DNA from: Spirochaetae bacterium HGW-Spirochaetae-1
GTDB lineage: Bacteria; Spirochaetota; UBA4802; UBA5550
Length of the DNA stretch: 64,000 bases
NCBI GenBank assembly: GCA_002839375.1
Contig: PGXY01000007.1
Coordinates: 1 to 64,000, forward strand
Reading direction: 5' to 3'
The notes beneath the pieces were generated by a model. The model worked only from the letters and a program-made list of their open reading frames with translations, searched no databases and had not been told where the DNA came from. A program made the position numbers and the translations under genes. Of this stretch, positions 1-64,000 are shown piece by piece (position 1 is the stretch's first letter; each line of letters starts with the position of its first letter).

Positions 1-57
1 TCGTTTATTAATAAAACGAAGGAGCAGTGTGGGGATTGAATATAATTTGTTTAAAAG

Positions 58-104
58 AAAGGGGTCAGAGCATTTTTTTTAAAGAAATAGGCTCTGACCC
101 CTTT
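58..104. repeat. Inverted pair of GGGGTCAGAGC repeats
   Basis: A 14-bp perfect inverted repeat (arms 58-71 and 91-104, core GGGGTCAGAGC) encloses a 19-nt A/T-rich loop. The core is the same 11-12 bp word found singly at 126-136, 6245, 6271, 6967 and 9055. No transposase is next to it inside the window. It reads as a REP-like or transposase-linked palindrome; that function is inferred. Confidence 0.7.
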
Positions 105-125
105 GTGGTTGTTCCTTTTCACTGA

Positions 126-136
126 GGGGTCAGAGC
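126..136 (+). repeat. Dispersed GGGGTCAGAGC repeat copy
   Basis: Single copy of the dispersed word, 22 bp to the right of the inverted pair at 58-104 and in the same orientation as its left arm. Confidence 0.6.
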
Positions 137-214
137 TACTGTTCTTATTTTAAAAACTATCCTGTCGTGCTACTGAGACACTTCCTACACCTAAATCGTG
201 TAACTAAGAAGTAC

Positions 215-240
215 AAAAAAAGCTGCCCTGATGGGCAGCC
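215..240 (-). terminator. Intrinsic terminator of the envelope operon
   Basis: A 7-bp stem (222-228 with 233-239, GCTGCCC/GGGCAGC) with a 4-nt loop. On the minus strand it is followed by a run of seven U (A-run at 215-221). It lies 30 nt past the stop of the FN3 lipoprotein gene. A T-rich stretch on the other side may make it work in both directions. Confidence 0.85.
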
Positions 241-269
241 TTTTCTTTATGCAATTTTTGAATATGCTA

Positions 270-2159
270 CTACGGTTGAACTTGTGCCGAATATCCGCCG
301 TATACAACAGGATCCGGTGTCGTATTGACGGCACGTATCCTGACCGGGTAGCTGCCACCGCCGTAATTGGGGCTGTTAAAAGTCAGCGTAGCGGTATTCC
401 CACCGGCCACATCTATGACATTCCAGACGTCCTGGCGATAATACTCAACCTGGTATGCAGTGGCCCCCTTGACAGCTGTCCAGGTGACCGTGTAGGTGTA
501 TGTCGCGTACCAGTCCCAGTTATAGCTAGAATCAACGGCCAGGTTTGTCGGCACCCTGAGCGTGAACGTGGCTGACCTGCCGTCACTCAATGCGCTCGAT
601 CCTATATCATTGACCGCTCTTACTTGGTAAAAGTATTCAACTCCCGCCTCGATGGTCCCTTCGTTAACGGCCAGTTCCTCAGTCATGCTGGTCCCGGTCT
701 GGTTTTCACTGATCAGGTTGTAATCACCATCGATGCCATTATCGGACCGATAAATAGTGTACCGCTTCGTCCAGGAATCGGCAGCGGACCATGAAACAGT
801 TATTGTCCCGGCATTATAATCCATGGAACTTACCAGGTTTCCAGGCACTCCGGGAACATCGGGATTAGCATACCCTTCCGCTGCCGTAGCATTCATGGCG
901 CTTTCCATTTCATTTACACCCGACGTACTCCAGGCAGTAATCTTATAGAAAAATGTCGTCCGGTCAGATACCGGCGCCATGGACGTATCATCATAGGCAA
1001 CATTCCCCTCTACTACAGCGGGAGATATCTTGTCGGCGACTATTACCGGAGATGTGAAAGTGCTGGAGGTGCTCCTGTAAATCGTATAACCGCCGTTTGC
1101 GCCTCCTACTTCGCTCCAGGTAATGGTGATTACATTGGTCATTCCCCTGGAAGCTCTTACAGTCGTCGGTGGATTCAACTCGGCAGGTATGCTTCTGTCG
1201 ACGGATCCCGTTTCCGAAAGCCCGCTATCGCTCTGGCCGCCGGAACTGAGGGCGATTACCCTGTAATAGTATGGAGTCATGTCTTCTATTGTCGTATCCT
1301 TGTCCTCATAGACAAGCCCGGTGACGTTTTCGGCGATCATGGAATACTCGCCGGCGAAACCGCCCTCATCGGGGGCTCTCATGATGGTGTATGACGCGGC
1401 ATAGTCCGCTTCAGTCCAGGTAATCCTGACCTTCTCACCGAAGGTGGCGTCTGTGGCGGATAATACCGGTGTTCCCGGCCAGACCGGCACCTGCTGCAGC
1501 GCGGATCCTGAGATTATTTCGCTCTGCGCGCCTTCACCATACTCATTGACAGGCACCACTTTATAGTAGTACTTAACGTCGGGATCAACCGTTGTATCGG
1601 TGAATGACGTTTCCGTAATATCCGCTGCGTTAATCTTCGCGTAGGTTCCGTACTTTACGTTGCACCGGTAAACATTATAGGAATCAGCGTTTATTACACC
1701 ATCCCAGTTCAGGGTGATCTGTCCTATTTCGTTTACGGGAATACTCACCGATTCCGGAGACATCGGTGCACCCTTCAAGGCAAAACCCATTACCTCGGCA
1801 CTGGGAGCGCCCCATATAGATCCTCTGGCGGCCGCTACTCTGTAATAGAAAGTCCTCCCCGAACTTACGGGCGTATCGCTGTATGAAAGGCCGGTTACAG
1901 CGCTGGCAATGGCCTTGAACGATTCAGGCGTTTCAATTGCTTTGTATATCACGTAGTACCGGGCTCCTTCAACAGCGTCCCAGTTTAAGAGAACGCTGTC
2001 TTCCAGAGTCCCCTGCGTTGCACTGACACTGGATGGCGCAACAAGAGGCGTTCCATCCCCGGCATCCGAGCTTGTAACAGTATCGGTGCCGCAGGCGGAC
2101 AGAACAAACGCCAGGAAACCGGTTATCAAGAGAGATTTAAAAAAACTTTTCAGTTTCAT
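270..2159 (-). CDS. FN3-repeat lipoprotein
   Basis: Predicted secreted lipoprotein of about 629 residues built from fibronectin type III-like modules. The N-terminus has basic residues, a hydrophobic stretch and a lipobox ending LSAC, so Cys would be lipidated. Five to six repeats of about 95 residues follow. Each has the pattern P-x-x-V/L-x-A near its start, I-T-L/V-x-W in strand B, and a late Y-Y-Y-K/R-V segment typical of FN3 domains. I chose the ATG at 2159 because AAAGGAG lies 9 nt upstream; the ATG at 2165 is only 3 nt from it. It is the last gene of a minus-strand run with the FadL-like porin and the cadherin-like lipoprotein, and a terminator follows at 215-240. A binding or structural role at the cell surface is likely; the ligand is unknown. 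Confidence 0.85.
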   Translation of the reverse strand: MKLKSFFKSLLITGFLAFVLSACGTDTVTSSDAGDGTPLVAPSSVSATQGTLEDSVLLNWDAVEGARYYVIYKAIETPESFKAIASAVTGLSYSDTPVSSGRTFYYRVAAARGSIWGAPSAEVMGFALKGAPMSPESVSIPVNEIGQITLNWDGVINADSYNVYRCNVKYGTYAKINAADITETSFTDTTVDPDVKYYYKVVPVNEYGEGAQSEIISGSALQQVPVWPGTPVLSATDATFGEKVRITWTEADYAASYTIMRAPDEGGFAGEYSMIAENVTGLVYEDKDTTIEDMTPYYYRVIALSSGGQSDSGLSETGSVDRSIPAELNPPTTVRASRGMTNVITITWSEVGGANGGYTIYRSTSSTFTSPVIVADKISPAVVEGNVAYDDTSMAPVSDRTTFFYKITAWSTSGVNEMESAMNATAAEGYANPDVPGVPGNLVSSMDYNAGTITVSWSAADSWTKRYTIYRSDNGIDGDYNLISENQTGTSMTEELAVNEGTIEAGVEYFYQVRAVNDIGSSALSDGRSATFTLRVPTNLAVDSSYNWDWYATYTYTVTWTAVKGATAYQVEYYRQDVWNVIDVAGGNTATLTFNSPNYGGGSYPVRIRAVNTTPDPVVYGGYSAQVQP

Positions 2160-2243
2160 ATTCATGCGCTCCTTTAAAAACTTTCAAATCGCAGTGCAGA
2201 CAAGGTTCATCTGCCCCTGATCCTTATTTGTCTCTATTTTCTT

Positions 2244-3824
2244 CTAAAAAATCGTTTTCTTTCCGGCTTCGCTGTCAGTTCCCGAATCACCGCCGAACAT
2301 CCTGTATGTCACGCCTATGGAAACACTGTACCTGCTCTCCTTGAAAGTCTTGTTCATGTAGCTGTTTGTTCCATCGGTCACTTTGACATACAGAACGTAA
2401 TAAGTTGTCGCCTCTTGGAAATACTGATAAAAAGCGCCGATGTTGATATCCAGTCGCTCATTTACGCTGAATTTCGCTCCCGCACCGATCGTATGTGAAC
2501 TGAGCAGCATGTCGGCCTCGTCGCGCTTTTCGGGCTTGATGCCGAAGTCGTTATAGAGATACCCTGTGCTGAGGGTTATCTGCGGACTGAGGATGAATTC
2601 CACACCGCCCCCAGCCTGGAAGCCCATATTGTAGTCCTTTTCCCTGCCATCTAGGTCGCGCAGCTGGCGGAAGGAGACCTGCGCCGAAGAGAGAAGCTTG
2701 AGCCAGTCAAAGAGCAGGTAGGATAGTCCCAGGTTGACCGTGGGCGCGTAGGTAACTTTCAGGTTTTTCGTTCCATTGCCGTGCGCATAGCCGGTGCCGC
2801 CATTGAAATCGTGATTTGATGTGCCGTCCTTGAATATATCGATATTGCCGCTTGACTCCACCGTGGCGGGAGCCATGAGGCTGTTCGTTTTCTTTTTCAG
2901 CTCCATGGGCAGGTAGTACTCCAGCCTTAGCGCTGCGTCCAGTCCTTTCAGGGCCGGGACCAGGGCTTCGGGCCTGAAGTGCGTCCCCAGGATAATGCCG
3001 TAGCCGATTCCCTTTGTATCGGTATCGATGTCCCAGTCATCGCCATCTTCTTGTGAAAGCCCGGTTCCCGCGCCAACTGGATCATAGATAATATAACTTG
3101 TATCTGTGACCTTGACCGACATGTTACCCGTAGCGTATATCACCCTGAACCCTCCCCCGGCCGAGAGCCAGTTCAGCAGCTTGTACGCCCCGCCCAGGGT
3201 AGCCCCGATGTACATCTCATTTCTTACCGCCTCGGCATCCCTCGAACACTGGTACATGACATTATCATTGCTAGCATTGGTTAAACCTGTATATTTGCCC
3301 AGAAGTATGCCCCAATCAAGCACGGCAAGGCCATCTCCGAAGGTCATGTCCGTTGCGGCCTGCATAACAGCGATATCAAGATAGGCGGCCCAGTTGTCCT
3401 GCTTCCATACTACATCGAATCCCGGCAGAACGGGAGCGGTAAGTCTGGCACCGTATTCATCAGGCAGGTTTCCCTTCCATGAAGGTAAAGTATTCATTGT
3501 TGGTTCAGGACCCATCAGCCCGGAATTCTCATTATCAATAGCATAGTAATTCATGGTGTGAGTTTTTTCCACATGATAGGTCTGGCTGGAAAAATTTATA
3601 TACAGTCCGTTCCGGGCCATGAAGGCCAGGCCCGCCGGGTTATAAAAGGCCGCGTCAGGATCAATTGACGTATTCCTGTTCAGAGACCTCACATACTCCG
3701 TTGAATGGTTGGTCATCACACCGTCCTCCTGGTTGAGCTTGGACGCGTTACCGGCCATTCCCTGGAGAAGAAGCGCCAGGCTTATTCCGGCCATAAAAAA
3801 TCTTTTTTTGATAAAATTTGGCAT
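2244..3824 (-). CDS. FadL/OmpP1-family outer-membrane protein
   Basis: Predicted beta-barrel outer-membrane transporter of the FadL/TodX/OmpP1 type (526 residues), a family that lets hydrophobic compounds cross the outer membrane. The mature N-terminus contains AAFYNPAGLAFM, the NPAG hallmark of the plug region. The C-terminal third alternates aromatic-rich beta strands. The start is the ATG at 3824 (signal peptide MPNFIKKRFFMAGISLALLL), preceded by AAAGGAAG. A longer reading frame reaching 3965 would overlap the upstream gene and lacks a signal sequence. It sits between two predicted surface lipoproteins, 70 nt after the first and 85 nt before the second, so the three may act together at the outer membrane. 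The substrate cannot be read from sequence. Confidence 0.85.
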   Translation of the reverse strand: MPNFIKKRFFMAGISLALLLQGMAGNASKLNQEDGVMTNHSTEYVRSLNRNTSIDPDAAFYNPAGLAFMARNGLYINFSSQTYHVEKTHTMNYYAIDNENSGLMGPEPTMNTLPSWKGNLPDEYGARLTAPVLPGFDVVWKQDNWAAYLDIAVMQAATDMTFGDGLAVLDWGILLGKYTGLTNASNDNVMYQCSRDAEAVRNEMYIGATLGGAYKLLNWLSAGGGFRVIYATGNMSVKVTDTSYIIYDPVGAGTGLSQEDGDDWDIDTDTKGIGYGIILGTHFRPEALVPALKGLDAALRLEYYLPMELKKKTNSLMAPATVESSGNIDIFKDGTSNHDFNGGTGYAHGNGTKNLKVTYAPTVNLGLSYLLFDWLKLLSSAQVSFRQLRDLDGREKDYNMGFQAGGGVEFILSPQITLSTGYLYNDFGIKPEKRDEADMLLSSHTIGAGAKFSVNERLDINIGAFYQYFQEATTYYVLYVKVTDGTNSYMNKTFKESRYSVSIGVTYRMFGGDSGTDSEAGKKTIF

Positions 3825-3894
3825 TATAATATCTTCCTTTTTCAATTTATCATATCCCGGAACGGCCTTATGCCGTCCTGGACACAGCACTCTG

Positions 3895-5871
3895 TCACTG
3901 TCCGTCACTCCAGGGCTCAAACCAGTTGTAGACGTTGTCGAACGGATATGGCCTGTTTGCCGCAAAGCTGTAATACTGCAGGTGCCATTCCTCTATTCCA
4001 AGATACCTGATCCCTGTATAGGAGTCGGGATCCTCTGCCGGATCGGCGTTGACAACCCTAAGATGGTAATCCAGTTCAGCCACGTTCTCACCGGCCGCAG
4101 TCCTGACATGGAAGGGAGGATTCAGGGTATAATCCCAGCCATCCTTGACAAAAATGCTCTCCAGGTCCGCCGTATGCGCCCCGTTTATAACAATGCCGCC
4201 GTCGTTGTACAGGTATCCCAGTTTTCCATCATTGTAATTGGTGAGGGTGATAGTGCTCACGGGAGCCGTGGTCACCACCCAGTTGACATGCCCAGACACG
4301 TAACCGTCACGATCAAATGTCCCCGGCTGCGGCTTGGTCCATGTTTCCTTTGAATTATCCATAGAGGGCCCGTATATACCCCAGTAGAATTCATCGGTGT
4401 TAAGCAGCTTGGCGTAGAGCCTGTATGTCTTAGTCGCTCCGCTGGCCGCTGTTACGGTAATGCTCACCACGGTCACATAGCCTGCGTCAAGATCAATGGT
4501 CGCAGTGGCAGTGCCGCCCGTATAATTCTGAGTCGATACGACTCCTGCCGCGGCACCGGCTGTTCCGAAATACCTTACTGCGGCGAATTGTACGCCTGAA
4601 GCCGCCGAATCATCAACCGCTGCCGTGACCGTTATGGAGCTGAAACCGTAAATTACCGTCACGTAGTCCGTTATGGACTTGGTAAACCGGACAGAGTTGG
4701 GATCATGATACGTGCCGTCACCGCGGTTGAACGTACCGGGATGTACAGGCCTGGTGCTCATGGCGCCCATTCCCACCCTGAGGCTCTTCAGATCAGCATT
4801 GGCGCTTGCGGTGCTGACAGTCGCTGTTATTTCATAATCCTTCATAGTGCCGCTGTCAGGATTTTCCACCATGATTAAAATCGAATTATAGCCCTCGTTG
4901 AGCGAGATCGCGCTCAGGTCAGCAGCAGGTGTTCCGTTGACTGACACTGCGACTGTCGCCGAAGAGGACTCGGCCTGTACCACAAGAGTCACGGGGATCA
5001 TGGAGGCGCTGAGAGATACCGAGTATAATGTGGTGTCTTTATCAAAATCCGGGTTAATAGAGGTCCCTGTAATCGACAGGGCCACAAGATCAGCCGTTGT
5101 GGTGACCTGCTGTCTGAACACGTTCAGGGTATAGGTCTCGCTGGTCACACCGTCACCGGCGGTACAGATTGCCTCGATGACATTCATACCGGAAACAAGA
5201 GGAATCGAGCTCCAGTCGGCAACCTCGTCGCTATTGGCCCTCAGTTCCACAACGGCTCCATCACCGGCGGCGGATGCATAAGCCGTTACATCTATGTTAT
5301 CCTCGTTAACGCTCGCGGAAAAAGACCTGTTGCCGCCGGCAGGATCAAAAGCTGGCGTCAGGTCAGCTCCATTAATTGAGAGCTCAGAAAGCGTAGCATC
5401 GGCATGCCCTGCCGTATGCCGGTTCACTCGGATGGTGTAAGCCAGTTCCTGCCCATCCTGAGCCACGACAGTAATGATAACTATATTCTCTCCCACCTCA
5501 AGGCTGATAGGTCCCGAGGGGTCTCTGTTTGTCAGCTCGGTTCCAAAATCGGGATCACCCAGGTATATCCTGGCCCAGGAATCCTTCTTCTCCGCAGTTA
5601 CTGTAATTGTATTTATCCCGTTTGGGACATCAAGTTCATTCTCCCATTCGCCTGGAGAGAAGGGATATTTCAGAGCAAGCTTCGTTGCGTTGGGATCATC
5701 TTCATTATACAGTGAAGGGGCATCTACGGTCAGACTTGTTATAAAATAGTCTGAGCTCAGACCATCATCCATGTCTCCCACCATAACCCCTGCAGTCTCC
5801 ACATCGCAGCCTGATAAAACCGCAATAAATAATACCGCATAAATCATTAAATACTTCCTGATAAGCTTCAT
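3895..5871 (-). CDS. Cadherin-like beta-sandwich repeat lipoprotein
   Basis: Predicted lipoprotein (658 residues) with lipobox LSGC at residues 19-22. At least three tandem repeats of the cadherin-like beta-sandwich type follow: each begins with a form of A-x-L-x-x-L-x-I-x-G, includes F-D-x-x-x-x-x-Y-x-x-x-V and ends in N-x-I-x-x-x-V-x-A-x-x-G-x-x-x-x-Y-x-I/L-x-V. This family is common in surface proteins of spirochetes and Firmicutes. The C-terminal part (about 490-658) is Trp/Tyr rich and was not recognised. First gene of the operon with the porin and the FN3 lipoprotein. The start ATG follows GGAGGTTCT. Confidence 0.8.
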   Translation of the reverse strand: MKLIRKYLMIYAVLFIAVLSGCDVETAGVMVGDMDDGLSSDYFITSLTVDAPSLYNEDDPNATKLALKYPFSPGEWENELDVPNGINTITVTAEKKDSWARIYLGDPDFGTELTNRDPSGPISLEVGENIVIITVVAQDGQELAYTIRVNRHTAGHADATLSELSINGADLTPAFDPAGGNRSFSASVNEDNIDVTAYASAAGDGAVVELRANSDEVADWSSIPLVSGMNVIEAICTAGDGVTSETYTLNVFRQQVTTTADLVALSITGTSINPDFDKDTTLYSVSLSASMIPVTLVVQAESSSATVAVSVNGTPAADLSAISLNEGYNSILIMVENPDSGTMKDYEITATVSTASANADLKSLRVGMGAMSTRPVHPGTFNRGDGTYHDPNSVRFTKSITDYVTVIYGFSSITVTAAVDDSAASGVQFAAVRYFGTAGAAAGVVSTQNYTGGTATATIDLDAGYVTVVSITVTAASGATKTYRLYAKLLNTDEFYWGIYGPSMDNSKETWTKPQPGTFDRDGYVSGHVNWVVTTAPVSTITLTNYNDGKLGYLYNDGGIVINGAHTADLESIFVKDGWDYTLNPPFHVRTAAGENVAELDYHLRVVNADPAEDPDSYTGIRYLGIEEWHLQYYSFAANRPYPFDNVYNWFEPWSDGQ

Positions 5872-5992
5872 AGAACCTCCATTCTAAATGTAAACCGGCA
5901 ATTCAGTATGTTTTGTATTTTCAATTTTCCACAACCAGACTGATTATTTTTTTAATATCTAGAACCGTCCAGACGGTCTCATGCACTCTTTT

Positions 5993-6016
5993 AAAAAAAG
6001 GCATTTTTGAAATGCC
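5993..6016 (-). terminator. Minus-strand intrinsic terminator without adjacent minus gene
   Basis: GGCATTT (6000-6006) pairs with AAATGCC (6010-6016) around a 3-nt loop. Read on the minus strand, the hairpin is followed by seven U (5993-5999). The nearest minus-strand gene upstream of it is the pentapeptide lipoprotein ending at 7856, on the far side of lnt, so it would end a transcript antisense to lnt. Confidence 0.6.
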
Positions 6017-6244
6017 CTGTTCCGATCACTAAATCCGGTTCATTCTATAATAACGTATAATGCTAATAAAATAATACATTCTCCATAATTGTCAAGATTT
6101 TTTACCGCAGAAACTCCAATAATACTACATTAACGAACATATAACCTATTTTTTTGGATAATATCAGAATCTGATCAGGATTTTATCATAAAACCAATCC
6201 ACTTGGGCTTTTCCCAAGACCGATATCATTTTTCACTTGCAAAA

Positions 6245-6258
6245 GAGGCTCTGACCCC
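6245..6258 (-). repeat. Dispersed GGGGTCAGAGCC repeat copy
   Basis: GAGGCTCTGACCCC, first of two direct copies 26 bp apart in the lnt upstream region. Confidence 0.6.
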
Positions 6259-6270
6259 ACATACATCGTC

Positions 6271-6284
6271 GAGGCTCTGACCCC
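6271..6284 (-). repeat. Dispersed GGGGTCAGAGCC repeat copy
   Basis: GAGGCTCTGACCCC, second direct copy, 50 bp before the lnt start codon. Confidence 0.6.
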
Positions 6285-6333
6285 GGTACATGTTATTTAA
6301 GGAATGATAAAAAACTTACATGAAGGAACTTTT

Positions 6334-7887
6334 ATGAAATTTTTCCGTAAAAAAGTACCCCTGGCGCTTTTCTCATCACTACTGATGGTACTGGCCTTTC
6401 CAAGCCATGACATCTATCCCCTGCTCTGGATTGGATTTATTCCGCTTCTCATGGCCATGGAGGATACAACCGTACGGGAATCGTACTGGCTGGGCCTCAT
6501 CACGGGATGGGCCGGTATTTGTGGTGCCTATCCCTGGCTGAGCCATGTGACCAAAATATACATGGAAGCCCCTGTACCGGCGAACTACCTGATATGGATA
6601 CTCTATGGCTTCTATCATGGGCAGCTCTTCGGCCTTGCAGCGGCGCTTTTTACCTGGGCGCGGAAGAAAACGGCGCTGCCCGTTATCGTCATTTTCCCGA
6701 TTATAATGACGGGCCTCTGGACCATCTTTCCGGCCCTGTTTTTCTTCAACCTGGGAAACGGCACAACGGGCTTCATCACAGCCCTGCAGGGCATTGATAT
6801 CACCGGCATCTACGGTCTGGATTATATAATTGTCCTGTGCAGTGCCTTCATATACAGCATCATCCGGCATAAAAAATTAAAAACACCGGGGATAATCCTG
6901 GCCGGGGCTGCCATTATTCTCATGGTCTGGTTCAGCTACGGGATATATGCCCTGCATACATGGCGGGAGGCTCTGACCCCCGGGGAAACGAAAAAAATTG
7001 GCATCGTTCAGCCCAACCGCCCGTCATCGCTCTTCATACTCCCTCCCGAAGAGGGTTACAGTACCACCTATCCCCTGGAGATGGCCCTGAGCAAGGCACT
7101 GATCGGGGACAGACCCGACCTCATCATCTGGCCCGAAGGCAATTTTTACGGCTATTTCGAGGATATTTCCGTACGACTGGCCTTTATGAAACAGGTCCGC
7201 GACTGGGGGATTCCCCTGCTCTTCCATGATTATCCCTGGGACCTGGGCGCTACGGGCAAACTGTACCGGAACAGTTCCGTCCTCATCAGGGATGACGGCT
7301 CCTACGGCGGCCGCTATGACAAGCGCTTCATCGTTCCCTTCGGCGAATACATACCTTTTGTCAACTACGACTGGTCCATCATTCAAAGCCTGGAACTGCC
7401 GCCGCCGCTGACTCCCGGGAAGGGCCCCGTGACTTTCCACGCCGGCGGCATGAAAATTGATCCCCTCATCTGTTACGAAACACAGTTCAGCGCCTTTGTA
7501 GCCGATTCCCTCGGGAAGGACCCGCAGGGAAAGATAATCACGGTTCAAAGCAATGACGGGTGGTACGGCCGTGGATCGGAAGCGGCCCAGCAGAATTCCT
7601 CGATAATACTGCGGGCCGTAGAGAACAGGGTTCCCGTCATCCATGTAGTCAACAACGGTCCCTCCATGGCGGCGGGACCCGATGGCCGGGTCCTGTTCAG
7701 TTACGGTTTCTGGGAAAGGGGCAGTTGGATAGCATCGATCCCCTATAATGAAAAGAGCGGTGGTTCCTTCTATACCAGGCATCCCGCCCTTTTTACGACT
7801 TTGATGCGGATATTCTTTATAGTGCTAATCGCATGGGTGATATTCAGGAACAGAATTACCGCACCCAGATCACCCGGTCGTTCTTGA
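6334..7887 (+). CDS. lnt: Apolipoprotein N-acyltransferase
   Basis: Inner-membrane enzyme that transfers the third acyl chain from phospholipid to the N-terminal Cys of lipoproteins. It has 517 residues (the E. coli enzyme has about 512). An N-terminal bundle of membrane helices (to about residue 205) precedes a nitrilase-fold domain. The triad is visible: Glu in WPEGNF (E268), Lys in YDKRFIVPFGEYIPF (K330) and Cys in LICYET (C380). A final membrane helix is at about residues 485-505. I chose the ATG at 6334 (GAAGGA 6 nt upstream); the ATG at 6304 sits directly on its Shine-Dalgarno-like bases. It would process the several lipoproteins around it. The last 32 bp overlap the convergent pentapeptide gene. 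A copy of the dispersed repeat lies in frame at residues 212-216. Confidence 0.95.
   Translation: MKFFRKKVPLALFSSLLMVLAFPSHDIYPLLWIGFIPLLMAMEDTTVRESYWLGLITGWAGICGAYPWLSHVTKIYMEAPVPANYLIWILYGFYHGQLFGLAAALFTWARKKTALPVIVIFPIIMTGLWTIFPALFFFNLGNGTTGFITALQGIDITGIYGLDYIIVLCSAFIYSIIRHKKLKTPGIILAGAAIILMVWFSYGIYALHTWREALTPGETKKIGIVQPNRPSSLFILPPEEGYSTTYPLEMALSKALIGDRPDLIIWPEGNFYGYFEDISVRLAFMKQVRDWGIPLLFHDYPWDLGATGKLYRNSSVLIRDDGSYGGRYDKRFIVPFGEYIPFVNYDWSIIQSLELPPPLTPGKGPVTFHAGGMKIDPLICYETQFSAFVADSLGKDPQGKIITVQSNDGWYGRGSEAAQQNSSIILRAVENRVPVIHVVNNGPSMAAGPDGRVLFSYGFWERGSWIASIPYNEKSGGSFYTRHPALFTTLMRIFFIVLIAWVIFRNRITAPRSPGRS
6967..6980 (-). repeat. Dispersed repeat copy inside lnt
   Basis: GAGGCTCTGACCCC inside the lnt reading frame, coding for Glu-Ala-Leu-Thr-Pro in the linker between the membrane bundle and the nitrilase domain. 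It is identical over 14 bp to the two copies upstream of the gene. Confidence 0.6.
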
Positions 7888-8950
7888 CTCCCTGGGATAC
7901 GATAAAATCCCGATACTTGGCGTCGATCTTGGTACCGTCAAGAACGGCCCCATAGAGACGGGCCTGGCGCAGATTGGTGCTGCTCAGGTCGGCGCCGGAA
8001 AGATTGGCCCCCCGCAGATCACAGTTGGTGAGATCGGCACCGCTGAAATCAACGCCGGAAAGGTTGGCATTGCTGAGATCGGCATCCTCCAGGCGTGATC
8101 CGATGATTTTAGCCCCGCTCAGGTCCGCTCCACGAAGTTTTACCATGCTCATTTCCGCTCCGTTCATTTCGGCGTTAGAAAGAGACGCATTGACAAAATT
8201 AACACCGCTGAGATTGGCACCGTTCATGCGAGCCTGAGGTATCTTCTTCCCGCCCAGGTCCACGCGGGTAAGCCGGGAAAAATAAAATTTTGTATTACTA
8301 ATAGTGGCATTCTTCAGCCTTGAATCCCGCAAATCGGCGCCGAAAAAATTGACACCGTTGATCTCGGCATTATTGAAATCGGCGTCGATAATAAATGCCC
8401 CGCTCATATCCACATCTATCAGCCGGGCTTCCTCGAACTTGGCCTTTTTCAGCGTGGCCCGTATAAAATCGGCCCCTTTAAGGTCAGCCCGGGTAAAGTC
8501 GGCGCCGGTAAGATCCGATCCATAAAAACGGGCACCGCGCAGATCCGCCCCCCGGAAGGTGACATTACGCAGATCGGCATTTCTTAGATCAGCATTCGCC
8601 ATTTTTACCGCACTCAGGTCGGCTCCGGCGCACTTGGCGTCCCGGAAGTCTGTCTCTTCGCAGATCGCTCCCGTGAGGTTTGCCGATTCCAGGTTTGCTG
8701 CCCTGAAGCTGCTTTTATTTATCGAGGCTTTGCTCAGATTGGTCTTTTTAAGCAGCGCCTCGTTCAGGTTGGCCCTTTCCATGACTACGTTGCTCAGGTC
8801 AAAACCGCTAAAATCCCGTTTCTGAAAATCGGACCCGGAAAGGCTTTTGCTGCCCTCCTGCAATTTCTTCATATCCTTGTCGGCACTGGAACAGCCGTAT
8901 ATCATAAAAGTGATTGTTATCATGCAGAAAAGCTTATTTTTCACGCTCAT
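7856..8950 (-). CDS. Pentapeptide-repeat lipoprotein
   Basis: Lipoprotein of 364 residues: a hydrophobic leader ends in MIYGC (relaxed lipobox), then about 55 tandem A(D/N)LXX pentapeptides fill residues 45-335. These repeats fold as a right-handed four-sided beta helix. The C-terminal tail ends DRVIWVR. The tail and overall plan match the shorter lipoprotein at 41757-42329 (ending NDVVWVE), so the two are paralogs. The start is supported by AAGGAG 8 nt upstream. Its stop lies inside the end of lnt, so no terminator fits directly behind it. Function of lipidated pentapeptide proteins is unknown; the gyrase-mimic role known for MfpA/Qnr is unlikely for an exported protein. Confidence 0.88.
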   Translation of the reverse strand: MSVKNKLFCMITITFMIYGCSSADKDMKKLQEGSKSLSGSDFQKRDFSGFDLSNVVMERANLNEALLKKTNLSKASINKSSFRAANLESANLTGAICEETDFRDAKCAGADLSAVKMANADLRNADLRNVTFRGADLRGARFYGSDLTGADFTRADLKGADFIRATLKKAKFEEARLIDVDMSGAFIIDADFNNAEINGVNFFGADLRDSRLKNATISNTKFYFSRLTRVDLGGKKIPQARMNGANLSGVNFVNASLSNAEMNGAEMSMVKLRGADLSGAKIIGSRLEDADLSNANLSGVDFSGADLTNCDLRGANLSGADLSSTNLRQARLYGAVLDGTKIDAKYRDFIVSQGVKNDRVIWVR

Positions 8951-9251
8951 TCTCTTTCTCCTTGGATTATGCCTGATACTTTATAGTACATATACTGGTA
9001 ATTAATCAATACAATTTTGCCCGGGCAGTGCAAATACCCGATATTCACCTCATCGGGGTCAGAGCCTGTTTCAGACATAAAAATTTATACCTGAAACAAT
9101 AAGTTTTTTCTTTCCTTTTATATTTAATTATGCATGATAGTTGCGATTATTGAATCTACGGTGGAAAGGGCATTAAAACCGGACACAGGCAGGTTCCTGC
9201 AGTCCCGGTCACGCTGTACCGCACCACTTTACCTGAAAAAAGGAGACGGCA
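8951..9251. other. Intergenic region between divergent genes
   Basis: 301 bp between the pentapeptide lipoprotein (minus) and the thioesterase (plus). It holds one dispersed repeat copy (9055-9066) and presumably both promoters. No small ORF or RNA was recognised. Confidence 0.5.
9055..9066 (+). repeat. Dispersed GGGGTCAGAGCC repeat copy
   Basis: Exact 12-bp copy of the word, rightmost occurrence noticed in the window. Confidence 0.6.
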
Positions 9252-9665
9252 ATGAGCAATTCACTCAACATCGAAACCCATAAGACAATCAATCACAACC
9301 TCTGCGGAACACCTAAAAAGATATCGGCGGGAGAGTCGCTCATAGAGATGAAAACGACCAAGGATATGGCCGTTGACAATAAGGGTCTGGTCCATGGAGG
9401 GTTCATCTTCGGGCTGGCCGACCATGCTGCCATGCTGGCGGTGAACCATCCCTTCGTGGTGCTCTCAGGATCCAGTTGCAGGTTCCTGAAACCCGCCATG
9501 CCGGGACAGCTGCTCATTGCCGAAGGAAAAATCATCGATGAAGACGGCAGGAAAAAGACCGCCAGGGTCACGGTGCGCAGGGAAAATGAAATCATTTTTA
9601 CCGGTGATTTCACCTGCGTTGTCCTGGAAAATCACGTGCTGTCACCGGTTCAGCAAAGTTCCTGA
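9252..9665 (+). CDS. Hotdog-fold thioesterase (PaaI-like)
   Basis: Small cytoplasmic protein (137 residues) of the hotdog fold. VHGGFIFGLADHAAMLAVN matches the PaaI/YbgC-type helix, where an HGG motif precedes the substrate-binding helix. Proteins of this type hydrolyse acyl-CoA thioesters. AAAAAGGAGACGGCA before the ATG is a strong ribosome binding site. The ThDP-dependent enzyme follows 44 bp downstream with its own strong site, which suggests a two-gene unit handling an acyl-CoA. The substrate is unknown; part of the family is non-catalytic. Confidence 0.8.
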   Translation: MSNSLNIETHKTINHNLCGTPKKISAGESLIEMKTTKDMAVDNKGLVHGGFIFGLADHAAMLAVNHPFVVLSGSSCRFLKPAMPGQLLIAEGKIIDEDGRKKTARVTVRRENEIIFTGDFTCVVLENHVLSPVQQSS

Positions 9666-9709
9666 AATTTTTTGCGCTTAATCCTGCATAGTATAAAAGG
9701 AGAGCCAGG

Positions 9710-11452
9710 ATGAGATTAAACGGCGGCGATATCATTGCCATGACCCTGAAAAATCAGGGAATTTCCCATGTATTCACCCTTTGTGGAGGCCACATCTCAC
9801 CGATCCTGGTGGGATGCAAAAAACAGGGACTGACTATCATTGATGTGCGCCACGAGGTGAACGCGGTTTTCGCCGCCGACGCCATGGCACGGCTTACAGG
9901 CAGACCAGGCGTGGCCGTCGTGACAGCGGGTCCCGGCGTCACCAACACCATCACTGCGGTCAAAAACGCCCTCATGGCCCAGGTGCCCCTCATCCTCCTG
10001 GGAGGAGCCGCTGCAACAGTCATCAAGGGCCGCGGTTCCCTGCAGGATATTGACCAGTTGTCGCTCTTCAAAACCGTGACGAAAATGGCCGTATCGTTAA
10101 AGAGAAGCTGTGATATCATCCCCGTCCTGGAGAAAGCCATGACGATTGCCCTCTCGGGCGTTCCCGGCCCGGTCTTTATTGAGTGTCCCATCGATCTTCT
10201 CTATGACCCGGAACTGGTCAGGAAATGGTACGGCAAAGCCTCGACGCCGGGAAATAAAGGTGATCTGAAAAGCAGGCTCCTATCGTGGTACCTGAACCGC
10301 CATGTCGATGCGATGTTCGCCTGTGACTTCTCCGATATGCACCCCCACGATCTGCCGGCCCGCGTTCTTCCGGTGCCGGAAAGAAAAATCCTGAGAGCAT
10401 ATAAAGCCGTCAAAAAGACCCGGCGTCCCGTCATGATAATCGGAAGCCAGGCCATGCTGCACCCTTCAGGGGTTTCCCGCCTGGCAGCGGCCGTTGAATC
10501 GATGGGAATACCGGTCTTTCTTACCGGTTCAGCCAGGGGACTGCTGGGCACCGACAGCGCTGTCCAGGTCCATCACCACAGAAGGGAAGCGCTGCAGCAG
10601 GCCGACACCGTCATCCTGGCCGGGATGCCCTGCGACTTCCGGCTTGATTACGGGCGGTCCATTAACCGGAAGGCCCGCCTCATTTCGGTAAACCGAAGCA
10701 GGCAAGACCTGTACCTGAACCGAAGGCCCAACCTGGCGGTTCACTCCGACCCGTTTCTTTTTATCCTGGGACTTGCGGCGCAGTTCACTTCTCATATCAT
10801 GAACCATCAGGCCTGGCTTGACGAACTGAAGAGGAAAGACACCATTAGAGAAAAGGAAATCGTTTCCCTTTCAGGAAAAAAAACAGAAGGGATCAACCCG
10901 CTGTTCCTGCTGAGAAGACTGGAGGAATTTCTGAGTGACGATTCCATTATCGTGGCCGACGGCGGTGACTTCGTAGCTTCGGCGGCATATATCCTTAATC
11001 CCCGCAATCCCCTTTCATGGCTTGATCCCGGCGTATTCGGAACGCTGGGTGTTGGAGCGGGATTCGCCATGGGTGCCCGTTGCGTTCATCCCGAAAAAGA
11101 GATCTGGATCATTTACGGCGACGGAGCCGCAGGATACAGCCTTCAGGAGTTCGACACCTTTGTCCGCCACGGCCTGCCCGTCATCGGTCTTATCGGCAAT
11201 GACGCGGCCTGGTCGCAGATCGTCCGCGACCAGGTTGAGTATCTTCATGACGACGTGGCTACATCGCTGCGTCATTCCGATTATCATCTCGTGGCTGAAG
11301 GATTCGGAGCGAAAGGGTATCTGCTGGACCGGAAGGAAAAAATCGATTCCGTATTCAGCAGTGCACGCAAAATGGCGCACCGGGGCACGCCGGTCCTTAT
11401 CAACGCCATTACAGGAACAACGGATTTCCGTAAAGGATCGGTTTCGATGTAG
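9710..11452 (+). CDS. ThDP-dependent lyase, acetolactate synthase/2-hydroxyacyl-CoA lyase group
   Basis: Thiamine-diphosphate enzyme (580 residues) with the three-domain plan of acetolactate synthase. The N-terminal PYR domain carries the activating Glu in DVRHEVNA (E49), followed by TAGPGVTN. The C-terminal PP domain carries the metal/ThDP motif GDGAAG (about residue 470) and the paired ND about 27 residues later. Around this, SLQEFDTFVRHGLPV and the tail TDFRKGSV resemble, from memory, the ILVBL/HACL2-type 2-hydroxyacyl-CoA lyases more than biosynthetic IlvB. No small regulatory subunit gene is nearby, which also argues against branched-chain amino acid synthesis. The neighbouring thioesterase fits a role in acyl-CoA breakdown. 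General class is secure, exact substrate is not. Confidence 0.8.
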   Translation: MRLNGGDIIAMTLKNQGISHVFTLCGGHISPILVGCKKQGLTIIDVRHEVNAVFAADAMARLTGRPGVAVVTAGPGVTNTITAVKNALMAQVPLILLGGAAATVIKGRGSLQDIDQLSLFKTVTKMAVSLKRSCDIIPVLEKAMTIALSGVPGPVFIECPIDLLYDPELVRKWYGKASTPGNKGDLKSRLLSWYLNRHVDAMFACDFSDMHPHDLPARVLPVPERKILRAYKAVKKTRRPVMIIGSQAMLHPSGVSRLAAAVESMGIPVFLTGSARGLLGTDSAVQVHHHRREALQQADTVILAGMPCDFRLDYGRSINRKARLISVNRSRQDLYLNRRPNLAVHSDPFLFILGLAAQFTSHIMNHQAWLDELKRKDTIREKEIVSLSGKKTEGINPLFLLRRLEEFLSDDSIIVADGGDFVASAAYILNPRNPLSWLDPGVFGTLGVGAGFAMGARCVHPEKEIWIIYGDGAAGYSLQEFDTFVRHGLPVIGLIGNDAAWSQIVRDQVEYLHDDVATSLRHSDYHLVAEGFGAKGYLLDRKEKIDSVFSSARKMAHRGTPVLINAITGTTDFRKGSVSM

Positions 11453-11661
11453 CTTTTAAGGAACCTCTAAAAACAGGGTTTCTTATGCCTGCAAAGCAGG
11501 CAGTTCCAGAAGTGAAATCACACAGGATACAGATAAAGACTTTAATAGAAGAAAACACTCTGTCAACTGGATCAGTAAAATTTTTATTATGATTGCTTTT
11601 CTGCAGGCATGGCTCTATTCTTTGCAATCTGAAGTACCTACTTCAGAAAAATCAGGCACCT

Positions 11662-13716
11662 ATGCACACATTCAGCAAACGAAGGTATTTTTTAATAATC
11701 CTTGCCGGTCTTATCCTGCCCGTACTACTGTCGGGCATGGCGGCCGCCATCCCGGAGTCCATACTGGCCGTGGACAGGATTGCCGAGAAGGTCCCCCTGA
11801 CATCCTTTCTCGAATATTATGCCGATCCCTCGGGATATCTCACCCTTGAAGATATGCAGACACCGTCGTTTGATAAAGAATTTAAAAAAATGACGGGGCA
11901 TAAACCGGGATTCGGCTATTCCCATTCATCGTACTGGTTCAGGCTTCGTATTGTTAATAAAAGCAAAGACCCGGTCTCCTGGTACCTGGAATGGGAATAT
12001 CCTCTCACGGATATTATCGACTTCCACCTTCCATCGGCCGACGGGTATAAAACTGTTACCGTGGGGGACGCCCTTCCCTTTGCATTGCGCCCCTTTAATT
12101 ACAGGACTTTCATAATACCGGTGAAAACAGAAAAAGGGACTCACTCTATCTACATGCGGGTAAAAACCAAGGGCTCCCTTATTGTTTCGCTTAATGCCTG
12201 GGCGGCTGAAATGTTCTATCCGTCAAAATACGGGGAATTTAAGACTCTCTGGTTCTTTTACGGATTCATGCTGGCAATGATATCCTACAACATTGTCATT
12301 TTCATCTGGCTCCGGCAGCGGGTATATCTGTTCCTTTCACTCTTTACGATTTCCTTTTCGGTATACACCATGATTCACAACGGACTGGCCTTCCAGTACC
12401 TGTGGCCAGCCAGTCCGGGCTGGGGAAACTCCAGCAACCCGGTTATCGCTTTCGTCGCTTCCATTCTGGCACTCCAGTTCGCCAGAACCTTCCTCGAAAC
12501 GAAAAAGGAGGCACCCATACCCGATCGGGCCCTCAAGACCCTGATGATCACCGGCGGAGCGAATATCCTGCTCATGCTTTTCATTGATTACTATTATGCC
12601 TCGCAGTTGTCCACGGTGCAGGTCACGCTTTCCATGATAGCCCTCCTGGGCACCTCCCTGTATCTGCTGAAAAAGGGAAGCCGCGAAGCACTTTTCTATA
12701 TCCTTTCATGGCTCTTTCTCTTTATCACCATCATGCTCCACATAATGCGCGCCTTCGGCATAATGGAAAGAACCATCCTGTCGGTCTGGGGATATTATTT
12801 CGGCGGATCCCTCATGATCCTCCTCCTTTCCCTGGGGATCGCCGACAAGCTGAGGACGCTGATTACGGAACGCGAGAGGTCTCAGGCCGAACTCTACACG
12901 GCGCAGCGGCTTATGGCGGTCCAGCTGGAACAGAAGGTCCTGGAACGGACCGAAGAACTGAAAAAGGCCCATGAACAGATTAACATGACTTACGAGGAAA
13001 TGAAAAAGGACCTCCAGCTGGCGCGCACAATTCAGATGAATATCCTTCCCGATCCTGTGGAGGTTATCGGCGGTCTTCATTTCTGCGTCGAGTATATGCC
13101 TCTCATAGAAATAGGCGGCGACATCTACGACATCCATGAACTGGACGATGGGACCGTCAGGATTCTTCTGGCCGACGCAACAGGCCACGGAATCGTCGCA
13201 TCCCTCATCACCATGCTTATCAAGAGCGAGTATGAACCGCTGAAAATAGAAAGCCCCGATCCCAGGACTATAATATATTCACTGAATGAAATCTTCTGTA
13301 CTAAATACAAATCCCTGGAGATATTTTTTACCGGCCTGGTCATTGACATCAACAGGTCAAGGAATAAACTCACCTATTGCTCGGCGGGACATATGCCCCA
13401 GTACCTTATAATGAGCAAGTGTATCACGGACATACAGCGCACGGGAAGAGCCATCGGAATCATTAACAACATTGATTGTTATGAAAGGATACTGGACCTG
13501 GAGGAAAAATTTAAAATTCTTCTTTTTACCGACGGTCTCATCGAGGAAATGAATCAGAAAAGCACGTCCTTCGGCGATGAGAAGTTGAGAAGCATTGTTA
13601 CCAGGCATTCTGAACGTCCGGTCCGGAACATCATCCAGGAAGTTTTACAACAGGTGTTTTCATCGATACATGATGAAAACCAGTGGGATGATATCACCAT
13701 TATAGGCATTGAATAG
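11662..13716 (+). CDS. 7TMR-DISM membrane sensor with SpoIIE-type phosphatase
   Basis: Receptor phosphatase of about 684 residues. A signal peptide (residues 1-27) is followed by a periplasmic 7TMR-DISMED2-like domain with YSHSSYWFRLRI, seven membrane helices (about 185-400), a short coiled coil and a C-terminal PP2C/SpoIIE domain. Metal-binding motifs are intact: GGDIYD, DATGHG and the final DDITIIG. SpoIIE-type phosphatases dephosphorylate STAS-domain proteins in partner-switching pathways; a STAS and an RsbW-like gene lie at 47.7-48.6 kb. I chose the internal ATG at 11662 because it starts the signal peptide; the in-frame extension to 11593 lacks one. A paralog of the same layout is at 35223-37322. 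Confidence 0.88.
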   Translation: MHTFSKRRYFLIILAGLILPVLLSGMAAAIPESILAVDRIAEKVPLTSFLEYYADPSGYLTLEDMQTPSFDKEFKKMTGHKPGFGYSHSSYWFRLRIVNKSKDPVSWYLEWEYPLTDIIDFHLPSADGYKTVTVGDALPFALRPFNYRTFIIPVKTEKGTHSIYMRVKTKGSLIVSLNAWAAEMFYPSKYGEFKTLWFFYGFMLAMISYNIVIFIWLRQRVYLFLSLFTISFSVYTMIHNGLAFQYLWPASPGWGNSSNPVIAFVASILALQFARTFLETKKEAPIPDRALKTLMITGGANILLMLFIDYYYASQLSTVQVTLSMIALLGTSLYLLKKGSREALFYILSWLFLFITIMLHIMRAFGIMERTILSVWGYYFGGSLMILLLSLGIADKLRTLITERERSQAELYTAQRLMAVQLEQKVLERTEELKKAHEQINMTYEEMKKDLQLARTIQMNILPDPVEVIGGLHFCVEYMPLIEIGGDIYDIHELDDGTVRILLADATGHGIVASLITMLIKSEYEPLKIESPDPRTIIYSLNEIFCTKYKSLEIFFTGLVIDINRSRNKLTYCSAGHMPQYLIMSKCITDIQRTGRAIGIINNIDCYERILDLEEKFKILLFTDGLIEEMNQKSTSFGDEKLRSIVTRHSERPVRNIIQEVLQQVFSSIHDENQWDDITIIGIE

Positions 13717-13739
13717 TATCTGAAAAATCCGTAAATGTA

Positions 13740-13768
13740 TTGACAATTTTCAACCAATCCCCTATGCC
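13740..13768 (+). promoter_or_regulatory. Possible promoter of the YqeY/GatB-like gene
   Basis: A perfect TTGACA at 13740-13745 is followed after 17 bp by the poor -10 match TATGCC. It would start transcription about 30 nt before the downstream start codon. Weak evidence. Confidence 0.35.
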
Positions 13769-13804
13769 ACAGCCATCGCACTAATCCAGAACAAGGAGAT
13801 TACC

Positions 13805-14251
13805 ATGAGTCTTCTCGAAAAAATCGAAGCTGAAATGAAAGAGGCGCTCAAGGCCGGAGATACGGTCAGGTCTGACACACTGAAAATGCTGAAAACCGAT
13901 ATCACCTACGAGAAAGCAAAAACAGGAGAAACCGTTTCCGATGAAAAAATCCTCGAGGTAATAGCCCGGGCTGCAAAAAAAAGGAAAGAGGCCATGACGG
14001 AGTACCGGAAGGCAAACCGTGAGGACCTGGCTTCCCGCGAGGCCCAGGAGCTGGCCCTCATCGAGGCCTATCTGCCGGAACAGATGGCCGAAGAAGATAT
14101 CAAAAAATATGTCGCGGACCTCGTTGCTTCCATGGGCGGAGTCACTAAAAAGGATTTCGGCCGTGTCATGGGACAGGCCATGAAGGACCTTAAAGGCAAG
14201 GCCGATGGAGTCCTGGTGAAAAAAATCATCACTGAGAGCCTGGGAGAATAA
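13805..14251 (+). CDS. GatB/YqeY domain protein
   Basis: Small protein (148 residues) homologous over its whole length to YqeY, the stand-alone version of the C-terminal helical domain of GatB (the amidotransferase acting on misacylated tRNA). Family signatures include LLEKIEAEMKEALKAGD near the start, AAKKRKEAMTEYRKANRED and the end segment VTKKDFGRVMGQAMKDLKG. The stand-alone proteins are widespread; their exact role is unsettled. ACAAGGAG precedes the ATG. It converges on the MerR gene with 9 bp between stops. Confidence 0.92.
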   Translation: MSLLEKIEAEMKEALKAGDTVRSDTLKMLKTDITYEKAKTGETVSDEKILEVIARAAKKRKEAMTEYRKANREDLASREAQELALIEAYLPEQMAEEDIKKYVADLVASMGGVTKKDFGRVMGQAMKDLKGKADGVLVKKIITESLGE

Positions 14252-14260
14252 CAGAACGGG

Positions 14261-14752
14261 CTACTTTTTACTGCACGATGAATATACGAGGTCGTGCACA
14301 TCCTCGCAGCTTACTATACCCCGGTACACGGGACAATCGCGGCACGAGGGATAGGGATGGAGGCATTTTTCATTCGAGGCCCAGCAGGGACGCGTTCGTA
14401 CATTATAGGCAGGACATTCACTTCCATTCCTGGAGCCGCACTTTCTCAGCTTCCAGCAGGGCACAAAGGCGAGGATTCTCCTGATTCCTTCGAAGTTGAG
14501 GCCTTCTTCCTGTATCATTTTTTTGATACACCGCGTCTTCTCCAGTTCCAGGTCCGAATAGAGCCTTCTTCCCGTTTCTGTTTTAAAGGGAATCAGCAGG
14601 CCTTCGGCTTCGTAAAGACGCAGGGCATGGACCGAGACGCCCAGTTTCGCCGCCGCCACACCAATGGTGTAGACCGGTTCATAAAAATCACGTTCGAACC
14701 TTTCCCGGCCAGCTGCTTTGTTTTTGTCCTGTTTTATATCCACCACTGCCAT
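14261..14752 (-). CDS. MerR-family regulator with Cys-rich CW-type C-terminus
   Basis: Transcription factor of 163 residues. Residues 28-95 form a MerR helix-turn-helix (YTIGVAAAKLGVSVHALRLYEAEGLL). The C-terminal half is very Cys rich: CW at 99-100, C105, C113, CW at 123-124, C130, C137, C140, C149, C160. The spacing CW-x4-C-x7-C-x9-CW resembles the two-CW metal or redox-binding motif. It probably senses metal, redox state or a sulfur species. It lies 166 bp beyond the last gene of the sulfur operon on the same strand, so it may control it; that is inference. The upstream gap holds an 11-bp inverted repeat (14847-14877). The start codon has only a weak ribosome binding site. Confidence 0.82.
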   Translation of the reverse strand: MAVVDIKQDKNKAAGRERFERDFYEPVYTIGVAAAKLGVSVHALRLYEAEGLLIPFKTETGRRLYSDLELEKTRCIKKMIQEEGLNFEGIRRILAFVPCWKLRKCGSRNGSECPAYNVRTRPCWASNEKCLHPYPSCRDCPVYRGIVSCEDVHDLVYSSCSKK

Positions 14753-14846
14753 ATTATATCCCGTCTCTCAAACACCTTACTTCTTCGCAGCCAGTTTTAC
14801 AGAGTCATCCCTAATAGTCAATATATATACTGTTCCGTTTATTCAA

Positions 14847-14877
14847 ATACCTTTCGGCAAAAAAGCCCGAAAGGTAT
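14847..14877. repeat. 11-bp inverted repeat upstream of the MerR gene
   Basis: ATACCTTTCGG (14847-14857) and its exact complement (14867-14877) flank a 9-nt loop rich in A. It lies between the rhodanese-like gene and the MerR gene. It may be an operator or the hairpin closing the sulfur operon; the U-run falls in the loop, so it is not a standard terminator. Confidence 0.5.
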
Positions 14878-14918
14878 AATTGCGGTTAACCATGAGACTC
14901 GCTTTAACTCTCTTTGTC

Positions 14919-15554
14919 TCAACAGCCTTCCAGTTTTTTCTTTTTGCTTTTCGGTTTTACCGCGCCGCTACCTTTACTGTCAGTGCTCTTCACCGGATTG
15001 TCCGTTGATTTCACCGCATTTCCACCCCCGAAGTATGAAGATATGGATGCGGCAAGATTATACTTCAATATCTCATCATCAGAGGAATCCTTTGCCGGTT
15101 CAGGATTGAGTATGGCCGCGACCCAGTGATTGAATCCGCCTTCCAGAACATAAGCATCCTTTCCGGCCGCCTTAAGCACAAGCCATGCCTGGTGGGCGTG
15201 AGAATTGCCGTTGGAATAGAGAATGATCATTTTCGAATCGCTGAGATCCGTATCAATCGTGCTTCGTTTTAAAAGATTCTCCAGCGGGATATTTTCCGAT
15301 GTTTTAATGTTTCCCTTCGCATATTCCTCGGAATTGCGAATATCGATGAGCTGATAATCGGTTTTACCTTCGATAATCCACTGCGACAGATCCTGCGGCG
15401 ATACCTGATCGCCTTTTTCATTTATCGTTTTTGCCATCACCTCGGGCTCGAAACGATATTTATTTTTACTGGAGCCGGGAAGGAACAGCATGATCACCGC
15501 CAGGATAAGAGCCGTGTAAACCGCGATCTGCCTGTTTTCTAGTTTTAATTTCAT
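14919..15554 (-). CDS. Membrane-anchored rhodanese-like protein lacking the catalytic Cys
   Basis: Protein of 211 residues: one N-terminal membrane helix (about 10-27) and a single rhodanese-like domain (about 50-155), then a Lys/Ser-rich tail. Rhodaneses transfer sulfane sulfur through a Cys at the start of the loop after the strand ending in Y. Here the loop reads YSNGNSHA, with Ser114 at the Cys position. It cannot form the persulfide by the usual route. The domain otherwise keeps DIRNSEEYAKG and LEGGFNHW. Last gene of the minus-strand sulfur operon, 28 bp after a YeeE/YedE subunit. It may bind a sulfur compound or a partner rather than transfer sulfur. Confidence 0.85.
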   Translation of the reverse strand: MKLKLENRQIAVYTALILAVIMLFLPGSSKNKYRFEPEVMAKTINEKGDQVSPQDLSQWIIEGKTDYQLIDIRNSEEYAKGNIKTSENIPLENLLKRSTIDTDLSDSKMIILYSNGNSHAHQAWLVLKAAGKDAYVLEGGFNHWVAAILNPEPAKDSSDDEILKYNLAASISSYFGGGNAVKSTDNPVKSTDSKGSGAVKPKSKKKKLEGC

Positions 15555-15582
15555 ATCTCTACCTCTTTGAATCGTTACGTCG

Positions 15583-16185
15583 CTATTCGACTATTTCACC
15601 GTATTTCTTTTCAACCCATTCCGCACCGAAAAAACCACCCAGGGCGATGAGGACAACAACAAATCCGACAACACCCGCCGAGACTCCTAAATATTCATAG
15701 ATGGTCACGGTCCCCATGAACCCGCTGTATTTACCGCTGTAAAAGGCATCGATGGAGGGGGCTATCTCGCCGAAGACAAACATGCCGAGAAATATCCCTG
15801 CCAGGTAAAAAACGGCATCAACCTTCAGGGTGGCAAGACCGGCAAAAGATGTGCCGGGACAGTATCCGCCGATGGCGAAGCCAAAACCCATTATCACGCC
15901 ACCGGCGATGCCGGACCAAAGATAGGTTGGATTGATCAGCATGCTGTTCACGTCGAGCCATCCAAAGGCATCTAAAAATATAATCCCTGCCATGGCCGTA
16001 ATTATTGCCGTAAACATTACTTTAAAAACCGTCAGGTCCTTGAAATAGAATTGCCAGGCCAGCTTCCGTGAATTACCGAAACCTCCGCTCTCCAGGGCGA
16101 AGCCGAAGCCGATGCCGATCACAAAAGCAAAAACAAAATTTATTCCGTTACTCCAATTGCCGAATACCGCTAATGGTGCAAACAT
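15583..16185 (-). CDS. YeeE/YedE family half-transporter
   Basis: Integral membrane protein of 200 residues with about five helices, matching one half of the YeeE/YedE (sulfur transport) family. GGYCPGTSFAG carries the conserved Cys that in YeeE takes part in thiosulfate passage. The preceding gene encodes the other half, so the pair should form one transporter. AGGAG precedes the ATG. Place in the operon, between the NrfD-type subunit and the rhodanese-like protein, supports a role in uptake or release of thiosulfate or a similar compound. The family match is clear, the substrate is inferred. Confidence 0.85.
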   Translation of the reverse strand: MFAPLAVFGNWSNGINFVFAFVIGIGFGFALESGGFGNSRKLAWQFYFKDLTVFKVMFTAIITAMAGIIFLDAFGWLDVNSMLINPTYLWSGIAGGVIMGFGFAIGGYCPGTSFAGLATLKVDAVFYLAGIFLGMFVFGEIAPSIDAFYSGKYSGFMGTVTIYEYLGVSAGVVGFVVVLIALGGFFGAEWVEKKYGEIVE

Positions 16186-16196
16186 ATCCTTTTCTC

Positions 16197-16709
16197 CTAT
16201 GTCCAGAGTTTTTTAACAAATATTGCCATGAGGTACGCTCCGGCGAAGATGGCCATCATGGTTGCCCAGCTTCCCAGGGCAAGACTGGCCCCGCCCGAAA
16301 GGGCGACTCCACTGGTGCATCCCCGGGCCAGGCGAGCGCCGAAACCGAAAAGAGAGCCTCCCACAACGGCAAAAATCCAGCGTTGCTTATCCGTTATGCG
16401 TGGTCCCCGGTTTGTTTCTTTTTTGATACGTCCCGCCAACGCTCCGGAAATCAGGGCTCCCACGAGCACGCCCAGAACTTCGAAGACGAGCCAGTTATCA
16501 AAGGGATTTTTATCCCCGCCGCCGTAATGGGCGAGATGAGAATTATTATTCACATGCTCCGGCGAAACGGCCTTTTCGGCGGCCACAACGACGCGCATCA
16601 TTGCTCCGGAAGCTCCCAGTCCCTGTCCTGAAATGAAAAATGATCCGAGAAGAACAAGGCCGAGAAGTACGCCGGCTATATAGGGCGACATATACTTTTT
16701 GGACTGCAT
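16197..16709 (-). CDS. YeeE/YedE family half-transporter
   Basis: Membrane protein of about 170 residues, second half of the YeeE/YedE transporter. RLARGCTSGVALSGGA holds the conserved Cys-containing re-entrant motif. I chose the ATG at 16709, preceded by GGAGGAAAGG; the reading frame extends to a TTG at 16742 without a better site. It ends 11 bp before the next subunit starts, typical of a cotranscribed pair. Confidence 0.85.
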   Translation of the reverse strand: MQSKKYMSPYIAGVLLGLVLLGSFFISGQGLGASGAMMRVVVAAEKAVSPEHVNNNSHLAHYGGGDKNPFDNWLVFEVLGVLVGALISGALAGRIKKETNRGPRITDKQRWIFAVVGGSLFGFGARLARGCTSGVALSGGASLALGSWATMMAIFAGAYLMAIFVKKLWT

Positions 16710-16750
16710 ATATTCCTTTCCTCCAAATATTATTTTATGCAAAAATGACT

Positions 16751-17749
16751 CTATCGTAACAGCTGATCAATGGACATATCCCGCCAGAGACAGCATACCT
16801 TTACCAGAACAAAGCGAAGCATGAGACCGCCGAAAAGCACCATGACGGGCGGAAGTACGGCTGGAATATCACGCCCCTTCATCTCGAGCCACTCGAATAC
16901 CAGTGGAAGAAACAGGCCCAGGGTGAAAACGAATATCCAGAACACGGGGGTCATGATACTGCCTCCCAGGAGAAGCGAAATGGCCTCCTGCTGGGCCTTC
17001 CCGGACGTGAGCTGCCCGATAAAAAAGAGAAACAGTATGAACAATTCCACTACAATGAGTCCCATATCCATCCTGGCAAAATAATGCCGTTCATCATCAC
17101 GGGAGAGGAGAGCGATGAGGGCCACTCCCGTGGACATCCCCGACACCAGGAACAGTGGTCCCAGTATTGCCGAGTTCCAGATGGGCCTGGCCGCAAAGGC
17201 GCTGAGAAGTATTCCCGTATAAATGCCGAGTCCGATGCCGATGGGTATGCCCGCCTTCGCGAATATATTTTTCCTGGTCTCGGCAAAATCCACTACCGCT
17301 TTAAACCAGGGCAGAAACCTGCCATCCCTGATCTGTTTTATCCTTTCTTCCACCCATCCGTACACCGCGGGAAATCCCTCACGAAAAGTAGCCAGGACCA
17401 GCAGGATCGTCACGGGATACACCAGCACCAATATCCATGAGCCCCATGACATGACCGATGTAACCTGAAAAGTTGTATAAAAACGCCACACATAAAGTTT
17501 GTGGGACAGATCAAGAAAAAGTGCGCCCATCCCCAGGGAGATAAGCACGGGGGCCAGGACCATTATTTTATTCGTGGCCACGGGATATTCCTTTCCCCTG
17601 TTCTTCAGTATCATCCAGGACGCCACGACGATAATACCGGCGGTCAGGCCGCCAAGGAAAAGATATACGGGTATTTCCCATCCCCATATTTGCCATCCCT
17701 GGGCGTGAGCGCCGGCCATTTTTTGCGTTGTGATGGTAATCTCCTTCAT
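16751..17749 (-). CDS. NrfD/PsrC-type membrane subunit
   Basis: Polytopic membrane protein (332 residues, about eight to nine helices) of the NrfD/PsrC family, the quinone-interacting anchor of molybdopterin oxidoreductases. The N-terminus WQIWGWEIPVYLFLGGLTAG is typical of the family. It follows the Fe-S subunit by 13 bp and would pass electrons between menaquinone and that subunit. Together with the catalytic subunit it defines a polysulfide/thiosulfate reductase-like complex. Confidence 0.9.
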   Translation of the reverse strand: MKEITITTQKMAGAHAQGWQIWGWEIPVYLFLGGLTAGIIVVASWMILKNRGKEYPVATNKIMVLAPVLISLGMGALFLDLSHKLYVWRFYTTFQVTSVMSWGSWILVLVYPVTILLVLATFREGFPAVYGWVEERIKQIRDGRFLPWFKAVVDFAETRKNIFAKAGIPIGIGLGIYTGILLSAFAARPIWNSAILGPLFLVSGMSTGVALIALLSRDDERHYFARMDMGLIVVELFILFLFFIGQLTSGKAQQEAISLLLGGSIMTPVFWIFVFTLGLFLPLVFEWLEMKGRDIPAVLPPVMVLFGGLMLRFVLVKVCCLWRDMSIDQLLR

Positions 17750-17762
17750 TATGACCTCTTCA

Positions 17763-18317
17763 TCATGTTAAGTAATATATGTTGGGCTCCGTCCCCACTT
17801 CCGGCATGAGCACCCTGTATTGACGTTTTTTCAAAAGCAGCGAAACCGTGCTTTCGGGATTGTTCAGATCACCGAAAAATATGGCGTGAGCCGGACATAC
17901 GGACATGCATGCCGGATCAAGTCCCTGATCCAGGCGGTGTTCGCAGAATGTGCATTTACTCGCATATCCCTCGGGCATGGTGAAGCGGGCGTCATAGGGA
18001 CAGGCCGCCATACAGGCCTTGCAGCCCGTGCATTTCCCCGGGGTTACCAGCACCAGGTTTTCCGTGTCCTCGCGGTAATGGCTGGCCCCCGTGGGACAGG
18101 CGCTCACACAGGGAGCATCGGAACAGTGATTGCAGCGCTCGGACCGAACCTCCATGAAAAGGTGGGGATAGGAACCCGTGATCTCCTCGACTATCCAGTC
18201 GCGATGAAGCCCCTCGGGGACCTCGTTTTCAGTTTTGCATGCCACAACACAGGCTCCGCAACCCACACATACCTTTGTATCTATCACCATTGCGTATTTC
18301 TTTTTCATTTTTTTCAT
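17763..18317 (-). CDS. 4Fe-4S ferredoxin-type electron-transfer subunit
   Basis: Subunit B of a molybdopterin oxidoreductase (184 residues) with four Cys clusters for four [4Fe-4S] centres: CVGCGACVVAC, CNHCSDAPCVSAC, CTGCKACMAAC and CTFCEHRL with later CMSVC. It resembles PsrB, PhsB and NrfC. The ATG at 18317 has AGGGGTG 8 nt upstream. A TTG at 18335 overlapping the previous stop is also open but less likely. It carries electrons between the membrane anchor and the catalytic subunit. Confidence 0.92.
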   Translation of the reverse strand: MKKMKKKYAMVIDTKVCVGCGACVVACKTENEVPEGLHRDWIVEEITGSYPHLFMEVRSERCNHCSDAPCVSACPTGASHYREDTENLVLVTPGKCTGCKACMAACPYDARFTMPEGYASKCTFCEHRLDQGLDPACMSVCPAHAIFFGDLNNPESTVSLLLKKRQYRVLMPEVGTEPNIYYLT

Positions 18318-18331
18318 ATCAGACACCCCTG

Positions 18332-20545
18332 TCAACCTACCCTGAAAGTCACAAAATTTCCATGCATGGCCTGCCCGCCCATTATGGGATCAACCTTGAC
18401 ACGGGTCATGAGGCTCTGGTCGTCAGCCCCTTTGTTGTAGGCCTTTTTCAACTGCTTCTGCGTGCTGCCAAAACCATGGACCATATATACGCAGTCGGGC
18501 CGTATTCTCTCCGTAACCTTCGCCCTCACCCTGTTGCTCTCCACACCGTCCTGGTTTACAAGACGGACATACTGTCCTGGCTTAATACCCCATTCCCGGG
18601 CCACGGCGGTGTTAATCCACACCTCGTTTTCACGATCGAGCTGGGTTAGAATCGGATTGTTCGTTGTCCTGGCAAAGGAATGAGAGGGCGACCGCCCATA
18701 GAGAAGACGAAAATATCCGCTCTCAGGCTCATCATGCCTGGTGAATTGCGGCACCGGATCGTGCCCATAATCCACCATAGTTTTTGAATAGAGTTCTACT
18801 TTTCCGCTGTCCGTGGAGAACCGGTAATTTTCGCCTTTGCCGATATAAAGCGGTGTTTCTCTTTCAAAATTCTTTACACCCACCTTCTTCATCTCTTCGA
18901 GGGACGAGCCGGCTTTTTTCAGTTTGAAATCAAGATATTCTTCCACGTCTTTCCAGGGGAAGTAAGCACCGAGTCCCATTTTATCGGCGAGATTCTTCGC
19001 TATCCACCAGGCTGGTTTCGAGTTGTAGCGCGGTTCGAATACGGGACTGCGAAGCGCTATCTGGGGCGTCCTCCCCTGTGAAGTCCTGATGTCGTCATAA
19101 CGCTCCAGGTAAGTTGTATCGGGCAGCACCACATCGGCCCATCCGGTAATTTCCGTGGGCAGAATATCCACCACGACGACCAGTTCCAGGTCTTTAAGAG
19201 CCTTGATGGTCTTCTCCGGATTGGGAAGCGCCTTGAGAAGGTTTGACCCGTAGATGAACCATGCCTCGTAAAAACTCCCGTGATTATCTCTCACGGAATG
19301 GATCGTAGCGTCGCATACGCCGTCCGATATGGCCAGGTTTGCCAGCCCGAATTGGCCGCCGATATGCGTATCCTTGAATGTTTTTTTCGGTTTGGGAAAG
19401 GCCGGCACGGGAAACTCGGCAAGATGTGCCTTTTCGGGAAGGAAAAAACCTCCCTTCCGTCCCCAGCTTCCCAGCAGGGCGTTCAGGATTGCTCCTGCCC
19501 TGACACGCTGTGTGTCATCGCCGTACCACACGTTATGACGTCCGGGATGCAGTAAGGTGGCCGGTGCGTTCTTGGCCATTTCGCGTGCCGTCTCGCGGAT
19601 GATATCGGGTTTGATCGTGGTAACAGGATAGGCCCACTCCGGTGTATTATTCTTTACCGCCTTTTTCAATTCATCGAAACCAACGGTGTAACGGGCAATA
19701 TAGTCGGCATCGTATAGATTTTCCTCGATAATGACGTTAATCCACGCCAGCAGCAGTGCCAGGTCTGTACCCGGTTTTATGGGAAGCCAGTATCGGGCCT
19801 TGCCCGCTGCAATGGAAAAACGGGGATCGACCACAATCACCGTGGCACCCGCCGCGATGGCAGAAGTGAATTCATTCACCTGCTGGCTGTGGGTATTTTC
19901 ACCGATATGCGACCCCAGGAGGACCACGCATTTGCTGTTTTTCATATCCGTGCGTTCCGGTGTATCAATGGGCTCACCGTAAGTGATGATATAGCCCTCC
20001 TCGCGGGGCCCCCGGCAGTTGGCATAGGACGGCGCAGCAAAGCTGTTTGTACCATAGGCCTTGAGCAGTGTTTTAAACCATTTACCACCCGATCCATGAC
20101 TGAAAAGGGCCACGCTTTCCGGTCCATGTTTTTCGGCAATGATTTTCATTTTATCGGCAATGTAATCCAGTGCTTCATCCCAGGTCGCTTCACGGAAGGC
20201 CTGCTGCCCCCGTACCTCGGTTCTGATGAGAGGCGTTTTCAGCCGGTCAGGATCATCATATACACCGAACCCTGCGGATCCCTTGGTGCAAAGCCTGCCA
20301 TAGCAATGCTCGTCCAGTTCATTGCCCACAAGCTTCCAGGGTACTCCGTTTTTAGTGTATGCCCATCCGGCACACTGATACGTGCACATTTCACAGTATG
20401 TTGGGGTTCGTGTAATACTGTCGGGTTTTCCATTCTCTCTGACATAGTCATAAATGACCTTGCCGGCACCGGCGGCAACGGCCAGACCGCCCACACCCGC
20501 ACCTGCAATTTTTATAAACTCGCGTCGGTTTATTTTCCCTGCCAT
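18332..20545 (-). CDS. Molybdopterin oxidoreductase, polysulfide/thiosulfate reductase-like catalytic subunit
   Basis: Catalytic subunit (737 residues) of the DMSO-reductase superfamily. A Tat signal (NRREFIK, then a hydrophobic stretch) directs the folded protein across the inner membrane. The N-terminal [4Fe-4S] motif is C51-x2-C54-x3-C58-x27-C86. Cys177 in YANCRGPREEG is at the place of the molybdenum ligand, as in Psr/Phs enzymes (formate dehydrogenases have Sec/Cys, DMSO reductase Ser). The genes for Fe-S and NrfD subunits, a sulfur transporter and a rhodanese-like protein follow, so a sulfur compound is the probable substrate. Direction (reduction or oxidation) cannot be told. A palindrome covers the likely promoter at 20597-20643. 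Confidence 0.9.
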   Translation of the reverse strand: MAGKINRREFIKIAGAGVGGLAVAAGAGKVIYDYVRENGKPDSITRTPTYCEMCTYQCAGWAYTKNGVPWKLVGNELDEHCYGRLCTKGSAGFGVYDDPDRLKTPLIRTEVRGQQAFREATWDEALDYIADKMKIIAEKHGPESVALFSHGSGGKWFKTLLKAYGTNSFAAPSYANCRGPREEGYIITYGEPIDTPERTDMKNSKCVVLLGSHIGENTHSQQVNEFTSAIAAGATVIVVDPRFSIAAGKARYWLPIKPGTDLALLLAWINVIIEENLYDADYIARYTVGFDELKKAVKNNTPEWAYPVTTIKPDIIRETAREMAKNAPATLLHPGRHNVWYGDDTQRVRAGAILNALLGSWGRKGGFFLPEKAHLAEFPVPAFPKPKKTFKDTHIGGQFGLANLAISDGVCDATIHSVRDNHGSFYEAWFIYGSNLLKALPNPEKTIKALKDLELVVVVDILPTEITGWADVVLPDTTYLERYDDIRTSQGRTPQIALRSPVFEPRYNSKPAWWIAKNLADKMGLGAYFPWKDVEEYLDFKLKKAGSSLEEMKKVGVKNFERETPLYIGKGENYRFSTDSGKVELYSKTMVDYGHDPVPQFTRHDEPESGYFRLLYGRSPSHSFARTTNNPILTQLDRENEVWINTAVAREWGIKPGQYVRLVNQDGVESNRVRAKVTERIRPDCVYMVHGFGSTQKQLKKAYNKGADDQSLMTRVKVDPIMGGQAMHGNFVTFRVG

Positions 20546-20596
20546 GGCAACTCCGTAAGCTATATCATTAGATTCATATTATAGTGATGCTTAATA

Positions 20597-20643
20597 CCAT
20601 ATAATCTATATCATATAGTATAGATTATATGGATTTTAGTCAA
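20597..20643 (-). promoter_or_regulatory. Promoter with palindromic operator for the sulfur operon
   Basis: A 14-bp perfect inverted repeat (arms 20597-20610 and 20619-20632, spacer 8 bp) lies 52 bp upstream of the molybdopterin oxidoreductase start. On the minus strand TTGACT (20643-20638) and TACTAT (20620-20615), 17 bp apart, make a plausible promoter. The right arm falls in the spacer and -10 region, the left arm at the start site, as expected for a repressor site. The regulator is unknown; the MerR protein at 14261 is a candidate. Confidence 0.6.
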
Positions 20644-20694
20644 TATATTTTTTTTTAACATAATACATATTTTTCCTCATGGGGAGAGCAACAC

Positions 20695-20808
20695 ATGGAT
20701 ATTGTCCACGGACAGAACAACACAATTACATGCATTAATATGGAGCATATGTTCATTCCCGCCAGTGCAGACGGCAGAGAGTTGATTTCAATGGAAATTA
20801 AAGAATGA
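20695..20808 (+). CDS. Possible small protein, 37 residues
   Basis: A short plus-strand frame starts at ATG 20695 with GGGGAGAG 6-8 nt upstream and stops at TGA 20806. It would encode a 37-residue peptide with one Cys and no membrane segment. It points away from the sulfur operon, with the palindromic promoter region between them. No family was recognised. Support is only the ribosome binding site and position; it could be chance. Confidence 0.3.
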   Translation: MDIVHGQNNTITCINMEHMFIPASADGRELISMEIKE

Positions 20809-20885
20809 TTGAGGACTCAGGATGGAAATTCAGATCAGTTTCTTCTGCTCAAATTCACTGTCAACAATACCCCTTTACAGGATCA

Positions 20886-23237
20886 TTAACTATTCACCGT
20901 CATACCCAGGACCCGGCTGATAACGCTCTCCAGGTCTTCGAGGCGGAAAGGCTTTGTGGCCACTCCCAGGAAACCATAATCCAGGTATTTCGACATGACC
21001 GGATCATTGGAATATCCGCTCGATACAATGGCCCTGACACGGGGATCAAGTTCTTTCAGTTTTTGTATCGCCTTTTCCCCACCCATGCCGCCGGGAATAG
21101 TCAGGTCCATTATCACGCAGTCAAAGGGCTCTCCTGACTCAAGCGCAGACCTGTATTTTTCTATGGCTTCGTCGCCCGACACAGCCGTGGACACACGGTA
21201 CGAAAGATGTCGCAGCATTTTTCTGCAGACATCGAGAACCATTGCATCATCATCCATGACCAGAATTCTTCCGCCGCCGTTATTTGTGTTTCTTTCTTCG
21301 GAAACGGTCATTTCCGCCATCGATGACGTGGCAGGCAGGTACACAGTGAAGACCGTCTCTTTTCCCGCCTGTGATTCAACATCAATATAGCCGCCATGCC
21401 TTTTTACAATTGAATAGGTAACGGAGAGCCCCAGGCCGCTCCCCTTTTCCCTGGTGGTGAAAAAAGGGTCAAAGATATTGGGAAGAATGTGTTCATTGAT
21501 GCCCATCCCCTGGTCCTTTATGGCAATGCGCAGGTAATTCCCTTTTATCAGGGGGATAGTATCTCCGTCATTATAAAAGTTTTCCGCCTCTATCCTTACA
21601 ATACCCTCATTGAGCATGGACTGCCGTGCGTTCAGCACCAGGTTGTGTATCACCTGGCTTATCTGCCCTTCGTCGATATCGGCGTTCCTGAGATCGGCGT
21701 CGATGACGAATTCCGATTTTATATTGGAACCGCTAAGCACGAACGATACGGTGTCCCTCAGAAGGCCTTCTATAGAGGTGGCCTTCTTAACCGGGGCCCC
21801 TCCCCGTGAAAAAGTCAACAGCTGCTGGGTCAGGTCTTTTGCCCGGAACGAAGCCCTTTCTGCCATGGTCAGTATTTCCATGGCGCGGTCATTTCCATCC
21901 ACGTTGTGTTTTGCCAGTGATATATTGCCCACAATAGCAGTAAGAATATTATTGAAATCATGGGCGATACCGCCTGCCAGGATTCCCACGGATTCGATTT
22001 TTTTCGCCTTGAGTATCTCGTCCTCGGTCTTTCTCTGCCGCGTTACGTCATTCATTATGACAAACCGATATATGCCCACGGGCAATATACGGAATTCCAC
22101 ATCGCGGACATACCCGTTTTTACAGGTTACTTTCCACTCATGGGGCTTCACCTCTTTCCCGTCTTTCACGGCTTTCTCAAGGGCAACTGCCACGCCCCTT
22201 TTCACGGTTTCCCGCTGTTCTTCATCGGGAAAAACCTTCTGCCAGCAGATCTCGATGGTGGGGATTTCATCCTCGGTATAGCCGAACAGATCGATGACGC
22301 GCCTGTTCCTGAAAATGATATCGCCGTTATTGTCAAAAACCACCATGGCCAGAGGAGATTTTTCCATGAGTTCGCGGAATCGCTTTTCACTCTCGATGAG
22401 GGCGTCTTCGGCGGCCTTCCTGGCCGTAATATCCTCAATTATCCCGGCACCCCCGGCGATCTCGCCCTGTTCATCGTACCTGGTCTCGGTCTTCATCGAC
22501 ATGATTATGGTGGCGCCGCTCGTGGTTGATATATAAGGCCCTTCGTATAATCCCTCTTCACCGCTGAGCGGGGCCTGGATACAGCGTTCTATCCTTCTGT
22601 CGACAATCGATTTCAGGTCAAAATTAGTTAGTTTTTCCCTGGTCGATTTCAGCATCTCGACAAAACGGTCATTACAATGGGTGATGATAAAATCCCTGTC
22701 GTAATAGAATATACCCACGGGAGACTGATGAAAAAGAAGTCGGTGCTGTTCTTCACTCTGCCGCAACGCATCTTCAACGGCCTTTCTCACGGTAATATCA
22801 ACAAAGGATGCCAGCACCGATGGCTGCCCCTTGAAGCTGATGTTGTCCGCCATGATCTGCAGCCACTTGATCGTTCCGTCACGGGAGATTAGCCGCATCT
22901 CGTACATCAAGGGGACCGTGTCGCCTTTGAGGCGGGCAAAATATCGTTCTAAAAACATCTTCCGATCTTCGGGATGGATTAAATTTTCAAGCACGTGAGA
23001 CTCGGCGTTGAGGATTTCCATTATGGAATATCCGCTTATGAGAGAAATTCCTTTATTTGCATAGAGTATGCGCGGCGGAGTCCCCTGGGCAATGACATAT
23101 CCGAGGATATTCTGGTTCAACACTTCCATGAGCCAGTCCACATTCCCCTTGAGATTTTCATTCTCTGCGCTCAGAATCCGGACCTGGTCCCGAAGATCGT
23201 CTATTTCCCTTTGTAGATTTTTTGAAGTCCCGAACAT
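20886..23237 (-). CDS. PAS hybrid histidine kinase with C-terminal receiver
   Basis: Cytoplasmic hybrid kinase of 783 residues with no membrane helix. A short coiled coil (1-30) is followed by three PAS domains (about 35-150, 165-285, 290-410), HisKA with the phosphorylated His in GGIAHDFNNIL, HATPase_c with DQGMGI and GSGLGL, and a receiver (about 660-780) with MDDD and the phosphorylated Asp in VIMDLTIPGG. No DNA-binding partner is adjacent. The gene stands between the sulfur operon and recBCD, in the same direction as both, and could serve either or neither. Confidence 0.92.
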   Translation of the reverse strand: MFGTSKNLQREIDDLRDQVRILSAENENLKGNVDWLMEVLNQNILGYVIAQGTPPRILYANKGISLISGYSIMEILNAESHVLENLIHPEDRKMFLERYFARLKGDTVPLMYEMRLISRDGTIKWLQIMADNISFKGQPSVLASFVDITVRKAVEDALRQSEEQHRLLFHQSPVGIFYYDRDFIITHCNDRFVEMLKSTREKLTNFDLKSIVDRRIERCIQAPLSGEEGLYEGPYISTTSGATIIMSMKTETRYDEQGEIAGGAGIIEDITARKAAEDALIESEKRFRELMEKSPLAMVVFDNNGDIIFRNRRVIDLFGYTEDEIPTIEICWQKVFPDEEQRETVKRGVAVALEKAVKDGKEVKPHEWKVTCKNGYVRDVEFRILPVGIYRFVIMNDVTRQRKTEDEILKAKKIESVGILAGGIAHDFNNILTAIVGNISLAKHNVDGNDRAMEILTMAERASFRAKDLTQQLLTFSRGGAPVKKATSIEGLLRDTVSFVLSGSNIKSEFVIDADLRNADIDEGQISQVIHNLVLNARQSMLNEGIVRIEAENFYNDGDTIPLIKGNYLRIAIKDQGMGINEHILPNIFDPFFTTREKGSGLGLSVTYSIVKRHGGYIDVESQAGKETVFTVYLPATSSMAEMTVSEERNTNNGGGRILVMDDDAMVLDVCRKMLRHLSYRVSTAVSGDEAIEKYRSALESGEPFDCVIMDLTIPGGMGGEKAIQKLKELDPRVRAIVSSGYSNDPVMSKYLDYGFLGVATKPFRLEDLESVISRVLGMTVNS

Positions 23238-23349
23238 CAGTCCTCTTCAATCACTCCGTTAAACATACCAGAATGCGAACAGGCAACACAGCTGCGGTCA
23301 CCATATTTTAGTATTTTGAGGGCCTGCATAAAGAAAAGTCAATACTTTT

Positions 23350-25137
23350 TTAGACGAGGCGATCGGCAAGGCCTGATGCGCGGGACACTCTTCGGGAAAC
23401 TCCCAGAGACAGGATTTCCCGGTCAGCCATTACCTCCATGAGATTTCGCGCCCTTGTGAGTGCCGTATAGATGAGCTCCCGGGTAATGATGGGATAATTT
23501 TTGCCGGGGACGACAAAGAGAACCCGGTCAAACTCCGATCCCTGGCTTTTGTGAACCGTCATGGCATAAACCGTTTCATGGGCCGGCAGCAAAGAAGGCA
23601 TGACAATCCTGGCCTGGCCGGGAACCGTGGAGGGAAAATAGACCCTGCGCCGCCCCGATTCATCCTCGCGCACAATCCCCATATCTCCGTTAAAAAGGCC
23701 CATGGAGTAGTCATTTTCCCGAACCATGACCGGCCGGTTGATGTAAAAAGCGCCATCCCTGGTGATGAGTCCGGCCTCTTCCAGGATTGACTCCACAAGC
23801 CTGTTCAGTCCGTCTACCCCCCATGGACCGCTTTTGACCGGTGTGAGTATGCGGTAACTGTTCAGCATTGAAAGGGCGGTCATGGCATCGTGTTCATTGA
23901 TATACCGGCCGTAATTTTCCAGCACCGGTTTCATTATTGCCCCGCGCATGGCCCTTTCACCAGGCAGATCGTAGAAGGCGATTCCCTCACGGGGCCCGTA
24001 CTCCTGGAATATGTTCATGAGCCCCTTACCGGTCACGCCCGAACGAACGGCGCTGCTGAGCCTGCCAATCCCCGCTTTTTTCTCGAAACGCCAGCTCCTG
24101 GAAAGCTGTATTACATTATTTTTCAGCAGCCCCTCGCGTTCAAGGGCACTGCCGCAGATGTCGGCCAGCACTGCACCGGCTTCCACGGAGGATAGCTGAT
24201 CCCTGTCTCCAAGAAGAATGAGTCGTGCACCGGGTTTCAGTGCCTGGAGAAATTTTGCCATGAGGGCCGAATCGATCATGGACGCCTCATCTATGATAAC
24301 GGCATCGTGATGCAGGGGATTCTCCCTGCCGTGACGAAAATGTATTGATCCGGGACGCGAACCAAGAAGACGGTGCAGCGTGGTTCCTTCAATTAAAGAA
24401 AATGCCTCCAGTACCCGGGACATGTCTCCTCTGCCCGCCGTACCGCCGCTGGAAATTAAATTTTCAATAACCGACCGCGCCTTATCAACAGCCTCGGCCA
24501 TGCGTGCGGCCGCCTTGCCCGTGGGTGCCGCCAGAGCTATGGACATCGCCGGATCTTCACAAAGCATGAGAAAAAGTATCTTCGCCACGGTAGTAGTCTT
24601 ACCCGTTCCGGGACCGCCGGAGATAACACAGAGCTTTCCCGCCAGGGCCATGCGTGCTGCTTCGAACTGAAGGTTCCCCTCCCCGTCATCGGGAAAGAGC
24701 CTGGCGGGAAGATCATCATCCCCGGCTCCCGTTGTTATATCTGCGGCTCCAACACGGCCGAGGAGCTCCCCGGCAATGATCTTTTCGTAGGTCCAGTAGC
24801 GGTGCAGGTACACCCTGCCGCGCTCCACCACGAGGGGGAAAAACCCGTCATCGCCTGCGGCAGCGCCGGACTCCGCCAGGCATGCCTCCCATAAGGCGGC
24901 ATCGGGAAGCACCATGGAGGAGAGGACCGGATCATCGTCATCAACAGCCCTTCCGGCAAACTCCCGGAGTTCCATGCACACGTGTCCGCGGGACAGTTCC
25001 CTGCTCAGAAGCGCTGCCGTCAGACCCGCCAGGTCCGCGTGTTTTTCAGAGTGGCGCGCCATAAAAAGGGCCAGGTGCCGGTCAATATCATCGAAGGCCG
25101 AAGAGCCCGCAAGGGCCGGTAAATATGCCTGTTCCAT
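23350..25137 (-). CDS. recD: Exodeoxyribonuclease V alpha subunit (RecD helicase)
   Basis: RecD subunit (595 residues; E. coli 608), a 5'-3' superfamily 1B helicase of the RecBCD complex for double-strand break repair and degradation of linear DNA. Walker A is ISGGPGTGKTTTVAKIL, Walker B is VIIDEASMID, and motif VI lies in YTALTRARNL near the C-terminus. The start lies 2 bp after the recB stop. Third gene of the recC-recB-recD operon; no obvious terminator behind it. Confidence 0.95.
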   Translation of the reverse strand: MEQAYLPALAGSSAFDDIDRHLALFMARHSEKHADLAGLTAALLSRELSRGHVCMELREFAGRAVDDDDPVLSSMVLPDAALWEACLAESGAAAGDDGFFPLVVERGRVYLHRYWTYEKIIAGELLGRVGAADITTGAGDDDLPARLFPDDGEGNLQFEAARMALAGKLCVISGGPGTGKTTTVAKILFLMLCEDPAMSIALAAPTGKAAARMAEAVDKARSVIENLISSGGTAGRGDMSRVLEAFSLIEGTTLHRLLGSRPGSIHFRHGRENPLHHDAVIIDEASMIDSALMAKFLQALKPGARLILLGDRDQLSSVEAGAVLADICGSALEREGLLKNNVIQLSRSWRFEKKAGIGRLSSAVRSGVTGKGLMNIFQEYGPREGIAFYDLPGERAMRGAIMKPVLENYGRYINEHDAMTALSMLNSYRILTPVKSGPWGVDGLNRLVESILEEAGLITRDGAFYINRPVMVRENDYSMGLFNGDMGIVREDESGRRRVYFPSTVPGQARIVMPSLLPAHETVYAMTVHKSQGSEFDRVLFVVPGKNYPIITRELIYTALTRARNLMEVMADREILSLGVSRRVSRASGLADRLV

Positions 25138-25138
25138 G

Positions 25139-28100
25139 TCAGCCTGCCATCATCGTCATGATCTTTTCAACTTTTTCCCTGCCGGGCCGGTCATAAAAAA
25201 TGCCGTACCGCGTCCCGGGATCGGCTCCCCGGAGAAAAATGTAGTACACCCCGCCGAAATTATTTTCATAGGAATAGTCCCCGAGAGTGAGGGACAGGTA
25301 GCGGTGAAGGGCCACGGTGTATATATGATACTGCAGATCATAGCGGTGCTTTTTCATGGCCTCGCGAAGTTTTTCTTCCCCGTAGTCTTCGGGCGAATCA
25401 CCGAGGTAATTGGATTTCCAGTCGATAATATAATACCGTTCGCCGACACGGAAGATGCAGTCAATGAAGCCATGAAGAAACCCCTCCACCTCACCGATGC
25501 GTATATCGGCGTCAATGCACTGCAGGGAATCGGGAGAAAGATGCCCGATGGGGAAAAAGAATTCCAGTTCCGTAAGCCGGTCCTCCCATGGCACCATGGA
25601 CAGCGTAAAGGAATCATCCTCCCCCAGACGAACCGCCAGTACCCTTTTCACCATGTCCCCTGCCAGTTCGACGGCAGAGCCGTTTTTCCCGGAGAGGTCA
25701 TACTCGGCGAGAACGGCGGGAATCACTGTTTCCAGGTCCGGCGCCGTAAAATCAATAAGCTCGAATATTCTGTGGAGGGCCGTCCCCGTACGGGCTCCCC
25801 CGGGAAGGACAGCGGTTCGATCCCGGAAAACTGCCGCACCCTGCGCCTTTTCCGTGGTTTCTCCGGCCAGGCCGTCGCGGTCCTCGACCCCGGCGTACGA
25901 ATGCCCCCCGGCAAGAGCGGAGAAGCTGCTTATTTTCCAACGCCGCGTAATTGCGCCGCTGAAACTCCGGCAGGCATATTCCGTATCGGGCAGGGAACGT
26001 TCATACCTGGAAGCACCCATGAGCGGGGCTTCCTCAATACTGATCACTTTGCTGTGCCCCAGGCGTTCCTCCATATCGTTGAGCAGATACCAGGCGGCGC
26101 TTCCCCCGGTTTTATTGAAATTCCCCCAGGCCAGGTAGCATCGGTGCTGGGCCCTTGTCACGGCAACATAGAAAAGCCGCAGCTTCTCCCCAAGGGATTC
26201 GCGGCCCGCTGCTTCAACGGCAGCAGCGTCATCGATACCGACGGCGAGATATTCCTTTGTCCCGTCATGATAGGTGAAGGCGCTCTCATCCCGGAGATCG
26301 GCGGTGTCCCACAGGAAGGGACAAAAAACAATGGGGTACTGGAGACCCTTGCTGCGATGGACTGTCACGATCCTGACAGCGTTTTCATCGCTTTCGAGGC
26401 GCTGTTCATATTCCTCGCTGCGGGTCTTCTCATCGCCAATTCGTTCCATGAACCATTTGACGAGATCATGCATACCCGTGACCCCATGCAGCGACTGCCG
26501 GTGCAGGAGTTCCACGAGGTGAAAGAGATTGGTGAGACGGCGCTCACCGTCCGTGGCGGCCATCAGACCCGTCTTTATACCGTTGTCGAAAAAAAGGCTG
26601 GAAATCATATAGATAAATCCCTTCTTTTCCCACAGGCGGTGATACTCCCTGAACCTCTGGAGCCATTCTTCACGGAGGACATCATCACGGTTGAAGTTTT
26701 CCAAATAAGGAGGATCATACCCCATGAGGTTCGTAACCAGGGCCCCGCGCATGGATGAGTCGTTTGAAGGCTCCGCCACGGCCCGAAGGACGAGCATGAG
26801 ATCACGGGCTTCACCGGAGGCGAACACGCCGGCCACGCCGCTCATGATGGCGGGGATACCGGCGGCATCAAGGGCCAGCTTCAGGTCACGCGCCTCATAC
26901 CATTTCTGTACCAGGATGGCGATATGACCGGGCCTGACCCTGCTACCGCCCAGGACGGCCCCGCCGGAAAGAAGGTGCTGTATCTCGGCCACAACTCTCT
27001 CGATGATCATGGGCTGCGCCGCTCCTTTTGACAGAGGCTGCTCCGAGGGATAGTTCCATATAACCAGGGGGGGCCGCCTTTCTCCGTTGACAAGCAGGGG
27101 ACTCTCATCGGCCCTGCCTGCCGCTTCCACGTCTTCATACCCTATCCCCTGAAAAACAAAGGGATTCTCCCTGGCGAAAAGTTCATTGAAGGCCTGGACC
27201 AGGGGCGCTTCGGACCTCCAGTTTATCTTCAGGGTGTGCTTTTTGGCGATTTTACCCGAGGCTTCTATATACGAAAATACATCGGCTCCACGAAATCCGT
27301 AAATTGACTGTTTCGGATCTCCGATAAGAAAAAGAATCCCATCGCCGTGGTTGAATATGCCGTTGAATATGAAATACTGCAGCGCGTCCGTATCCTGGAA
27401 CTCATCGATAAGGGCGGCCCTGTACTTTCCCCTGAGAGCGCGCACCAGCATTTCACCCTGTCCTTCCGATTTGAGCGCATCATAGAGCCGGACCAGGAGA
27501 TCGTCGAAATACTGGACATTGTTCCGTTCCTTCCGCAGCGGCAGTTCATCACGCACGAAGCGGAAGAGTTCACCCTTCAGGCGGTGCATGTTCGATTCCA
27601 TGGCATCCACAAGGTTTTGACAAAGGTCGAAGAACGGGTGTTCCGGCGTTGTCTTTTTTGCCTTTGTCTGCTCAGCCATATTGGACGCCGCGAACTTCGA
27701 AAACACACCGTAATCGGCATCGTCATGGTCCATGCAGAAATTCACCTGCCGGAAAAGCGTTTCCAGGGACTGATGTTTGAATCCGTTTTTAATGTTTCTA
27801 TTCAGATCCGGCGAAGTCATGAGGATATTTTTTATATCCTCGGCAGAGGTTTTCCATTCATTCTTCACTGAATTCCAGGCCAGCAGGGCATTTTCCTGAA
27901 CGGCGTCACGGGGATACCTGAGTTCCACGAGCTGATGATTGATGGCGACGCCGATGAAGGCCATGAGCATATCCACGGTAAATTTCCGGGACCGCAGGTA
28001 TGCCGCCACGGGCGCCGGAGCCGGCACGATCATGTTCCGGTAATAATCTTCCACGATCTCCCGTACTATTTCACCCTGATCCGTGATCATTTCCACCGTA

Positions 28101-28537
28101 TACAGGGAACCCGTTTCAAAGGCGTAATCGCCCAGAACGCGCTGGCAGAAACCGTGAATGGTGAAAATGGCAGCCTCGTCGAAACAGATGACAGCCTGCT
28201 TCAACAGGCCGAACCGTTCCTCTCTGTCGGGGCTCTCCAGCGAACGGTCTACAATTTTCCCTATATCATCCTCGGTGCCCCTCTCACAGACGGGCCGTCC
28301 CTCCCATATTTCCACGGCGGCCCGGAGAAAATGACGAATCCTCCCCTTGAGTTCCGCCGTGGCTGCCCTGGTGTAGGTCACCACAAGTATTTTTTCCAGG
28401 GGGATTTTCATCTCCACGATAAACCGCAGGAAGAGAACGGCAATACTGTAGGTTTTGCCCGTTCCGGCGCTGGCCTCTACCAGGGCGGTGCCCCGGAGCG
28501 AAACGGCATGGGGATCGAAGGGAATCCGCCTAGTCAT
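25139..28537 (-). CDS. recB: Exodeoxyribonuclease V beta subunit (RecB helicase-nuclease)
   Basis: RecB subunit (1132 residues; E. coli 1180). Superfamily 1A helicase at the N-terminus: VEASAGTGKTYSIA (Walker A), VVTYTRAATAEL (motif Ia), LIDEFQDTD (Walker B), VHRSKGLQYPIVF (motif V) and YVAVTRAQHRC (motif VI). The C-terminal nuclease keeps the metal site GFIDCIF followed by IIDWKSNYLG, so it should be active. GAGGAGG precedes the ATG, which lies inside the last 8 bp of recC. Confidence 0.95.
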   Translation of the reverse strand: MTRRIPFDPHAVSLRGTALVEASAGTGKTYSIAVLFLRFIVEMKIPLEKILVVTYTRAATAELKGRIRHFLRAAVEIWEGRPVCERGTEDDIGKIVDRSLESPDREERFGLLKQAVICFDEAAIFTIHGFCQRVLGDYAFETGSLYTVEMITDQGEIVREIVEDYYRNMIVPAPAPVAAYLRSRKFTVDMLMAFIGVAINHQLVELRYPRDAVQENALLAWNSVKNEWKTSAEDIKNILMTSPDLNRNIKNGFKHQSLETLFRQVNFCMDHDDADYGVFSKFAASNMAEQTKAKKTTPEHPFFDLCQNLVDAMESNMHRLKGELFRFVRDELPLRKERNNVQYFDDLLVRLYDALKSEGQGEMLVRALRGKYRAALIDEFQDTDALQYFIFNGIFNHGDGILFLIGDPKQSIYGFRGADVFSYIEASGKIAKKHTLKINWRSEAPLVQAFNELFARENPFVFQGIGYEDVEAAGRADESPLLVNGERRPPLVIWNYPSEQPLSKGAAQPMIIERVVAEIQHLLSGGAVLGGSRVRPGHIAILVQKWYEARDLKLALDAAGIPAIMSGVAGVFASGEARDLMLVLRAVAEPSNDSSMRGALVTNLMGYDPPYLENFNRDDVLREEWLQRFREYHRLWEKKGFIYMISSLFFDNGIKTGLMAATDGERRLTNLFHLVELLHRQSLHGVTGMHDLVKWFMERIGDEKTRSEEYEQRLESDENAVRIVTVHRSKGLQYPIVFCPFLWDTADLRDESAFTYHDGTKEYLAVGIDDAAAVEAAGRESLGEKLRLFYVAVTRAQHRCYLAWGNFNKTGGSAAWYLLNDMEERLGHSKVISIEEAPLMGASRYERSLPDTEYACRSFSGAITRRWKISSFSALAGGHSYAGVEDRDGLAGETTEKAQGAAVFRDRTAVLPGGARTGTALHRIFELIDFTAPDLETVIPAVLAEYDLSGKNGSAVELAGDMVKRVLAVRLGEDDSFTLSMVPWEDRLTELEFFFPIGHLSPDSLQCIDADIRIGEVEGFLHGFIDCIFRVGERYYIIDWKSNYLGDSPEDYGEEKLREAMKKHRYDLQYHIYTVALHRYLSLTLGDYSYENNFGGVYYIFLRGADPGTRYGIFYDRPGREKVEKIMTMMAG

Positions 28538-31500
28538 TCACTGCCTCCTCGCGGGCATGGAGATTATAGTCCCTGAACACGATACGGGCGCAGTTTACAA
28601 AATCATCAGTCATGTCCCGAATATCCATACCGCCGAAACAGAGCTCAACATAGGGGTCACTTTCCCGCTCGCCGGCAATTTCAAAACCATCGTTCCATTT
28701 ACCCATAGCCTTCTTCAAGGCTGACGCATGGCCCGGATCCCGTCCCTGGAAAAGACCTTCATAATAGGCCCAGGAGGAGGCGGGGAAGAAGGGTACGCAG
28801 CGCCCGAGTCCCTCGCGGAAGAGATCGATTATTCCCCGGAGTATATCCGCGGCGCCCTCAACCGGTTCCATGGACAGCTCCGCATTGTAAGAGAGAAACG
28901 TGCTTTTAACGGGATAGCCGGCGGTGCAAAGATAAAGATGATATATCCAGAGCCGGAGACGATCCATGGGCTTCAGGCCCGAGGGCCTGAAAAGAATCAG
29001 CTCATCGTCATACAAATTCTTTACCGCCGCCGAAAGTTTAACATCCCCACAGGGGATTGAAAGGACCCGCCGGCTGCATTCCTTTCCGGCCACGGCGCGG
29101 GTTATCCTTCCGCCGAAGTCACGGATGCGCGCCGACAGTCTTTCATAATCGAGTTGTCCCGCCGTACCATGGGGCAGCAGGCCTTTGGCCCGGTAAATCT
29201 CCATGAGACCGCGATCTTCTCCATTAACAAGAAAATGTTTCAGCAGATCATCGGACAGCATATAGCGCGACAGCCGGTCCAGGACAAACAGCTCCCGGTC
29301 ATCATACTGCGCCTGTACAGGAGCCATATCGACATGGAGACGCCTCCCCAGAAAATGGGCCGAGGTGTTTTTCAGGAACCGGATCAGTTCCTCCACGCTC
29401 ATATCCCCGAATTCTTCAGTGAGGTTCGGGAGGGGTATGCGATACCGGTAAAAATTTCGTCCCGGTTTTCCCTGGGAGGAGAGCCTTTTCGCCGCGTCAC
29501 AGTTATCCTGCCGAAAGCTGAAGAGGCGGTCGTCGCCGCCGGCAAAATAACGGGGACTGAAAGACTGCAGGGGATGCTCCACGACAATGCGGTCCCTGAT
29601 TCCGCCGGGATTCGATGAAATATAATTTTTTTCAATATAATCCAGGAGCTCCACCACCAGGTTCGAAGGAAGCATCTCGGAGTTATCCCTGATACTCCTT
29701 CCCTCGTAGCTGATATACAGTCTTTCCCGGGCCGAGAGAAGCGTCTCCAGGAAAAGATAGCGGTCGCTTTCCCGTGTGTTCCTGTCGCCGGGCAGGGGAC
29801 TGAGGGCCATGAGGTCAAATCCCGGAGGCCTGGTGCGCCGCGGAAAGGCTTCATCGTTCATTCCCAGGAGACAGATGACGCGGAAAGGAATGCTGCGCAA
29901 AGGCACCATGGACGAAAAGGTCAGTCCGCCCGTTATAAAGCCCCGCGAGGTCATTTCATTATCGAAGCGTTCCGTAAAAAAATGCTTCATGACGGCAAAG
30001 TCCACGACCTCTGAAAAACCCGTTGTCTTTTCAACAGTCTCAAGCAGGTCGAGCTGGTTGCGGATGTACCGGAACTCATTCTCCTTTTCGTCGGTGGTCA
30101 TAAAAAACGAATCGAGCATATCAATAAAAAACAGGCGCCACGCCGACAGGCTCCTGGCTTTCCCGACTCCCTCCACCAGTTCCAGAACCCTGGCCATAAA
30201 GGTCATGAATTTTCCCAGCACGCCTGCCAGGGTCCCTTCGATCCGGTCGAAGGGAAGGACATCATGAAAAAAGGCTTCCCCGCCGCCGGCCATGGCATAG
30301 CCCAGGATCATCCTGTCCAGGCCGGCAATCCAGGTATTTTCCTCGTATCCCGGAAGACCCAGCTTTTCCCTGAAAGCACCGTCGGCTCCCCATCGGATGC
30401 CTGTGTCGGCAACCCATTGCTGGAGCTGATCCAGGGCGGCCAGGTCAAGACCAAAATGATCGCGGACCGGTTCTGCTCCCAGGAGGGTGAGCACCTTTGA
30501 TGCTTCAAGGCGGCTCACGGCCAGGTCGCAGAGGCCGAGGAAGAGCCCGGCTATACGGTTGGCCGAACTTATGCTCCTGTCGGCGATGGAATAGGGAAAA
30601 CGGACATTCTCGCTGGCCGTGCCGAACACGGCGTCGATGTAGGGGGCATAGGCGTTGATATCGGGCGTCAGTATGAGAACATGGGACGGCATGAGGGTGC
30701 TATCCTCATCAAAAAGAGACAGCAGGTAATCATGGAGAACTTCCACCTCCCTCATGGCGCTGTGGCACGAGGCGACCCGAACCGAGGCGTCGCGGGGATC
30801 CAAGGGTTTTTTTTCCCGTACCTCCCCGCCGTTTTCCGATAGGTTAAGAATATCTCCCTGTATCCGCATCAGAAGCGTCTCCCCCTGCGGTTCATCAAAA
30901 AATGATTCTTCAGCGGCATCCATATCGCCGCCGGAATATATCGATGAAAAGAAATCCCTGCCCGATTTCCCCATGGAGGCCAGGAGGGTATTTCCCTTTT
31001 CATAATGGTATTCCTCGAGCGTCGTGTCCCGGTTTTTCAGTTTCATTCTCAGGCGCGCCAGTTCCCGGTCCGAGCGGATATCCCCCCAGTAATACCGGCA
31101 GGGATTCATGAGAAATAGGTGTACCGCCGTATGGGCGGACAGACCGCGAAGCAGGCTGATATAAAAATCGGGAAGTACCGATATGCCGAAGACCAGGACC
31201 CTTCGCGGAAGCCGGTTCATCGCCTCGGCGTCCGGTGATTCCAGGGCGCGCAGGCAGCTCATCAGTGAGGTATATCGGTTAGGATACCGGGAACCGTGTC
31301 TCTCCTTCAGGGCAAGCCAGATTTTCCGCTGCCACAGCTCATGGGGACTTTCATAAAACAGCTTCCCCGATTCCCAGGCCTGGAGCATCTGCGGCCGGTA
31401 TATGGCGTACTGGTCAAACATATCGGCGATCTTCGAAGAAACCTGGTAGAGCTTGAGCGCGTTGCCTGCAGCATAGTCTGTCACGATGGACAGATCATGA

Positions 31501-31832
31501 TCCTCCCCCGCCGTTTCGTCCAGAAATTTCATAATGGTCCAGGGAAAGGCGTTCCTTTCGAAGGGGGAACCGGCATACGAGGCGGATATGACGTCGCGTT
31601 CTATCATGGAAAGGAGTTCAGCCGGTGATATGAAAAGTCCGTTGGAAAAGATGCCGTTGTGGTCCGCCATGCGCAGCGAGAGCCACCGCTTCATTCCCTC
31701 GGTCTGGACCATAATCACCTCGCGATGAAACGGTGAAGGGGCCGGGTCCTCGCGGAGAACGCGGGCGGCCTCATGGGCGAGAGCTTCAAGCCTGTTGCTG
31801 GTATAGAGATGAATTCCCGGCGTTCCCGTCAT
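28530..31832 (-). CDS. recC: Exodeoxyribonuclease V gamma subunit (RecC)
   Basis: RecC subunit (1100 residues; E. coli 1122), the scaffold that holds RecB and RecD and scans for Chi. The N-terminus (LYTSNRLEALAHEAARVL, VIMVQTEGMKRWLSLRMAD) and motifs such as RVLVFGISVLPDFYI and VICLLGMNDEAFPRR are typical. It lacks intact helicase ATP motifs, as expected. First gene of the operon. Order C-B-D is as in E. coli but without ptrA between. Ribosome binding site is weak. Confidence 0.93.
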   Translation of the reverse strand: MTGTPGIHLYTSNRLEALAHEAARVLREDPAPSPFHREVIMVQTEGMKRWLSLRMADHNGIFSNGLFISPAELLSMIERDVISASYAGSPFERNAFPWTIMKFLDETAGEDHDLSIVTDYAAGNALKLYQVSSKIADMFDQYAIYRPQMLQAWESGKLFYESPHELWQRKIWLALKERHGSRYPNRYTSLMSCLRALESPDAEAMNRLPRRVLVFGISVLPDFYISLLRGLSAHTAVHLFLMNPCRYYWGDIRSDRELARLRMKLKNRDTTLEEYHYEKGNTLLASMGKSGRDFFSSIYSGGDMDAAEESFFDEPQGETLLMRIQGDILNLSENGGEVREKKPLDPRDASVRVASCHSAMREVEVLHDYLLSLFDEDSTLMPSHVLILTPDINAYAPYIDAVFGTASENVRFPYSIADRSISSANRIAGLFLGLCDLAVSRLEASKVLTLLGAEPVRDHFGLDLAALDQLQQWVADTGIRWGADGAFREKLGLPGYEENTWIAGLDRMILGYAMAGGGEAFFHDVLPFDRIEGTLAGVLGKFMTFMARVLELVEGVGKARSLSAWRLFFIDMLDSFFMTTDEKENEFRYIRNQLDLLETVEKTTGFSEVVDFAVMKHFFTERFDNEMTSRGFITGGLTFSSMVPLRSIPFRVICLLGMNDEAFPRRTRPPGFDLMALSPLPGDRNTRESDRYLFLETLLSARERLYISYEGRSIRDNSEMLPSNLVVELLDYIEKNYISSNPGGIRDRIVVEHPLQSFSPRYFAGGDDRLFSFRQDNCDAAKRLSSQGKPGRNFYRYRIPLPNLTEEFGDMSVEELIRFLKNTSAHFLGRRLHVDMAPVQAQYDDRELFVLDRLSRYMLSDDLLKHFLVNGEDRGLMEIYRAKGLLPHGTAGQLDYERLSARIRDFGGRITRAVAGKECSRRVLSIPCGDVKLSAAVKNLYDDELILFRPSGLKPMDRLRLWIYHLYLCTAGYPVKSTFLSYNAELSMEPVEGAADILRGIIDLFREGLGRCVPFFPASSWAYYEGLFQGRDPGHASALKKAMGKWNDGFEIAGERESDPYVELCFGGMDIRDMTDDFVNCARIVFRDYNLHAREEAVND

Positions 31833-31913
31833 GCCATGCCGTCCGCTGCTCCTGTAAGTGACTCTTTATACAGAAGTACAGCAGGTGACATAAGATGTCA
31901 AGGAAAAGAATGC

Positions 31914-33884
31914 TCACGAGCGGGATATTCTCACCGCAAGCCTTTCTTTTTTCCGTGCCTTCAGAAAAACAACCTGGCCCTCCCTGTCCTCGACGATATC
32001 CGCTCCCTGGGCCTCAATCGCATATCCCCGGGGATACTGCAGTGCCGGAACAAATATTTCCGTAGGCTCAGGAATATCCGGATCTGCCTCAAAGACCAGC
32101 ACAAAAAGCCCGCTCATCAAGTCAAATTTCATTTCCAGCGGCGTTCCCTGTACCAGCCGTGCAAAGGGACGGACAAAGCCTTCCAGTGCCCTGCCGCCGC
32201 TGCTGCTGTCATTTTTGTCCGTCTGCTGATCGCGTGAAAAAATGCTCAGATCCTCCTGGTTCCAGCCATCGCCGGCGCGCAGATCGTTTCGGTTCGAGGC
32301 AGTATAGTTCCATTGCGTGGAATTAAGAAAGAGCCGGTCCATGGCATTGTACATGAGGTCCAGGGCCTGCACGTGCTTCTTCCATATCCTGCCGTTCCGC
32401 TTTCCCCTGTCCCATTTCCTGTAGGCCCGTGCCCCATTTATATCGTAGGGAATGCCGAATTCACCTATAAGCGTGGGACAGCCCCCGTTGATCGCTGTCG
32501 AGGCTTCCCGGAAACGACCCAGCTGGTGCACATACATGTTTTCGATATTGCGTAACCCGAAAACCCACCGGTCCCTGAGCAGATCCCTGGTGACGGGATA
32601 GCTCACCATTTTCAGGCCCAGTATCACGTTGTCATACCAGTGCGTGGCATTGATGAAGTTTTCCGGCATGCTTCCGCTTAAACGGGGATGATAAAAGGCC
32701 TTTTCGGCCGGCTTCTCACCGAAAATCATCCAGTCCTTCCTTATGGAACGGACTGCATCGGCTACACGGCCCATAAAGGGAGACAGGCAGTCCTCTTCGA
32801 ATTCAACGGGCTTTCCCTTCACGGTCCGAAAGAAATCATTGCGCAGTATGGCAAAAGAGCCGTCCCCTTTCAGTTCCCAGGCCCCTGCCGACTGGAAGGG
32901 ATCGGTGTGTCCCGGCAGCCAGATGGAGACCCTGTTCCTGTTGACTGTTACGGTCCCGCGGGGCACGGGCCTCCCTTTCAGCAGGGAAACCTTCGCCATG
33001 GGAACCTCGAGACAGAGGCCATGGGAAGCTGCCAGGGCGTTCACGGGCGACCAGATTATGCCCGGCATTTCCGGTTCCCCTTTGTAATAATCGACATCAC
33101 TGAGATCCATAGCGCTGCCGATCCATCCCTGGCCGGGTTCATTGAGGGAATCGAAGCCCAGCACATGGGGCATATCCTTCACCCGTTTCGCCACCTGGAC
33201 CATGGAATCGATATAATGCCCCTGCAGATAGTCCTGGACGTTTTTACCGTCAATCAACATTTCCGGTGCGAAGTCACGGCCGGCGAAAAAGAGCGTCCAC
33301 ATGATACCATTTACGCTGTACCGGTAATTGGTGAACCAGTTCATGGTGGGATAGTTTTCTTCCTGCCTGGGCCGGGGATCGCTGTAATCGTACTTCATCT
33401 GCATCACCAGGGCCGCGTCAGCGGCACTTATCTTCGTGTAATCAATACCGATTTTTTCAAAGAGCCAGCAGGGAGCGCCGTCACCGCCGGTCATGCGGCT
33501 CCATACATCCTGGTGAAAATCGACAAAGACAAACAGGCCGTACCTGCCGGCCATATCACATATCTTCGCGTAATAATCGAGATATTCCTCGTCATATTCC
33601 CCTGGTCCCCGGTGCTCCACGGCCTCCCAGGTGGTGAGGAGCCGCAGCACGTTAAACCCCCAGCCGCGAAGACGCGACAAGTGCTCATGGGCCTCATCGA
33701 GAGGGAAGGGTCTGCCGACAAAGGAAACCTCGCGGTGATCGGAAAAATCCGTGGGAATATGAGTCCCGCCGTCGGGCCAGGGCACCTTGCAGTCCCCGCC
33801 CAGGTTGACGCCGCGGAGAATTACCCTGCGGCCGTACTCATCGGTAAACCATTGCCCGTCTATGTGCAGTTTTGAAAGTTCCAT
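31914..33884 (-). CDS. GH5 glycoside hydrolase, glucosylceramidase/steryl-glucosidase-like
   Basis: Glycosidase of about 656 residues with the GH5 (beta/alpha)8 fold. The acid/base Glu is in LNEPGQGW (E249), the nucleophile Glu in IGEFGIPYD (E475). The segments FVDFHQDVWSRMTGGDGAPCW and WNYTASN resemble the endoglycoceramidase and GH5_12 (steryl/flavonoid glucosidase) branch rather than cellulases. No signal peptide is visible, so it should be cytoplasmic and act on an imported or internal glycolipid or glycoside. I chose the ATG at 33884 (AAAGGAG 9 nt upstream); an in-frame ATG at 33905 lacks a good site. Substrate is inferred. Confidence 0.82.
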   Translation of the reverse strand: MELSKLHIDGQWFTDEYGRRVILRGVNLGGDCKVPWPDGGTHIPTDFSDHREVSFVGRPFPLDEAHEHLSRLRGWGFNVLRLLTTWEAVEHRGPGEYDEEYLDYYAKICDMAGRYGLFVFVDFHQDVWSRMTGGDGAPCWLFEKIGIDYTKISAADAALVMQMKYDYSDPRPRQEENYPTMNWFTNYRYSVNGIMWTLFFAGRDFAPEMLIDGKNVQDYLQGHYIDSMVQVAKRVKDMPHVLGFDSLNEPGQGWIGSAMDLSDVDYYKGEPEMPGIIWSPVNALAASHGLCLEVPMAKVSLLKGRPVPRGTVTVNRNRVSIWLPGHTDPFQSAGAWELKGDGSFAILRNDFFRTVKGKPVEFEEDCLSPFMGRVADAVRSIRKDWMIFGEKPAEKAFYHPRLSGSMPENFINATHWYDNVILGLKMVSYPVTRDLLRDRWVFGLRNIENMYVHQLGRFREASTAINGGCPTLIGEFGIPYDINGARAYRKWDRGKRNGRIWKKHVQALDLMYNAMDRLFLNSTQWNYTASNRNDLRAGDGWNQEDLSIFSRDQQTDKNDSSSGGRALEGFVRPFARLVQGTPLEMKFDLMSGLFVLVFEADPDIPEPTEIFVPALQYPRGYAIEAQGADIVEDREGQVVFLKARKKERLAVRISRS

Positions 33885-33936
33885 CTTTTCGATCTCCTTT
33901 ATCATGTTACTCGCTCATTTACTTATGGGCACCTCG

Positions 33937-33982
33937 AAAAATAAAGTTTTTCATTAACAATATAATGAAAAACTTTATTTTT
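33937..33982 (-). terminator. 19-bp perfect A/T-rich inverted repeat after the radical SAM gene
   Basis: Arms 33937-33955 and 33964-33982 are exact reverse complements over 19 bp with an 8-nt loop. They start 6 bp after the stop of the maturase-like gene. On either strand the 3' arm ends in U5, so it can act as a terminator in both directions, though the stem is nearly all A-U. Confidence 0.6.
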
Positions 33983-33987
33983 CCCGA

Positions 33988-35226
33988 TCACCCGCAGCAT
34001 TTCTTGTATTTCCGTCCGCTGCCGCAGGGACAGGGATCATTTCTGCCGGGACGCATACCGGCAGCAGCAATCCTTTTCGCCGATTCTCTTTCAGCATCCC
34101 CGGCACGCTGCGCCTTCCAGCGGGCAGCCAGCATCGTTAAAACGGGATCGGCATGTTCAAAAAACATCCGGAACGCCTCGCAGAGATAGCTTTTGTTGTT
34201 TTCATGAGATACACCGTGCCTGTCCTTCGGGCACCCTCCACTGCAATAAACAAGCCACGGACAGGCGATGCAGTCATCATGAAGCGCCGATTTCAGCCTG
34301 CCGAACTCGAGCTGCCGCGGCGAATTGAGCATTGCAGCCAGGTCCTCCTTCATGAGATTTCCCAGGAACCAGGACTCCCCGACGAAAAAATCACATGAAT
34401 AGACATCGGCGTTATGCTCCACGACAACATAGGTCCCGCATTCCTCCAGAAGAGTACAGTCGGGGGGATTCATTCCCACATAACGGTAAAACACCGAATC
34501 GAAAAAACGGACCGATATGGACGGAATCCCGTCATGAAAATCACCGATCCATCGATCAAAAATGGTGCACAGAAAAGAGCCGTATGCATCGGGCGTAACG
34601 GAAAAATCCTTCACCGCTAACGTATGGACCTCATGAGTTTCAACACAGGGAATGAACTGCATATACGTGAGGCCGTTTTCTTTTAGAAAATCATATGTCT
34701 CGCCGGCATGCCGTACGGAATAATCATTCACCACGGAAAGGGCATTGACGGCAACACCGGCATCGAGGAGAAGTTTTGCCGCATCAAATACTCTTGCCCA
34801 GGACCCCCTGCCACCGGCAGTCCTGCGATAATGGTCATGCACATGTTCCGGCCCGTCGATTGACAGTCCCACAAGAAAATTGTACTGTCGGAAAAAAGCG
34901 GCCCAGTCCCTGTCCAGCAGCAACCCGTTGGTCTGCATACCGTTTCCCATGACCTGCCCCCTGCCGTAGCGCTGTTCCAGTTCCACGGCCCTGCGGAAAA
35001 AATCCAGTCCCATGAGAGTAGGCTCTCCGCCCTGCCAGCCGATGGAGGCTTCTCCGGTGCTCTGCCCAAGGAGCTGCCTCAACATCTCCTCCAGCACCTC
35101 CATGGACATGCGGTGGGGGCTTCCGCCGGGAAACAGCTCCTGCTTCCCGTAATAAAAGCAATACCGGCATGCCAGGTTGCAGTCAGGCCCTGCCGGTTTA
35201 ACAAGAATGGAATTCAGCTTCTTCAT
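33988..35226 (-). CDS. Anaerobic sulfatase-maturase-like radical SAM/SPASM protein with SEC-C tail
   Basis: Radical SAM enzyme of 412 residues. The [4Fe-4S]/SAM motif is C16-x3-C20-x2-C23. Further Cys in the second half (DCTLLEECGTYVVVEHNADVYSCDFF, DDCIACPWLVYCSGGCPKDR) form the SPASM clusters. This is the plan of anSME, which makes formylglycine from Cys/Ser in sulfatases in the absence of oxygen. The last 20 residues (GRNDPCPCGSGRKYKKCC) are a SEC-C zinc motif. Its ATG overlaps the stop of the upstream SpoIIE phosphatase (ATGA). No sulfatase is in the window, so the target could be elsewhere or a different peptide. Confidence 0.88.
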   Translation of the reverse strand: MKKLNSILVKPAGPDCNLACRYCFYYGKQELFPGGSPHRMSMEVLEEMLRQLLGQSTGEASIGWQGGEPTLMGLDFFRRAVELEQRYGRGQVMGNGMQTNGLLLDRDWAAFFRQYNFLVGLSIDGPEHVHDHYRRTAGGRGSWARVFDAAKLLLDAGVAVNALSVVNDYSVRHAGETYDFLKENGLTYMQFIPCVETHEVHTLAVKDFSVTPDAYGSFLCTIFDRWIGDFHDGIPSISVRFFDSVFYRYVGMNPPDCTLLEECGTYVVVEHNADVYSCDFFVGESWFLGNLMKEDLAAMLNSPRQLEFGRLKSALHDDCIACPWLVYCSGGCPKDRHGVSHENNKSYLCEAFRMFFEHADPVLTMLAARWKAQRAGDAERESAKRIAAAGMRPGRNDPCPCGSGRKYKKCCG

Positions 35227-37322
35227 AGCCTTTTAATGACAATGGCCGTAAGGTCATCATCCAGCTCCTGCCGGCCCACCACGGAGTAGAAGTGATTCAG
35301 TATATAATTCAGAACCTCATCAGCGGTCCCCTGCGGCGCTTCACCGAAAGCTTTATTCAGACGTCCGTGCCCATATTGTTCATCGGAGCCTCCAATTATG
35401 GTTTCCACCAGTGAATCGGTATACAGAAGCAGAAAATCACCGGGGTTTACGGGCCGTGAAACACACCGGTAACGGTCCTCCATGGCGGCTATGCCGAGAT
35501 AGTTGCCGCGGATACTCTCACCGCCGCCATCAAAGATCCCGACTTCGCCGCCGGCTTTTCTCAGCAGAACATCGGGATGACCGGCATTAACATAGTCTAC
35601 CATGTCATCCCGAAATCGAAGAAGGGCGCCTGTGAGGTAGTTGTTCACTCCCCCCAGTTCCTCTATAAGATTATGGTTTCCGTCCTCGAGAACAACATTG
35701 AAATCGGGATGATCGATACCCCGGCTGAAACTGCGGAATATCATTGATCGGGCGATCATGGTTATGAGCCCCGATGCTATGCCATGCCCTGAAACATCAA
35801 AAATTCCCAGGCCGCGCAGTTTTTTATCAAAAACATAGAAATCATAGAAATCGCCCGATACCTGGACCATTGGTTTAAAGGTATAGGCAACGTCCCAGGA
35901 GTCCGATTGCGGAGCCTCAAGAGGCAGGAAGCTGCGCTGCACATTGGCGGCCATGTGCATATCACGCTCGGCTATCTCCTTAGTCCGTTTCAGGTTAACA
36001 TTGCTCTCCTGCAGATAACGGTTCACCAGTTCCACTTCATTCAGCGCCTTATTGAGTTCGCGGGTTCTCTCGCCGACCCTCACCTCCAGGCTGCCCGTCA
36101 GTTCCCGCAGTTCATCGCGGTTCTTTTTGAGGTCCAGGTTCAGGTCATACAGATCGAGCCGCATAACATTTATCTCATCTGCCAGGCCCAGTGAGAAGAG
36201 AATGACTATACATGCCGAACCTATCTGGATGCCCCATTCGGTAAAGAATGCGGACGGGATCAGCCCGTAGCTCTTTAGACTGTAAAGGAAAAAACCGACA
36301 AAAAACAGGGTGAATCCTATGAGGATATATCTGCCCTGCTTTATATGGTTCCACCAGGCAACAACTCCCGTGGCATAGAGAAGAATAACGGCGTAGATAT
36401 TGAAGGCAAGAACGGCCAGTATGCCGGTCTGATATCCCGGATACGGGGACCAGAAACACAGAACAACAGAAGGAACAGACACCGTGTATAAAATGAGCTT
36501 ATCGATGAAGGGGAAATTTTTCCCCGTTTCCACATACGATCGTATAAAAAGCGATGACGTGGCAATATTAGTGCACATAAAGACCAGGAGGGATTTATTA
36601 GCCCACCATGGGGAACCGGGCCAGAGATATTGAAAGGCAAAACCGTTGAGAGTCAGATGAAACAGGGTCATGGAAACAATGAAAAGCGAATAGTAGATGT
36701 ATTTGACCGTCCTCACGGAAAAGAAAAGAAGCAGGTTATACAGGGCCATCACTATCATAATGCCATAGTATATCCAGAAAAAAGGGAGTTCCCGGTTCAA
36801 CCGTTCCAGAAAGGTAACGGGTTCCCAGGCATATATGCTGAAATTAAGAGAACTGGTTGTTTTTATTCGGAGATGGATGATATTCTTACCGCCTGCCAGG
36901 TTCACGGGAAAAATAAAATTCCGGTCCACAATGGGCCTGCTGGAGAAGGGATACGTGTCGCCGCTTACAATGGGATTCCCGACGGGAGGAAATAATTCCA
37001 CCTGGTCAATCATAGGATAGCTGATCTCGATATACCGGAGACGTGAATGACTTCCGGGATTCTCCATGATGAGCCGTATCCAGTATACTGAATCGGTAAA
37101 TCCGAAGTTCATTGAACCGGTCGTGTTCCGCTTCCACGCTACATCTCTCTTTAAGACATCTTCCACACTGAAGACGCCCCGTGCATCCTCCAGGTACTCG
37201 GCATTTTCGCTCAGATTCAGCATTTGAAACGAATCGCCAGGGGCAAGGGGATATTCCGACGCAGCCCCTGTTTCAGTACCGGCGTACAGTGCCAGCGCCA
37301 TTAATATCAGCAATTTATACAT
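35223..37322 (-). CDS. 7TMR-DISM membrane sensor with SpoIIE-type phosphatase
   Basis: About 699 residues: signal peptide, periplasmic 7TMR-DISMED2-like domain (YWIRLIMENPGS), seven membrane helices (about 165-380), coiled coil (about 385-460) and PP2C/SpoIIE domain with GDFYDF, DVSGHG and DDLTAIVIK. Same plan as 11662-13716, so the two are paralogs sensing different signals. I chose the ATG at 37322, with AAGGA 9 nt upstream and a signal peptide behind it; the open frame runs to 37451 but includes the divergent promoter. It overlaps the downstream maturase-like gene by 4 bp, which suggests coupled translation. Confidence 0.9.
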   Translation of the reverse strand: MYKLLILMALALYAGTETGAASEYPLAPGDSFQMLNLSENAEYLEDARGVFSVEDVLKRDVAWKRNTTGSMNFGFTDSVYWIRLIMENPGSHSRLRYIEISYPMIDQVELFPPVGNPIVSGDTYPFSSRPIVDRNFIFPVNLAGGKNIIHLRIKTTSSLNFSIYAWEPVTFLERLNRELPFFWIYYGIMIVMALYNLLLFFSVRTVKYIYYSLFIVSMTLFHLTLNGFAFQYLWPGSPWWANKSLLVFMCTNIATSSLFIRSYVETGKNFPFIDKLILYTVSVPSVVLCFWSPYPGYQTGILAVLAFNIYAVILLYATGVVAWWNHIKQGRYILIGFTLFFVGFFLYSLKSYGLIPSAFFTEWGIQIGSACIVILFSLGLADEINVMRLDLYDLNLDLKKNRDELRELTGSLEVRVGERTRELNKALNEVELVNRYLQESNVNLKRTKEIAERDMHMAANVQRSFLPLEAPQSDSWDVAYTFKPMVQVSGDFYDFYVFDKKLRGLGIFDVSGHGIASGLITMIARSMIFRSFSRGIDHPDFNVVLEDGNHNLIEELGGVNNYLTGALLRFRDDMVDYVNAGHPDVLLRKAGGEVGIFDGGGESIRGNYLGIAAMEDRYRCVSRPVNPGDFLLLYTDSLVETIIGGSDEQYGHGRLNKAFGEAPQGTADEVLNYILNHFYSVVGRQELDDDLTAIVIKRL

Positions 37323-37403
37323 GCACTCTATCCTTAACCGGGCAATGAAGTATACTATCGCTATAAAACCATTTGTGCAACCAAAAAAAGCGAATCCCCG
37401 GCC

Positions 37404-37431
37404 TTGACATAAACTATTTTTATGATAGAAT
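37404..37431 (+). promoter_or_regulatory. Promoter of the EAL-domain gene
   Basis: TTGACA (37404-37409) and TAGAAT (37426-37431) with 16 bp between them, about 20 bp before the start codon at 37452. Five of six bases match in the -10. A good housekeeping-type promoter with a very short leader. Confidence 0.65.
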
Positions 37432-37451
37432 AATGGACATGAGGATAGCAC

Positions 37452-39812
37452 ATGTTCAATAAATTAATCGATAACTTTTTAAGCAAATATATAAACGAGG
37501 ATTTCCTTCTGCAGCAGAAGGCCCGGATTGTCACCATTATATCTATATGCATGATGCTGATAATACCGTCCGTTGTCGCCATATATACCATAATGGGACG
37601 GTCAAATACGGCTGTGACCATTCCCCTGGGCTTCCTCTTTGCCATTCTCGTGGCCCTGCAGCTCCTGCTGAAAAAGGGATATTACCGCATCTACGCGCAC
37701 ATGAACCTCATTGCCATACTCATCCTGATGTGGATAATCATTTTCAGCGACAGCGGCAAGCCTTACATAAATATCATCAATTCCCTGGTCTTTATCCTGG
37801 CGCTCATAACCATGATCCCCCTCATCACCCTGAGGAAAATGAAGGCCATTCCCCTTTATTTCGGTATCAACGCCACGGTACTCGTTGCATTCCTCTTAAA
37901 AACGAAAAAAGATTTAGGACTCTCTGATTTCATCATCAACGGACTCCTGGCCGATTATCTCATAGCCCTGTTTATCATGTCCCTCATAGCCTACTTTACC
38001 CTGAGAGTAAATATCTCAGCCATTGAAAAAATGGCCGAGGCCGAGATGGAAATCTCGGCCCAGAACGAAGAGCTCACGGCCGCCAACGAAGAACTGGAGG
38101 CGATGAATGAGGAGCTCACAAAGTCCCAGACGCGGCTGCAGGAAAGCGAAAATAAATACCGTGTTCTCTATGACAACGCCCTGGTGGGGATGGCAACCTT
38201 CAGGCTGTCGGACGGTACACTTACCAATGCCAACTCAACGGCGTATCGCATGCTGGGATACGCACAAAACGACAATATCATCGAGAAATTGAACCTTGCC
38301 GATCTTTTCCCGTCCAGCGATGAAAAAAACATGGTGATAAACGAACTGAAAAGCCGCAGGGAACTTTTTGATTATGAAATTCAGCAGCGAAAAAAAGACG
38401 GTTCCTTCATCTGGAGCGCCCTGTCAGCCAGGATCAATACAGATAATGACATTATAGAAGGGGTCTTTACCGATATATCAAAAAGCAAGTTTGCCGAGGA
38501 GTACATCCAGAAACTGACCTTCTTCGATTCCCTTACAGGGCTGCCCAACCGGAAAATGCTCATAGAAAAACTCTACACGGAGATACAGAAAACATACCGC
38601 CACCGCCAACATAATGTTTTCTCCCTCATGAGCATCGGTATCGACAAACTGAAAAATATCACCGATATCCACGGCCCTTCCGTGGAAAACAAACTCATCC
38701 GCAAAATAGCCCATCGTCTCCAGGAAGTATTCCGCGGCGATGATGTGGTTGCCCGCTATGACGACAACAAATTCATGATACTGCTCTCAGATATAGGCAA
38801 TTCCGAGGGCGTGATCGAGATCGTAAAAAAAACCTTTTCCATATTCGAAGACCCCTTCGAGATAGAATCAAAGAGCATTTCCATCACAGCCAGCTGCGGC
38901 GTGACCATATATCCCTCCGACGGAGAATCACCGGAACTTCTCATTAAAAACAGCCTCCTCTCCCTGGACAGCGCTCGGGAAAAGGGAAGAAACAGCTATC
39001 AGCTCTTTAACGCTGAACTGAACGAAAAGATCATCAGCAATATTCAGCTCGAGGAAAAACTGACCCTCGCCATAAACAACGACGAGCTCATAACATACTT
39101 TCAGCCCAAGTACAATTACCACGGTAAGATCATCGGCATGGAATCACTGGTGCGGTGGAACTCTCCCGAAAAGGGAATGGTGGCCCCCCTCGTGTTCATT
39201 CCCCTGGCCGAACGCACGGGTCTCATAAAAAAGATCGGCTCCATCGTGCTCCTGAAATCATGCCGCCATAACAAGGAATGGCAGAACATGGGCTACCCTC
39301 CTCTACGCGTGTCCGTCAACATATCGCCGCCGGAAATGAATCATCCCGATTTCGTGTCGAACCTCGAGAGGATAATCCAGCAGACGGGCCTCGATCCGAA
39401 ATGGCTGGAACTGGAAATAACTGAAACGGCCATCATGAGCAACGAAGACGAGGCGAGAAAGAAGCTTCTCGCCATCCACAGCATGGGTATTTCCATATCC
39501 ATAGACGATTTCGGTACGGGTTATTCGTCGCTGAGCAAACTCAAGGACCTGCCCATCGATACGGTAAAAATAGATAAATCCTTTGTCGACAACCTGCCGC
39601 ATGACCGCAAGGCCGTTACCATTGCCACGGCCATCATCGAGCTCGCCCATAACCTGGACTTTACCGTTGTGGCGGAAGGCATTGAAACCAGGGAACAGCT
39701 GGAATTTCTCAACAGCCTTTCCTGCGATCAGTACCAGGGATACTACTTCAGCAAGCCCGTGAGTCCCCATGACTTTGAAATGAAGCTTAAACAGGAACTG
39801 GAAGGAATGTAG
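37452..39812 (+). CDS. Membrane PAS-GGDEF-EAL protein with dead GGDEF
   Basis: c-di-GMP signalling protein of 786 residues: five to six membrane helices (about 20-190), a coiled coil rich in Glu (190-225), PAS (about 230-350), GGDEF-like domain (365-520) and EAL domain (535-786). The GGDEF signature is replaced by YDDNKF, so cyclase activity should be lost. The EAL domain keeps ESLVRW, ELEITE, DDFGTGYS, KIDKSF and AEGIET, so phosphodiesterase activity is likely. Net role: degrading c-di-GMP in response to a membrane or PAS signal. The degenerate PP2C gene follows 5 bp downstream. GAGGA precedes the ATG and a good promoter is at 37404. Confidence 0.92.
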   Translation: MFNKLIDNFLSKYINEDFLLQQKARIVTIISICMMLIIPSVVAIYTIMGRSNTAVTIPLGFLFAILVALQLLLKKGYYRIYAHMNLIAILILMWIIIFSDSGKPYINIINSLVFILALITMIPLITLRKMKAIPLYFGINATVLVAFLLKTKKDLGLSDFIINGLLADYLIALFIMSLIAYFTLRVNISAIEKMAEAEMEISAQNEELTAANEELEAMNEELTKSQTRLQESENKYRVLYDNALVGMATFRLSDGTLTNANSTAYRMLGYAQNDNIIEKLNLADLFPSSDEKNMVINELKSRRELFDYEIQQRKKDGSFIWSALSARINTDNDIIEGVFTDISKSKFAEEYIQKLTFFDSLTGLPNRKMLIEKLYTEIQKTYRHRQHNVFSLMSIGIDKLKNITDIHGPSVENKLIRKIAHRLQEVFRGDDVVARYDDNKFMILLSDIGNSEGVIEIVKKTFSIFEDPFEIESKSISITASCGVTIYPSDGESPELLIKNSLLSLDSAREKGRNSYQLFNAELNEKIISNIQLEEKLTLAINNDELITYFQPKYNYHGKIIGMESLVRWNSPEKGMVAPLVFIPLAERTGLIKKIGSIVLLKSCRHNKEWQNMGYPPLRVSVNISPPEMNHPDFVSNLERIIQQTGLDPKWLELEITETAIMSNEDEARKKLLAIHSMGISISIDDFGTGYSSLSKLKDLPIDTVKIDKSFVDNLPHDRKAVTIATAIIELAHNLDFTVVAEGIETREQLEFLNSLSCDQYQGYYFSKPVSPHDFEMKLKQELEGM

Positions 39813-39817
39813 TAAAA

Positions 39818-40984
39818 ATGAATGACATCTCCCCGCAGATTAAAGATATAACCGATTCCTTCGTATCATCGGGGCGCAGGCTTTCCATCGGCCATGTGGA
39901 AATAATAACCCGGCAGGAGGAAGCATACCAGAGCATTTACAGTGCCACATGCATCGAAAATTTTAATCCTATCACCGTGGATGAGCTGCGGAAAAATCCC
40001 GACTTTCCCACAGACAATTCCGGGGAGAACAGGGAGCTTAAAGGAAAAAACAGTAAAAACCAGGATATCCATATTCTGATGATTCCCGTGACTTCTGACG
40101 ACAACTCCTCCGTTATTTGTGTGTTTCAGAGTACCGCCCCCTTCGACAAAGAAAAATTGCCCTTCCTTCAGTTTTTCGCCGCTATGATTGATATTACCGG
40201 CAAGTACTCGATAAAAGACGCCTCGACCATACGGGGAAGCGACCGTTACAAGAAGGACCTCATCAACATGAGGGACATGCAGGCGAAGCTTTTTCCAAAA
40301 TTCAACGTGGTGCGGGGATTTCAGATAGGCTCCGCATTTCTGCCTGCCGAGCTCATGAGTGGAAATTTCATCGACGGTTTCTACCTCGATGAAAACATCT
40401 ACCAGGTAGTGGTATGTGATGTTTCGGGATATGACGCGGCATCAACATTCGCCGGGGCGGCCATCCGGACCCTTATCAGATCGGAAGCATCCAAGAAAAT
40501 GACTCCATCGGTCCTCATAGAAACGATCACCATGAAGCTGAAAAATATAATTGCCGTTGTGCATGCGCTGATCTACATTTCGGTTTTTCAGTTCAACATT
40601 AAAACCGGAAAGACCATGATCTCATCCTACGGCCCGCTCATGACACTTTTTTACAATAAGAAAAAAAATGGATATGCCAACCTGGGGACCACCGAGGTGG
40701 GCAGGCTCCTGGCGAAACGGATTTTTTACAAGGATTTGTCGCTCATGATGGAACCGGGCGACATTCTCCTGTATTATTCCAACGGGATGATCAACGCGTC
40801 GAATGAAACAGGAAAGGAGCAGTACGGAGAAAGCAACCTCTATGCCAGCTTCATGAAGCAGAAGGAATCATCCTCCACGGACCTGGTGCATACCCTGATT
40901 GAGTCGCTCAACGATTACACCAATTATTCACCCCTCGAAGCCGATGTCATTCTCATCGCCATAAAGAGGGAAGCACAGGCCTGA
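39818..40984 (+). CDS. SpoIIE/PP2C-like protein with degenerate metal site
   Basis: Soluble protein of 388 residues. The N-terminal half (1-150) is GAF-like in length but not clearly recognised. The C-terminal half aligns with SpoIIE-type PP2C domains. Key motifs are altered: the usual GGD(F/Y)YD is SGNFIDGF, the DVSGHG loop is DVSGYDA, and the final DD(I/L)T is EADVILIAIK. With most metal-binding Asp lost it may be a pseudophosphatase that binds its partner without catalysis. It is cotranscribed with the EAL protein (5-bp gap), which links c-di-GMP and partner switching. Confidence 0.8.
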   Translation: MNDISPQIKDITDSFVSSGRRLSIGHVEIITRQEEAYQSIYSATCIENFNPITVDELRKNPDFPTDNSGENRELKGKNSKNQDIHILMIPVTSDDNSSVICVFQSTAPFDKEKLPFLQFFAAMIDITGKYSIKDASTIRGSDRYKKDLINMRDMQAKLFPKFNVVRGFQIGSAFLPAELMSGNFIDGFYLDENIYQVVVCDVSGYDAASTFAGAAIRTLIRSEASKKMTPSVLIETITMKLKNIIAVVHALIYISVFQFNIKTGKTMISSYGPLMTLFYNKKKNGYANLGTTEVGRLLAKRIFYKDLSLMMEPGDILLYYSNGMINASNETGKEQYGESNLYASFMKQKESSSTDLVHTLIESLNDYTNYSPLEADVILIAIKREAQA

Positions 40985-40985
40985 C

Positions 40986-41663
40986 CTATACCCGCGTCCC
41001 TTCCCTCTCATAGCGCAATTGCATGGACTGTGAGTCATGGATGTTCACTCCCGAAAGCCCTTCCCCGGCTGCGGAGATCATGGCCCTGGCTACTGTTGCG
41101 GCCTGGATCGCCCTGTATTTTCTCAGGGGACCGGAAAAGATGAAGGAAAAAATCCCGTAGAGCACGGTTCCCGCAGCCTCTCCCGGGCGTTTCTCACCGC
41201 GATCTCCCAGGAGCAGAGACGGACGAAAAATATGCACGGACCCGAAAGGCAGTGAAGACACATCCCTCTCCACCTCTCCCTTGACCCGGTTATAAAATAT
41301 TTTCGACCTTGCATCGGCACCCAGGGCTGTGACGACAAGAAACTGCCGGGCTCCCATGCGTGATCCGAGCCGTGCGGCTTCCACAACATACGTGTAATCC
41401 ACCCTGCGAAAATTCTCCCGTGTCTTTGCCTGTTTAATCGTGGTGCCCAGGCAGCAATATATGTCATCGACCCGGAAAAGTTCGACAAAATCCTCCAACC
41501 GGTTAAAATCGACGATATACTCCCTGAGCTTCCCGTGACTTTTCCCCACGGGTTTCCTTACCAATGCCGCAACAGTTTCATATTCGCCGGAATCGAGCAG
41601 CAGTTCAAGCAGGTTCCCTCCCACCAGGCCGGAGGCCCCCAGTATCAGCGCCTTTCTCTTCAT
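40986..41663 (-). CDS. NAD(P)-binding Rossmann-fold protein (NmrA/HTATIP2-like)
   Basis: Short-chain dehydrogenase-like protein of 225 residues. The nucleotide-binding motif GASGLVGGNLL is at the N-terminus. The segments DDIYCCLGTTIKQAKTRENFRRVDYTYVVEAARLG and FRPSLLLGDR resemble the atypical SDRs of the NmrA/HTATIP2 type. No clear catalytic Tyr-Lys pair. I chose the ATG at 41663, preceded by GAGGAGGGG; a longer frame to 41696 lacks one. Its stop lies next to that of the PP2C-like gene (convergent). Physiological role unknown. Confidence 0.85.
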   Translation of the reverse strand: MKRKALILGASGLVGGNLLELLLDSGEYETVAALVRKPVGKSHGKLREYIVDFNRLEDFVELFRVDDIYCCLGTTIKQAKTRENFRRVDYTYVVEAARLGSRMGARQFLVVTALGADARSKIFYNRVKGEVERDVSSLPFGSVHIFRPSLLLGDRGEKRPGEAAGTVLYGIFSFIFSGPLRKYRAIQAATVARAMISAAGEGLSGVNIHDSQSMQLRYEREGTRV

Positions 41664-41703
41664 TGTCCCCTCCTCTTTAATTCGATCCCACCGCACATTA
41701 AAA

Positions 41704-41726
41704 AGGCCGCTTCAACACAGCGGCCT
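41704..41726 (-). terminator. Intrinsic terminator of the pentapeptide lipoprotein gene
   Basis: AGGCCGC (41704-41710) pairs with GCGGCCT (41720-41726). On the minus strand the hairpin is followed by a short U-run. It begins 31 bp after the stop of the lipoprotein gene at 41757. Confidence 0.75.
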
Positions 41727-41756
41727 CCATTCATTCTTTCCATGGGCTTAAAAGTG

Positions 41757-42329
41757 TTATTCCACCCACACAACATCGTTTCTGCCCCGGACACCATAAA
41801 GCTCCAGGACTGCTTTCCATTTTTTGCTGACTGTTGCGCCGGTGAAATCGGCATCATTAAGTCTCATGCCGGCCATTTCGGAAAAACTCAGGTCGGCTCC
41901 GCGCAAGTCTGCCGAGGCAAATTCCGCATCAGTCATATCGGCCAAACGCAGGTCAGCCATGCGCAGAGTGGCTTCCCTGAAATTGGCATTCTTCAGAACC
42001 GCGCTGGTCAGCATGGCTCCATTCAGATTGGCCTTGCTGAAATTTGCGTCGGTCAGAACGGCGTTCCGGAGGTCGGCATTACGCAGATCGGCGTTGGAAA
42101 AATTTGCCCCCGTAAGGTTTGCGCTGTTGAAATCGGCTCCATAAAGAAGGGCACCGGCAAAATCCGATTTCTGCAGGTCGCCGCCCCGGAAATTTTTGCT
42201 GTGATTTTTACTGTCCGGCAAGGCATGCTTGGGAGTACTCGTTCCGCTGAGATTGTAATAGGCCTTATTGCAGCCCGTGGAAAAGAAGGCGATTACTAAG
42301 CAAGCCGTGCAGATATGTATTTTATTCAT
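41757..42329 (-). CDS. Short pentapeptide-repeat lipoprotein
   Basis: Lipoprotein of 190 residues with lipobox FSTGC and about 25 A(D/N)LXX repeats. The ending RNDVVWVE matches the ending of the longer paralog at 7856-8950 (NDRVIWVR), as does the stretch before the repeats. I chose the ATG at 42329, with AAGGGG 8 nt upstream. It is a single-gene unit with its own terminator. Function unknown. Confidence 0.86.
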   Translation of the reverse strand: MNKIHICTACLVIAFFSTGCNKAYYNLSGTSTPKHALPDSKNHSKNFRGGDLQKSDFAGALLYGADFNSANLTGANFSNADLRNADLRNAVLTDANFSKANLNGAMLTSAVLKNANFREATLRMADLRLADMTDAEFASADLRGADLSFSEMAGMRLNDADFTGATVSKKWKAVLELYGVRGRNDVVWVE

Positions 42330-42652
42330 GATTTTCCCCTTCATCGATTGGATACATTATCAGTATTATTATCAGAACTGGACAGCCTATGCTCTATATT
42401 TATAATATGCAACCATTTTATAAAAGTCAACAGACAAAAATCGATAACAGGCCCAATTGGACGGTTTTAATACCAATATGGATGGCTCTCTGTATTTACA
42501 GTTTTACTTTTGAAACGAAGGGAATATCAGCGAGTCCCCTGGCATGAGGTAAATCATCAACAGGTAGCGGCGGTCAGGCATCGATTATTTAAAAGGCCTG
42601 GCGCCGCGCCATGTTCTTCACGAGTCGCGGAATGCGGGAAGGCACCGTGACG
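42330..42652. other. Intergenic region
   Basis: About 320 bp between the chemotaxis receptor stop and the pentapeptide lipoprotein start, both on the minus strand. A weak GC hairpin at 42599-42611 could close the receptor transcript. No ORF or RNA was recognised. Confidence 0.5.
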
Positions 42653-44251
42653 TCATCCCTGTTTTTGCTGAAGCAGTTCGTTCATCTTTCCTGACCGGGT
42701 TTCCAGGTTCCTCGAAATACCCTGTATATCGCGCAGGTTCTTGGGCACTTCATCACCCAGGACCTTCATGCGCTCCATCCAGTCGACGATCTTCCTGACG
42801 AAGCCGGCCTGCTGGTCCGAATAATCTATGACATCTTTCGCGGCCTTGTCTACCTCAACTGTCGTTGAATAGAGCACCTTGCTCTCCTGGAATTCCTTCA
42901 GGGTATTGTTCTTCAGGCCCGTCATAAAGTCGGAGTTCTCCCTGACGAAAGAAATAACCTGGTCCAGGTATCGCGCCAGATTCTCGATCATGGATGAAAC
43001 ATTTTCAATATTATTTACGGTATTCTTGATTATCAGGGCTATTTCCTTGGATGAATCAACGCTCATGGTGGCAAGCTTGGATATTTCGTCGGCCACGACC
43101 GCGAAACCCTTGCCCTGCTCTCCAGCCCTGGCCGATTCTATGGCAGCGTTGAGCGACAGGAGGTTTGTCTGGTCGGCGATCTCACTGATGGTTTTTGAAA
43201 TTTCACCGATCTTCTGTGAATTCATTCTCATGTCCGTTATGGACTCGACGGTCTCCCGCAGGTGCTGCTCATTTATCGTGGCCAGCCTCAGTGCTTCCTC
43301 GGCTTTAGTGCTCTGGGCCGTACTGTCATTATAGATGCCTTCCATGAGACTGGAAATTTCCTGTATCTTGGTGAAATTTTCTTCCACTGTCCTGTACTGA
43401 AAATTCGATTTGCCCCGTATTTCCTCGATGCTCTTTGAAATATCCGAGGAGATATTCATAACCTCTTCCATGAGCCGGGCATGCTCGCTTATGATGACGT
43501 CGATCTTTTCACTGGAATCGATGAGTTCCCTGCTGCCCGAGACGAGTTCCACGGCGGTCTCATCCACAGTGCTCAGGAGCCTCAGGGTCCGCACCTGCTC
43601 ATCACCGATGATCTGTCGCTGTTGGAAATCCTTGCGCAGGTAATATTCTATAGTGAAGCAGGCAAACACACCGATTATGTTAGCCGATAAAAAAAAGAAA
43701 TTATTATTTATGAACATGGAGAGCCCGTCGCTCCCCAGTCCGCCCGCATACCTTTTGTTCACCAGGATCTCCACGAATATGTATCCGGCCCCTACGATCG
43801 ATGATGAGATTATGGCATATTTCACACGCAGCCTGGCCAGGGCATAGATCCACATGATGACCAGGAAGAGTCCGCTGAAATAAAAATCATATCCCAGCTC
43901 ACTGGGCTTAGCGAGGCCGATCATCGTCACAATGCCCAGTCCCAGCACAATCCCGAGGAACGAGAGCAATAATTGATTATGTTTTTTAAAGAGGGTCCTG
44001 AATGATAGAATCATCATCCCTGCCAGGAGGGGGACGACAATGGCGTAACGGATAAACCAGACCGCGTATTTTGTTTCCGGAACAATGAGAATATCGAGAA
44101 TACCGAAGGAGGCATAGAGTATTATGCCGAGTCCGAGCGCTATTCTCATTACAACGATAGACTTGTCAAAATAGTCATCGAGAAAACGCCGTTCAAGATT
44201 TTCGTCAAACCTCAGCCGGTACTTATCCAGTAGTTTTTTTATTATCGTCAT
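42653..44251 (-). CDS. Methyl-accepting chemotaxis protein with membrane sensor domain
   Basis: Chemoreceptor of about 532 residues. Six membrane helices lie in the first 215 residues with almost no periplasmic loop, so it senses within the membrane or cytoplasm. The C-terminal half is the MCP signalling domain, with the hairpin tip [32 protein letters not shown] that binds CheA/CheW. No HAMP domain is evident. No che genes are in the window. The ATG at 44251 has GAGGA about 10 nt upstream; an in-frame ATG at 44293 is also possible. Confidence 0.92.
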
Positions 44252-44465
44252 GCGTGTGCCGTCCTCATGGGAAATTTCGATATGGGATACCATATATAAT
44301 AGTCCAAAATTTCTATTTCATCAAGTGTTTTTTACCGGGTCCGGCAGAGCTGCATCATGGTGATTTCCCGTAATCGATTTTTTCCGGACATGTTCATATT
44401 CTGTTTCATCAGGCTTCATTTTTTTTCATACAGGTGGATAAAATAACTGCAAGCTGATAATTTTG

Positions 44466-44494
44466 TTGCAAATACTCCCTTTAAGGAGTACACT
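44466..44494 (+). promoter_or_regulatory. Promoter with dyad upstream of the PilZ gene
   Basis: TTGCAA (44466-44471) and TACACT (44489-44494) are 17 bp apart. The spacer contains the perfect dyad TACTCC/GGAGTA (44473-44478 and 44485-44490), a possible regulator site. The start codon is 30 bp downstream. Confidence 0.45.
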
Positions 44495-44523
44495 GTAAAT
44501 ATCATTTCAACAGGGATAATGGA

Positions 44524-44907
44524 ATGACCATAAACAATGTTAACAATAAAAACCATGACAACGGTGAAGTGCGCTCATACTATCGTGATGAACTGCTGGG
44601 GATATGGAATGTCAGCCTCGTCATTCCCTCCCTGGGCAAACGATCGATCCCCGTCAAGGACATCACGGAAAACGGCCTTGCCTTTTATGCCATTTCCGGC
44701 TCGGATTTTTCCGAGGGGGATGAAATCAATTCCTATATTCACATCAGCGAGAAGATACGGTTTCCCCTGGTCTTCAGGGTTGTACATACTTTCAACGACG
44801 GACAGGGTGACCGAATCGGCTGCGAAATCACCGACCGTGATTCCCGTTCATACCGGGCATACAGAGCCTTTGTCCAGTTTTTGCACTACCTGAGCGAAAT
44901 ACACTGA
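44524..44907 (+). CDS. PilZ-domain c-di-GMP receptor
   Basis: Single-domain PilZ protein of 127 residues. The c-di-GMP-binding arm R17-x3-R21 (RSYYR) and the strand motif D46-x-T48-x2-G51 (DITENG) are both present, so ligand binding is likely. It stands alone on the plus strand between two minus-strand signalling transcripts. It would read out the c-di-GMP level set by the EAL protein at 37452 and the protein at the right edge. Target unknown. Confidence 0.85.
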   Translation: MTINNVNNKNHDNGEVRSYYRDELLGIWNVSLVIPSLGKRSIPVKDITENGLAFYAISGSDFSEGDEINSYIHISEKIRFPLVFRVVHTFNDGQGDRIGCEITDRDSRSYRAYRAFVQFLHYLSEIH

Positions 44908-44953
44908 TCCGGTCCTCCGGCACAGACGGCATATATATACGGCGTGGGCATCA

Positions 44954-46309
44954 TTACGATACTTTTTTAATGGCGATAAGGGTGATATCATCAACCTGCT
45001 CCCCCAGGAAGGAGACGGCCTCATTGAGTATGTTCGCAACAATATCACCGGCTTCCAGGGGCGCATTCTCTATCAGGGCATCCGTGAGTCTATCGTATCC
45101 GAACATTTCACCCGCTTCATTTTCAGCCTCGGAAATACCATCGGTAAAAAGAAGAATTACATCATCGTCATGTATCCCTATTGTATGATCGGCGAGAGTC
45201 CTCCTGATGTCACGCGTGAGACCAATCCATGTTCCCTCCGTTGGTATGACTTCCACCGTACCGCTGCCGGAACGGTAAACCATTATATCCTGGTGCTTCC
45301 CGGCCACGGTGATATATTTATCATCGAGCCTGATCGCCAGGAGCGTCATATACAGATCTGAACGCAGCCTTCTTATATTGCCGTGTATAACGCTGTTAAC
45401 TCGGGCCAGCACATCGGAGGGACCGAACCCGGCTGACCTGTTCACGATGGAACAAATACTCGTCTGCGTCATCATCATGATGAGTCCCGATTCGACGCCA
45501 TGACCCGACACATCTCCGATGGTCACCCAGTACTCACCATTGTCGGTCTCGATAATATCATAATAATCGCCCCCCACCTCTTCGGCCGGCAGCATGGATG
45601 CCGCGATTCGGTAAGAGCCTATCTGCTGTCGGTCCGGAAGGAGCGATGTCTGTATCTTCTTGGCTATTTCCATCTCTCCCCAAAGGGCGTCCCGGGCCAT
45701 TTTCAGCTCCGTGATGAGTGAAAATTCTTTCTTAATCAGGGCATGTTTCACATGGGTAATGATGACCGAGATGATCACCGTGCCGCTCATGAAATAAAGG
45801 TTACTCAGAAGGTTCGGTCCCGATGCCCGGTTCCCATACAGAAGGTTGACCAGAATGTAAATTGAAACGACAAGAATTCCCGTCATGGCGGAATGAATGG
45901 CTTCCCAGGGAAGAAAAAGAGAAACGGCTATAATAATGAGATTCAGTCCCGCGTAATACCGGGCATCGAAGCCTCCCAGGTCCGCGGTCATAAGAGAGAT
46001 ACTGAGCCCGACTACCAGTGCCGCCATATAACCATTGATATACGACCAGCGGCCTGGCCGTGACTTCCTGAGAATGGCGAACTGGATTACGGCGAACAGC
46101 GTTGCAGTGACACGGTACACAATGAATCTGAATAAAAGGTCTGGCGGCACAGTTATATAATCAAGCAGGAAAAACATGGGAACCAGGGTGAAAACAAGAG
46201 CATCCAGCACCTTCGACCAGTCATGTATTATACGGTACAAGTAGAGGTCAAAGGTCATGCCTTCCAGTTCGGTGCCGTCATTCAGCCATGCCGGCTGCGT
46301 TTTTATCAT
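44954..46309 (-). CDS. Membrane SpoIIE-type serine phosphatase
   Basis: Protein of 451 residues: about six membrane helices (30-195), a short linker helix, and a PP2C/SpoIIE domain (220-451) with intact EEVGGDYYD, GDVSGHG and DDITLIAIK. It lacks the DISM extracellular domain. It is the last gene of an operon with a STAS protein and an RsbW-like ATPase, making it the natural RsbU-like phosphatase for that STAS protein. AAAGGAG precedes the ATG, 15 bp after the methyltransferase stop. Confidence 0.9.
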   Translation of the reverse strand: MIKTQPAWLNDGTELEGMTFDLYLYRIIHDWSKVLDALVFTLVPMFFLLDYITVPPDLLFRFIVYRVTATLFAVIQFAILRKSRPGRWSYINGYMAALVVGLSISLMTADLGGFDARYYAGLNLIIIAVSLFLPWEAIHSAMTGILVVSIYILVNLLYGNRASGPNLLSNLYFMSGTVIISVIITHVKHALIKKEFSLITELKMARDALWGEMEIAKKIQTSLLPDRQQIGSYRIAASMLPAEEVGGDYYDIIETDNGEYWVTIGDVSGHGVESGLIMMMTQTSICSIVNRSAGFGPSDVLARVNSVIHGNIRRLRSDLYMTLLAIRLDDKYITVAGKHQDIMVYRSGSGTVEVIPTEGTWIGLTRDIRRTLADHTIGIHDDDVILLFTDGISEAENEAGEMFGYDRLTDALIENAPLEAGDIVANILNEAVSFLGEQVDDITLIAIKKVS

Positions 46310-46324
46310 ACAACTCCTTTCAGG

Positions 46325-47719
46325 CTACAGCGGTTTTTTCGCATTGAGAAATATCTGGCACTTGCTGTCCTCGAAAAAAACATTGATATCCACGGCATCG
46401 GTATCGCGCATCAGATGCCGGAAATCATCCTCGGTCCGGTAATACAGGACCCAATCGAGCCAGTATTCCATGAACCACCTGCTGGCATTGGAAACATGGT
46501 AATTCCCCACAAGTATCTGCCCGCCCGGCTCAAGCATCTGGTACATTTTTTCCAGGACGACCTTCGCCACGGGCGGTGTCAGGTAATCAAAGAGGCCCAT
46601 GGAATAGATAAAATTGAACTTGCCCCATTTTTTATCTATATCTTTTTCCCTCAGCATGGTCCTAACGGAATCCCTGATATAGGTCGCCTTCACCTGGTAA
46701 CCCAGGGTCTTTTCGATTTCACAGATTCCCTTAGTGGCCTCCTGCAGCGCCTCCTCGTCCTGGTCGAGAAGCGTGACTTCAAAATTTCGGATATCATCCT
46801 CGCAGAGAAAGAGGTCCTGTAATTCATAGGCCGGACCGCATGCCACAGACATGATGCGCAGGGGCTCTCCGGTACGCCGGCTGAAGTCATCCTGCACGTG
46901 ACGAAGAATCCGGGGAATCATAATCCGCCGGTTTCTCACCGACTGAGCCGCCGAAACCTCCACGCCGTACTTGTACATGAGTTTTGAAAAGGTCGTTTCC
47001 CCCACAAAGGCGTTATCGTATATCATCCTCATCATTTCCGAATCACCGGCATAGCCGCGGGGCTTGAGATTCGTCCTGGTCATGAATTCCGAACAGAGAA
47101 TCATGGGCCACAGGCTTTTCCGTAAATAAAATCCGTGCAGTTCGTGGTCTTCCCGGGTAAAGTCCCGTATGACATCAGCCAGCCTGTCCATGGAATCCTG
47201 GAGGAAGTGAAGAAATTTCCGTCCCTCCGTATCCAGAACGGTCTGGGTGACCGATTCCCTCACCTCGGTGGGCTCGTCGGCGATCTTTCTGTCCAGGTCA
47301 TCGAAGAAATGCTGGTACACGTTAAGATCAAAGATAAGATTGGATGTGTACCTGATGAAAAAATCCTTTATTTTTTCCTTCTGCGCCAGGACCAGGACAA
47401 GATTATTGTAATAGCTGTCAAAATTAACCAGTCTGCCGTCATTGAAAAAACCGTCAAAATCATATAGGTTCAGTATGAAAATAATCTTCCCCTTCCCGTC
47501 TTCCCTGCCCGTTCCCAGGAGAAACCTGCATGCGTCAAGGGAGTATTCCCTGCCTTCAGTTTGGATTATCAGTTTTTCGAACTGCTCGCCGTCCCTGACG
47601 GCCTGACCATCGTGGAGCAGAATGGAAAGAGAAAAACGCGATGAATATCCGACTTCTCCGGGTATCTCCCGGTTATTACCGCAGAGCCTGGCTTGGTATA
47701 TTTTCTGTCTGTCTTCCAT
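46325..47719 (-). CDS. SAM-dependent methyltransferase in the partner-switching operon
   Basis: Protein of about 464 residues. The C-terminal half has a class I methyltransferase fold: motif I is MSVACGPAYEL, followed by VTLLDQDEEAL and FIYSMGLFDYL. The middle is helical; the N-terminal 100 residues form an unrecognised beta-rich domain that could be PilZ-like but has no RxxxR. The layout recalls proteins annotated as PhcB-like (3-hydroxypalmitate methyl ester synthesis), from memory and without alignment. I chose the ATG at 47719, 4 bp after the STAS stop; a TTG at 47734 is also open. Neither has a clear ribosome binding site. Its place between the STAS and phosphatase genes is unusual. Confidence 0.75.
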   Translation of the reverse strand: MEDRQKIYQARLCGNNREIPGEVGYSSRFSLSILLHDGQAVRDGEQFEKLIIQTEGREYSLDACRFLLGTGREDGKGKIIFILNLYDFDGFFNDGRLVNFDSYYNNLVLVLAQKEKIKDFFIRYTSNLIFDLNVYQHFFDDLDRKIADEPTEVRESVTQTVLDTEGRKFLHFLQDSMDRLADVIRDFTREDHELHGFYLRKSLWPMILCSEFMTRTNLKPRGYAGDSEMMRMIYDNAFVGETTFSKLMYKYGVEVSAAQSVRNRRIMIPRILRHVQDDFSRRTGEPLRIMSVACGPAYELQDLFLCEDDIRNFEVTLLDQDEEALQEATKGICEIEKTLGYQVKATYIRDSVRTMLREKDIDKKWGKFNFIYSMGLFDYLTPPVAKVVLEKMYQMLEPGGQILVGNYHVSNASRWFMEYWLDWVLYYRTEDDFRHLMRDTDAVDINVFFEDSKCQIFLNAKKPL

Positions 47720-47723
47720 ACTT

Positions 47724-48095
47724 TTAATTACCAATTATTATTATATTATTGTCGCCTGTTTCAAACACTCGCAGGGCCGAAAAAGAAAGCTCCTGCCATT
47801 TTTTTCCCCTGCTGTAGAATATGGTGATCTTATTTTTGTTCTCCTTCCCCTTCTCCAGCATCTTCGCAACGGGAGTGACCGTGGAGGAATTCATGAACTC
47901 AAGCTGCTGGAAATCCATGATAATTTTTTTATTTTCTTTTAGTCCCCTTTCAAGAGCCTCGGAAAGGATGGGGTTGAGAAATATCCCCGGCTCGCGTTCC
48001 GTGCTTTTTCCTTTCCAGTAAATGCTGATATCATCGGTCCCGTCATGCACCTCAAGGCTGAGAGTCTTATTGCTGAACGATTCGGATTGTTTCAT
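47724..48095 (-). CDS. STAS-domain anti-anti-sigma-like protein
   Basis: Protein of 123 residues with one STAS domain. IMDFQQLEFMNSSTVTPV contains the loop with the Ser that RsbW-type kinases phosphorylate in SpoIIAA/RsbV. I chose the ATG at 48095 (GAGAGG upstream); the frame runs to 48188 but would overlap the upstream gene. It lies 16 bp after the RsbW-like gene. Together with the SpoIIE phosphatase it makes a complete partner switch. Confidence 0.85.
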   Translation of the reverse strand: MKQSESFSNKTLSLEVHDGTDDISIYWKGKSTEREPGIFLNPILSEALERGLKENKKIIMDFQQLEFMNSSTVTPVAKMLEKGKENKNKITIFYSRGKKWQELSFSALRVFETGDNNIIIIGN

Positions 48096-48111
48096 GATAT
48101 ACCTCTCACTC

Positions 48112-48597
48112 TCACAGGTGGTATACGGCGGAGACGGCAATGCTGTTATCGGCAGCGGCATAGAAATCCACGATGGACTGCCCCTCATAGGCGATTCTCG
48201 TAAGCCCCAACCCGCTCTCCCCGTCTTCGAAGGGTTTGACCGCTATTTGCTGAAGTCTCTCTATATAGGCTTCGAAGGGATTCTGGTAACCTCGAATCCA
48301 CTGGACCATTCTGTCGAGCTTCATAAGATTTTCATCCTCGCCGGAGCCGATGGGGTTTCTCACCTCCATGGTAATGATCCTGCCGGAAATCTCCACAGAA
48401 TAGAAAATATCATTTTGTCCATTGCTGAAAGTACCGTATTTAATGGCATTTTCAATAAGTTCCCCCGTAACCATGATAACGGCATCAACGGACTCGGGAG
48501 AAACACCGTTGGCTTCCAGCATTTTTCTTGTAATATCCCGGGCCGTTTCTATTTCGTCCCAGTCCGGTTTAATATGCTTTTCAAAATAGGTTTCCAT
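48112..48597 (-). CDS. RsbW/SpoIIAB-like ATP-binding protein
   Basis: Protein of 161 residues with a GHKL ATPase domain of the anti-sigma kinase type: N box ELIENAIKYG and glycine box ESGLGLTRI. It should phosphorylate the STAS protein encoded next and release its own target when STAS is unphosphorylated. No sigma factor gene is in the operon, so the target is open. The ATG at 48597 has AGGAG 7 nt upstream. A longer frame reaches 48669. Confidence 0.85.
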   Translation of the reverse strand: METYFEKHIKPDWDEIETARDITRKMLEANGVSPESVDAVIMVTGELIENAIKYGTFSNGQNDIFYSVEISGRIITMEVRNPIGSGEDENLMKLDRMVQWIRGYQNPFEAYIERLQQIAVKPFEDGESGLGLTRIAYEGQSIVDFYAAADNSIAVSAVYHL

Positions 48598-48665
48598 AAC
48601 CGACTCCTGAAAAAATATGACACTTTTTGTTTGAGATGTAATTCTATCCCATGCCGGAATAAAAG

Positions 48666-50486
48666 TCAAGTTAAACGACCATCGACGGGAAAACCGATAG
48701 TAAATATTGTCTTTTCTCCGCTTTCGTATGTCAGAGCGCCTTTCAGCTGCTGTGCCATCATATCCACGAGTTTGAGTCCCAGCGCCCCTTCCTTCTGCAC
48801 CGGAAAATCTTCCGGCAGACCCGGACCATTGTCGGCCACAGATAATTCAACACGGTCTTCCCGGACATGCAGAGCCACCTCTATTAAACCGTCTTCCATT
48901 CCGCCCCTGGCGTACTTAATGGCATTGGTGAGCAGTTCATTCAGTATCAAACCCAGGACCGAGGCCTTTTTCACATTCATGGTAACCTCATCCAGGATCA
49001 TGGAAACTCCCGTATGCTTACCATACACCTTCATCACGGACCCGCAGAGTCTGCCCAGGTAGATATCGGCGCGTATTTCCCGCACATTGCCCGACTCATA
49101 GAGCATGGAATAGAGGTCAGATAGGATTTTAATGCGTCCTTCAAGATTTTTCATGGCAGTTTCCACGGCGGGATTCCCCGAACGCGCTCCTTCAAGGATC
49201 GTCAGGGAACCAATCATGGTAAGGCTGTTTTTGACACGGTGCTGAAGCTCCCGAAGCAATGCCCTGTTTTCTTCCAGGGCATCAAAAAGAGCCTTTTCAT
49301 TTCTTTTTCTTTCGGTTATATCACGAACCAGAACAATGAAACGAGCGGTCGTTGTAGACGGATCCCCCATGATAGACGCAGACAACTCATACCAGGTTTC
49401 ACCTTTTGGAACATTGAGTTTATAAGCCGTACCGGAATGGCTCCCCTTTTCAAGGGTCTCACGGAACATTATATCAAGCAGCGGAATCATGTCCGGCGGC
49501 ATAACCTCATCAATTTTTTTCCCGATAAATTCATGGGGCTGCATATACAGTTCGTCCGTCTCGCGCGCATGAAATGCCAGGAACCGCCGGTCCATGTCCA
49601 GTTCAAACATAACATCCGGCAGGGCGCTTAAAACGGCTTTAAGATGTCCGTTTGCTTTTTCTTTTCCATTATCAGCATATTTCCGCTTGTTGATGGTATC
49701 TCTTTCCATCTTTTTCTTCTCGGTGATGTCCCGGACAAAGCCCAGGAGATAGGACTGTCCCGTCAGCGTGTCAATCTTTTTCCCAAAAGAGAGAAGGGCA
49801 TCGATGATAATGCCGTCCTTCCGACGATAACGGTTTTCGTAAGCTTTCCACTCCCCCCGTGCATGACTTACCTCATCAACCAGGACCGGTCTCCTGGCGG
49901 GATCTTCATATATCGCCTCGGCTATGGATGTCCCGTTTACCGTATCGATCAGGTCCTGCGGTGAATCATATTTAAGTATCTCCACCAGTGCCTGGTTCAC
50001 GTAAAAAAATTTGCCTTCCGGCGACGACTGGAACATGCCCAAAGGAACATTCTCCACGATGCTGCGGTACCGCTCTTCACTTTCCCTTAGTTTAAGGTGA
50101 GCCTCATGGAGCCTGAAGGCCATCCTGATTGAGGCCATGAGAATCGTCACACTGGAGTTCTTCAGCACATACCCATAAGAAGTTATTTTCTCCGTTTTCT
50201 CTACAACATCATGCTCCATATGCGACGAAACGAAAATGATGGGGATATCATGGTTTTTCAGAATAATTTCAGCGGCTTCGGTACCGTCAATTCCCTGCCC
50301 AAGATCAATATCCATAAGAATGAGATCAATGACCCCGGGATGCGTACTGACTTTTGCAACAGCCTCATGACCATCAAGGGCCTGGATGACATTGTACCCG
50401 TGGTCCATCAGCTGTTTTGATTCGAGCATCATGGTTGCGGCTTCATCTTCGACGAGTAGAATGGTTTTTTGATTTTCTTTACTCAA
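48666..50486 (-). CDS. Receiver-PAS-PAS histidine kinase (HisKA_2 type)
   Basis: Cytoplasmic kinase of 606 residues. An N-terminal receiver (1-125, Asp in LILMDIDLG) is followed by two PAS domains (about 140-260 and 280-400), a HisKA_2 domain with ELQHRVKNSLTMI and a HATPase with ADNGPGL. It begins with TTG, preceded by AGAGG 6 nt upstream. It heads the partner-switching operon, 68 bp before the RsbW-like gene, so it may feed an input into it. Receiver-first kinases are common in spirochetes and myxobacteria. Confidence 0.9.
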   Translation of the reverse strand: MSKENQKTILLVEDEAATMMLESKQLMDHGYNVIQALDGHEAVAKVSTHPGVIDLILMDIDLGQGIDGTEAAEIILKNHDIPIIFVSSHMEHDVVEKTEKITSYGYVLKNSSVTILMASIRMAFRLHEAHLKLRESEERYRSIVENVPLGMFQSSPEGKFFYVNQALVEILKYDSPQDLIDTVNGTSIAEAIYEDPARRPVLVDEVSHARGEWKAYENRYRRKDGIIIDALLSFGKKIDTLTGQSYLLGFVRDITEKKKMERDTINKRKYADNGKEKANGHLKAVLSALPDVMFELDMDRRFLAFHARETDELYMQPHEFIGKKIDEVMPPDMIPLLDIMFRETLEKGSHSGTAYKLNVPKGETWYELSASIMGDPSTTTARFIVLVRDITERKRNEKALFDALEENRALLRELQHRVKNSLTMIGSLTILEGARSGNPAVETAMKNLEGRIKILSDLYSMLYESGNVREIRADIYLGRLCGSVMKVYGKHTGVSMILDEVTMNVKKASVLGLILNELLTNAIKYARGGMEDGLIEVALHVREDRVELSVADNGPGLPEDFPVQKEGALGLKLVDMMAQQLKGALTYESGEKTIFTIGFPVDGRLT

Positions 50487-50741
50487 GGAAAACCTCTGGC
50501 TTTATTCAACAACAGTCTCAACATTTTCATGCCGACATGCATTCCGATCTGCCGGAAACGGAGTATAATCAATCCGGCATTGTACTCCCTGCAGAGGACT
50601 CTACCATGAAAAACCGTCCGTTTCAATAAAAAAAACTCCGGTACCGCCGGATTGTTTCCACACCCTGTTTCATTATGATCTTGACAAAATATCCCATCAT
50701 TGCGGTTAGTAACTATATATTAAAAATACAGAAGGCCTATT
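50487..50741. other. Intergenic region between divergent kinase and ribA
   Basis: 255 bp. It contains a minus-oriented terminator (50628-50651) and TTGACA at 50681-50686 as a possible -35 for ribA, without a clear -10. I saw no pattern of an FMN riboswitch upstream of ribA. Confidence 0.5.
50628..50651 (-). terminator. Minus-strand intrinsic terminator beyond ribA
   Basis: TCCGG (50637-50641) pairs with CCGGA (50647-50651) around a 5-nt loop. On the minus strand a run of eight U follows (50628-50635). No minus-strand gene ends nearby; the closest is the kinase ending at 51467, on the other side of ribA. Confidence 0.6.
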
Positions 50742-51446
50742 ATGAACGCTCCATCCTATGAAGAAATACTGCGCCAGGACATGGAGTCCCTGCGGAATTG
50801 CCCCCATGACATGAACTGCCAGGACTGCACTGAAGAACTGTGCGTGAAAATTGTATCAGTGGCAGACTTCCCCACCATGTTCGGACATTTTAAAATTGTG
50901 GGCTTTGTGAACAATAAAGATCAAAAAGACCATACAATAGTGCTGAAAGGTGATATCGGAAACGGTGACAATATTCTCACACGCATCCATTCGGCATGTC
51001 TCACCGGTGATGCCCTGGGAAGCCTCCGCTGCGACTGCGGCCCGCAGTTGCATTCAGCCCTTGATGCCATTGAAAAAGAAGGACAGGGAATCGTGCTGTA
51101 CCATATGGCCGAGGGACGCGGCATCGGCCTCGTCAACAAGCTCAGGGCCTACGCCCTGCAGGATACGGGCGTTGACACCTTTGACGCCAACACCCTGCTG
51201 GGTTTTCAGCCCGATGAGCGCGACTACCGCATCCCGGCGGAAATGTTGAAGAAAATCGGTGTCAGGAGCGTGCGGCTTCTTACGAACAATCCTGAAAAAG
51301 TCATGGAACTGGAAAAATACAACATCATGGTTTCCGAGAGAGTCCATCATGAGCTCCCTCCCCAGAAACATAACAGGGATTATCTGCGGACCAAGAAAGA
51401 CCGGTTTGGCCACATTCTCAGGCTGGATCACCTCTCAACGGACTGA
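50742..51446 (+). CDS. ribA: GTP cyclohydrolase II with Cys-rich N-terminal extension
   Basis: First enzyme of riboflavin synthesis: GTP to 2,5-diamino-6-ribosylamino-pyrimidinone phosphate and formate. It has 234 residues (E. coli 196). The zinc site is C86, C97, C99 in HSACLTGDALGSLRCDCG; YHMAEGRGIGLVNKLRAYAL and RLLTNNPEKV are also canonical. The extra 34 N-terminal residues carry four Cys (C20, C26, C29, C34; C-x5-C-x2-C-x4-C), not found in the E. coli enzyme. It is a stand-alone RibA without the RibB domain. AAGG lies 6-8 nt before the ATG. It is the only plus-strand gene between 44.9 and 63 kb. Confidence 0.93.
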   Translation: MNAPSYEEILRQDMESLRNCPHDMNCQDCTEELCVKIVSVADFPTMFGHFKIVGFVNNKDQKDHTIVLKGDIGNGDNILTRIHSACLTGDALGSLRCDCGPQLHSALDAIEKEGQGIVLYHMAEGRGIGLVNKLRAYALQDTGVDTFDANTLLGFQPDERDYRIPAEMLKKIGVRSVRLLTNNPEKVMELEKYNIMVSERVHHELPPQKHNRDYLRTKKDRFGHILRLDHLSTD

Positions 51447-51466
51447 CCTGAAACAGGGGGTAACGG

Positions 51467-53806
51467 TCACCCCAGTATCTCTCTTATTTTTTTGGACAGG
51501 TCAATTATATTAAAGGGTTTCGATATGAACGCACCGGCTCCGGCATCAAGGATTTTTTTAACCCGCCTGTCATTGGCAAAACCCGAGGCCAGGAGCACCT
51601 TCACCCCGGGGTTGATGCTTTTTAGTTTTTTAAACACTTCGGATCCCGACATGTTCGGCATGGACAGGTCAAGGAGCACGCCGCTGATCTCATGGTGCCT
51701 GTCCCTGAATGTTTCAAGACCGGCGACGGCTCCTTCGGCAACAATAACAGTATAACCCAACTGGGCCAGGAACTCCCTGGCAACATCGAGGATCGACGGT
51801 TCATCATCTATTACCAGGATGCAGCCCTCTCCCCTTAATGGTTTCGCGCTTTCCTGTTTTACAGCATTTTTTTTCGATCCCTTCAGTGTCAGTTCGGGCA
51901 GATAGACCGTAAAAATAGATCCGCTTCCCTTCTGTGACTCGACATCAATAAATCCCTGATGCGCCGTAATGATGCTGTACGTCATGGAAAGACCAAGGCC
52001 TGTTCCTGCGATGTGTTCCTTGGTAGTGAAAAAAGGCTCGAATATTTTTTTAATGGTCTCCGAGTCCATGCCAACGCCCGTATCGGCAACACTGATTATT
52101 ACATAGTTTATTTCTCCGTTTGCGCCGTTATGAGAATTAATAAAATCAGTCCCTGGTTTTATCCTGCCGGTTTTAACCGAGAGAACACCCCCTTCATCCT
52201 CTCCCTCTCCCCGCATTATAGTCATGGAATGAGATGCGTTGACACATATGTTCAGCAGGGCCTGTTCTATCTGCGTCCGGTCGGCATGAATATAGAGATG
52301 ATCTCCCGCAACGGGAAACTCAAGCGAAACGGATTTCGGGAAGCTGTTCTGGGCTATTCTTTGTATGTGCTCCAGCGACGACATGACATCCATGGGTACC
52401 GGGTTTTTCTCTTCACGTCTCGACATGACCAGGAGCTGCCGTATGATGTCCGTTGCCCGGACCGTGGATTTGAGTGCCGTATCCAGATACTTGCTGATTT
52501 TCTCCTCATTCTGAAGCTGCTCCTTTTCCAGGTATGATGCGATGATTTCCAGGCTGCCCCGCATGGCACCCAGAACATTATTAAAATCATGAGCCAGCCC
52601 TCCTGCCAGGGTTCCTATGGCCTCCATCTTCTGGGCCTGGGCAAGCTGTTTCTGCACCTCTTCTTTTTCTTTTTCACTCTTTTTCAGTTCGGTTATATCC
52701 CGGTTGGAGGCACGGCGCCCCAGGAATTGGCCGTCCTCTCCAAAAACGGCCTGGCATATATGACTTATCCATCGAACGCTTTCGTCCTTCGTTACAATAC
52801 GGAACTCGAGCTCATAGTCCCCGCAGGTCTGATCTCCGTGGCATCTATAATGATCATCCCACATTCCCCGGTCATCTTCATGTATGATATCCTTTATCAG
52901 CTGGGGTTTTGCCATGAATTCATCGGTAGAATAACCGGTGATACGCAGGGCAGCGGGACTCATATATACAATATCGCCCCCGGGATCGACCCACAGTTCC
53001 CAGTCATAGGTCCAGTCGATCATGGTCCTGAATTTTTCTTCATTCCGCTGAAGGGAAATCTCAAAATTTTTTCGTTCCGTGATGTCTCTCGTTATACAGA
53101 GAATTCCTTCAGGAACGGGAGTGACGCGCACTTCGCACCATCCCTTCCTGCCGTCTTCGAAATCAAATTCTGCCGTAATCATGTCGGGAATTCCCGAGTT
53201 CATGACGCTTTTAAAGGCTTCCCCAAAAGGTGTATTCTTATCCAGAGGAAAGAGGTCGACCAGCCTGTTCCCAAGAAGTTTTTCACGGGGTATTCCCATA
53301 AAGTGTACTGCCGCATCATTCACCATAGCGTATCGCCATTCGCGGTCAAGAACATATACGCTGTCGGGAATCGATTCCAGCAGTGTCAGGTAGCGTGTTC
53401 TCTGGCGCACGAGGTCCTGGCGCGACTCATGGAGCTTCAATGCCTGCCGCATGGATGTGATGAGTACGTCATCGCCGCTGTTTTTCACGACATAACCGCA
53501 GGAGGATATGGTATCAATTTTTTCCGAGATATCCCGGTCCATGTATCCTGAAAGGAAAAGCACGGGCAGTTCCCTAAAACTCAGTATCCTCTTCGCGGCC
53601 TCGATGCCATCCATTTCCGCTCCCAGCTCTATATCCATGAGCACCAGGTCGATTTGCGGTTCACTCCTGGCCAGGCCAACGGCATCCTCGCCGGTAAGAG
53701 CGAAAATAACCCTGTAGCCGTGCTGCTCCAGGATGCTTTTCAGCGAAAGCACCAATACGGCTTCATCATCAACCAGGAGGAGGGTCTTTACTGAAAAATC
53801 CGTCAT
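51467..53806 (-). CDS. Receiver-PAS-PAS-kinase-receiver hybrid
   Basis: Cytoplasmic hybrid kinase of 779 residues: receiver (1-125, LVLMDIELG), PAS (135-255), PAS (260-385), HisKA with GGLAHDFNNVL, HATPase with DTGVGM and GTGLGL, and a second receiver (660-779, VLLDLSMPNMSG). The kinase core and C-terminal receiver are closely similar to the gene just upstream (53848), pointing to tandem duplication. Good ribosome binding site (AAGAGGA). Likely cotranscribed with it, 41 bp apart. Confidence 0.92.
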   Translation of the reverse strand: MTDFSVKTLLLVDDEAVLVLSLKSILEQHGYRVIFALTGEDAVGLARSEPQIDLVLMDIELGAEMDGIEAAKRILSFRELPVLFLSGYMDRDISEKIDTISSCGYVVKNSGDDVLITSMRQALKLHESRQDLVRQRTRYLTLLESIPDSVYVLDREWRYAMVNDAAVHFMGIPREKLLGNRLVDLFPLDKNTPFGEAFKSVMNSGIPDMITAEFDFEDGRKGWCEVRVTPVPEGILCITRDITERKNFEISLQRNEEKFRTMIDWTYDWELWVDPGGDIVYMSPAALRITGYSTDEFMAKPQLIKDIIHEDDRGMWDDHYRCHGDQTCGDYELEFRIVTKDESVRWISHICQAVFGEDGQFLGRRASNRDITELKKSEKEKEEVQKQLAQAQKMEAIGTLAGGLAHDFNNVLGAMRGSLEIIASYLEKEQLQNEEKISKYLDTALKSTVRATDIIRQLLVMSRREEKNPVPMDVMSSLEHIQRIAQNSFPKSVSLEFPVAGDHLYIHADRTQIEQALLNICVNASHSMTIMRGEGEDEGGVLSVKTGRIKPGTDFINSHNGANGEINYVIISVADTGVGMDSETIKKIFEPFFTTKEHIAGTGLGLSMTYSIITAHQGFIDVESQKGSGSIFTVYLPELTLKGSKKNAVKQESAKPLRGEGCILVIDDEPSILDVAREFLAQLGYTVIVAEGAVAGLETFRDRHHEISGVLLDLSMPNMSGSEVFKKLKSINPGVKVLLASGFANDRRVKKILDAGAGAFISKPFNIIDLSKKIREILG

Positions 53807-53847
53807 GCGTCCTCTTTAGGGTAACCGTTATACAAATATCACCATGG

Positions 53848-56391
53848 TTATTCCAGTATTTCTTTCATTTTTACCGACAGTTCATACTTTGAATAAGGTT
53901 TTGCGATGAATCCACGCGCTCCATTTTTCAATGCCTTTTCTATGCGTTCATCATTGGAGAGTCCCGAAGCAAGAAGCACTCGTACTGCAGGATCAATCTT
54001 TTGCAGTTCTCTGATCATCTCAACTCCCGACTTCACCGGCATAGACAGATCCAGGAGTACGGCATCGATATTCCTGTGATTTTTTTTGAAAGTATCAATG
54101 CCTGCCAGGGCGCCCTCAGCGCCAACCACATAATAACCGCACTGTCGCAAAAACTCCTCGGCAATAAGGATCATATCTTTTTCATCGTCAACCACAAGAA
54201 TCGTTCCGGTTCCCTGAACCGCCTGCAGCTGATGCTCTCTCCTGATACGCCGTACATCATCGACGGTATATTCCGGAATATATACACGCATCACGGTACC
54301 CACTCCCGGTTCCGAATACACATCAATAAATCCCTTATGCATTTTGATTATGCTGTAGACCATGGAAAGACCCAGTCCCGTTCCCAGATCGGTTTTTGTA
54401 CTGAAAAAGGGCTCGAATATCCTCAGCCTCACATCTTCATCCATACCGACACCGGTATCGGTAAAGGAAATGAGAACATATGCCTTCCCTTTATCCGCTT
54501 CGGGATGAAGACTACAGAAATCAACATCGAATTCACGCCTTTCAATAGTAACAGTCATACGCCCTCCTTCACCTTCACCCTCACCACGCATAATAGTCAT
54601 GGCGTGGGAGGCATTGACAGCGATATTCAGGAATGCCTGTTCAATCTGTGTCTCGTCAGCATGTATATACGCGGGTAAATCGAGTAAATGAAAATCAAGC
54701 TGCACGCTCTTGGGAAAACTATTCATGGCTATATTCAGTATATGTTCCAGGGAAAGATTGATATCTACAGGAGAAAGTTTCTGCTCCTGCTTCTTTGAAA
54801 TCATCAATAGTTGGGAAATGATATCACGGGCCCTCTGGAAGGATGTCCTGGCCATATCTATATATCTTTCAATCTTTTCTCCCTTGGAAAGAACCTCCTT
54901 CTCAAGCAGTGTTTGAATAATCTCAAGACTACCGCTGATGGCGTTGAGGACATTGTTGAAATCATGAACCAATCCCCCGGCCAGGTTACCCACGGCCTCC
55001 ATCTTCTGGGCCTGCATAAGCTGAAGCCTCACCGATTCCTTTTCATCTTCGGTTCTCTTACGCTGCACCACATTCCACAGGGAGTCAGAAAGAAGTGAGA
55101 GGATATCTACTTCATTATCTGTATAATCCTCCTCCTTATTGCCGACACCCATAATGGCCACGGTATCCCCCCTGTCCATAACCGGCAGGGACAGGAAACG
55201 CCTGAGTGGCACATGGCCATCGGGTAGTCCCTTTCGCCCCTTCGACAGGACGTAATTATTATTGATCACCGGCTTTCCCGTATGTATGCAGTCGGCCCAT
55301 ATTCCGGCACTGTCCAGCGGGTACTGCATGCCCTCACCTTGGGCCGAACAGCTCTTCCTTGTTTTTGCCGACCACGTCTGCAGCTGTATGATTTTTTTCT
55401 CGGAATTGTAAAGATGAAAAAACCCGATCTCACTGCCGGTGAGCCTGACTCCCTCTTCAAGCCCGAAATCAAGAAGTTCTCTCACGCTTGCCCTGTCCAT
55501 AAGCCGGTTTAGTTCAAGAGCACAGCGCAGAGCCTCTTCGGCTTTTTTCTGTTTTGTTATATTCCAGGCGAAGGCCATTACACGGTCAATGGAACCTTCG
55601 TCGCTAAACAGAGGAACCGCATTAAACATCTGATGCTGGTTTTTTATGGTGATTTCAAAAGTTTGCTCTTCTCCCTGAAAGGCTTTACTACAATATTCCT
55701 TCACGAGAGCAGTCTGTTCGCCAAAGATTTCATCCAGCGTCTTTCCGGCATACGCCTCGGGATTCAGATTCCATCGCCTGAGCTCACCCCCCGTCATATA
55801 TCCCACGGTAAGGTCCTTTTCAATTACCGAGATATAGGCGTGGGGAATATTTTCGGTTACCGCTTTCAGCAACTGCATCGTTCCGGCATTATGGTCCCTT
55901 ATCATGATAGCCAGATGCGCCGCCAGGAGGTCTCTTGCCTGCGATACGCTCTGTTCAAATTCTTCACTGAATCTGTTGACTTTAGAGTCGAAAACACAGA
56001 GAGCCCCGAAGGGACTGCCGTCGGGATAGGAAAGGGGTAATCCCAGGTAGGCGATCATCCCCTGCTCCACTGCCGGGTTCCCGCGCCATCGGTCGTCATG
56101 AAGTGCGTCAGATACGAGGAGACTCTCGCCCGTACTGATGACCTCCTCGCAGAAAAGACCACAGTGATGGAAAAAGGACATACGTGCACCTTCATGAAAA
56201 ATGTTTTCCGGAGTTCTGCTCGCCTTGAAGACCTCGACATATCCCTCATCTTCATGAAGTCTTATTATCAGAACTGCCGGAACATTTCCTACTCGTGCCA
56301 GGTGGTCGATGATCTTCTGCCATTGTGCAACGGTTTCATCGGGAAAGGGAATATTCCATCCCATCAAGCTGTCGGATTCAAATGCCTGCAT
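53848..56391 (-). CDS. GAF-PAS-GAF-kinase-receiver hybrid
   Basis: Cytoplasmic hybrid kinase of 847 residues: GAF-like domain (about 25-170), PAS (185-295), second GAF (300-455), HisKA with GGLVHDFNNVL, HATPase with DTGVGM and GTGLGL, and receiver (725-847, VLLDLSMPVKSG). No N-terminal receiver, unlike its tandem paralog at 51467. I chose the ATG at 56391, with GGGAG 6 nt upstream; the frame is open to 56454. GAF domains may bind a small molecule, haem or a chromophore; none can be assigned. Confidence 0.92.
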   Translation of the reverse strand: MQAFESDSLMGWNIPFPDETVAQWQKIIDHLARVGNVPAVLIIRLHEDEGYVEVFKASRTPENIFHEGARMSFFHHCGLFCEEVISTGESLLVSDALHDDRWRGNPAVEQGMIAYLGLPLSYPDGSPFGALCVFDSKVNRFSEEFEQSVSQARDLLAAHLAIMIRDHNAGTMQLLKAVTENIPHAYISVIEKDLTVGYMTGGELRRWNLNPEAYAGKTLDEIFGEQTALVKEYCSKAFQGEEQTFEITIKNQHQMFNAVPLFSDEGSIDRVMAFAWNITKQKKAEEALRCALELNRLMDRASVRELLDFGLEEGVRLTGSEIGFFHLYNSEKKIIQLQTWSAKTRKSCSAQGEGMQYPLDSAGIWADCIHTGKPVINNNYVLSKGRKGLPDGHVPLRRFLSLPVMDRGDTVAIMGVGNKEEDYTDNEVDILSLLSDSLWNVVQRKRTEDEKESVRLQLMQAQKMEAVGNLAGGLVHDFNNVLNAISGSLEIIQTLLEKEVLSKGEKIERYIDMARTSFQRARDIISQLLMISKKQEQKLSPVDINLSLEHILNIAMNSFPKSVQLDFHLLDLPAYIHADETQIEQAFLNIAVNASHAMTIMRGEGEGEGGRMTVTIERREFDVDFCSLHPEADKGKAYVLISFTDTGVGMDEDVRLRIFEPFFSTKTDLGTGLGLSMVYSIIKMHKGFIDVYSEPGVGTVMRVYIPEYTVDDVRRIRREHQLQAVQGTGTILVVDDEKDMILIAEEFLRQCGYYVVGAEGALAGIDTFKKNHRNIDAVLLDLSMPVKSGVEMIRELQKIDPAVRVLLASGLSNDERIEKALKNGARGFIAKPYSKYELSVKMKEILE

Positions 56392-56510
56392 TACTCTCTC
56401 CCTGAGTGGTTTGACAGCATTTCTGCTCCATTCATTAAAACAGTATACCAACAATAGAGTATATTCAATTTTTTTATTTGAGTATCCGGCATTCTCCCTC
56501 TAATTTTAAT

Positions 56511-56542
56511 AAAAAAAGGGCTGCCCCTTTCGGTAGCAGCCC
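56511..56542 (-). terminator. Intrinsic terminator of the FecR lipoprotein gene
   Basis: GGGCTGC (56518-56524) pairs with GCAGCCC (56536-56542). On the minus strand it is followed by seven U (56511-56517). It starts 28 bp after the stop at 56570. Confidence 0.85.
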
Positions 56543-56569
56543 CGTGATTTTAAATATATTGGTCGGAAT

Positions 56570-57562
56570 TTACAGTTTCGGCGCGGCCGGTTTTTCCACC
56601 GCGGGCTTATCAATAGACTGCTTTTCAATTGTAGGCTTTTTAACATCGACGGAAAATTTCTTCACCTCGGGTTTGACGCCTTCGAGGCTCTTTGCCGTAT
56701 CACCTTTCAGCGCATCCACGGCTTCCTTTGCTTCCTCTTTGCCTTTATCCGCCGTTCCCTTGATGGCATCTATGTTGGCCTTGTCCAGGGCCTTCTGGTC
56801 CTCAACGCGCTGCAGGTCCTCGGCACGCTGTTTTTCCACGGCTTCTTTGGTCTGCTGCTTCATATCCTTGACCTGTTCCCGGATTTTCTCCCTTTCCTCT
56901 TCAAAGCGCTTGCGGATATCCTGCTGCATCTCTTTAATATCTTTCAGGATATTCTGGATTCTCTCCTTGTTGGCCGCGTCAAGTTCTTTGACATTGAGGG
57001 GTTTCCCGGGATCAACTTCCACTTCCTCTCCGGCATTGACTTCCACATATTCCGACTGTTCCACCGTTGCATCCTTGACTGCCACCTTTCCGTCGAGACA
57101 CGAGACCTTCGCCTTGTTTCCCAGCTCTGATACCATGAAATCGGTTCCCCTGATAGCTGCGATCGTGGTGGGAGTTTGAATGACATATTCATCGGACTTG
57201 CTGAGTTTCTTGGTGATTTTCGACAAGGTTTCCCCTTTTTCTATAAAGAGTTTCGTCTGCTCCGAATTACTTTCCAGGTTAGTTACGAGCTGACGGACTT
57301 CCACAACGGTGTTCTCCAGAACCTTCACGGCGTTCTCACCAAAGTAGATATCCACAACGGACTTGCTGCCGGTGATGATTTTCATACCCTGGGTCACCAC
57401 GTCGCCCACCTTCGCTTCATTCTTTTTTTCAACGGACATGAGATAAACCTCACCGCTGACAAAGTTAACCAGCCCCTCGCGGACTATTTCTTTCTGTTTT
57501 TTACAACTTATTCCGGATATGACAAATACGGACATAAGTACCAATACGACTAGACGTTTCAT
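56570..57562 (-). CDS. FecR-domain lipoprotein with coiled coil
   Basis: Lipoprotein of 330 residues. The leader ends SGISC, a relaxed lipobox typical of spirochetes. A FecR-like beta domain (about 35-165) contains VGDVVTQGMKIITGSKSVVDIYF and TTIAAIRGTDFMV. A charged coiled coil (190-290) and a Pro/Lys-rich tail with repeated KPxxEK units follow. It is not next to a sigma factor or TonB receptor, so it is unlikely to be an iron-signalling FecR; the domain here may be structural. GGAGG precedes the ATG and a terminator follows. Single-gene unit. Confidence 0.86.
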   Translation of the reverse strand: MKRLVVLVLMSVFVISGISCKKQKEIVREGLVNFVSGEVYLMSVEKKNEAKVGDVVTQGMKIITGSKSVVDIYFGENAVKVLENTVVEVRQLVTNLESNSEQTKLFIEKGETLSKITKKLSKSDEYVIQTPTTIAAIRGTDFMVSELGNKAKVSCLDGKVAVKDATVEQSEYVEVNAGEEVEVDPGKPLNVKELDAANKERIQNILKDIKEMQQDIRKRFEEEREKIREQVKDMKQQTKEAVEKQRAEDLQRVEDQKALDKANIDAIKGTADKGKEEAKEAVDALKGDTAKSLEGVKPEVKKFSVDVKKPTIEKQSIDKPAVEKPAAPKL

Positions 57563-57766
57563 ACGTTCCTCCCATTGTTTGTATGAGTTTTAATTCAATA
57601 ATGCCAATCGGGTATTTAAAAATGATATGAAGCTTAACTTTTTATACACATGTAATGTACAGACAGGCTGGAATATTTCAACAAATAAATAATTCCGGGT
57701 GACTGAATAATGCCAAATTTTAGCAATTTTAACAGTCTTATTTTCATGGCGGCGGTATGATCGGCG

Positions 57767-58366
57767 CTAAAACTTGAGCACCTCGGACATGAAACTTTCC
57801 AGGTCATCGAAATACTTGTCATCATTGGTGAGCCGCCACATGATCATAGCCCCTTCATGGAGATGCAGAACACGCTGGGCAAGAATGCCGCAATCCATGG
57901 TCTGTCCGATCTCCCCTTTCTTCTTCATGCGCTCGAAAAAATCCCTGAGAATATTGTACCAGTTTTCAATAATGGTTCTGATGAGCTCATGCATTTCACC
58001 GTTGGTTGCATCGAGCTGAAATGCCGCTTCCGCAATAGGGCAGCCCCGGTATTTCATCTTCGTATCGTTTTTCAGCTGATTTACCCATTTCTTCATGAAT
58101 TCCGAATAGGATTGACTTGAGGTGATATGACTGGCCAAAACCCCCGTGAGATACCGGTCATAGCGCAGGATACATTCTTTGACGAGATCATTCTTTGACG
58201 GAAAGTGTTGGTAGAAGCTTGCCTTTGCCACATTCGATTCGCTGATTATCTGGTTTACGCCGGTATTGAGCACGCCCTGTTCATAAAAAAGCCTGGTGGC
58301 GGTTTTAACGATTCTTTCATGCACGCTCTTTTTTTTATCTTCACCCTCTTTATTTGTATTCGTCAT
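57767..58366 (-). CDS. TetR/AcrR-family regulator
   Basis: Transcription factor of 199 residues. The N-terminal helix-turn-helix (about 15-60) reads IVKTATRLFYEQGV, then VAKASFYQHFPSKNDLV. The C-terminal ligand domain includes RGCPIAEAAFQLD, common in one TetR branch. I chose the ATG at 58366; a TTG directly before it is also open. Two 14-bp palindromes 43-77 bp upstream are probable binding sites, so it should repress itself and whatever is transcribed on the other strand. Ligand unknown. Confidence 0.9.
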   Translation of the reverse strand: MTNTNKEGEDKKKSVHERIVKTATRLFYEQGVLNTGVNQIISESNVAKASFYQHFPSKNDLVKECILRYDRYLTGVLASHITSSQSYSEFMKKWVNQLKNDTKMKYRGCPIAEAAFQLDATNGEMHELIRTIIENWYNILRDFFERMKKKGEIGQTMDCGILAQRVLHLHEGAMIMWRLTNDDKYFDDLESFMSEVLKF

Positions 58367-58399
58367 CAATATCCTGCTTATTTTTTTTAATTATTTTTA

Positions 58400-58443
58400 T
58401 TGACACAGACAGACTTGTCTGTTTATTAGACAGACAAGTCTGT
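58400..58443 (+). promoter_or_regulatory. Promoter overlaid by twin palindromic operators
   Basis: Two 14-bp palindromes, ACAGACttGTCTGT (58409-58422) and ACAGACaaGTCTGT (58430-58443), are centred 21 bp apart, two helical turns. TTGACA at 58400-58405 and TATTAG at 58424-58429 (18-bp spacer) form a plus-strand promoter. The first palindrome fills the spacer, the second covers the start region. TetR regulators often bind such paired sites next to their own gene. Confidence 0.75.
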
Positions 58444-58718
58444 ATATATCTAGAATGTCAGGTCTTTTAGCGCAAGCATTTTTATTCTGTCATCACGGGA
58501 TATGTGCGGAATTAATTCACGTGAGTTGGTTCATGGTATAGAGATAATACCTCTTCCATAAACTTCTTCTGAAAACCGACGGCTTCATTTTTTTGAGGCG
58601 GGGAAAAGCCTTCCCGGCCGCCGTTACAGGTTATTTTTAACAATGTTGATCCTCAGGGTATATGAAAGTATACCCTGATCACTCCTCACACAAGCGCGGG
58701 AAACCGCGCTTTTTTTTT
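58436..58718 (+). ncRNA. Candidate small RNA under TetR control
   Basis: Predicted transcript of about 280 nt from the promoter at 58400-58429 to the terminator at 58693-58718. It contains hairpins at 58597-58622 and 58653-58678 (10-bp perfect stem TCAGGGTATA, loop TGAAAG) before the terminator hairpin. No reading frame with a ribosome binding site was found. Both flanking genes are on the other strand, so this terminator has no other use. Known sRNA families were not recognised. Confidence 0.5.
58693..58718 (+). terminator. Plus-strand intrinsic terminator without a plus gene
   Basis: AGCGCGG (58693-58699) pairs with CCGCGCT (58704-58710) around GAAA, a stable tetraloop, followed by eight or more T. 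Orientation is clearly plus. No plus-strand gene lies upstream for several kilobases. Confidence 0.85.
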
Positions 58719-58739
58719 CGTGTTTCCACAGCAAGACAG

Positions 58740-61700
58740 TTATTTCTCAGCACTGACTGCAGTATGAATTTTCCCCGGTGATGCATTTTTGGCAGCGTCA
58801 ATATTCCCTTCCCTGCCGATGGCCGGCATGGCAATCTTCATTGATTCGCTTTTATCCACATGCATATCGGGCCCTGTTCCATCTTCTTTCTCCCGGGGTA
58901 CCAACTGAGGGTCGGCTTTCCTGTCATCACGGGATTCATCGTTCCCTGTCTTCTTCCCCTCTCCTTCATATTCATCGAAAAGACGGAGCTCATCGGTGGT
59001 CCGCCTGTCAAGGAACTGTTTCGCTGTCATGGCATGGCCCATAAATTTCTTGAATTGCTCCGTCAGTTTTTTGTCGAGATTGATCTCAATCCCGTAGAGG
59101 CGCTCATAGATATCGGCGATAAGCCGCATCTTCGCCGGCGGCGTGAAGTGCATGATGAGCCGGCTTACTCTTTCGATATTATTGAGCCTGATATAGCAGA
59201 CAATCATGTTGCGGAATACAGGGTTATCGGAATCAAAGTGTGACGTGAGCATGAGATAATTCTCATAGAGACGCGCTGCAGCTGCATATTCCTGCCTCGC
59301 AAAATAATCGTTGGCTGCCACGAGAAACGATTCCCGTTTATCCGCTACGATGCGGTCAACATCAAGTTTCCTGGGGCGGTACTCGGCGCTTTTCATGTAA
59401 TAATTGCCGTCAGCTTCAACAATGAAAGGATGTGAGTCCAGCGCCGCCTTCAGGACGGCGTCATAATCGTCTCCCCTGAGAATGCTCCCTTCGCCAAAGA
59501 GCGACCTCACTATCCGGGACAGCGCCGGCGTTGCGATTTCATGGGCCGCCCTCCCGATGGAATAATTTTTTTCATTGCCGAGGCGGATACCTGCGATATA
59601 GGTGTCACTACCCGAGACGAAATGAACCGTTGCCAGGGCATCCCTGAGATCATTAGAGCTCCCGGTCTTTCCGGCGCCGATGCCCCTCATGGCCGACATG
59701 GACCCTCTCCGCACCGTCTCGCGAAGCGCCGTATTGATGAGCAGCACGGCCGCTTCAATTTCACGACGGTCAAACCTGCTCAGAACCGGTATGGAAACGG
59801 GTTTATATTCAGGAACAGCCTCTGTCCCCCGCGGCATGAGAAGTGAATCGATATAGGTATGTTTTGTTATGATGCCCTCATTGGCGAAAAGTGAGAAAGC
59901 CAGGAGAAACTTATCGTAGCGCTGATCACCGTTGGACCCGCCCAGTATCAGTGAGCGATACGTGGTATGCTTCATGGAGGAATCCTGGATATTCATTGTC
60001 TCGTTCAGAAGCTCGGCGAAGGTCTCGGGCGTGACTATTTCCTGGATCTGGGCATGTACGCTGTTTACGGAATAGACCAGGGCTTCCTTTACAGTTATCC
60101 ACTCACCGGTAAAACCACGGTAATTATCGGGTGTCCAGGACCAGCTTTCCCTGATCTGGTTTATTTCATCCTTTCGCTGGGGATATTTCAGGATATAATT
60201 CCGGTACGACATCTGCTGTTCCAGTGTATAATTGGCATAAGTAAGTTTTTTGTTGCGGACCCGGTCAGTGAGATTATATCCTTCGAGAAGAAAATAAAGG
60301 TCCAGTATGGGTTTCAGGCTGGAGCCCAGAGAGCGGTTGGCCATGGTCACCCAGTCCCAGTCATTTTTCCGCTTCGAATTGCCTCCCACATCGGCAACGA
60401 TACGATTCACGACATAAATACTCCCATCGGCACTCCTGCGGTTCGCCCAGATTATCCTGCTTCCCCCGTCAAGCTGCACGGACGAGGGCTGCCCGTTCAT
60501 CCTGAATTCCCCGTCGACATAAATAGTCCTGGCCTCGCTGTCGATTGCCCGTTGCAGAGACCGCTGCATGGATATGTTAACAGTAGTATTCATCACCAGC
60601 CCAGAATCGGAGCGTTCCTCCCCCAGCTCCTGATCAATCTCGCGCTTGATATTATTGACAAGCCGGTCATCCAGGGAATATACCGGCGGATGAAAATCAA
60701 AGCGTATCTTTTCGTTATGCAGTGCATTATAGTAATCGCTTTCGTCGATTTCCCCATGCCGAAACAGGAGACCCAGCAGATGATCGGTCCTGTTTTTCAG
60801 CCATCGGGCGACCGTATCATCTTTCAGAATCCCCTTATAGTTGTGCCTGCCCACACCGTATATGGCATTCTCCTCTTCCCAGGTCCCTATACGGGACGTA
60901 TCGCCCGAAATTAATTTTTCAAGTTCCCGGGCTTTCAGGTAGCGCGCGTACTCTTTTATATATGAAGGCTTTTTAACCGCGCCGGCCAGAAACATCTGTT
61001 CCCGCAGGTTGAGTTCATCGAGGCTCCGGGAAAAATAGATTTCCGCCTGGGACCGGAATCCGATTATCTGTCCATGAAGATATCCGCCGAAGACATCGTT
61101 GACATAGGCTTCAAGTATATCATCCTTGTCCCAGAACCAGTACAGCAGCGCCGATGCCGGGAGCTCATGTTTTTTCTGTTCTATTTTCCGCTCATATCCC
61201 GATCCATTTCCGTTTATATCGGGAATGTACCGTGTGTACAACAGCTCCATAAGCTGGTTGGAAATGGAACTGCCGCCTCTCATATCGCTTTTAAAACCGC
61301 GTCTGAAATGATCGATCAGGGGTGGGAAATTATGACGTATCCATGAGATATCGTAAGAATTACCGAAGAGAAGCACCAGTTCCAGTACATCATGAGCGAT
61401 CTTCTTTGCCGCCTGGGGAACGATGACAGGCAGGTCATTCCCCCTGTGCGGCAGCGGCAGCAGGTCGTTGTAAAAACGCCGGTCCTCCCTGAGTATGAGT
61501 CCTTTTTTCATCAAAGGGGGTATGTCGGACAGGTCCGCCCATTTTCTCGTATCGGCCTTGTGGTAAAGGACAGTGACGAAGGGGCGGTCGCCGTTTATTT
61601 CCCTGATCCAGCGCAGGGGACGCGGTGAATTCATAATTTTTTTCAGGACATCGCTGCTGACCCTTTCATAACCGATATCCGTTAACCGAAACAGGTAATA

Positions 61701-63002
61701 CTTTCCGCCCGTAAAATCGTCGAGGAAACAATACAGTTTTTCCATCGCGGACTTGTCCAGTACCCGGTCCAGGAAACGGCGGTATGAGCGGTACCCATCG
61801 GAAGCCCGTTTTCCCAGGGCCTCACGGTCTACGGCAATTACGGTCAGGCCGTTCTGGTCGCTGATACGCATGTCTTTATAGGAATTGTAGCTGAGATCAA
61901 CGGCAATATCGCCGTGATTTACGAAGCGGAAGAGCATCCCTTTCCCGGACCTGGCGCCTTTCAGTCTGAAATTTGAAAAATCGGTATTTCGGTTCATGCG
62001 GTAAATCCGGTTGGCCCTTTCGGCATAGGGAGACCTTACCGTCATTATTTCCCCGGGACGGTATATGCCGCTATGGAAATAATCATTCCGGAAAAGCCCG
62101 TAGAGTCCCAGGGTCACATCGGCAAGGAGGGGTATCGCCAGGAATGCCACTATGGCAGCAAGGGATATTTTTTTCATACCCAGGACGGTCTTCTGTATTC
62201 TGCTTCCCGGGTCCCTGGCGCGGATTTTTCCCGTCAGAAATAAGGCCGTCCCCTGGATCTCATCGACGGAAAAAAGCCGTTTCATTCTGATTTTGAACCG
62301 GGCCTTGTGACGGATGAATTCATCGGGAGCGAAATCGGGAAAATAATGCAGGATATAACTTTCCGGGAAGGGTCTCGCAAGCATTTTCCCGGAATATATC
62401 TTCCCCAGCCTGACAATGCCGCTCTGCGTGAATACTTTTTTCCGCTCCCTGTTTCCTGCCGTCTTCCCGTTGTGGTCAAGCCTGTCATCGATATGCAACA
62501 GATTCTCGATATAGAAACATCTTTCCCTTTCGTCATCGGCATAGATATTGGCAAGGCCTGTTTTTATCATTTTCGACAGCGGAGAACCGGGAATGAGGAA
62601 AGAGGGGGATTCTTTCTTTAAATACGCAAGGCCCCGCCGGCACTGGCGGTTGAGAGCATTTTTCATGGCTATGAAAATATTTCTTTTTCTTCCCAGCGCG
62701 GACCGCGTCCTGTTATACGTTCCCGATGAGTTGAGCGGCCTGTCCAGGATTTTAACGCCGCCCTTTCCGGTTTCCTTTTTAACGAAAAGCCGGTCTGCGC
62801 TATTTTTCACCGCCAGGGGATAAAACACACCATCGATTTCAATAATTTTTCTGAATATATTTTGCTTCCGGAGAATGCCTGCCGGGACGAGGGACAGAAA
62901 CAGCACCAATTTTCTCAGGAGCGGGACCCTAAACCAGTAATCGCCGCATATCCATTTCGACAGGGGCAGGCAGTGAAGGAAATTATCCCGTTTTAATTTC
63001 AT
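58740..63002 (-). CDS. Large bifunctional penicillin-binding protein (class A)
   Basis: Peptidoglycan synthase of 1420 residues; class A enzymes are usually 650-900. Residues 1-275 form a basic cytoplasmic region not recognised. A membrane helix is at 278-300. A GT51 transglycosylase region has EDRRFY (506-511) and GGSSISNQLMELLY (576-589); the usual His after ED-x-x-F is absent. The transpeptidase motifs are SSLK (894-897), SVN (978-980) and KTGSS (1112-1116). The C-terminus (about 1190-1420) has TPR-like helices and a charged tail. GGAG lies 9 nt before the ATG. It makes and cross-links glycan strands in the periplasm; the added parts may dock partners. Confidence 0.88.
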   Translation of the reverse strand: MKLKRDNFLHCLPLSKWICGDYWFRVPLLRKLVLFLSLVPAGILRKQNIFRKIIEIDGVFYPLAVKNSADRLFVKKETGKGGVKILDRPLNSSGTYNRTRSALGRKRNIFIAMKNALNRQCRRGLAYLKKESPSFLIPGSPLSKMIKTGLANIYADDERERCFYIENLLHIDDRLDHNGKTAGNRERKKVFTQSGIVRLGKIYSGKMLARPFPESYILHYFPDFAPDEFIRHKARFKIRMKRLFSVDEIQGTALFLTGKIRARDPGSRIQKTVLGMKKISLAAIVAFLAIPLLADVTLGLYGLFRNDYFHSGIYRPGEIMTVRSPYAERANRIYRMNRNTDFSNFRLKGARSGKGMLFRFVNHGDIAVDLSYNSYKDMRISDQNGLTVIAVDREALGKRASDGYRSYRRFLDRVLDKSAMEKLYCFLDDFTGGKYYLFRLTDIGYERVSSDVLKKIMNSPRPLRWIREINGDRPFVTVLYHKADTRKWADLSDIPPLMKKGLILREDRRFYNDLLPLPHRGNDLPVIVPQAAKKIAHDVLELVLLFGNSYDISWIRHNFPPLIDHFRRGFKSDMRGGSSISNQLMELLYTRYIPDINGNGSGYERKIEQKKHELPASALLYWFWDKDDILEAYVNDVFGGYLHGQIIGFRSQAEIYFSRSLDELNLREQMFLAGAVKKPSYIKEYARYLKARELEKLISGDTSRIGTWEEENAIYGVGRHNYKGILKDDTVARWLKNRTDHLLGLLFRHGEIDESDYYNALHNEKIRFDFHPPVYSLDDRLVNNIKREIDQELGEERSDSGLVMNTTVNISMQRSLQRAIDSEARTIYVDGEFRMNGQPSSVQLDGGSRIIWANRRSADGSIYVVNRIVADVGGNSKRKNDWDWVTMANRSLGSSLKPILDLYFLLEGYNLTDRVRNKKLTYANYTLEQQMSYRNYILKYPQRKDEINQIRESWSWTPDNYRGFTGEWITVKEALVYSVNSVHAQIQEIVTPETFAELLNETMNIQDSSMKHTTYRSLILGGSNGDQRYDKFLLAFSLFANEGIITKHTYIDSLLMPRGTEAVPEYKPVSIPVLSRFDRREIEAAVLLINTALRETVRRGSMSAMRGIGAGKTGSSNDLRDALATVHFVSGSDTYIAGIRLGNEKNYSIGRAAHEIATPALSRIVRSLFGEGSILRGDDYDAVLKAALDSHPFIVEADGNYYMKSAEYRPRKLDVDRIVADKRESFLVAANDYFARQEYAAAARLYENYLMLTSHFDSDNPVFRNMIVCYIRLNNIERVSRLIMHFTPPAKMRLIADIYERLYGIEINLDKKLTEQFKKFMGHAMTAKQFLDRRTTDELRLFDEYEGEGKKTGNDESRDDRKADPQLVPREKEDGTGPDMHVDKSESMKIAMPAIGREGNIDAAKNASPGKIHTAVSAEK

Positions 63003-63141
63003 ATCCGAGTCTCCAGTCGGGACATAGTGTGTCTATTGATTATGTCCTGAAGAAGTACTCTTAAATTATCATAAATTGCGATATAAGACAAGCACCGGGT
63101 TTTGATAAATAGTAAATATTAGCGGTTTTTTTCAGTTGATT

Positions 63142-64000
63142 TCACCCCTTATTCCGGTTCTTGAGAAAGGATAAAAATTCATCGAGAGGGATGGGTTTGC
63201 TGTAATAATACCCCTGGGCGATATCACAGTCCAGGGTATGCAGGAACTGCAGCTGTTCGACCGTTTCAACCCCTTCCGCCACCACCTTCATTCCCAGGCT
63301 GTGAGCCATGGCGATGATCGCCTTGGAAAGAGCAACATCCTCCTGGTCACCGGGCAGGTTCCTGATAAAGGACTTGTCTATCTTCAGTGTATGAATGGGA
63401 AAGCGTTTCAGGTAGCTCAGCGATGAGTACCCCGTACCGAAATCATCGATGGAAACGGTTATATCCATATTGACGATTTCGTTGAGCATGGCTATCATCT
63501 TGTCCACCTCATCAACGAGCATACTCTCGGTTATTTCTATTTCCAGGTTTTCCCTGGGGAAGGGAGACTCTTCAATTATGGATCGGAATCTTTCAATAAA
63601 GTTATCATTCCTGAACTGTCGGTACGAAACATTTACCGCCAGGGTGAGCGGCGTGTCATAAACCTCTTTCCACTGTGCCGCCTCTTTGCAGGCCCGTATC
63701 ATCACATATTCGCCGATTCCCGTTATAAGGCCCGTGTCTTCAGCGACGGGGATGAATGAATCGGGAGGGACCATGCCCAGTTCATCGTTTTTCCACCGGA
63801 GCAGGCATTCGGCGCCCACAACCCTTCCGGAGTCGATGGAAATCTGCGGCTGGTAATAGAGAGAAAGTTCATTTTTTTCAATGGCATGGCGCAGGAGGGT
63901 TTCCATCCTGATCCGGCTGATGGCCAGGTCATTCAGTTCCCTGGAAAAGAAACGGAACCGGTTAGACCCCTCGTCTTTGGCGTGATACAGCGCGGCATCG
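63142..64000 (-). CDS. GGDEF-EAL protein, N-terminal part outside the window
   Basis: The frame is open to the right edge, so the gene is partial here. The visible start is the end of a GGDEF domain (DAALYHAKDEGSNRFRFF), followed by a full EAL domain with ECLLRW, EIEITE, DDFGTGYS, KIDKSF and AEGVET. Phosphodiesterase activity is likely; the state of the GGDEF site cannot be seen. An internal Met at 63906 would start after the GGDEF end and is not the true start. Confidence 0.92.
   Translation of the reverse strand, partial: DAALYHAKDEGSNRFRFFSRELNDLAISRIRMETLLRHAIEKNELSLYYQPQISIDSGRVVGAECLLRWKNDELGMVPPDSFIPVAEDTGLITGIGEYVMIRACKEAAQWKEVYDTPLTLAVNVSYRQFRNDNFIERFRSIIEESPFPRENLEIEITESMLVDEVDKMIAMLNEIVNMDITVSIDDFGTGYSSLSYLKRFPIHTLKIDKSFIRNLPGDQEDVALSKAIIAMAHSLGMKVVAEGVETVEQLQFLHTLDCDIAQGYYYSKPIPLDEFLSFLKNRNKG

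Follow-up and report, generated by a model that had tools for sequence, protein, structure and literature searches.

A TetR-flanked promoter with twin operators in a spirochaete genome probably marks a deleted CoA-transferase operon

The DNA analysed here (the window) covers positions 1-64,000 of contig PGXY01000007.1 (GCA_002839375.1) of Spirochaetae bacterium HGW-Spirochaetae-1, the genome of which amounts to 5.2 Mb. Two genes frame the locus under study, one for a TetR-family regulator of 199 aa (57767-58366) and one for a PBP1-type protein of 1420 aa with a long N-terminal part ahead of its transglycosylase domain (58740-63002); both are encoded on the minus strand, in agreement with the first-pass annotation of this sequence. 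Homologues of the PBP at this level occur in three of 19 other family genomes, and in these relatives the PBP adjoins neither FecR nor TetR. Within the window a FecR-domain gene and a hybrid histidine kinase gene occupy positions 53848-57562, and genes of the same two types are also adjacent in G003 and G015.

Between TetR and the PBP, the plus strand harbors a promoter-like sequence consisting of a -35 box TTGACA (58400-58405), which is identical in all five aligned relatives, and a -10 box TATTAG (58424-58429) separated by an 18 bp spacer. Two perfect 14 bp palindromes, to which no strand is assigned, are superimposed on it. Operator 1 (ACAGACTTGTCTGT, 58409-58422) lies inside the promoter spacer, while operator 2 (ACAGACAAGTCTGT, 58430-58443) covers the expected start site and, in an alignment of six upstream regions, coincides with the conserved operator of the relatives; the spacing of the two is exactly 21 bp. 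Further downstream, an intrinsic terminator with an 8 bp stem (AAGCGCGG-GAAA-CCGCGCTT) and a T run was found on the plus strand only (58692-58719). Promoter, twin palindromes and terminator had all been described before and were recovered as such from the sequence. The TATTAG box matches TATAAT at four of six positions and lacks the final T, which is why a simple promoter scan did not list the plus-strand promoter. Throughout the 5.2 Mb genome the exact pattern ACAGAC-N2-GTCTGT is present in three copies, two of which are those at 58409-58443, whereas the reversed control pattern had no exact match.

The TetR protein is AcuR/LmrA-YxaF-like with a TetR_N and a TetR_C_13 domain, as judged from Pfam, NCBIfam and family homologues. 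TetR_N (PF00440) was detected with 52.1 bits (cut-off 24), and the LmrA/YxaF-like Pfam domain TetR_C_13_2 also scored above its cut-off. The best NCBIfam profile was AcuR (NF051457, E 1.8e-20), with a score of 73 bits that is far under the curated cut-off of 247. Its closest homologues in the same family are 46-51% identical (G005, G009, G010 and G014), and a fifth, in G016, is split into two fragments. These fragments (L019/L033, G016:C368:1611-2148) overlap, indicating a frameshift or an assembly error. The next-best TetR within the own genome is 28% identical, and a related-locus scan with the window TetR as query returned only distant homologues (identity of at most 40% across the greater part of their length).

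AcuR, the TetR-family repressor of the acuR-acuI-dddL operon of Rhodobacter sphaeroides, binds an operator with AGAC/GTCT half-sites over the promoter and has acrylate-related targets (PMC3017554). The likeness to the operators described here lies in these half-sites and in their position over the promoter; the AcuR half-sites are, however, separated by 6 bp instead of 2, the gene order is different and the AcuR operon is leaderless. With LmrA and YxaF (QdoR) of Bacillus subtilis, the window TetR shares TetR_C_13_2, a match at the domain level only. The LmrA/YxaF box also has the AGAC-N2-GTCT geometry, and these regulators control themselves as well as neighbouring operons, with an efflux pump and quercetin dioxygenase among the targets.

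The divergent side of the homologous TetR genes was then compared. In all five relatives (G005, G009, G010, G014, G016) it is occupied by a CoA-transferase subunit A gene, followed by a subunit B gene wherever the contig reaches that far, the pair belonging to PF01144; the B genes beside TetR show about 86-87% identity to the G005 gene. When the upstream regions were aligned with the present locus, ATTGACA was invariant and the operator ACAGACA-GT-TGT was conserved. The relatives' -10 boxes read TATTAG, TATTTG, TATCTG or TACGTG with a spacer of 17 bp, compared to 18 bp here, and the TATTAG of G005 is the same as in the window. Each of the five genomes contains a single exact operator, located at the TetR/CoA-transferase promoter. 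Since the same operator and -35 box stand between TetR and the operon in the relatives, the promoter and operators in the window most likely share their origin with the control region of a CoA-transferase operon. This recurrence in five genomes also lends support to the earlier proposal that TetR controls the divergent promoter through the palindromes, and the neighbouring TetR probably acts on the plus-strand promoter. Regulator, -35 box, operator sequence and divergent layout are thus shared with the TetR-CoA-transferase operon; the locus differs in that its operators are 21 bp apart rather than about 50 bp, and in that the structural genes A and B are missing.

No orthologue of either gene was found in the genome. 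The best A-type match is 32% identical and no A orthologue was detected, and the search for subunit B gave no match at E ≤ 1e-60, so by sequence comparison the orthologue of the CoA-transferase operon is absent. An assembly gap is unlikely to be the cause, because the assembly is 96% complete.

A possible trace of the operon was detected in front of the terminator. When the translated stretch between promoter and terminator (the stub) was compared with about 130 loci, the top three matches, from three operons, all coincided in one stretch of 20 residues close to the C-terminal end of subunit B (EKPSRPPLQVIFNNVDPQGI in the window, ETPSKEILQILRNEVDPSGL in subunit B; E 0.006-0.01). The corresponding 20 codons, followed by TGA, lie at 58603-58662 on the plus strand. 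With a subunit B profile built from 30 homologues, segment 58597-58662 ranked first among 2236 reading-frame segments of the window, at E 0.27 against 6.8 for the runner-up. Of 20,000 dinucleotide shuffles, five equalled its score anywhere in the protein, and none did so on the plus strand at the C-terminal end. A frameshift-aware alignment of the stub was matched by none of 300 shuffles for subunit B, compared to 11 of 300 for subunit A. At the DNA level, the 60-nt gene tails of three relatives were tried in about 128,000 placements, of which 58603 scored highest (52% versus 47% for the next), a test that used the segment picked by the protein comparison and is therefore not independent of it; plain local DNA alignment with +1/-1 scoring did not recover the match. 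The similarity extends over only 20 codons and stops six codons short of the usual gene end. The distance of about 30 nt from this segment to the terminator is roughly that between B gene and terminator in G005, and in the operons of G005, G014 and G009, too, the B gene is succeeded by a short hairpin or a terminator. We regard 58603-58662 as a putative 3' remnant of the subunit B gene, identified by protein profile, shuffles and DNA placement. A non-coding stretch of 159 nt (58444-58602, plus strand) separates operator 2 from this tail; no similarity to the relatives' operon, no remnant of the A gene and no match to anything else was found there.

Taken together, these results suggest, with a probability that we put at about 0.72, that a CoA-transferase operon repressed by TetR once stood here and that the locus retains its control region, the structural genes having been deleted. 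Near its own gene, the AcuR/LmrA-YxaF-like TetR would bind both palindromes, which overlie a divergent promoter of the sigma-70 type, and this promoter would originally have transcribed the A-B pair, as in the relatives. A deletion with the promoter on one side and the end of the B gene on the other would have spared promoter, operators, gene tail and terminator, and the B-gene 3' end and the terminator would have come to lie within about 160 nt of the promoter. The only product of de-repression would now be a terminated RNA of about 250-280 nt that codes for nothing and presumably has no dedicated function. Features of this kind, orphaned promoters and operon scars, are already known. Among the genomes compared there was no closer relative in which the operon at this site is still complete or only half deleted.

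The first-pass annotation had interpreted the divergent unit as a dedicated structured RNA, possibly acting on PBP or other envelope mRNAs. This is not borne out, as the relatives carry the CoA-transferase pair in this place and the B tail is recognisable in the window; further, nothing links the stub RNA to the PBP. There is a small chance that, once the operon had been lost, the stub RNA came to serve as a trans-acting sRNA under TetR control, for example on mRNAs of acyl-CoA metabolism. Such an RNA would have its own conserved and intact promoter, two perfect operators and a terminator, although these are sequence features only and the promoter is homologous to that of a protein-coding operon. 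The predicted fold is unusually stable (z -6.3, -5.7 and -5.2 with 30 shuffles), which makes the stub the second most structured of 134 window stretches (the third lowest z being -2.8), and the earlier description of three hairpins is a fair one. Perfect operators together with a fold of z -5 to -6 could mean that the transcript is under selection, and this has to be counted against a mere deletion scar. However, the fold score derives in part from the terminator and from one perfect hairpin with an 11 bp main stem (TCAGGGTATA/TATACCCTGA region, 58650-58685, plus strand), predicted by RNA folding and overlapping the end of the remnant; without these last two hairpins, 58463-58640 gave a z of only -2.7.

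Conservation likewise speaks against recruitment. No homologue of the stub RNA was found in the 392 other genomes of the phylum, and at the DNA level 59 close and 393 phylum genomes yielded merely fragments of about 24-45 bp. Rfam returned no family at gathering score, and only chance matches at permissive thresholds. Matches of 24-25 bp to the terminator in G044 and G023 (L004, L006) were rejected as homology, as they lie behind a DNA gyrase A-like gene and represent a generic terminator. Two findings that the first-pass annotation had named as arguments against its own proposal were thus obtained in part: the homologous regions of the relatives do encode proteins, namely the CoA-transferases, and the hairpins are kept in no genome searched. 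No evidence for a target was obtained, and the literature on sRNAs from deleted operons or under divergent TetR control held nothing bearing directly on the locus. We give slightly less credit still to the specific sequence of events in which deletion of a catabolic operon turned the stub into a structured sRNA, so that a metabolite-sensing TetR would now control an RNA derived from the tail end of the operon that it once regulated.

That the palindromes serve TetR autoregulation only, with an inactive plus-strand promoter and a terminator that blocks antisense reading from this intergenic DNA into the PBP gene, is improbable. The weak -10 box and the orientation of the terminator towards the convergent PBP gene would fit, but TTGACA and a TAT-type -10 box are kept at the same place in the relatives, ahead of the CoA-transferase operon. 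That the one short ATG frame behind the promoter (ATG near 58456) encodes a small protein, of about 28 aa and so far unrecognised, is very unlikely, as there is no ribosome-binding site and no homologue and stops occur in every frame. The earlier statement that no supported ORF lies between promoter and terminator was confirmed: no frame is open across the interval, and none of the plus-strand ORFs of ≥30 aa touching it has a visible ribosome-binding site.

On the favoured reading, a retained control region whose operon was deleted, TetR was probably kept for other targets. The third exact operator (G000:C7:182859-182872, L196 near 4860), here extended to a 16 bp palindrome (GACAGACCGGTCTGTC), is situated upstream of a tandem pair of acyl-CoA dehydrogenase-like genes, at a distance of about 110 bp, and TetR therefore probably still has work to do. 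This gene pair is a plausible remaining target, although a single site of this kind could also have arisen by chance. The locus serves mostly as a caution: the deletion of an operon can leave behind what looks like a textbook sRNA gene, with promoter, operators, hairpins and terminator but lacking an ORF, and sRNA predictions that use only the sequence can be misled by it. Should the RNA turn out to have a function, the locus would allow the origin of an sRNA from a lost operon to be traced.

A second structured region was noted at the start of the window (1-258, z -6.3). It contains nested palindromes built on GGGGTCAGAGC, with 23-nt arms at 58-104 and another copy at 125-136, which we take to resemble REP-type repeats, and also a hairpin followed by T residues.
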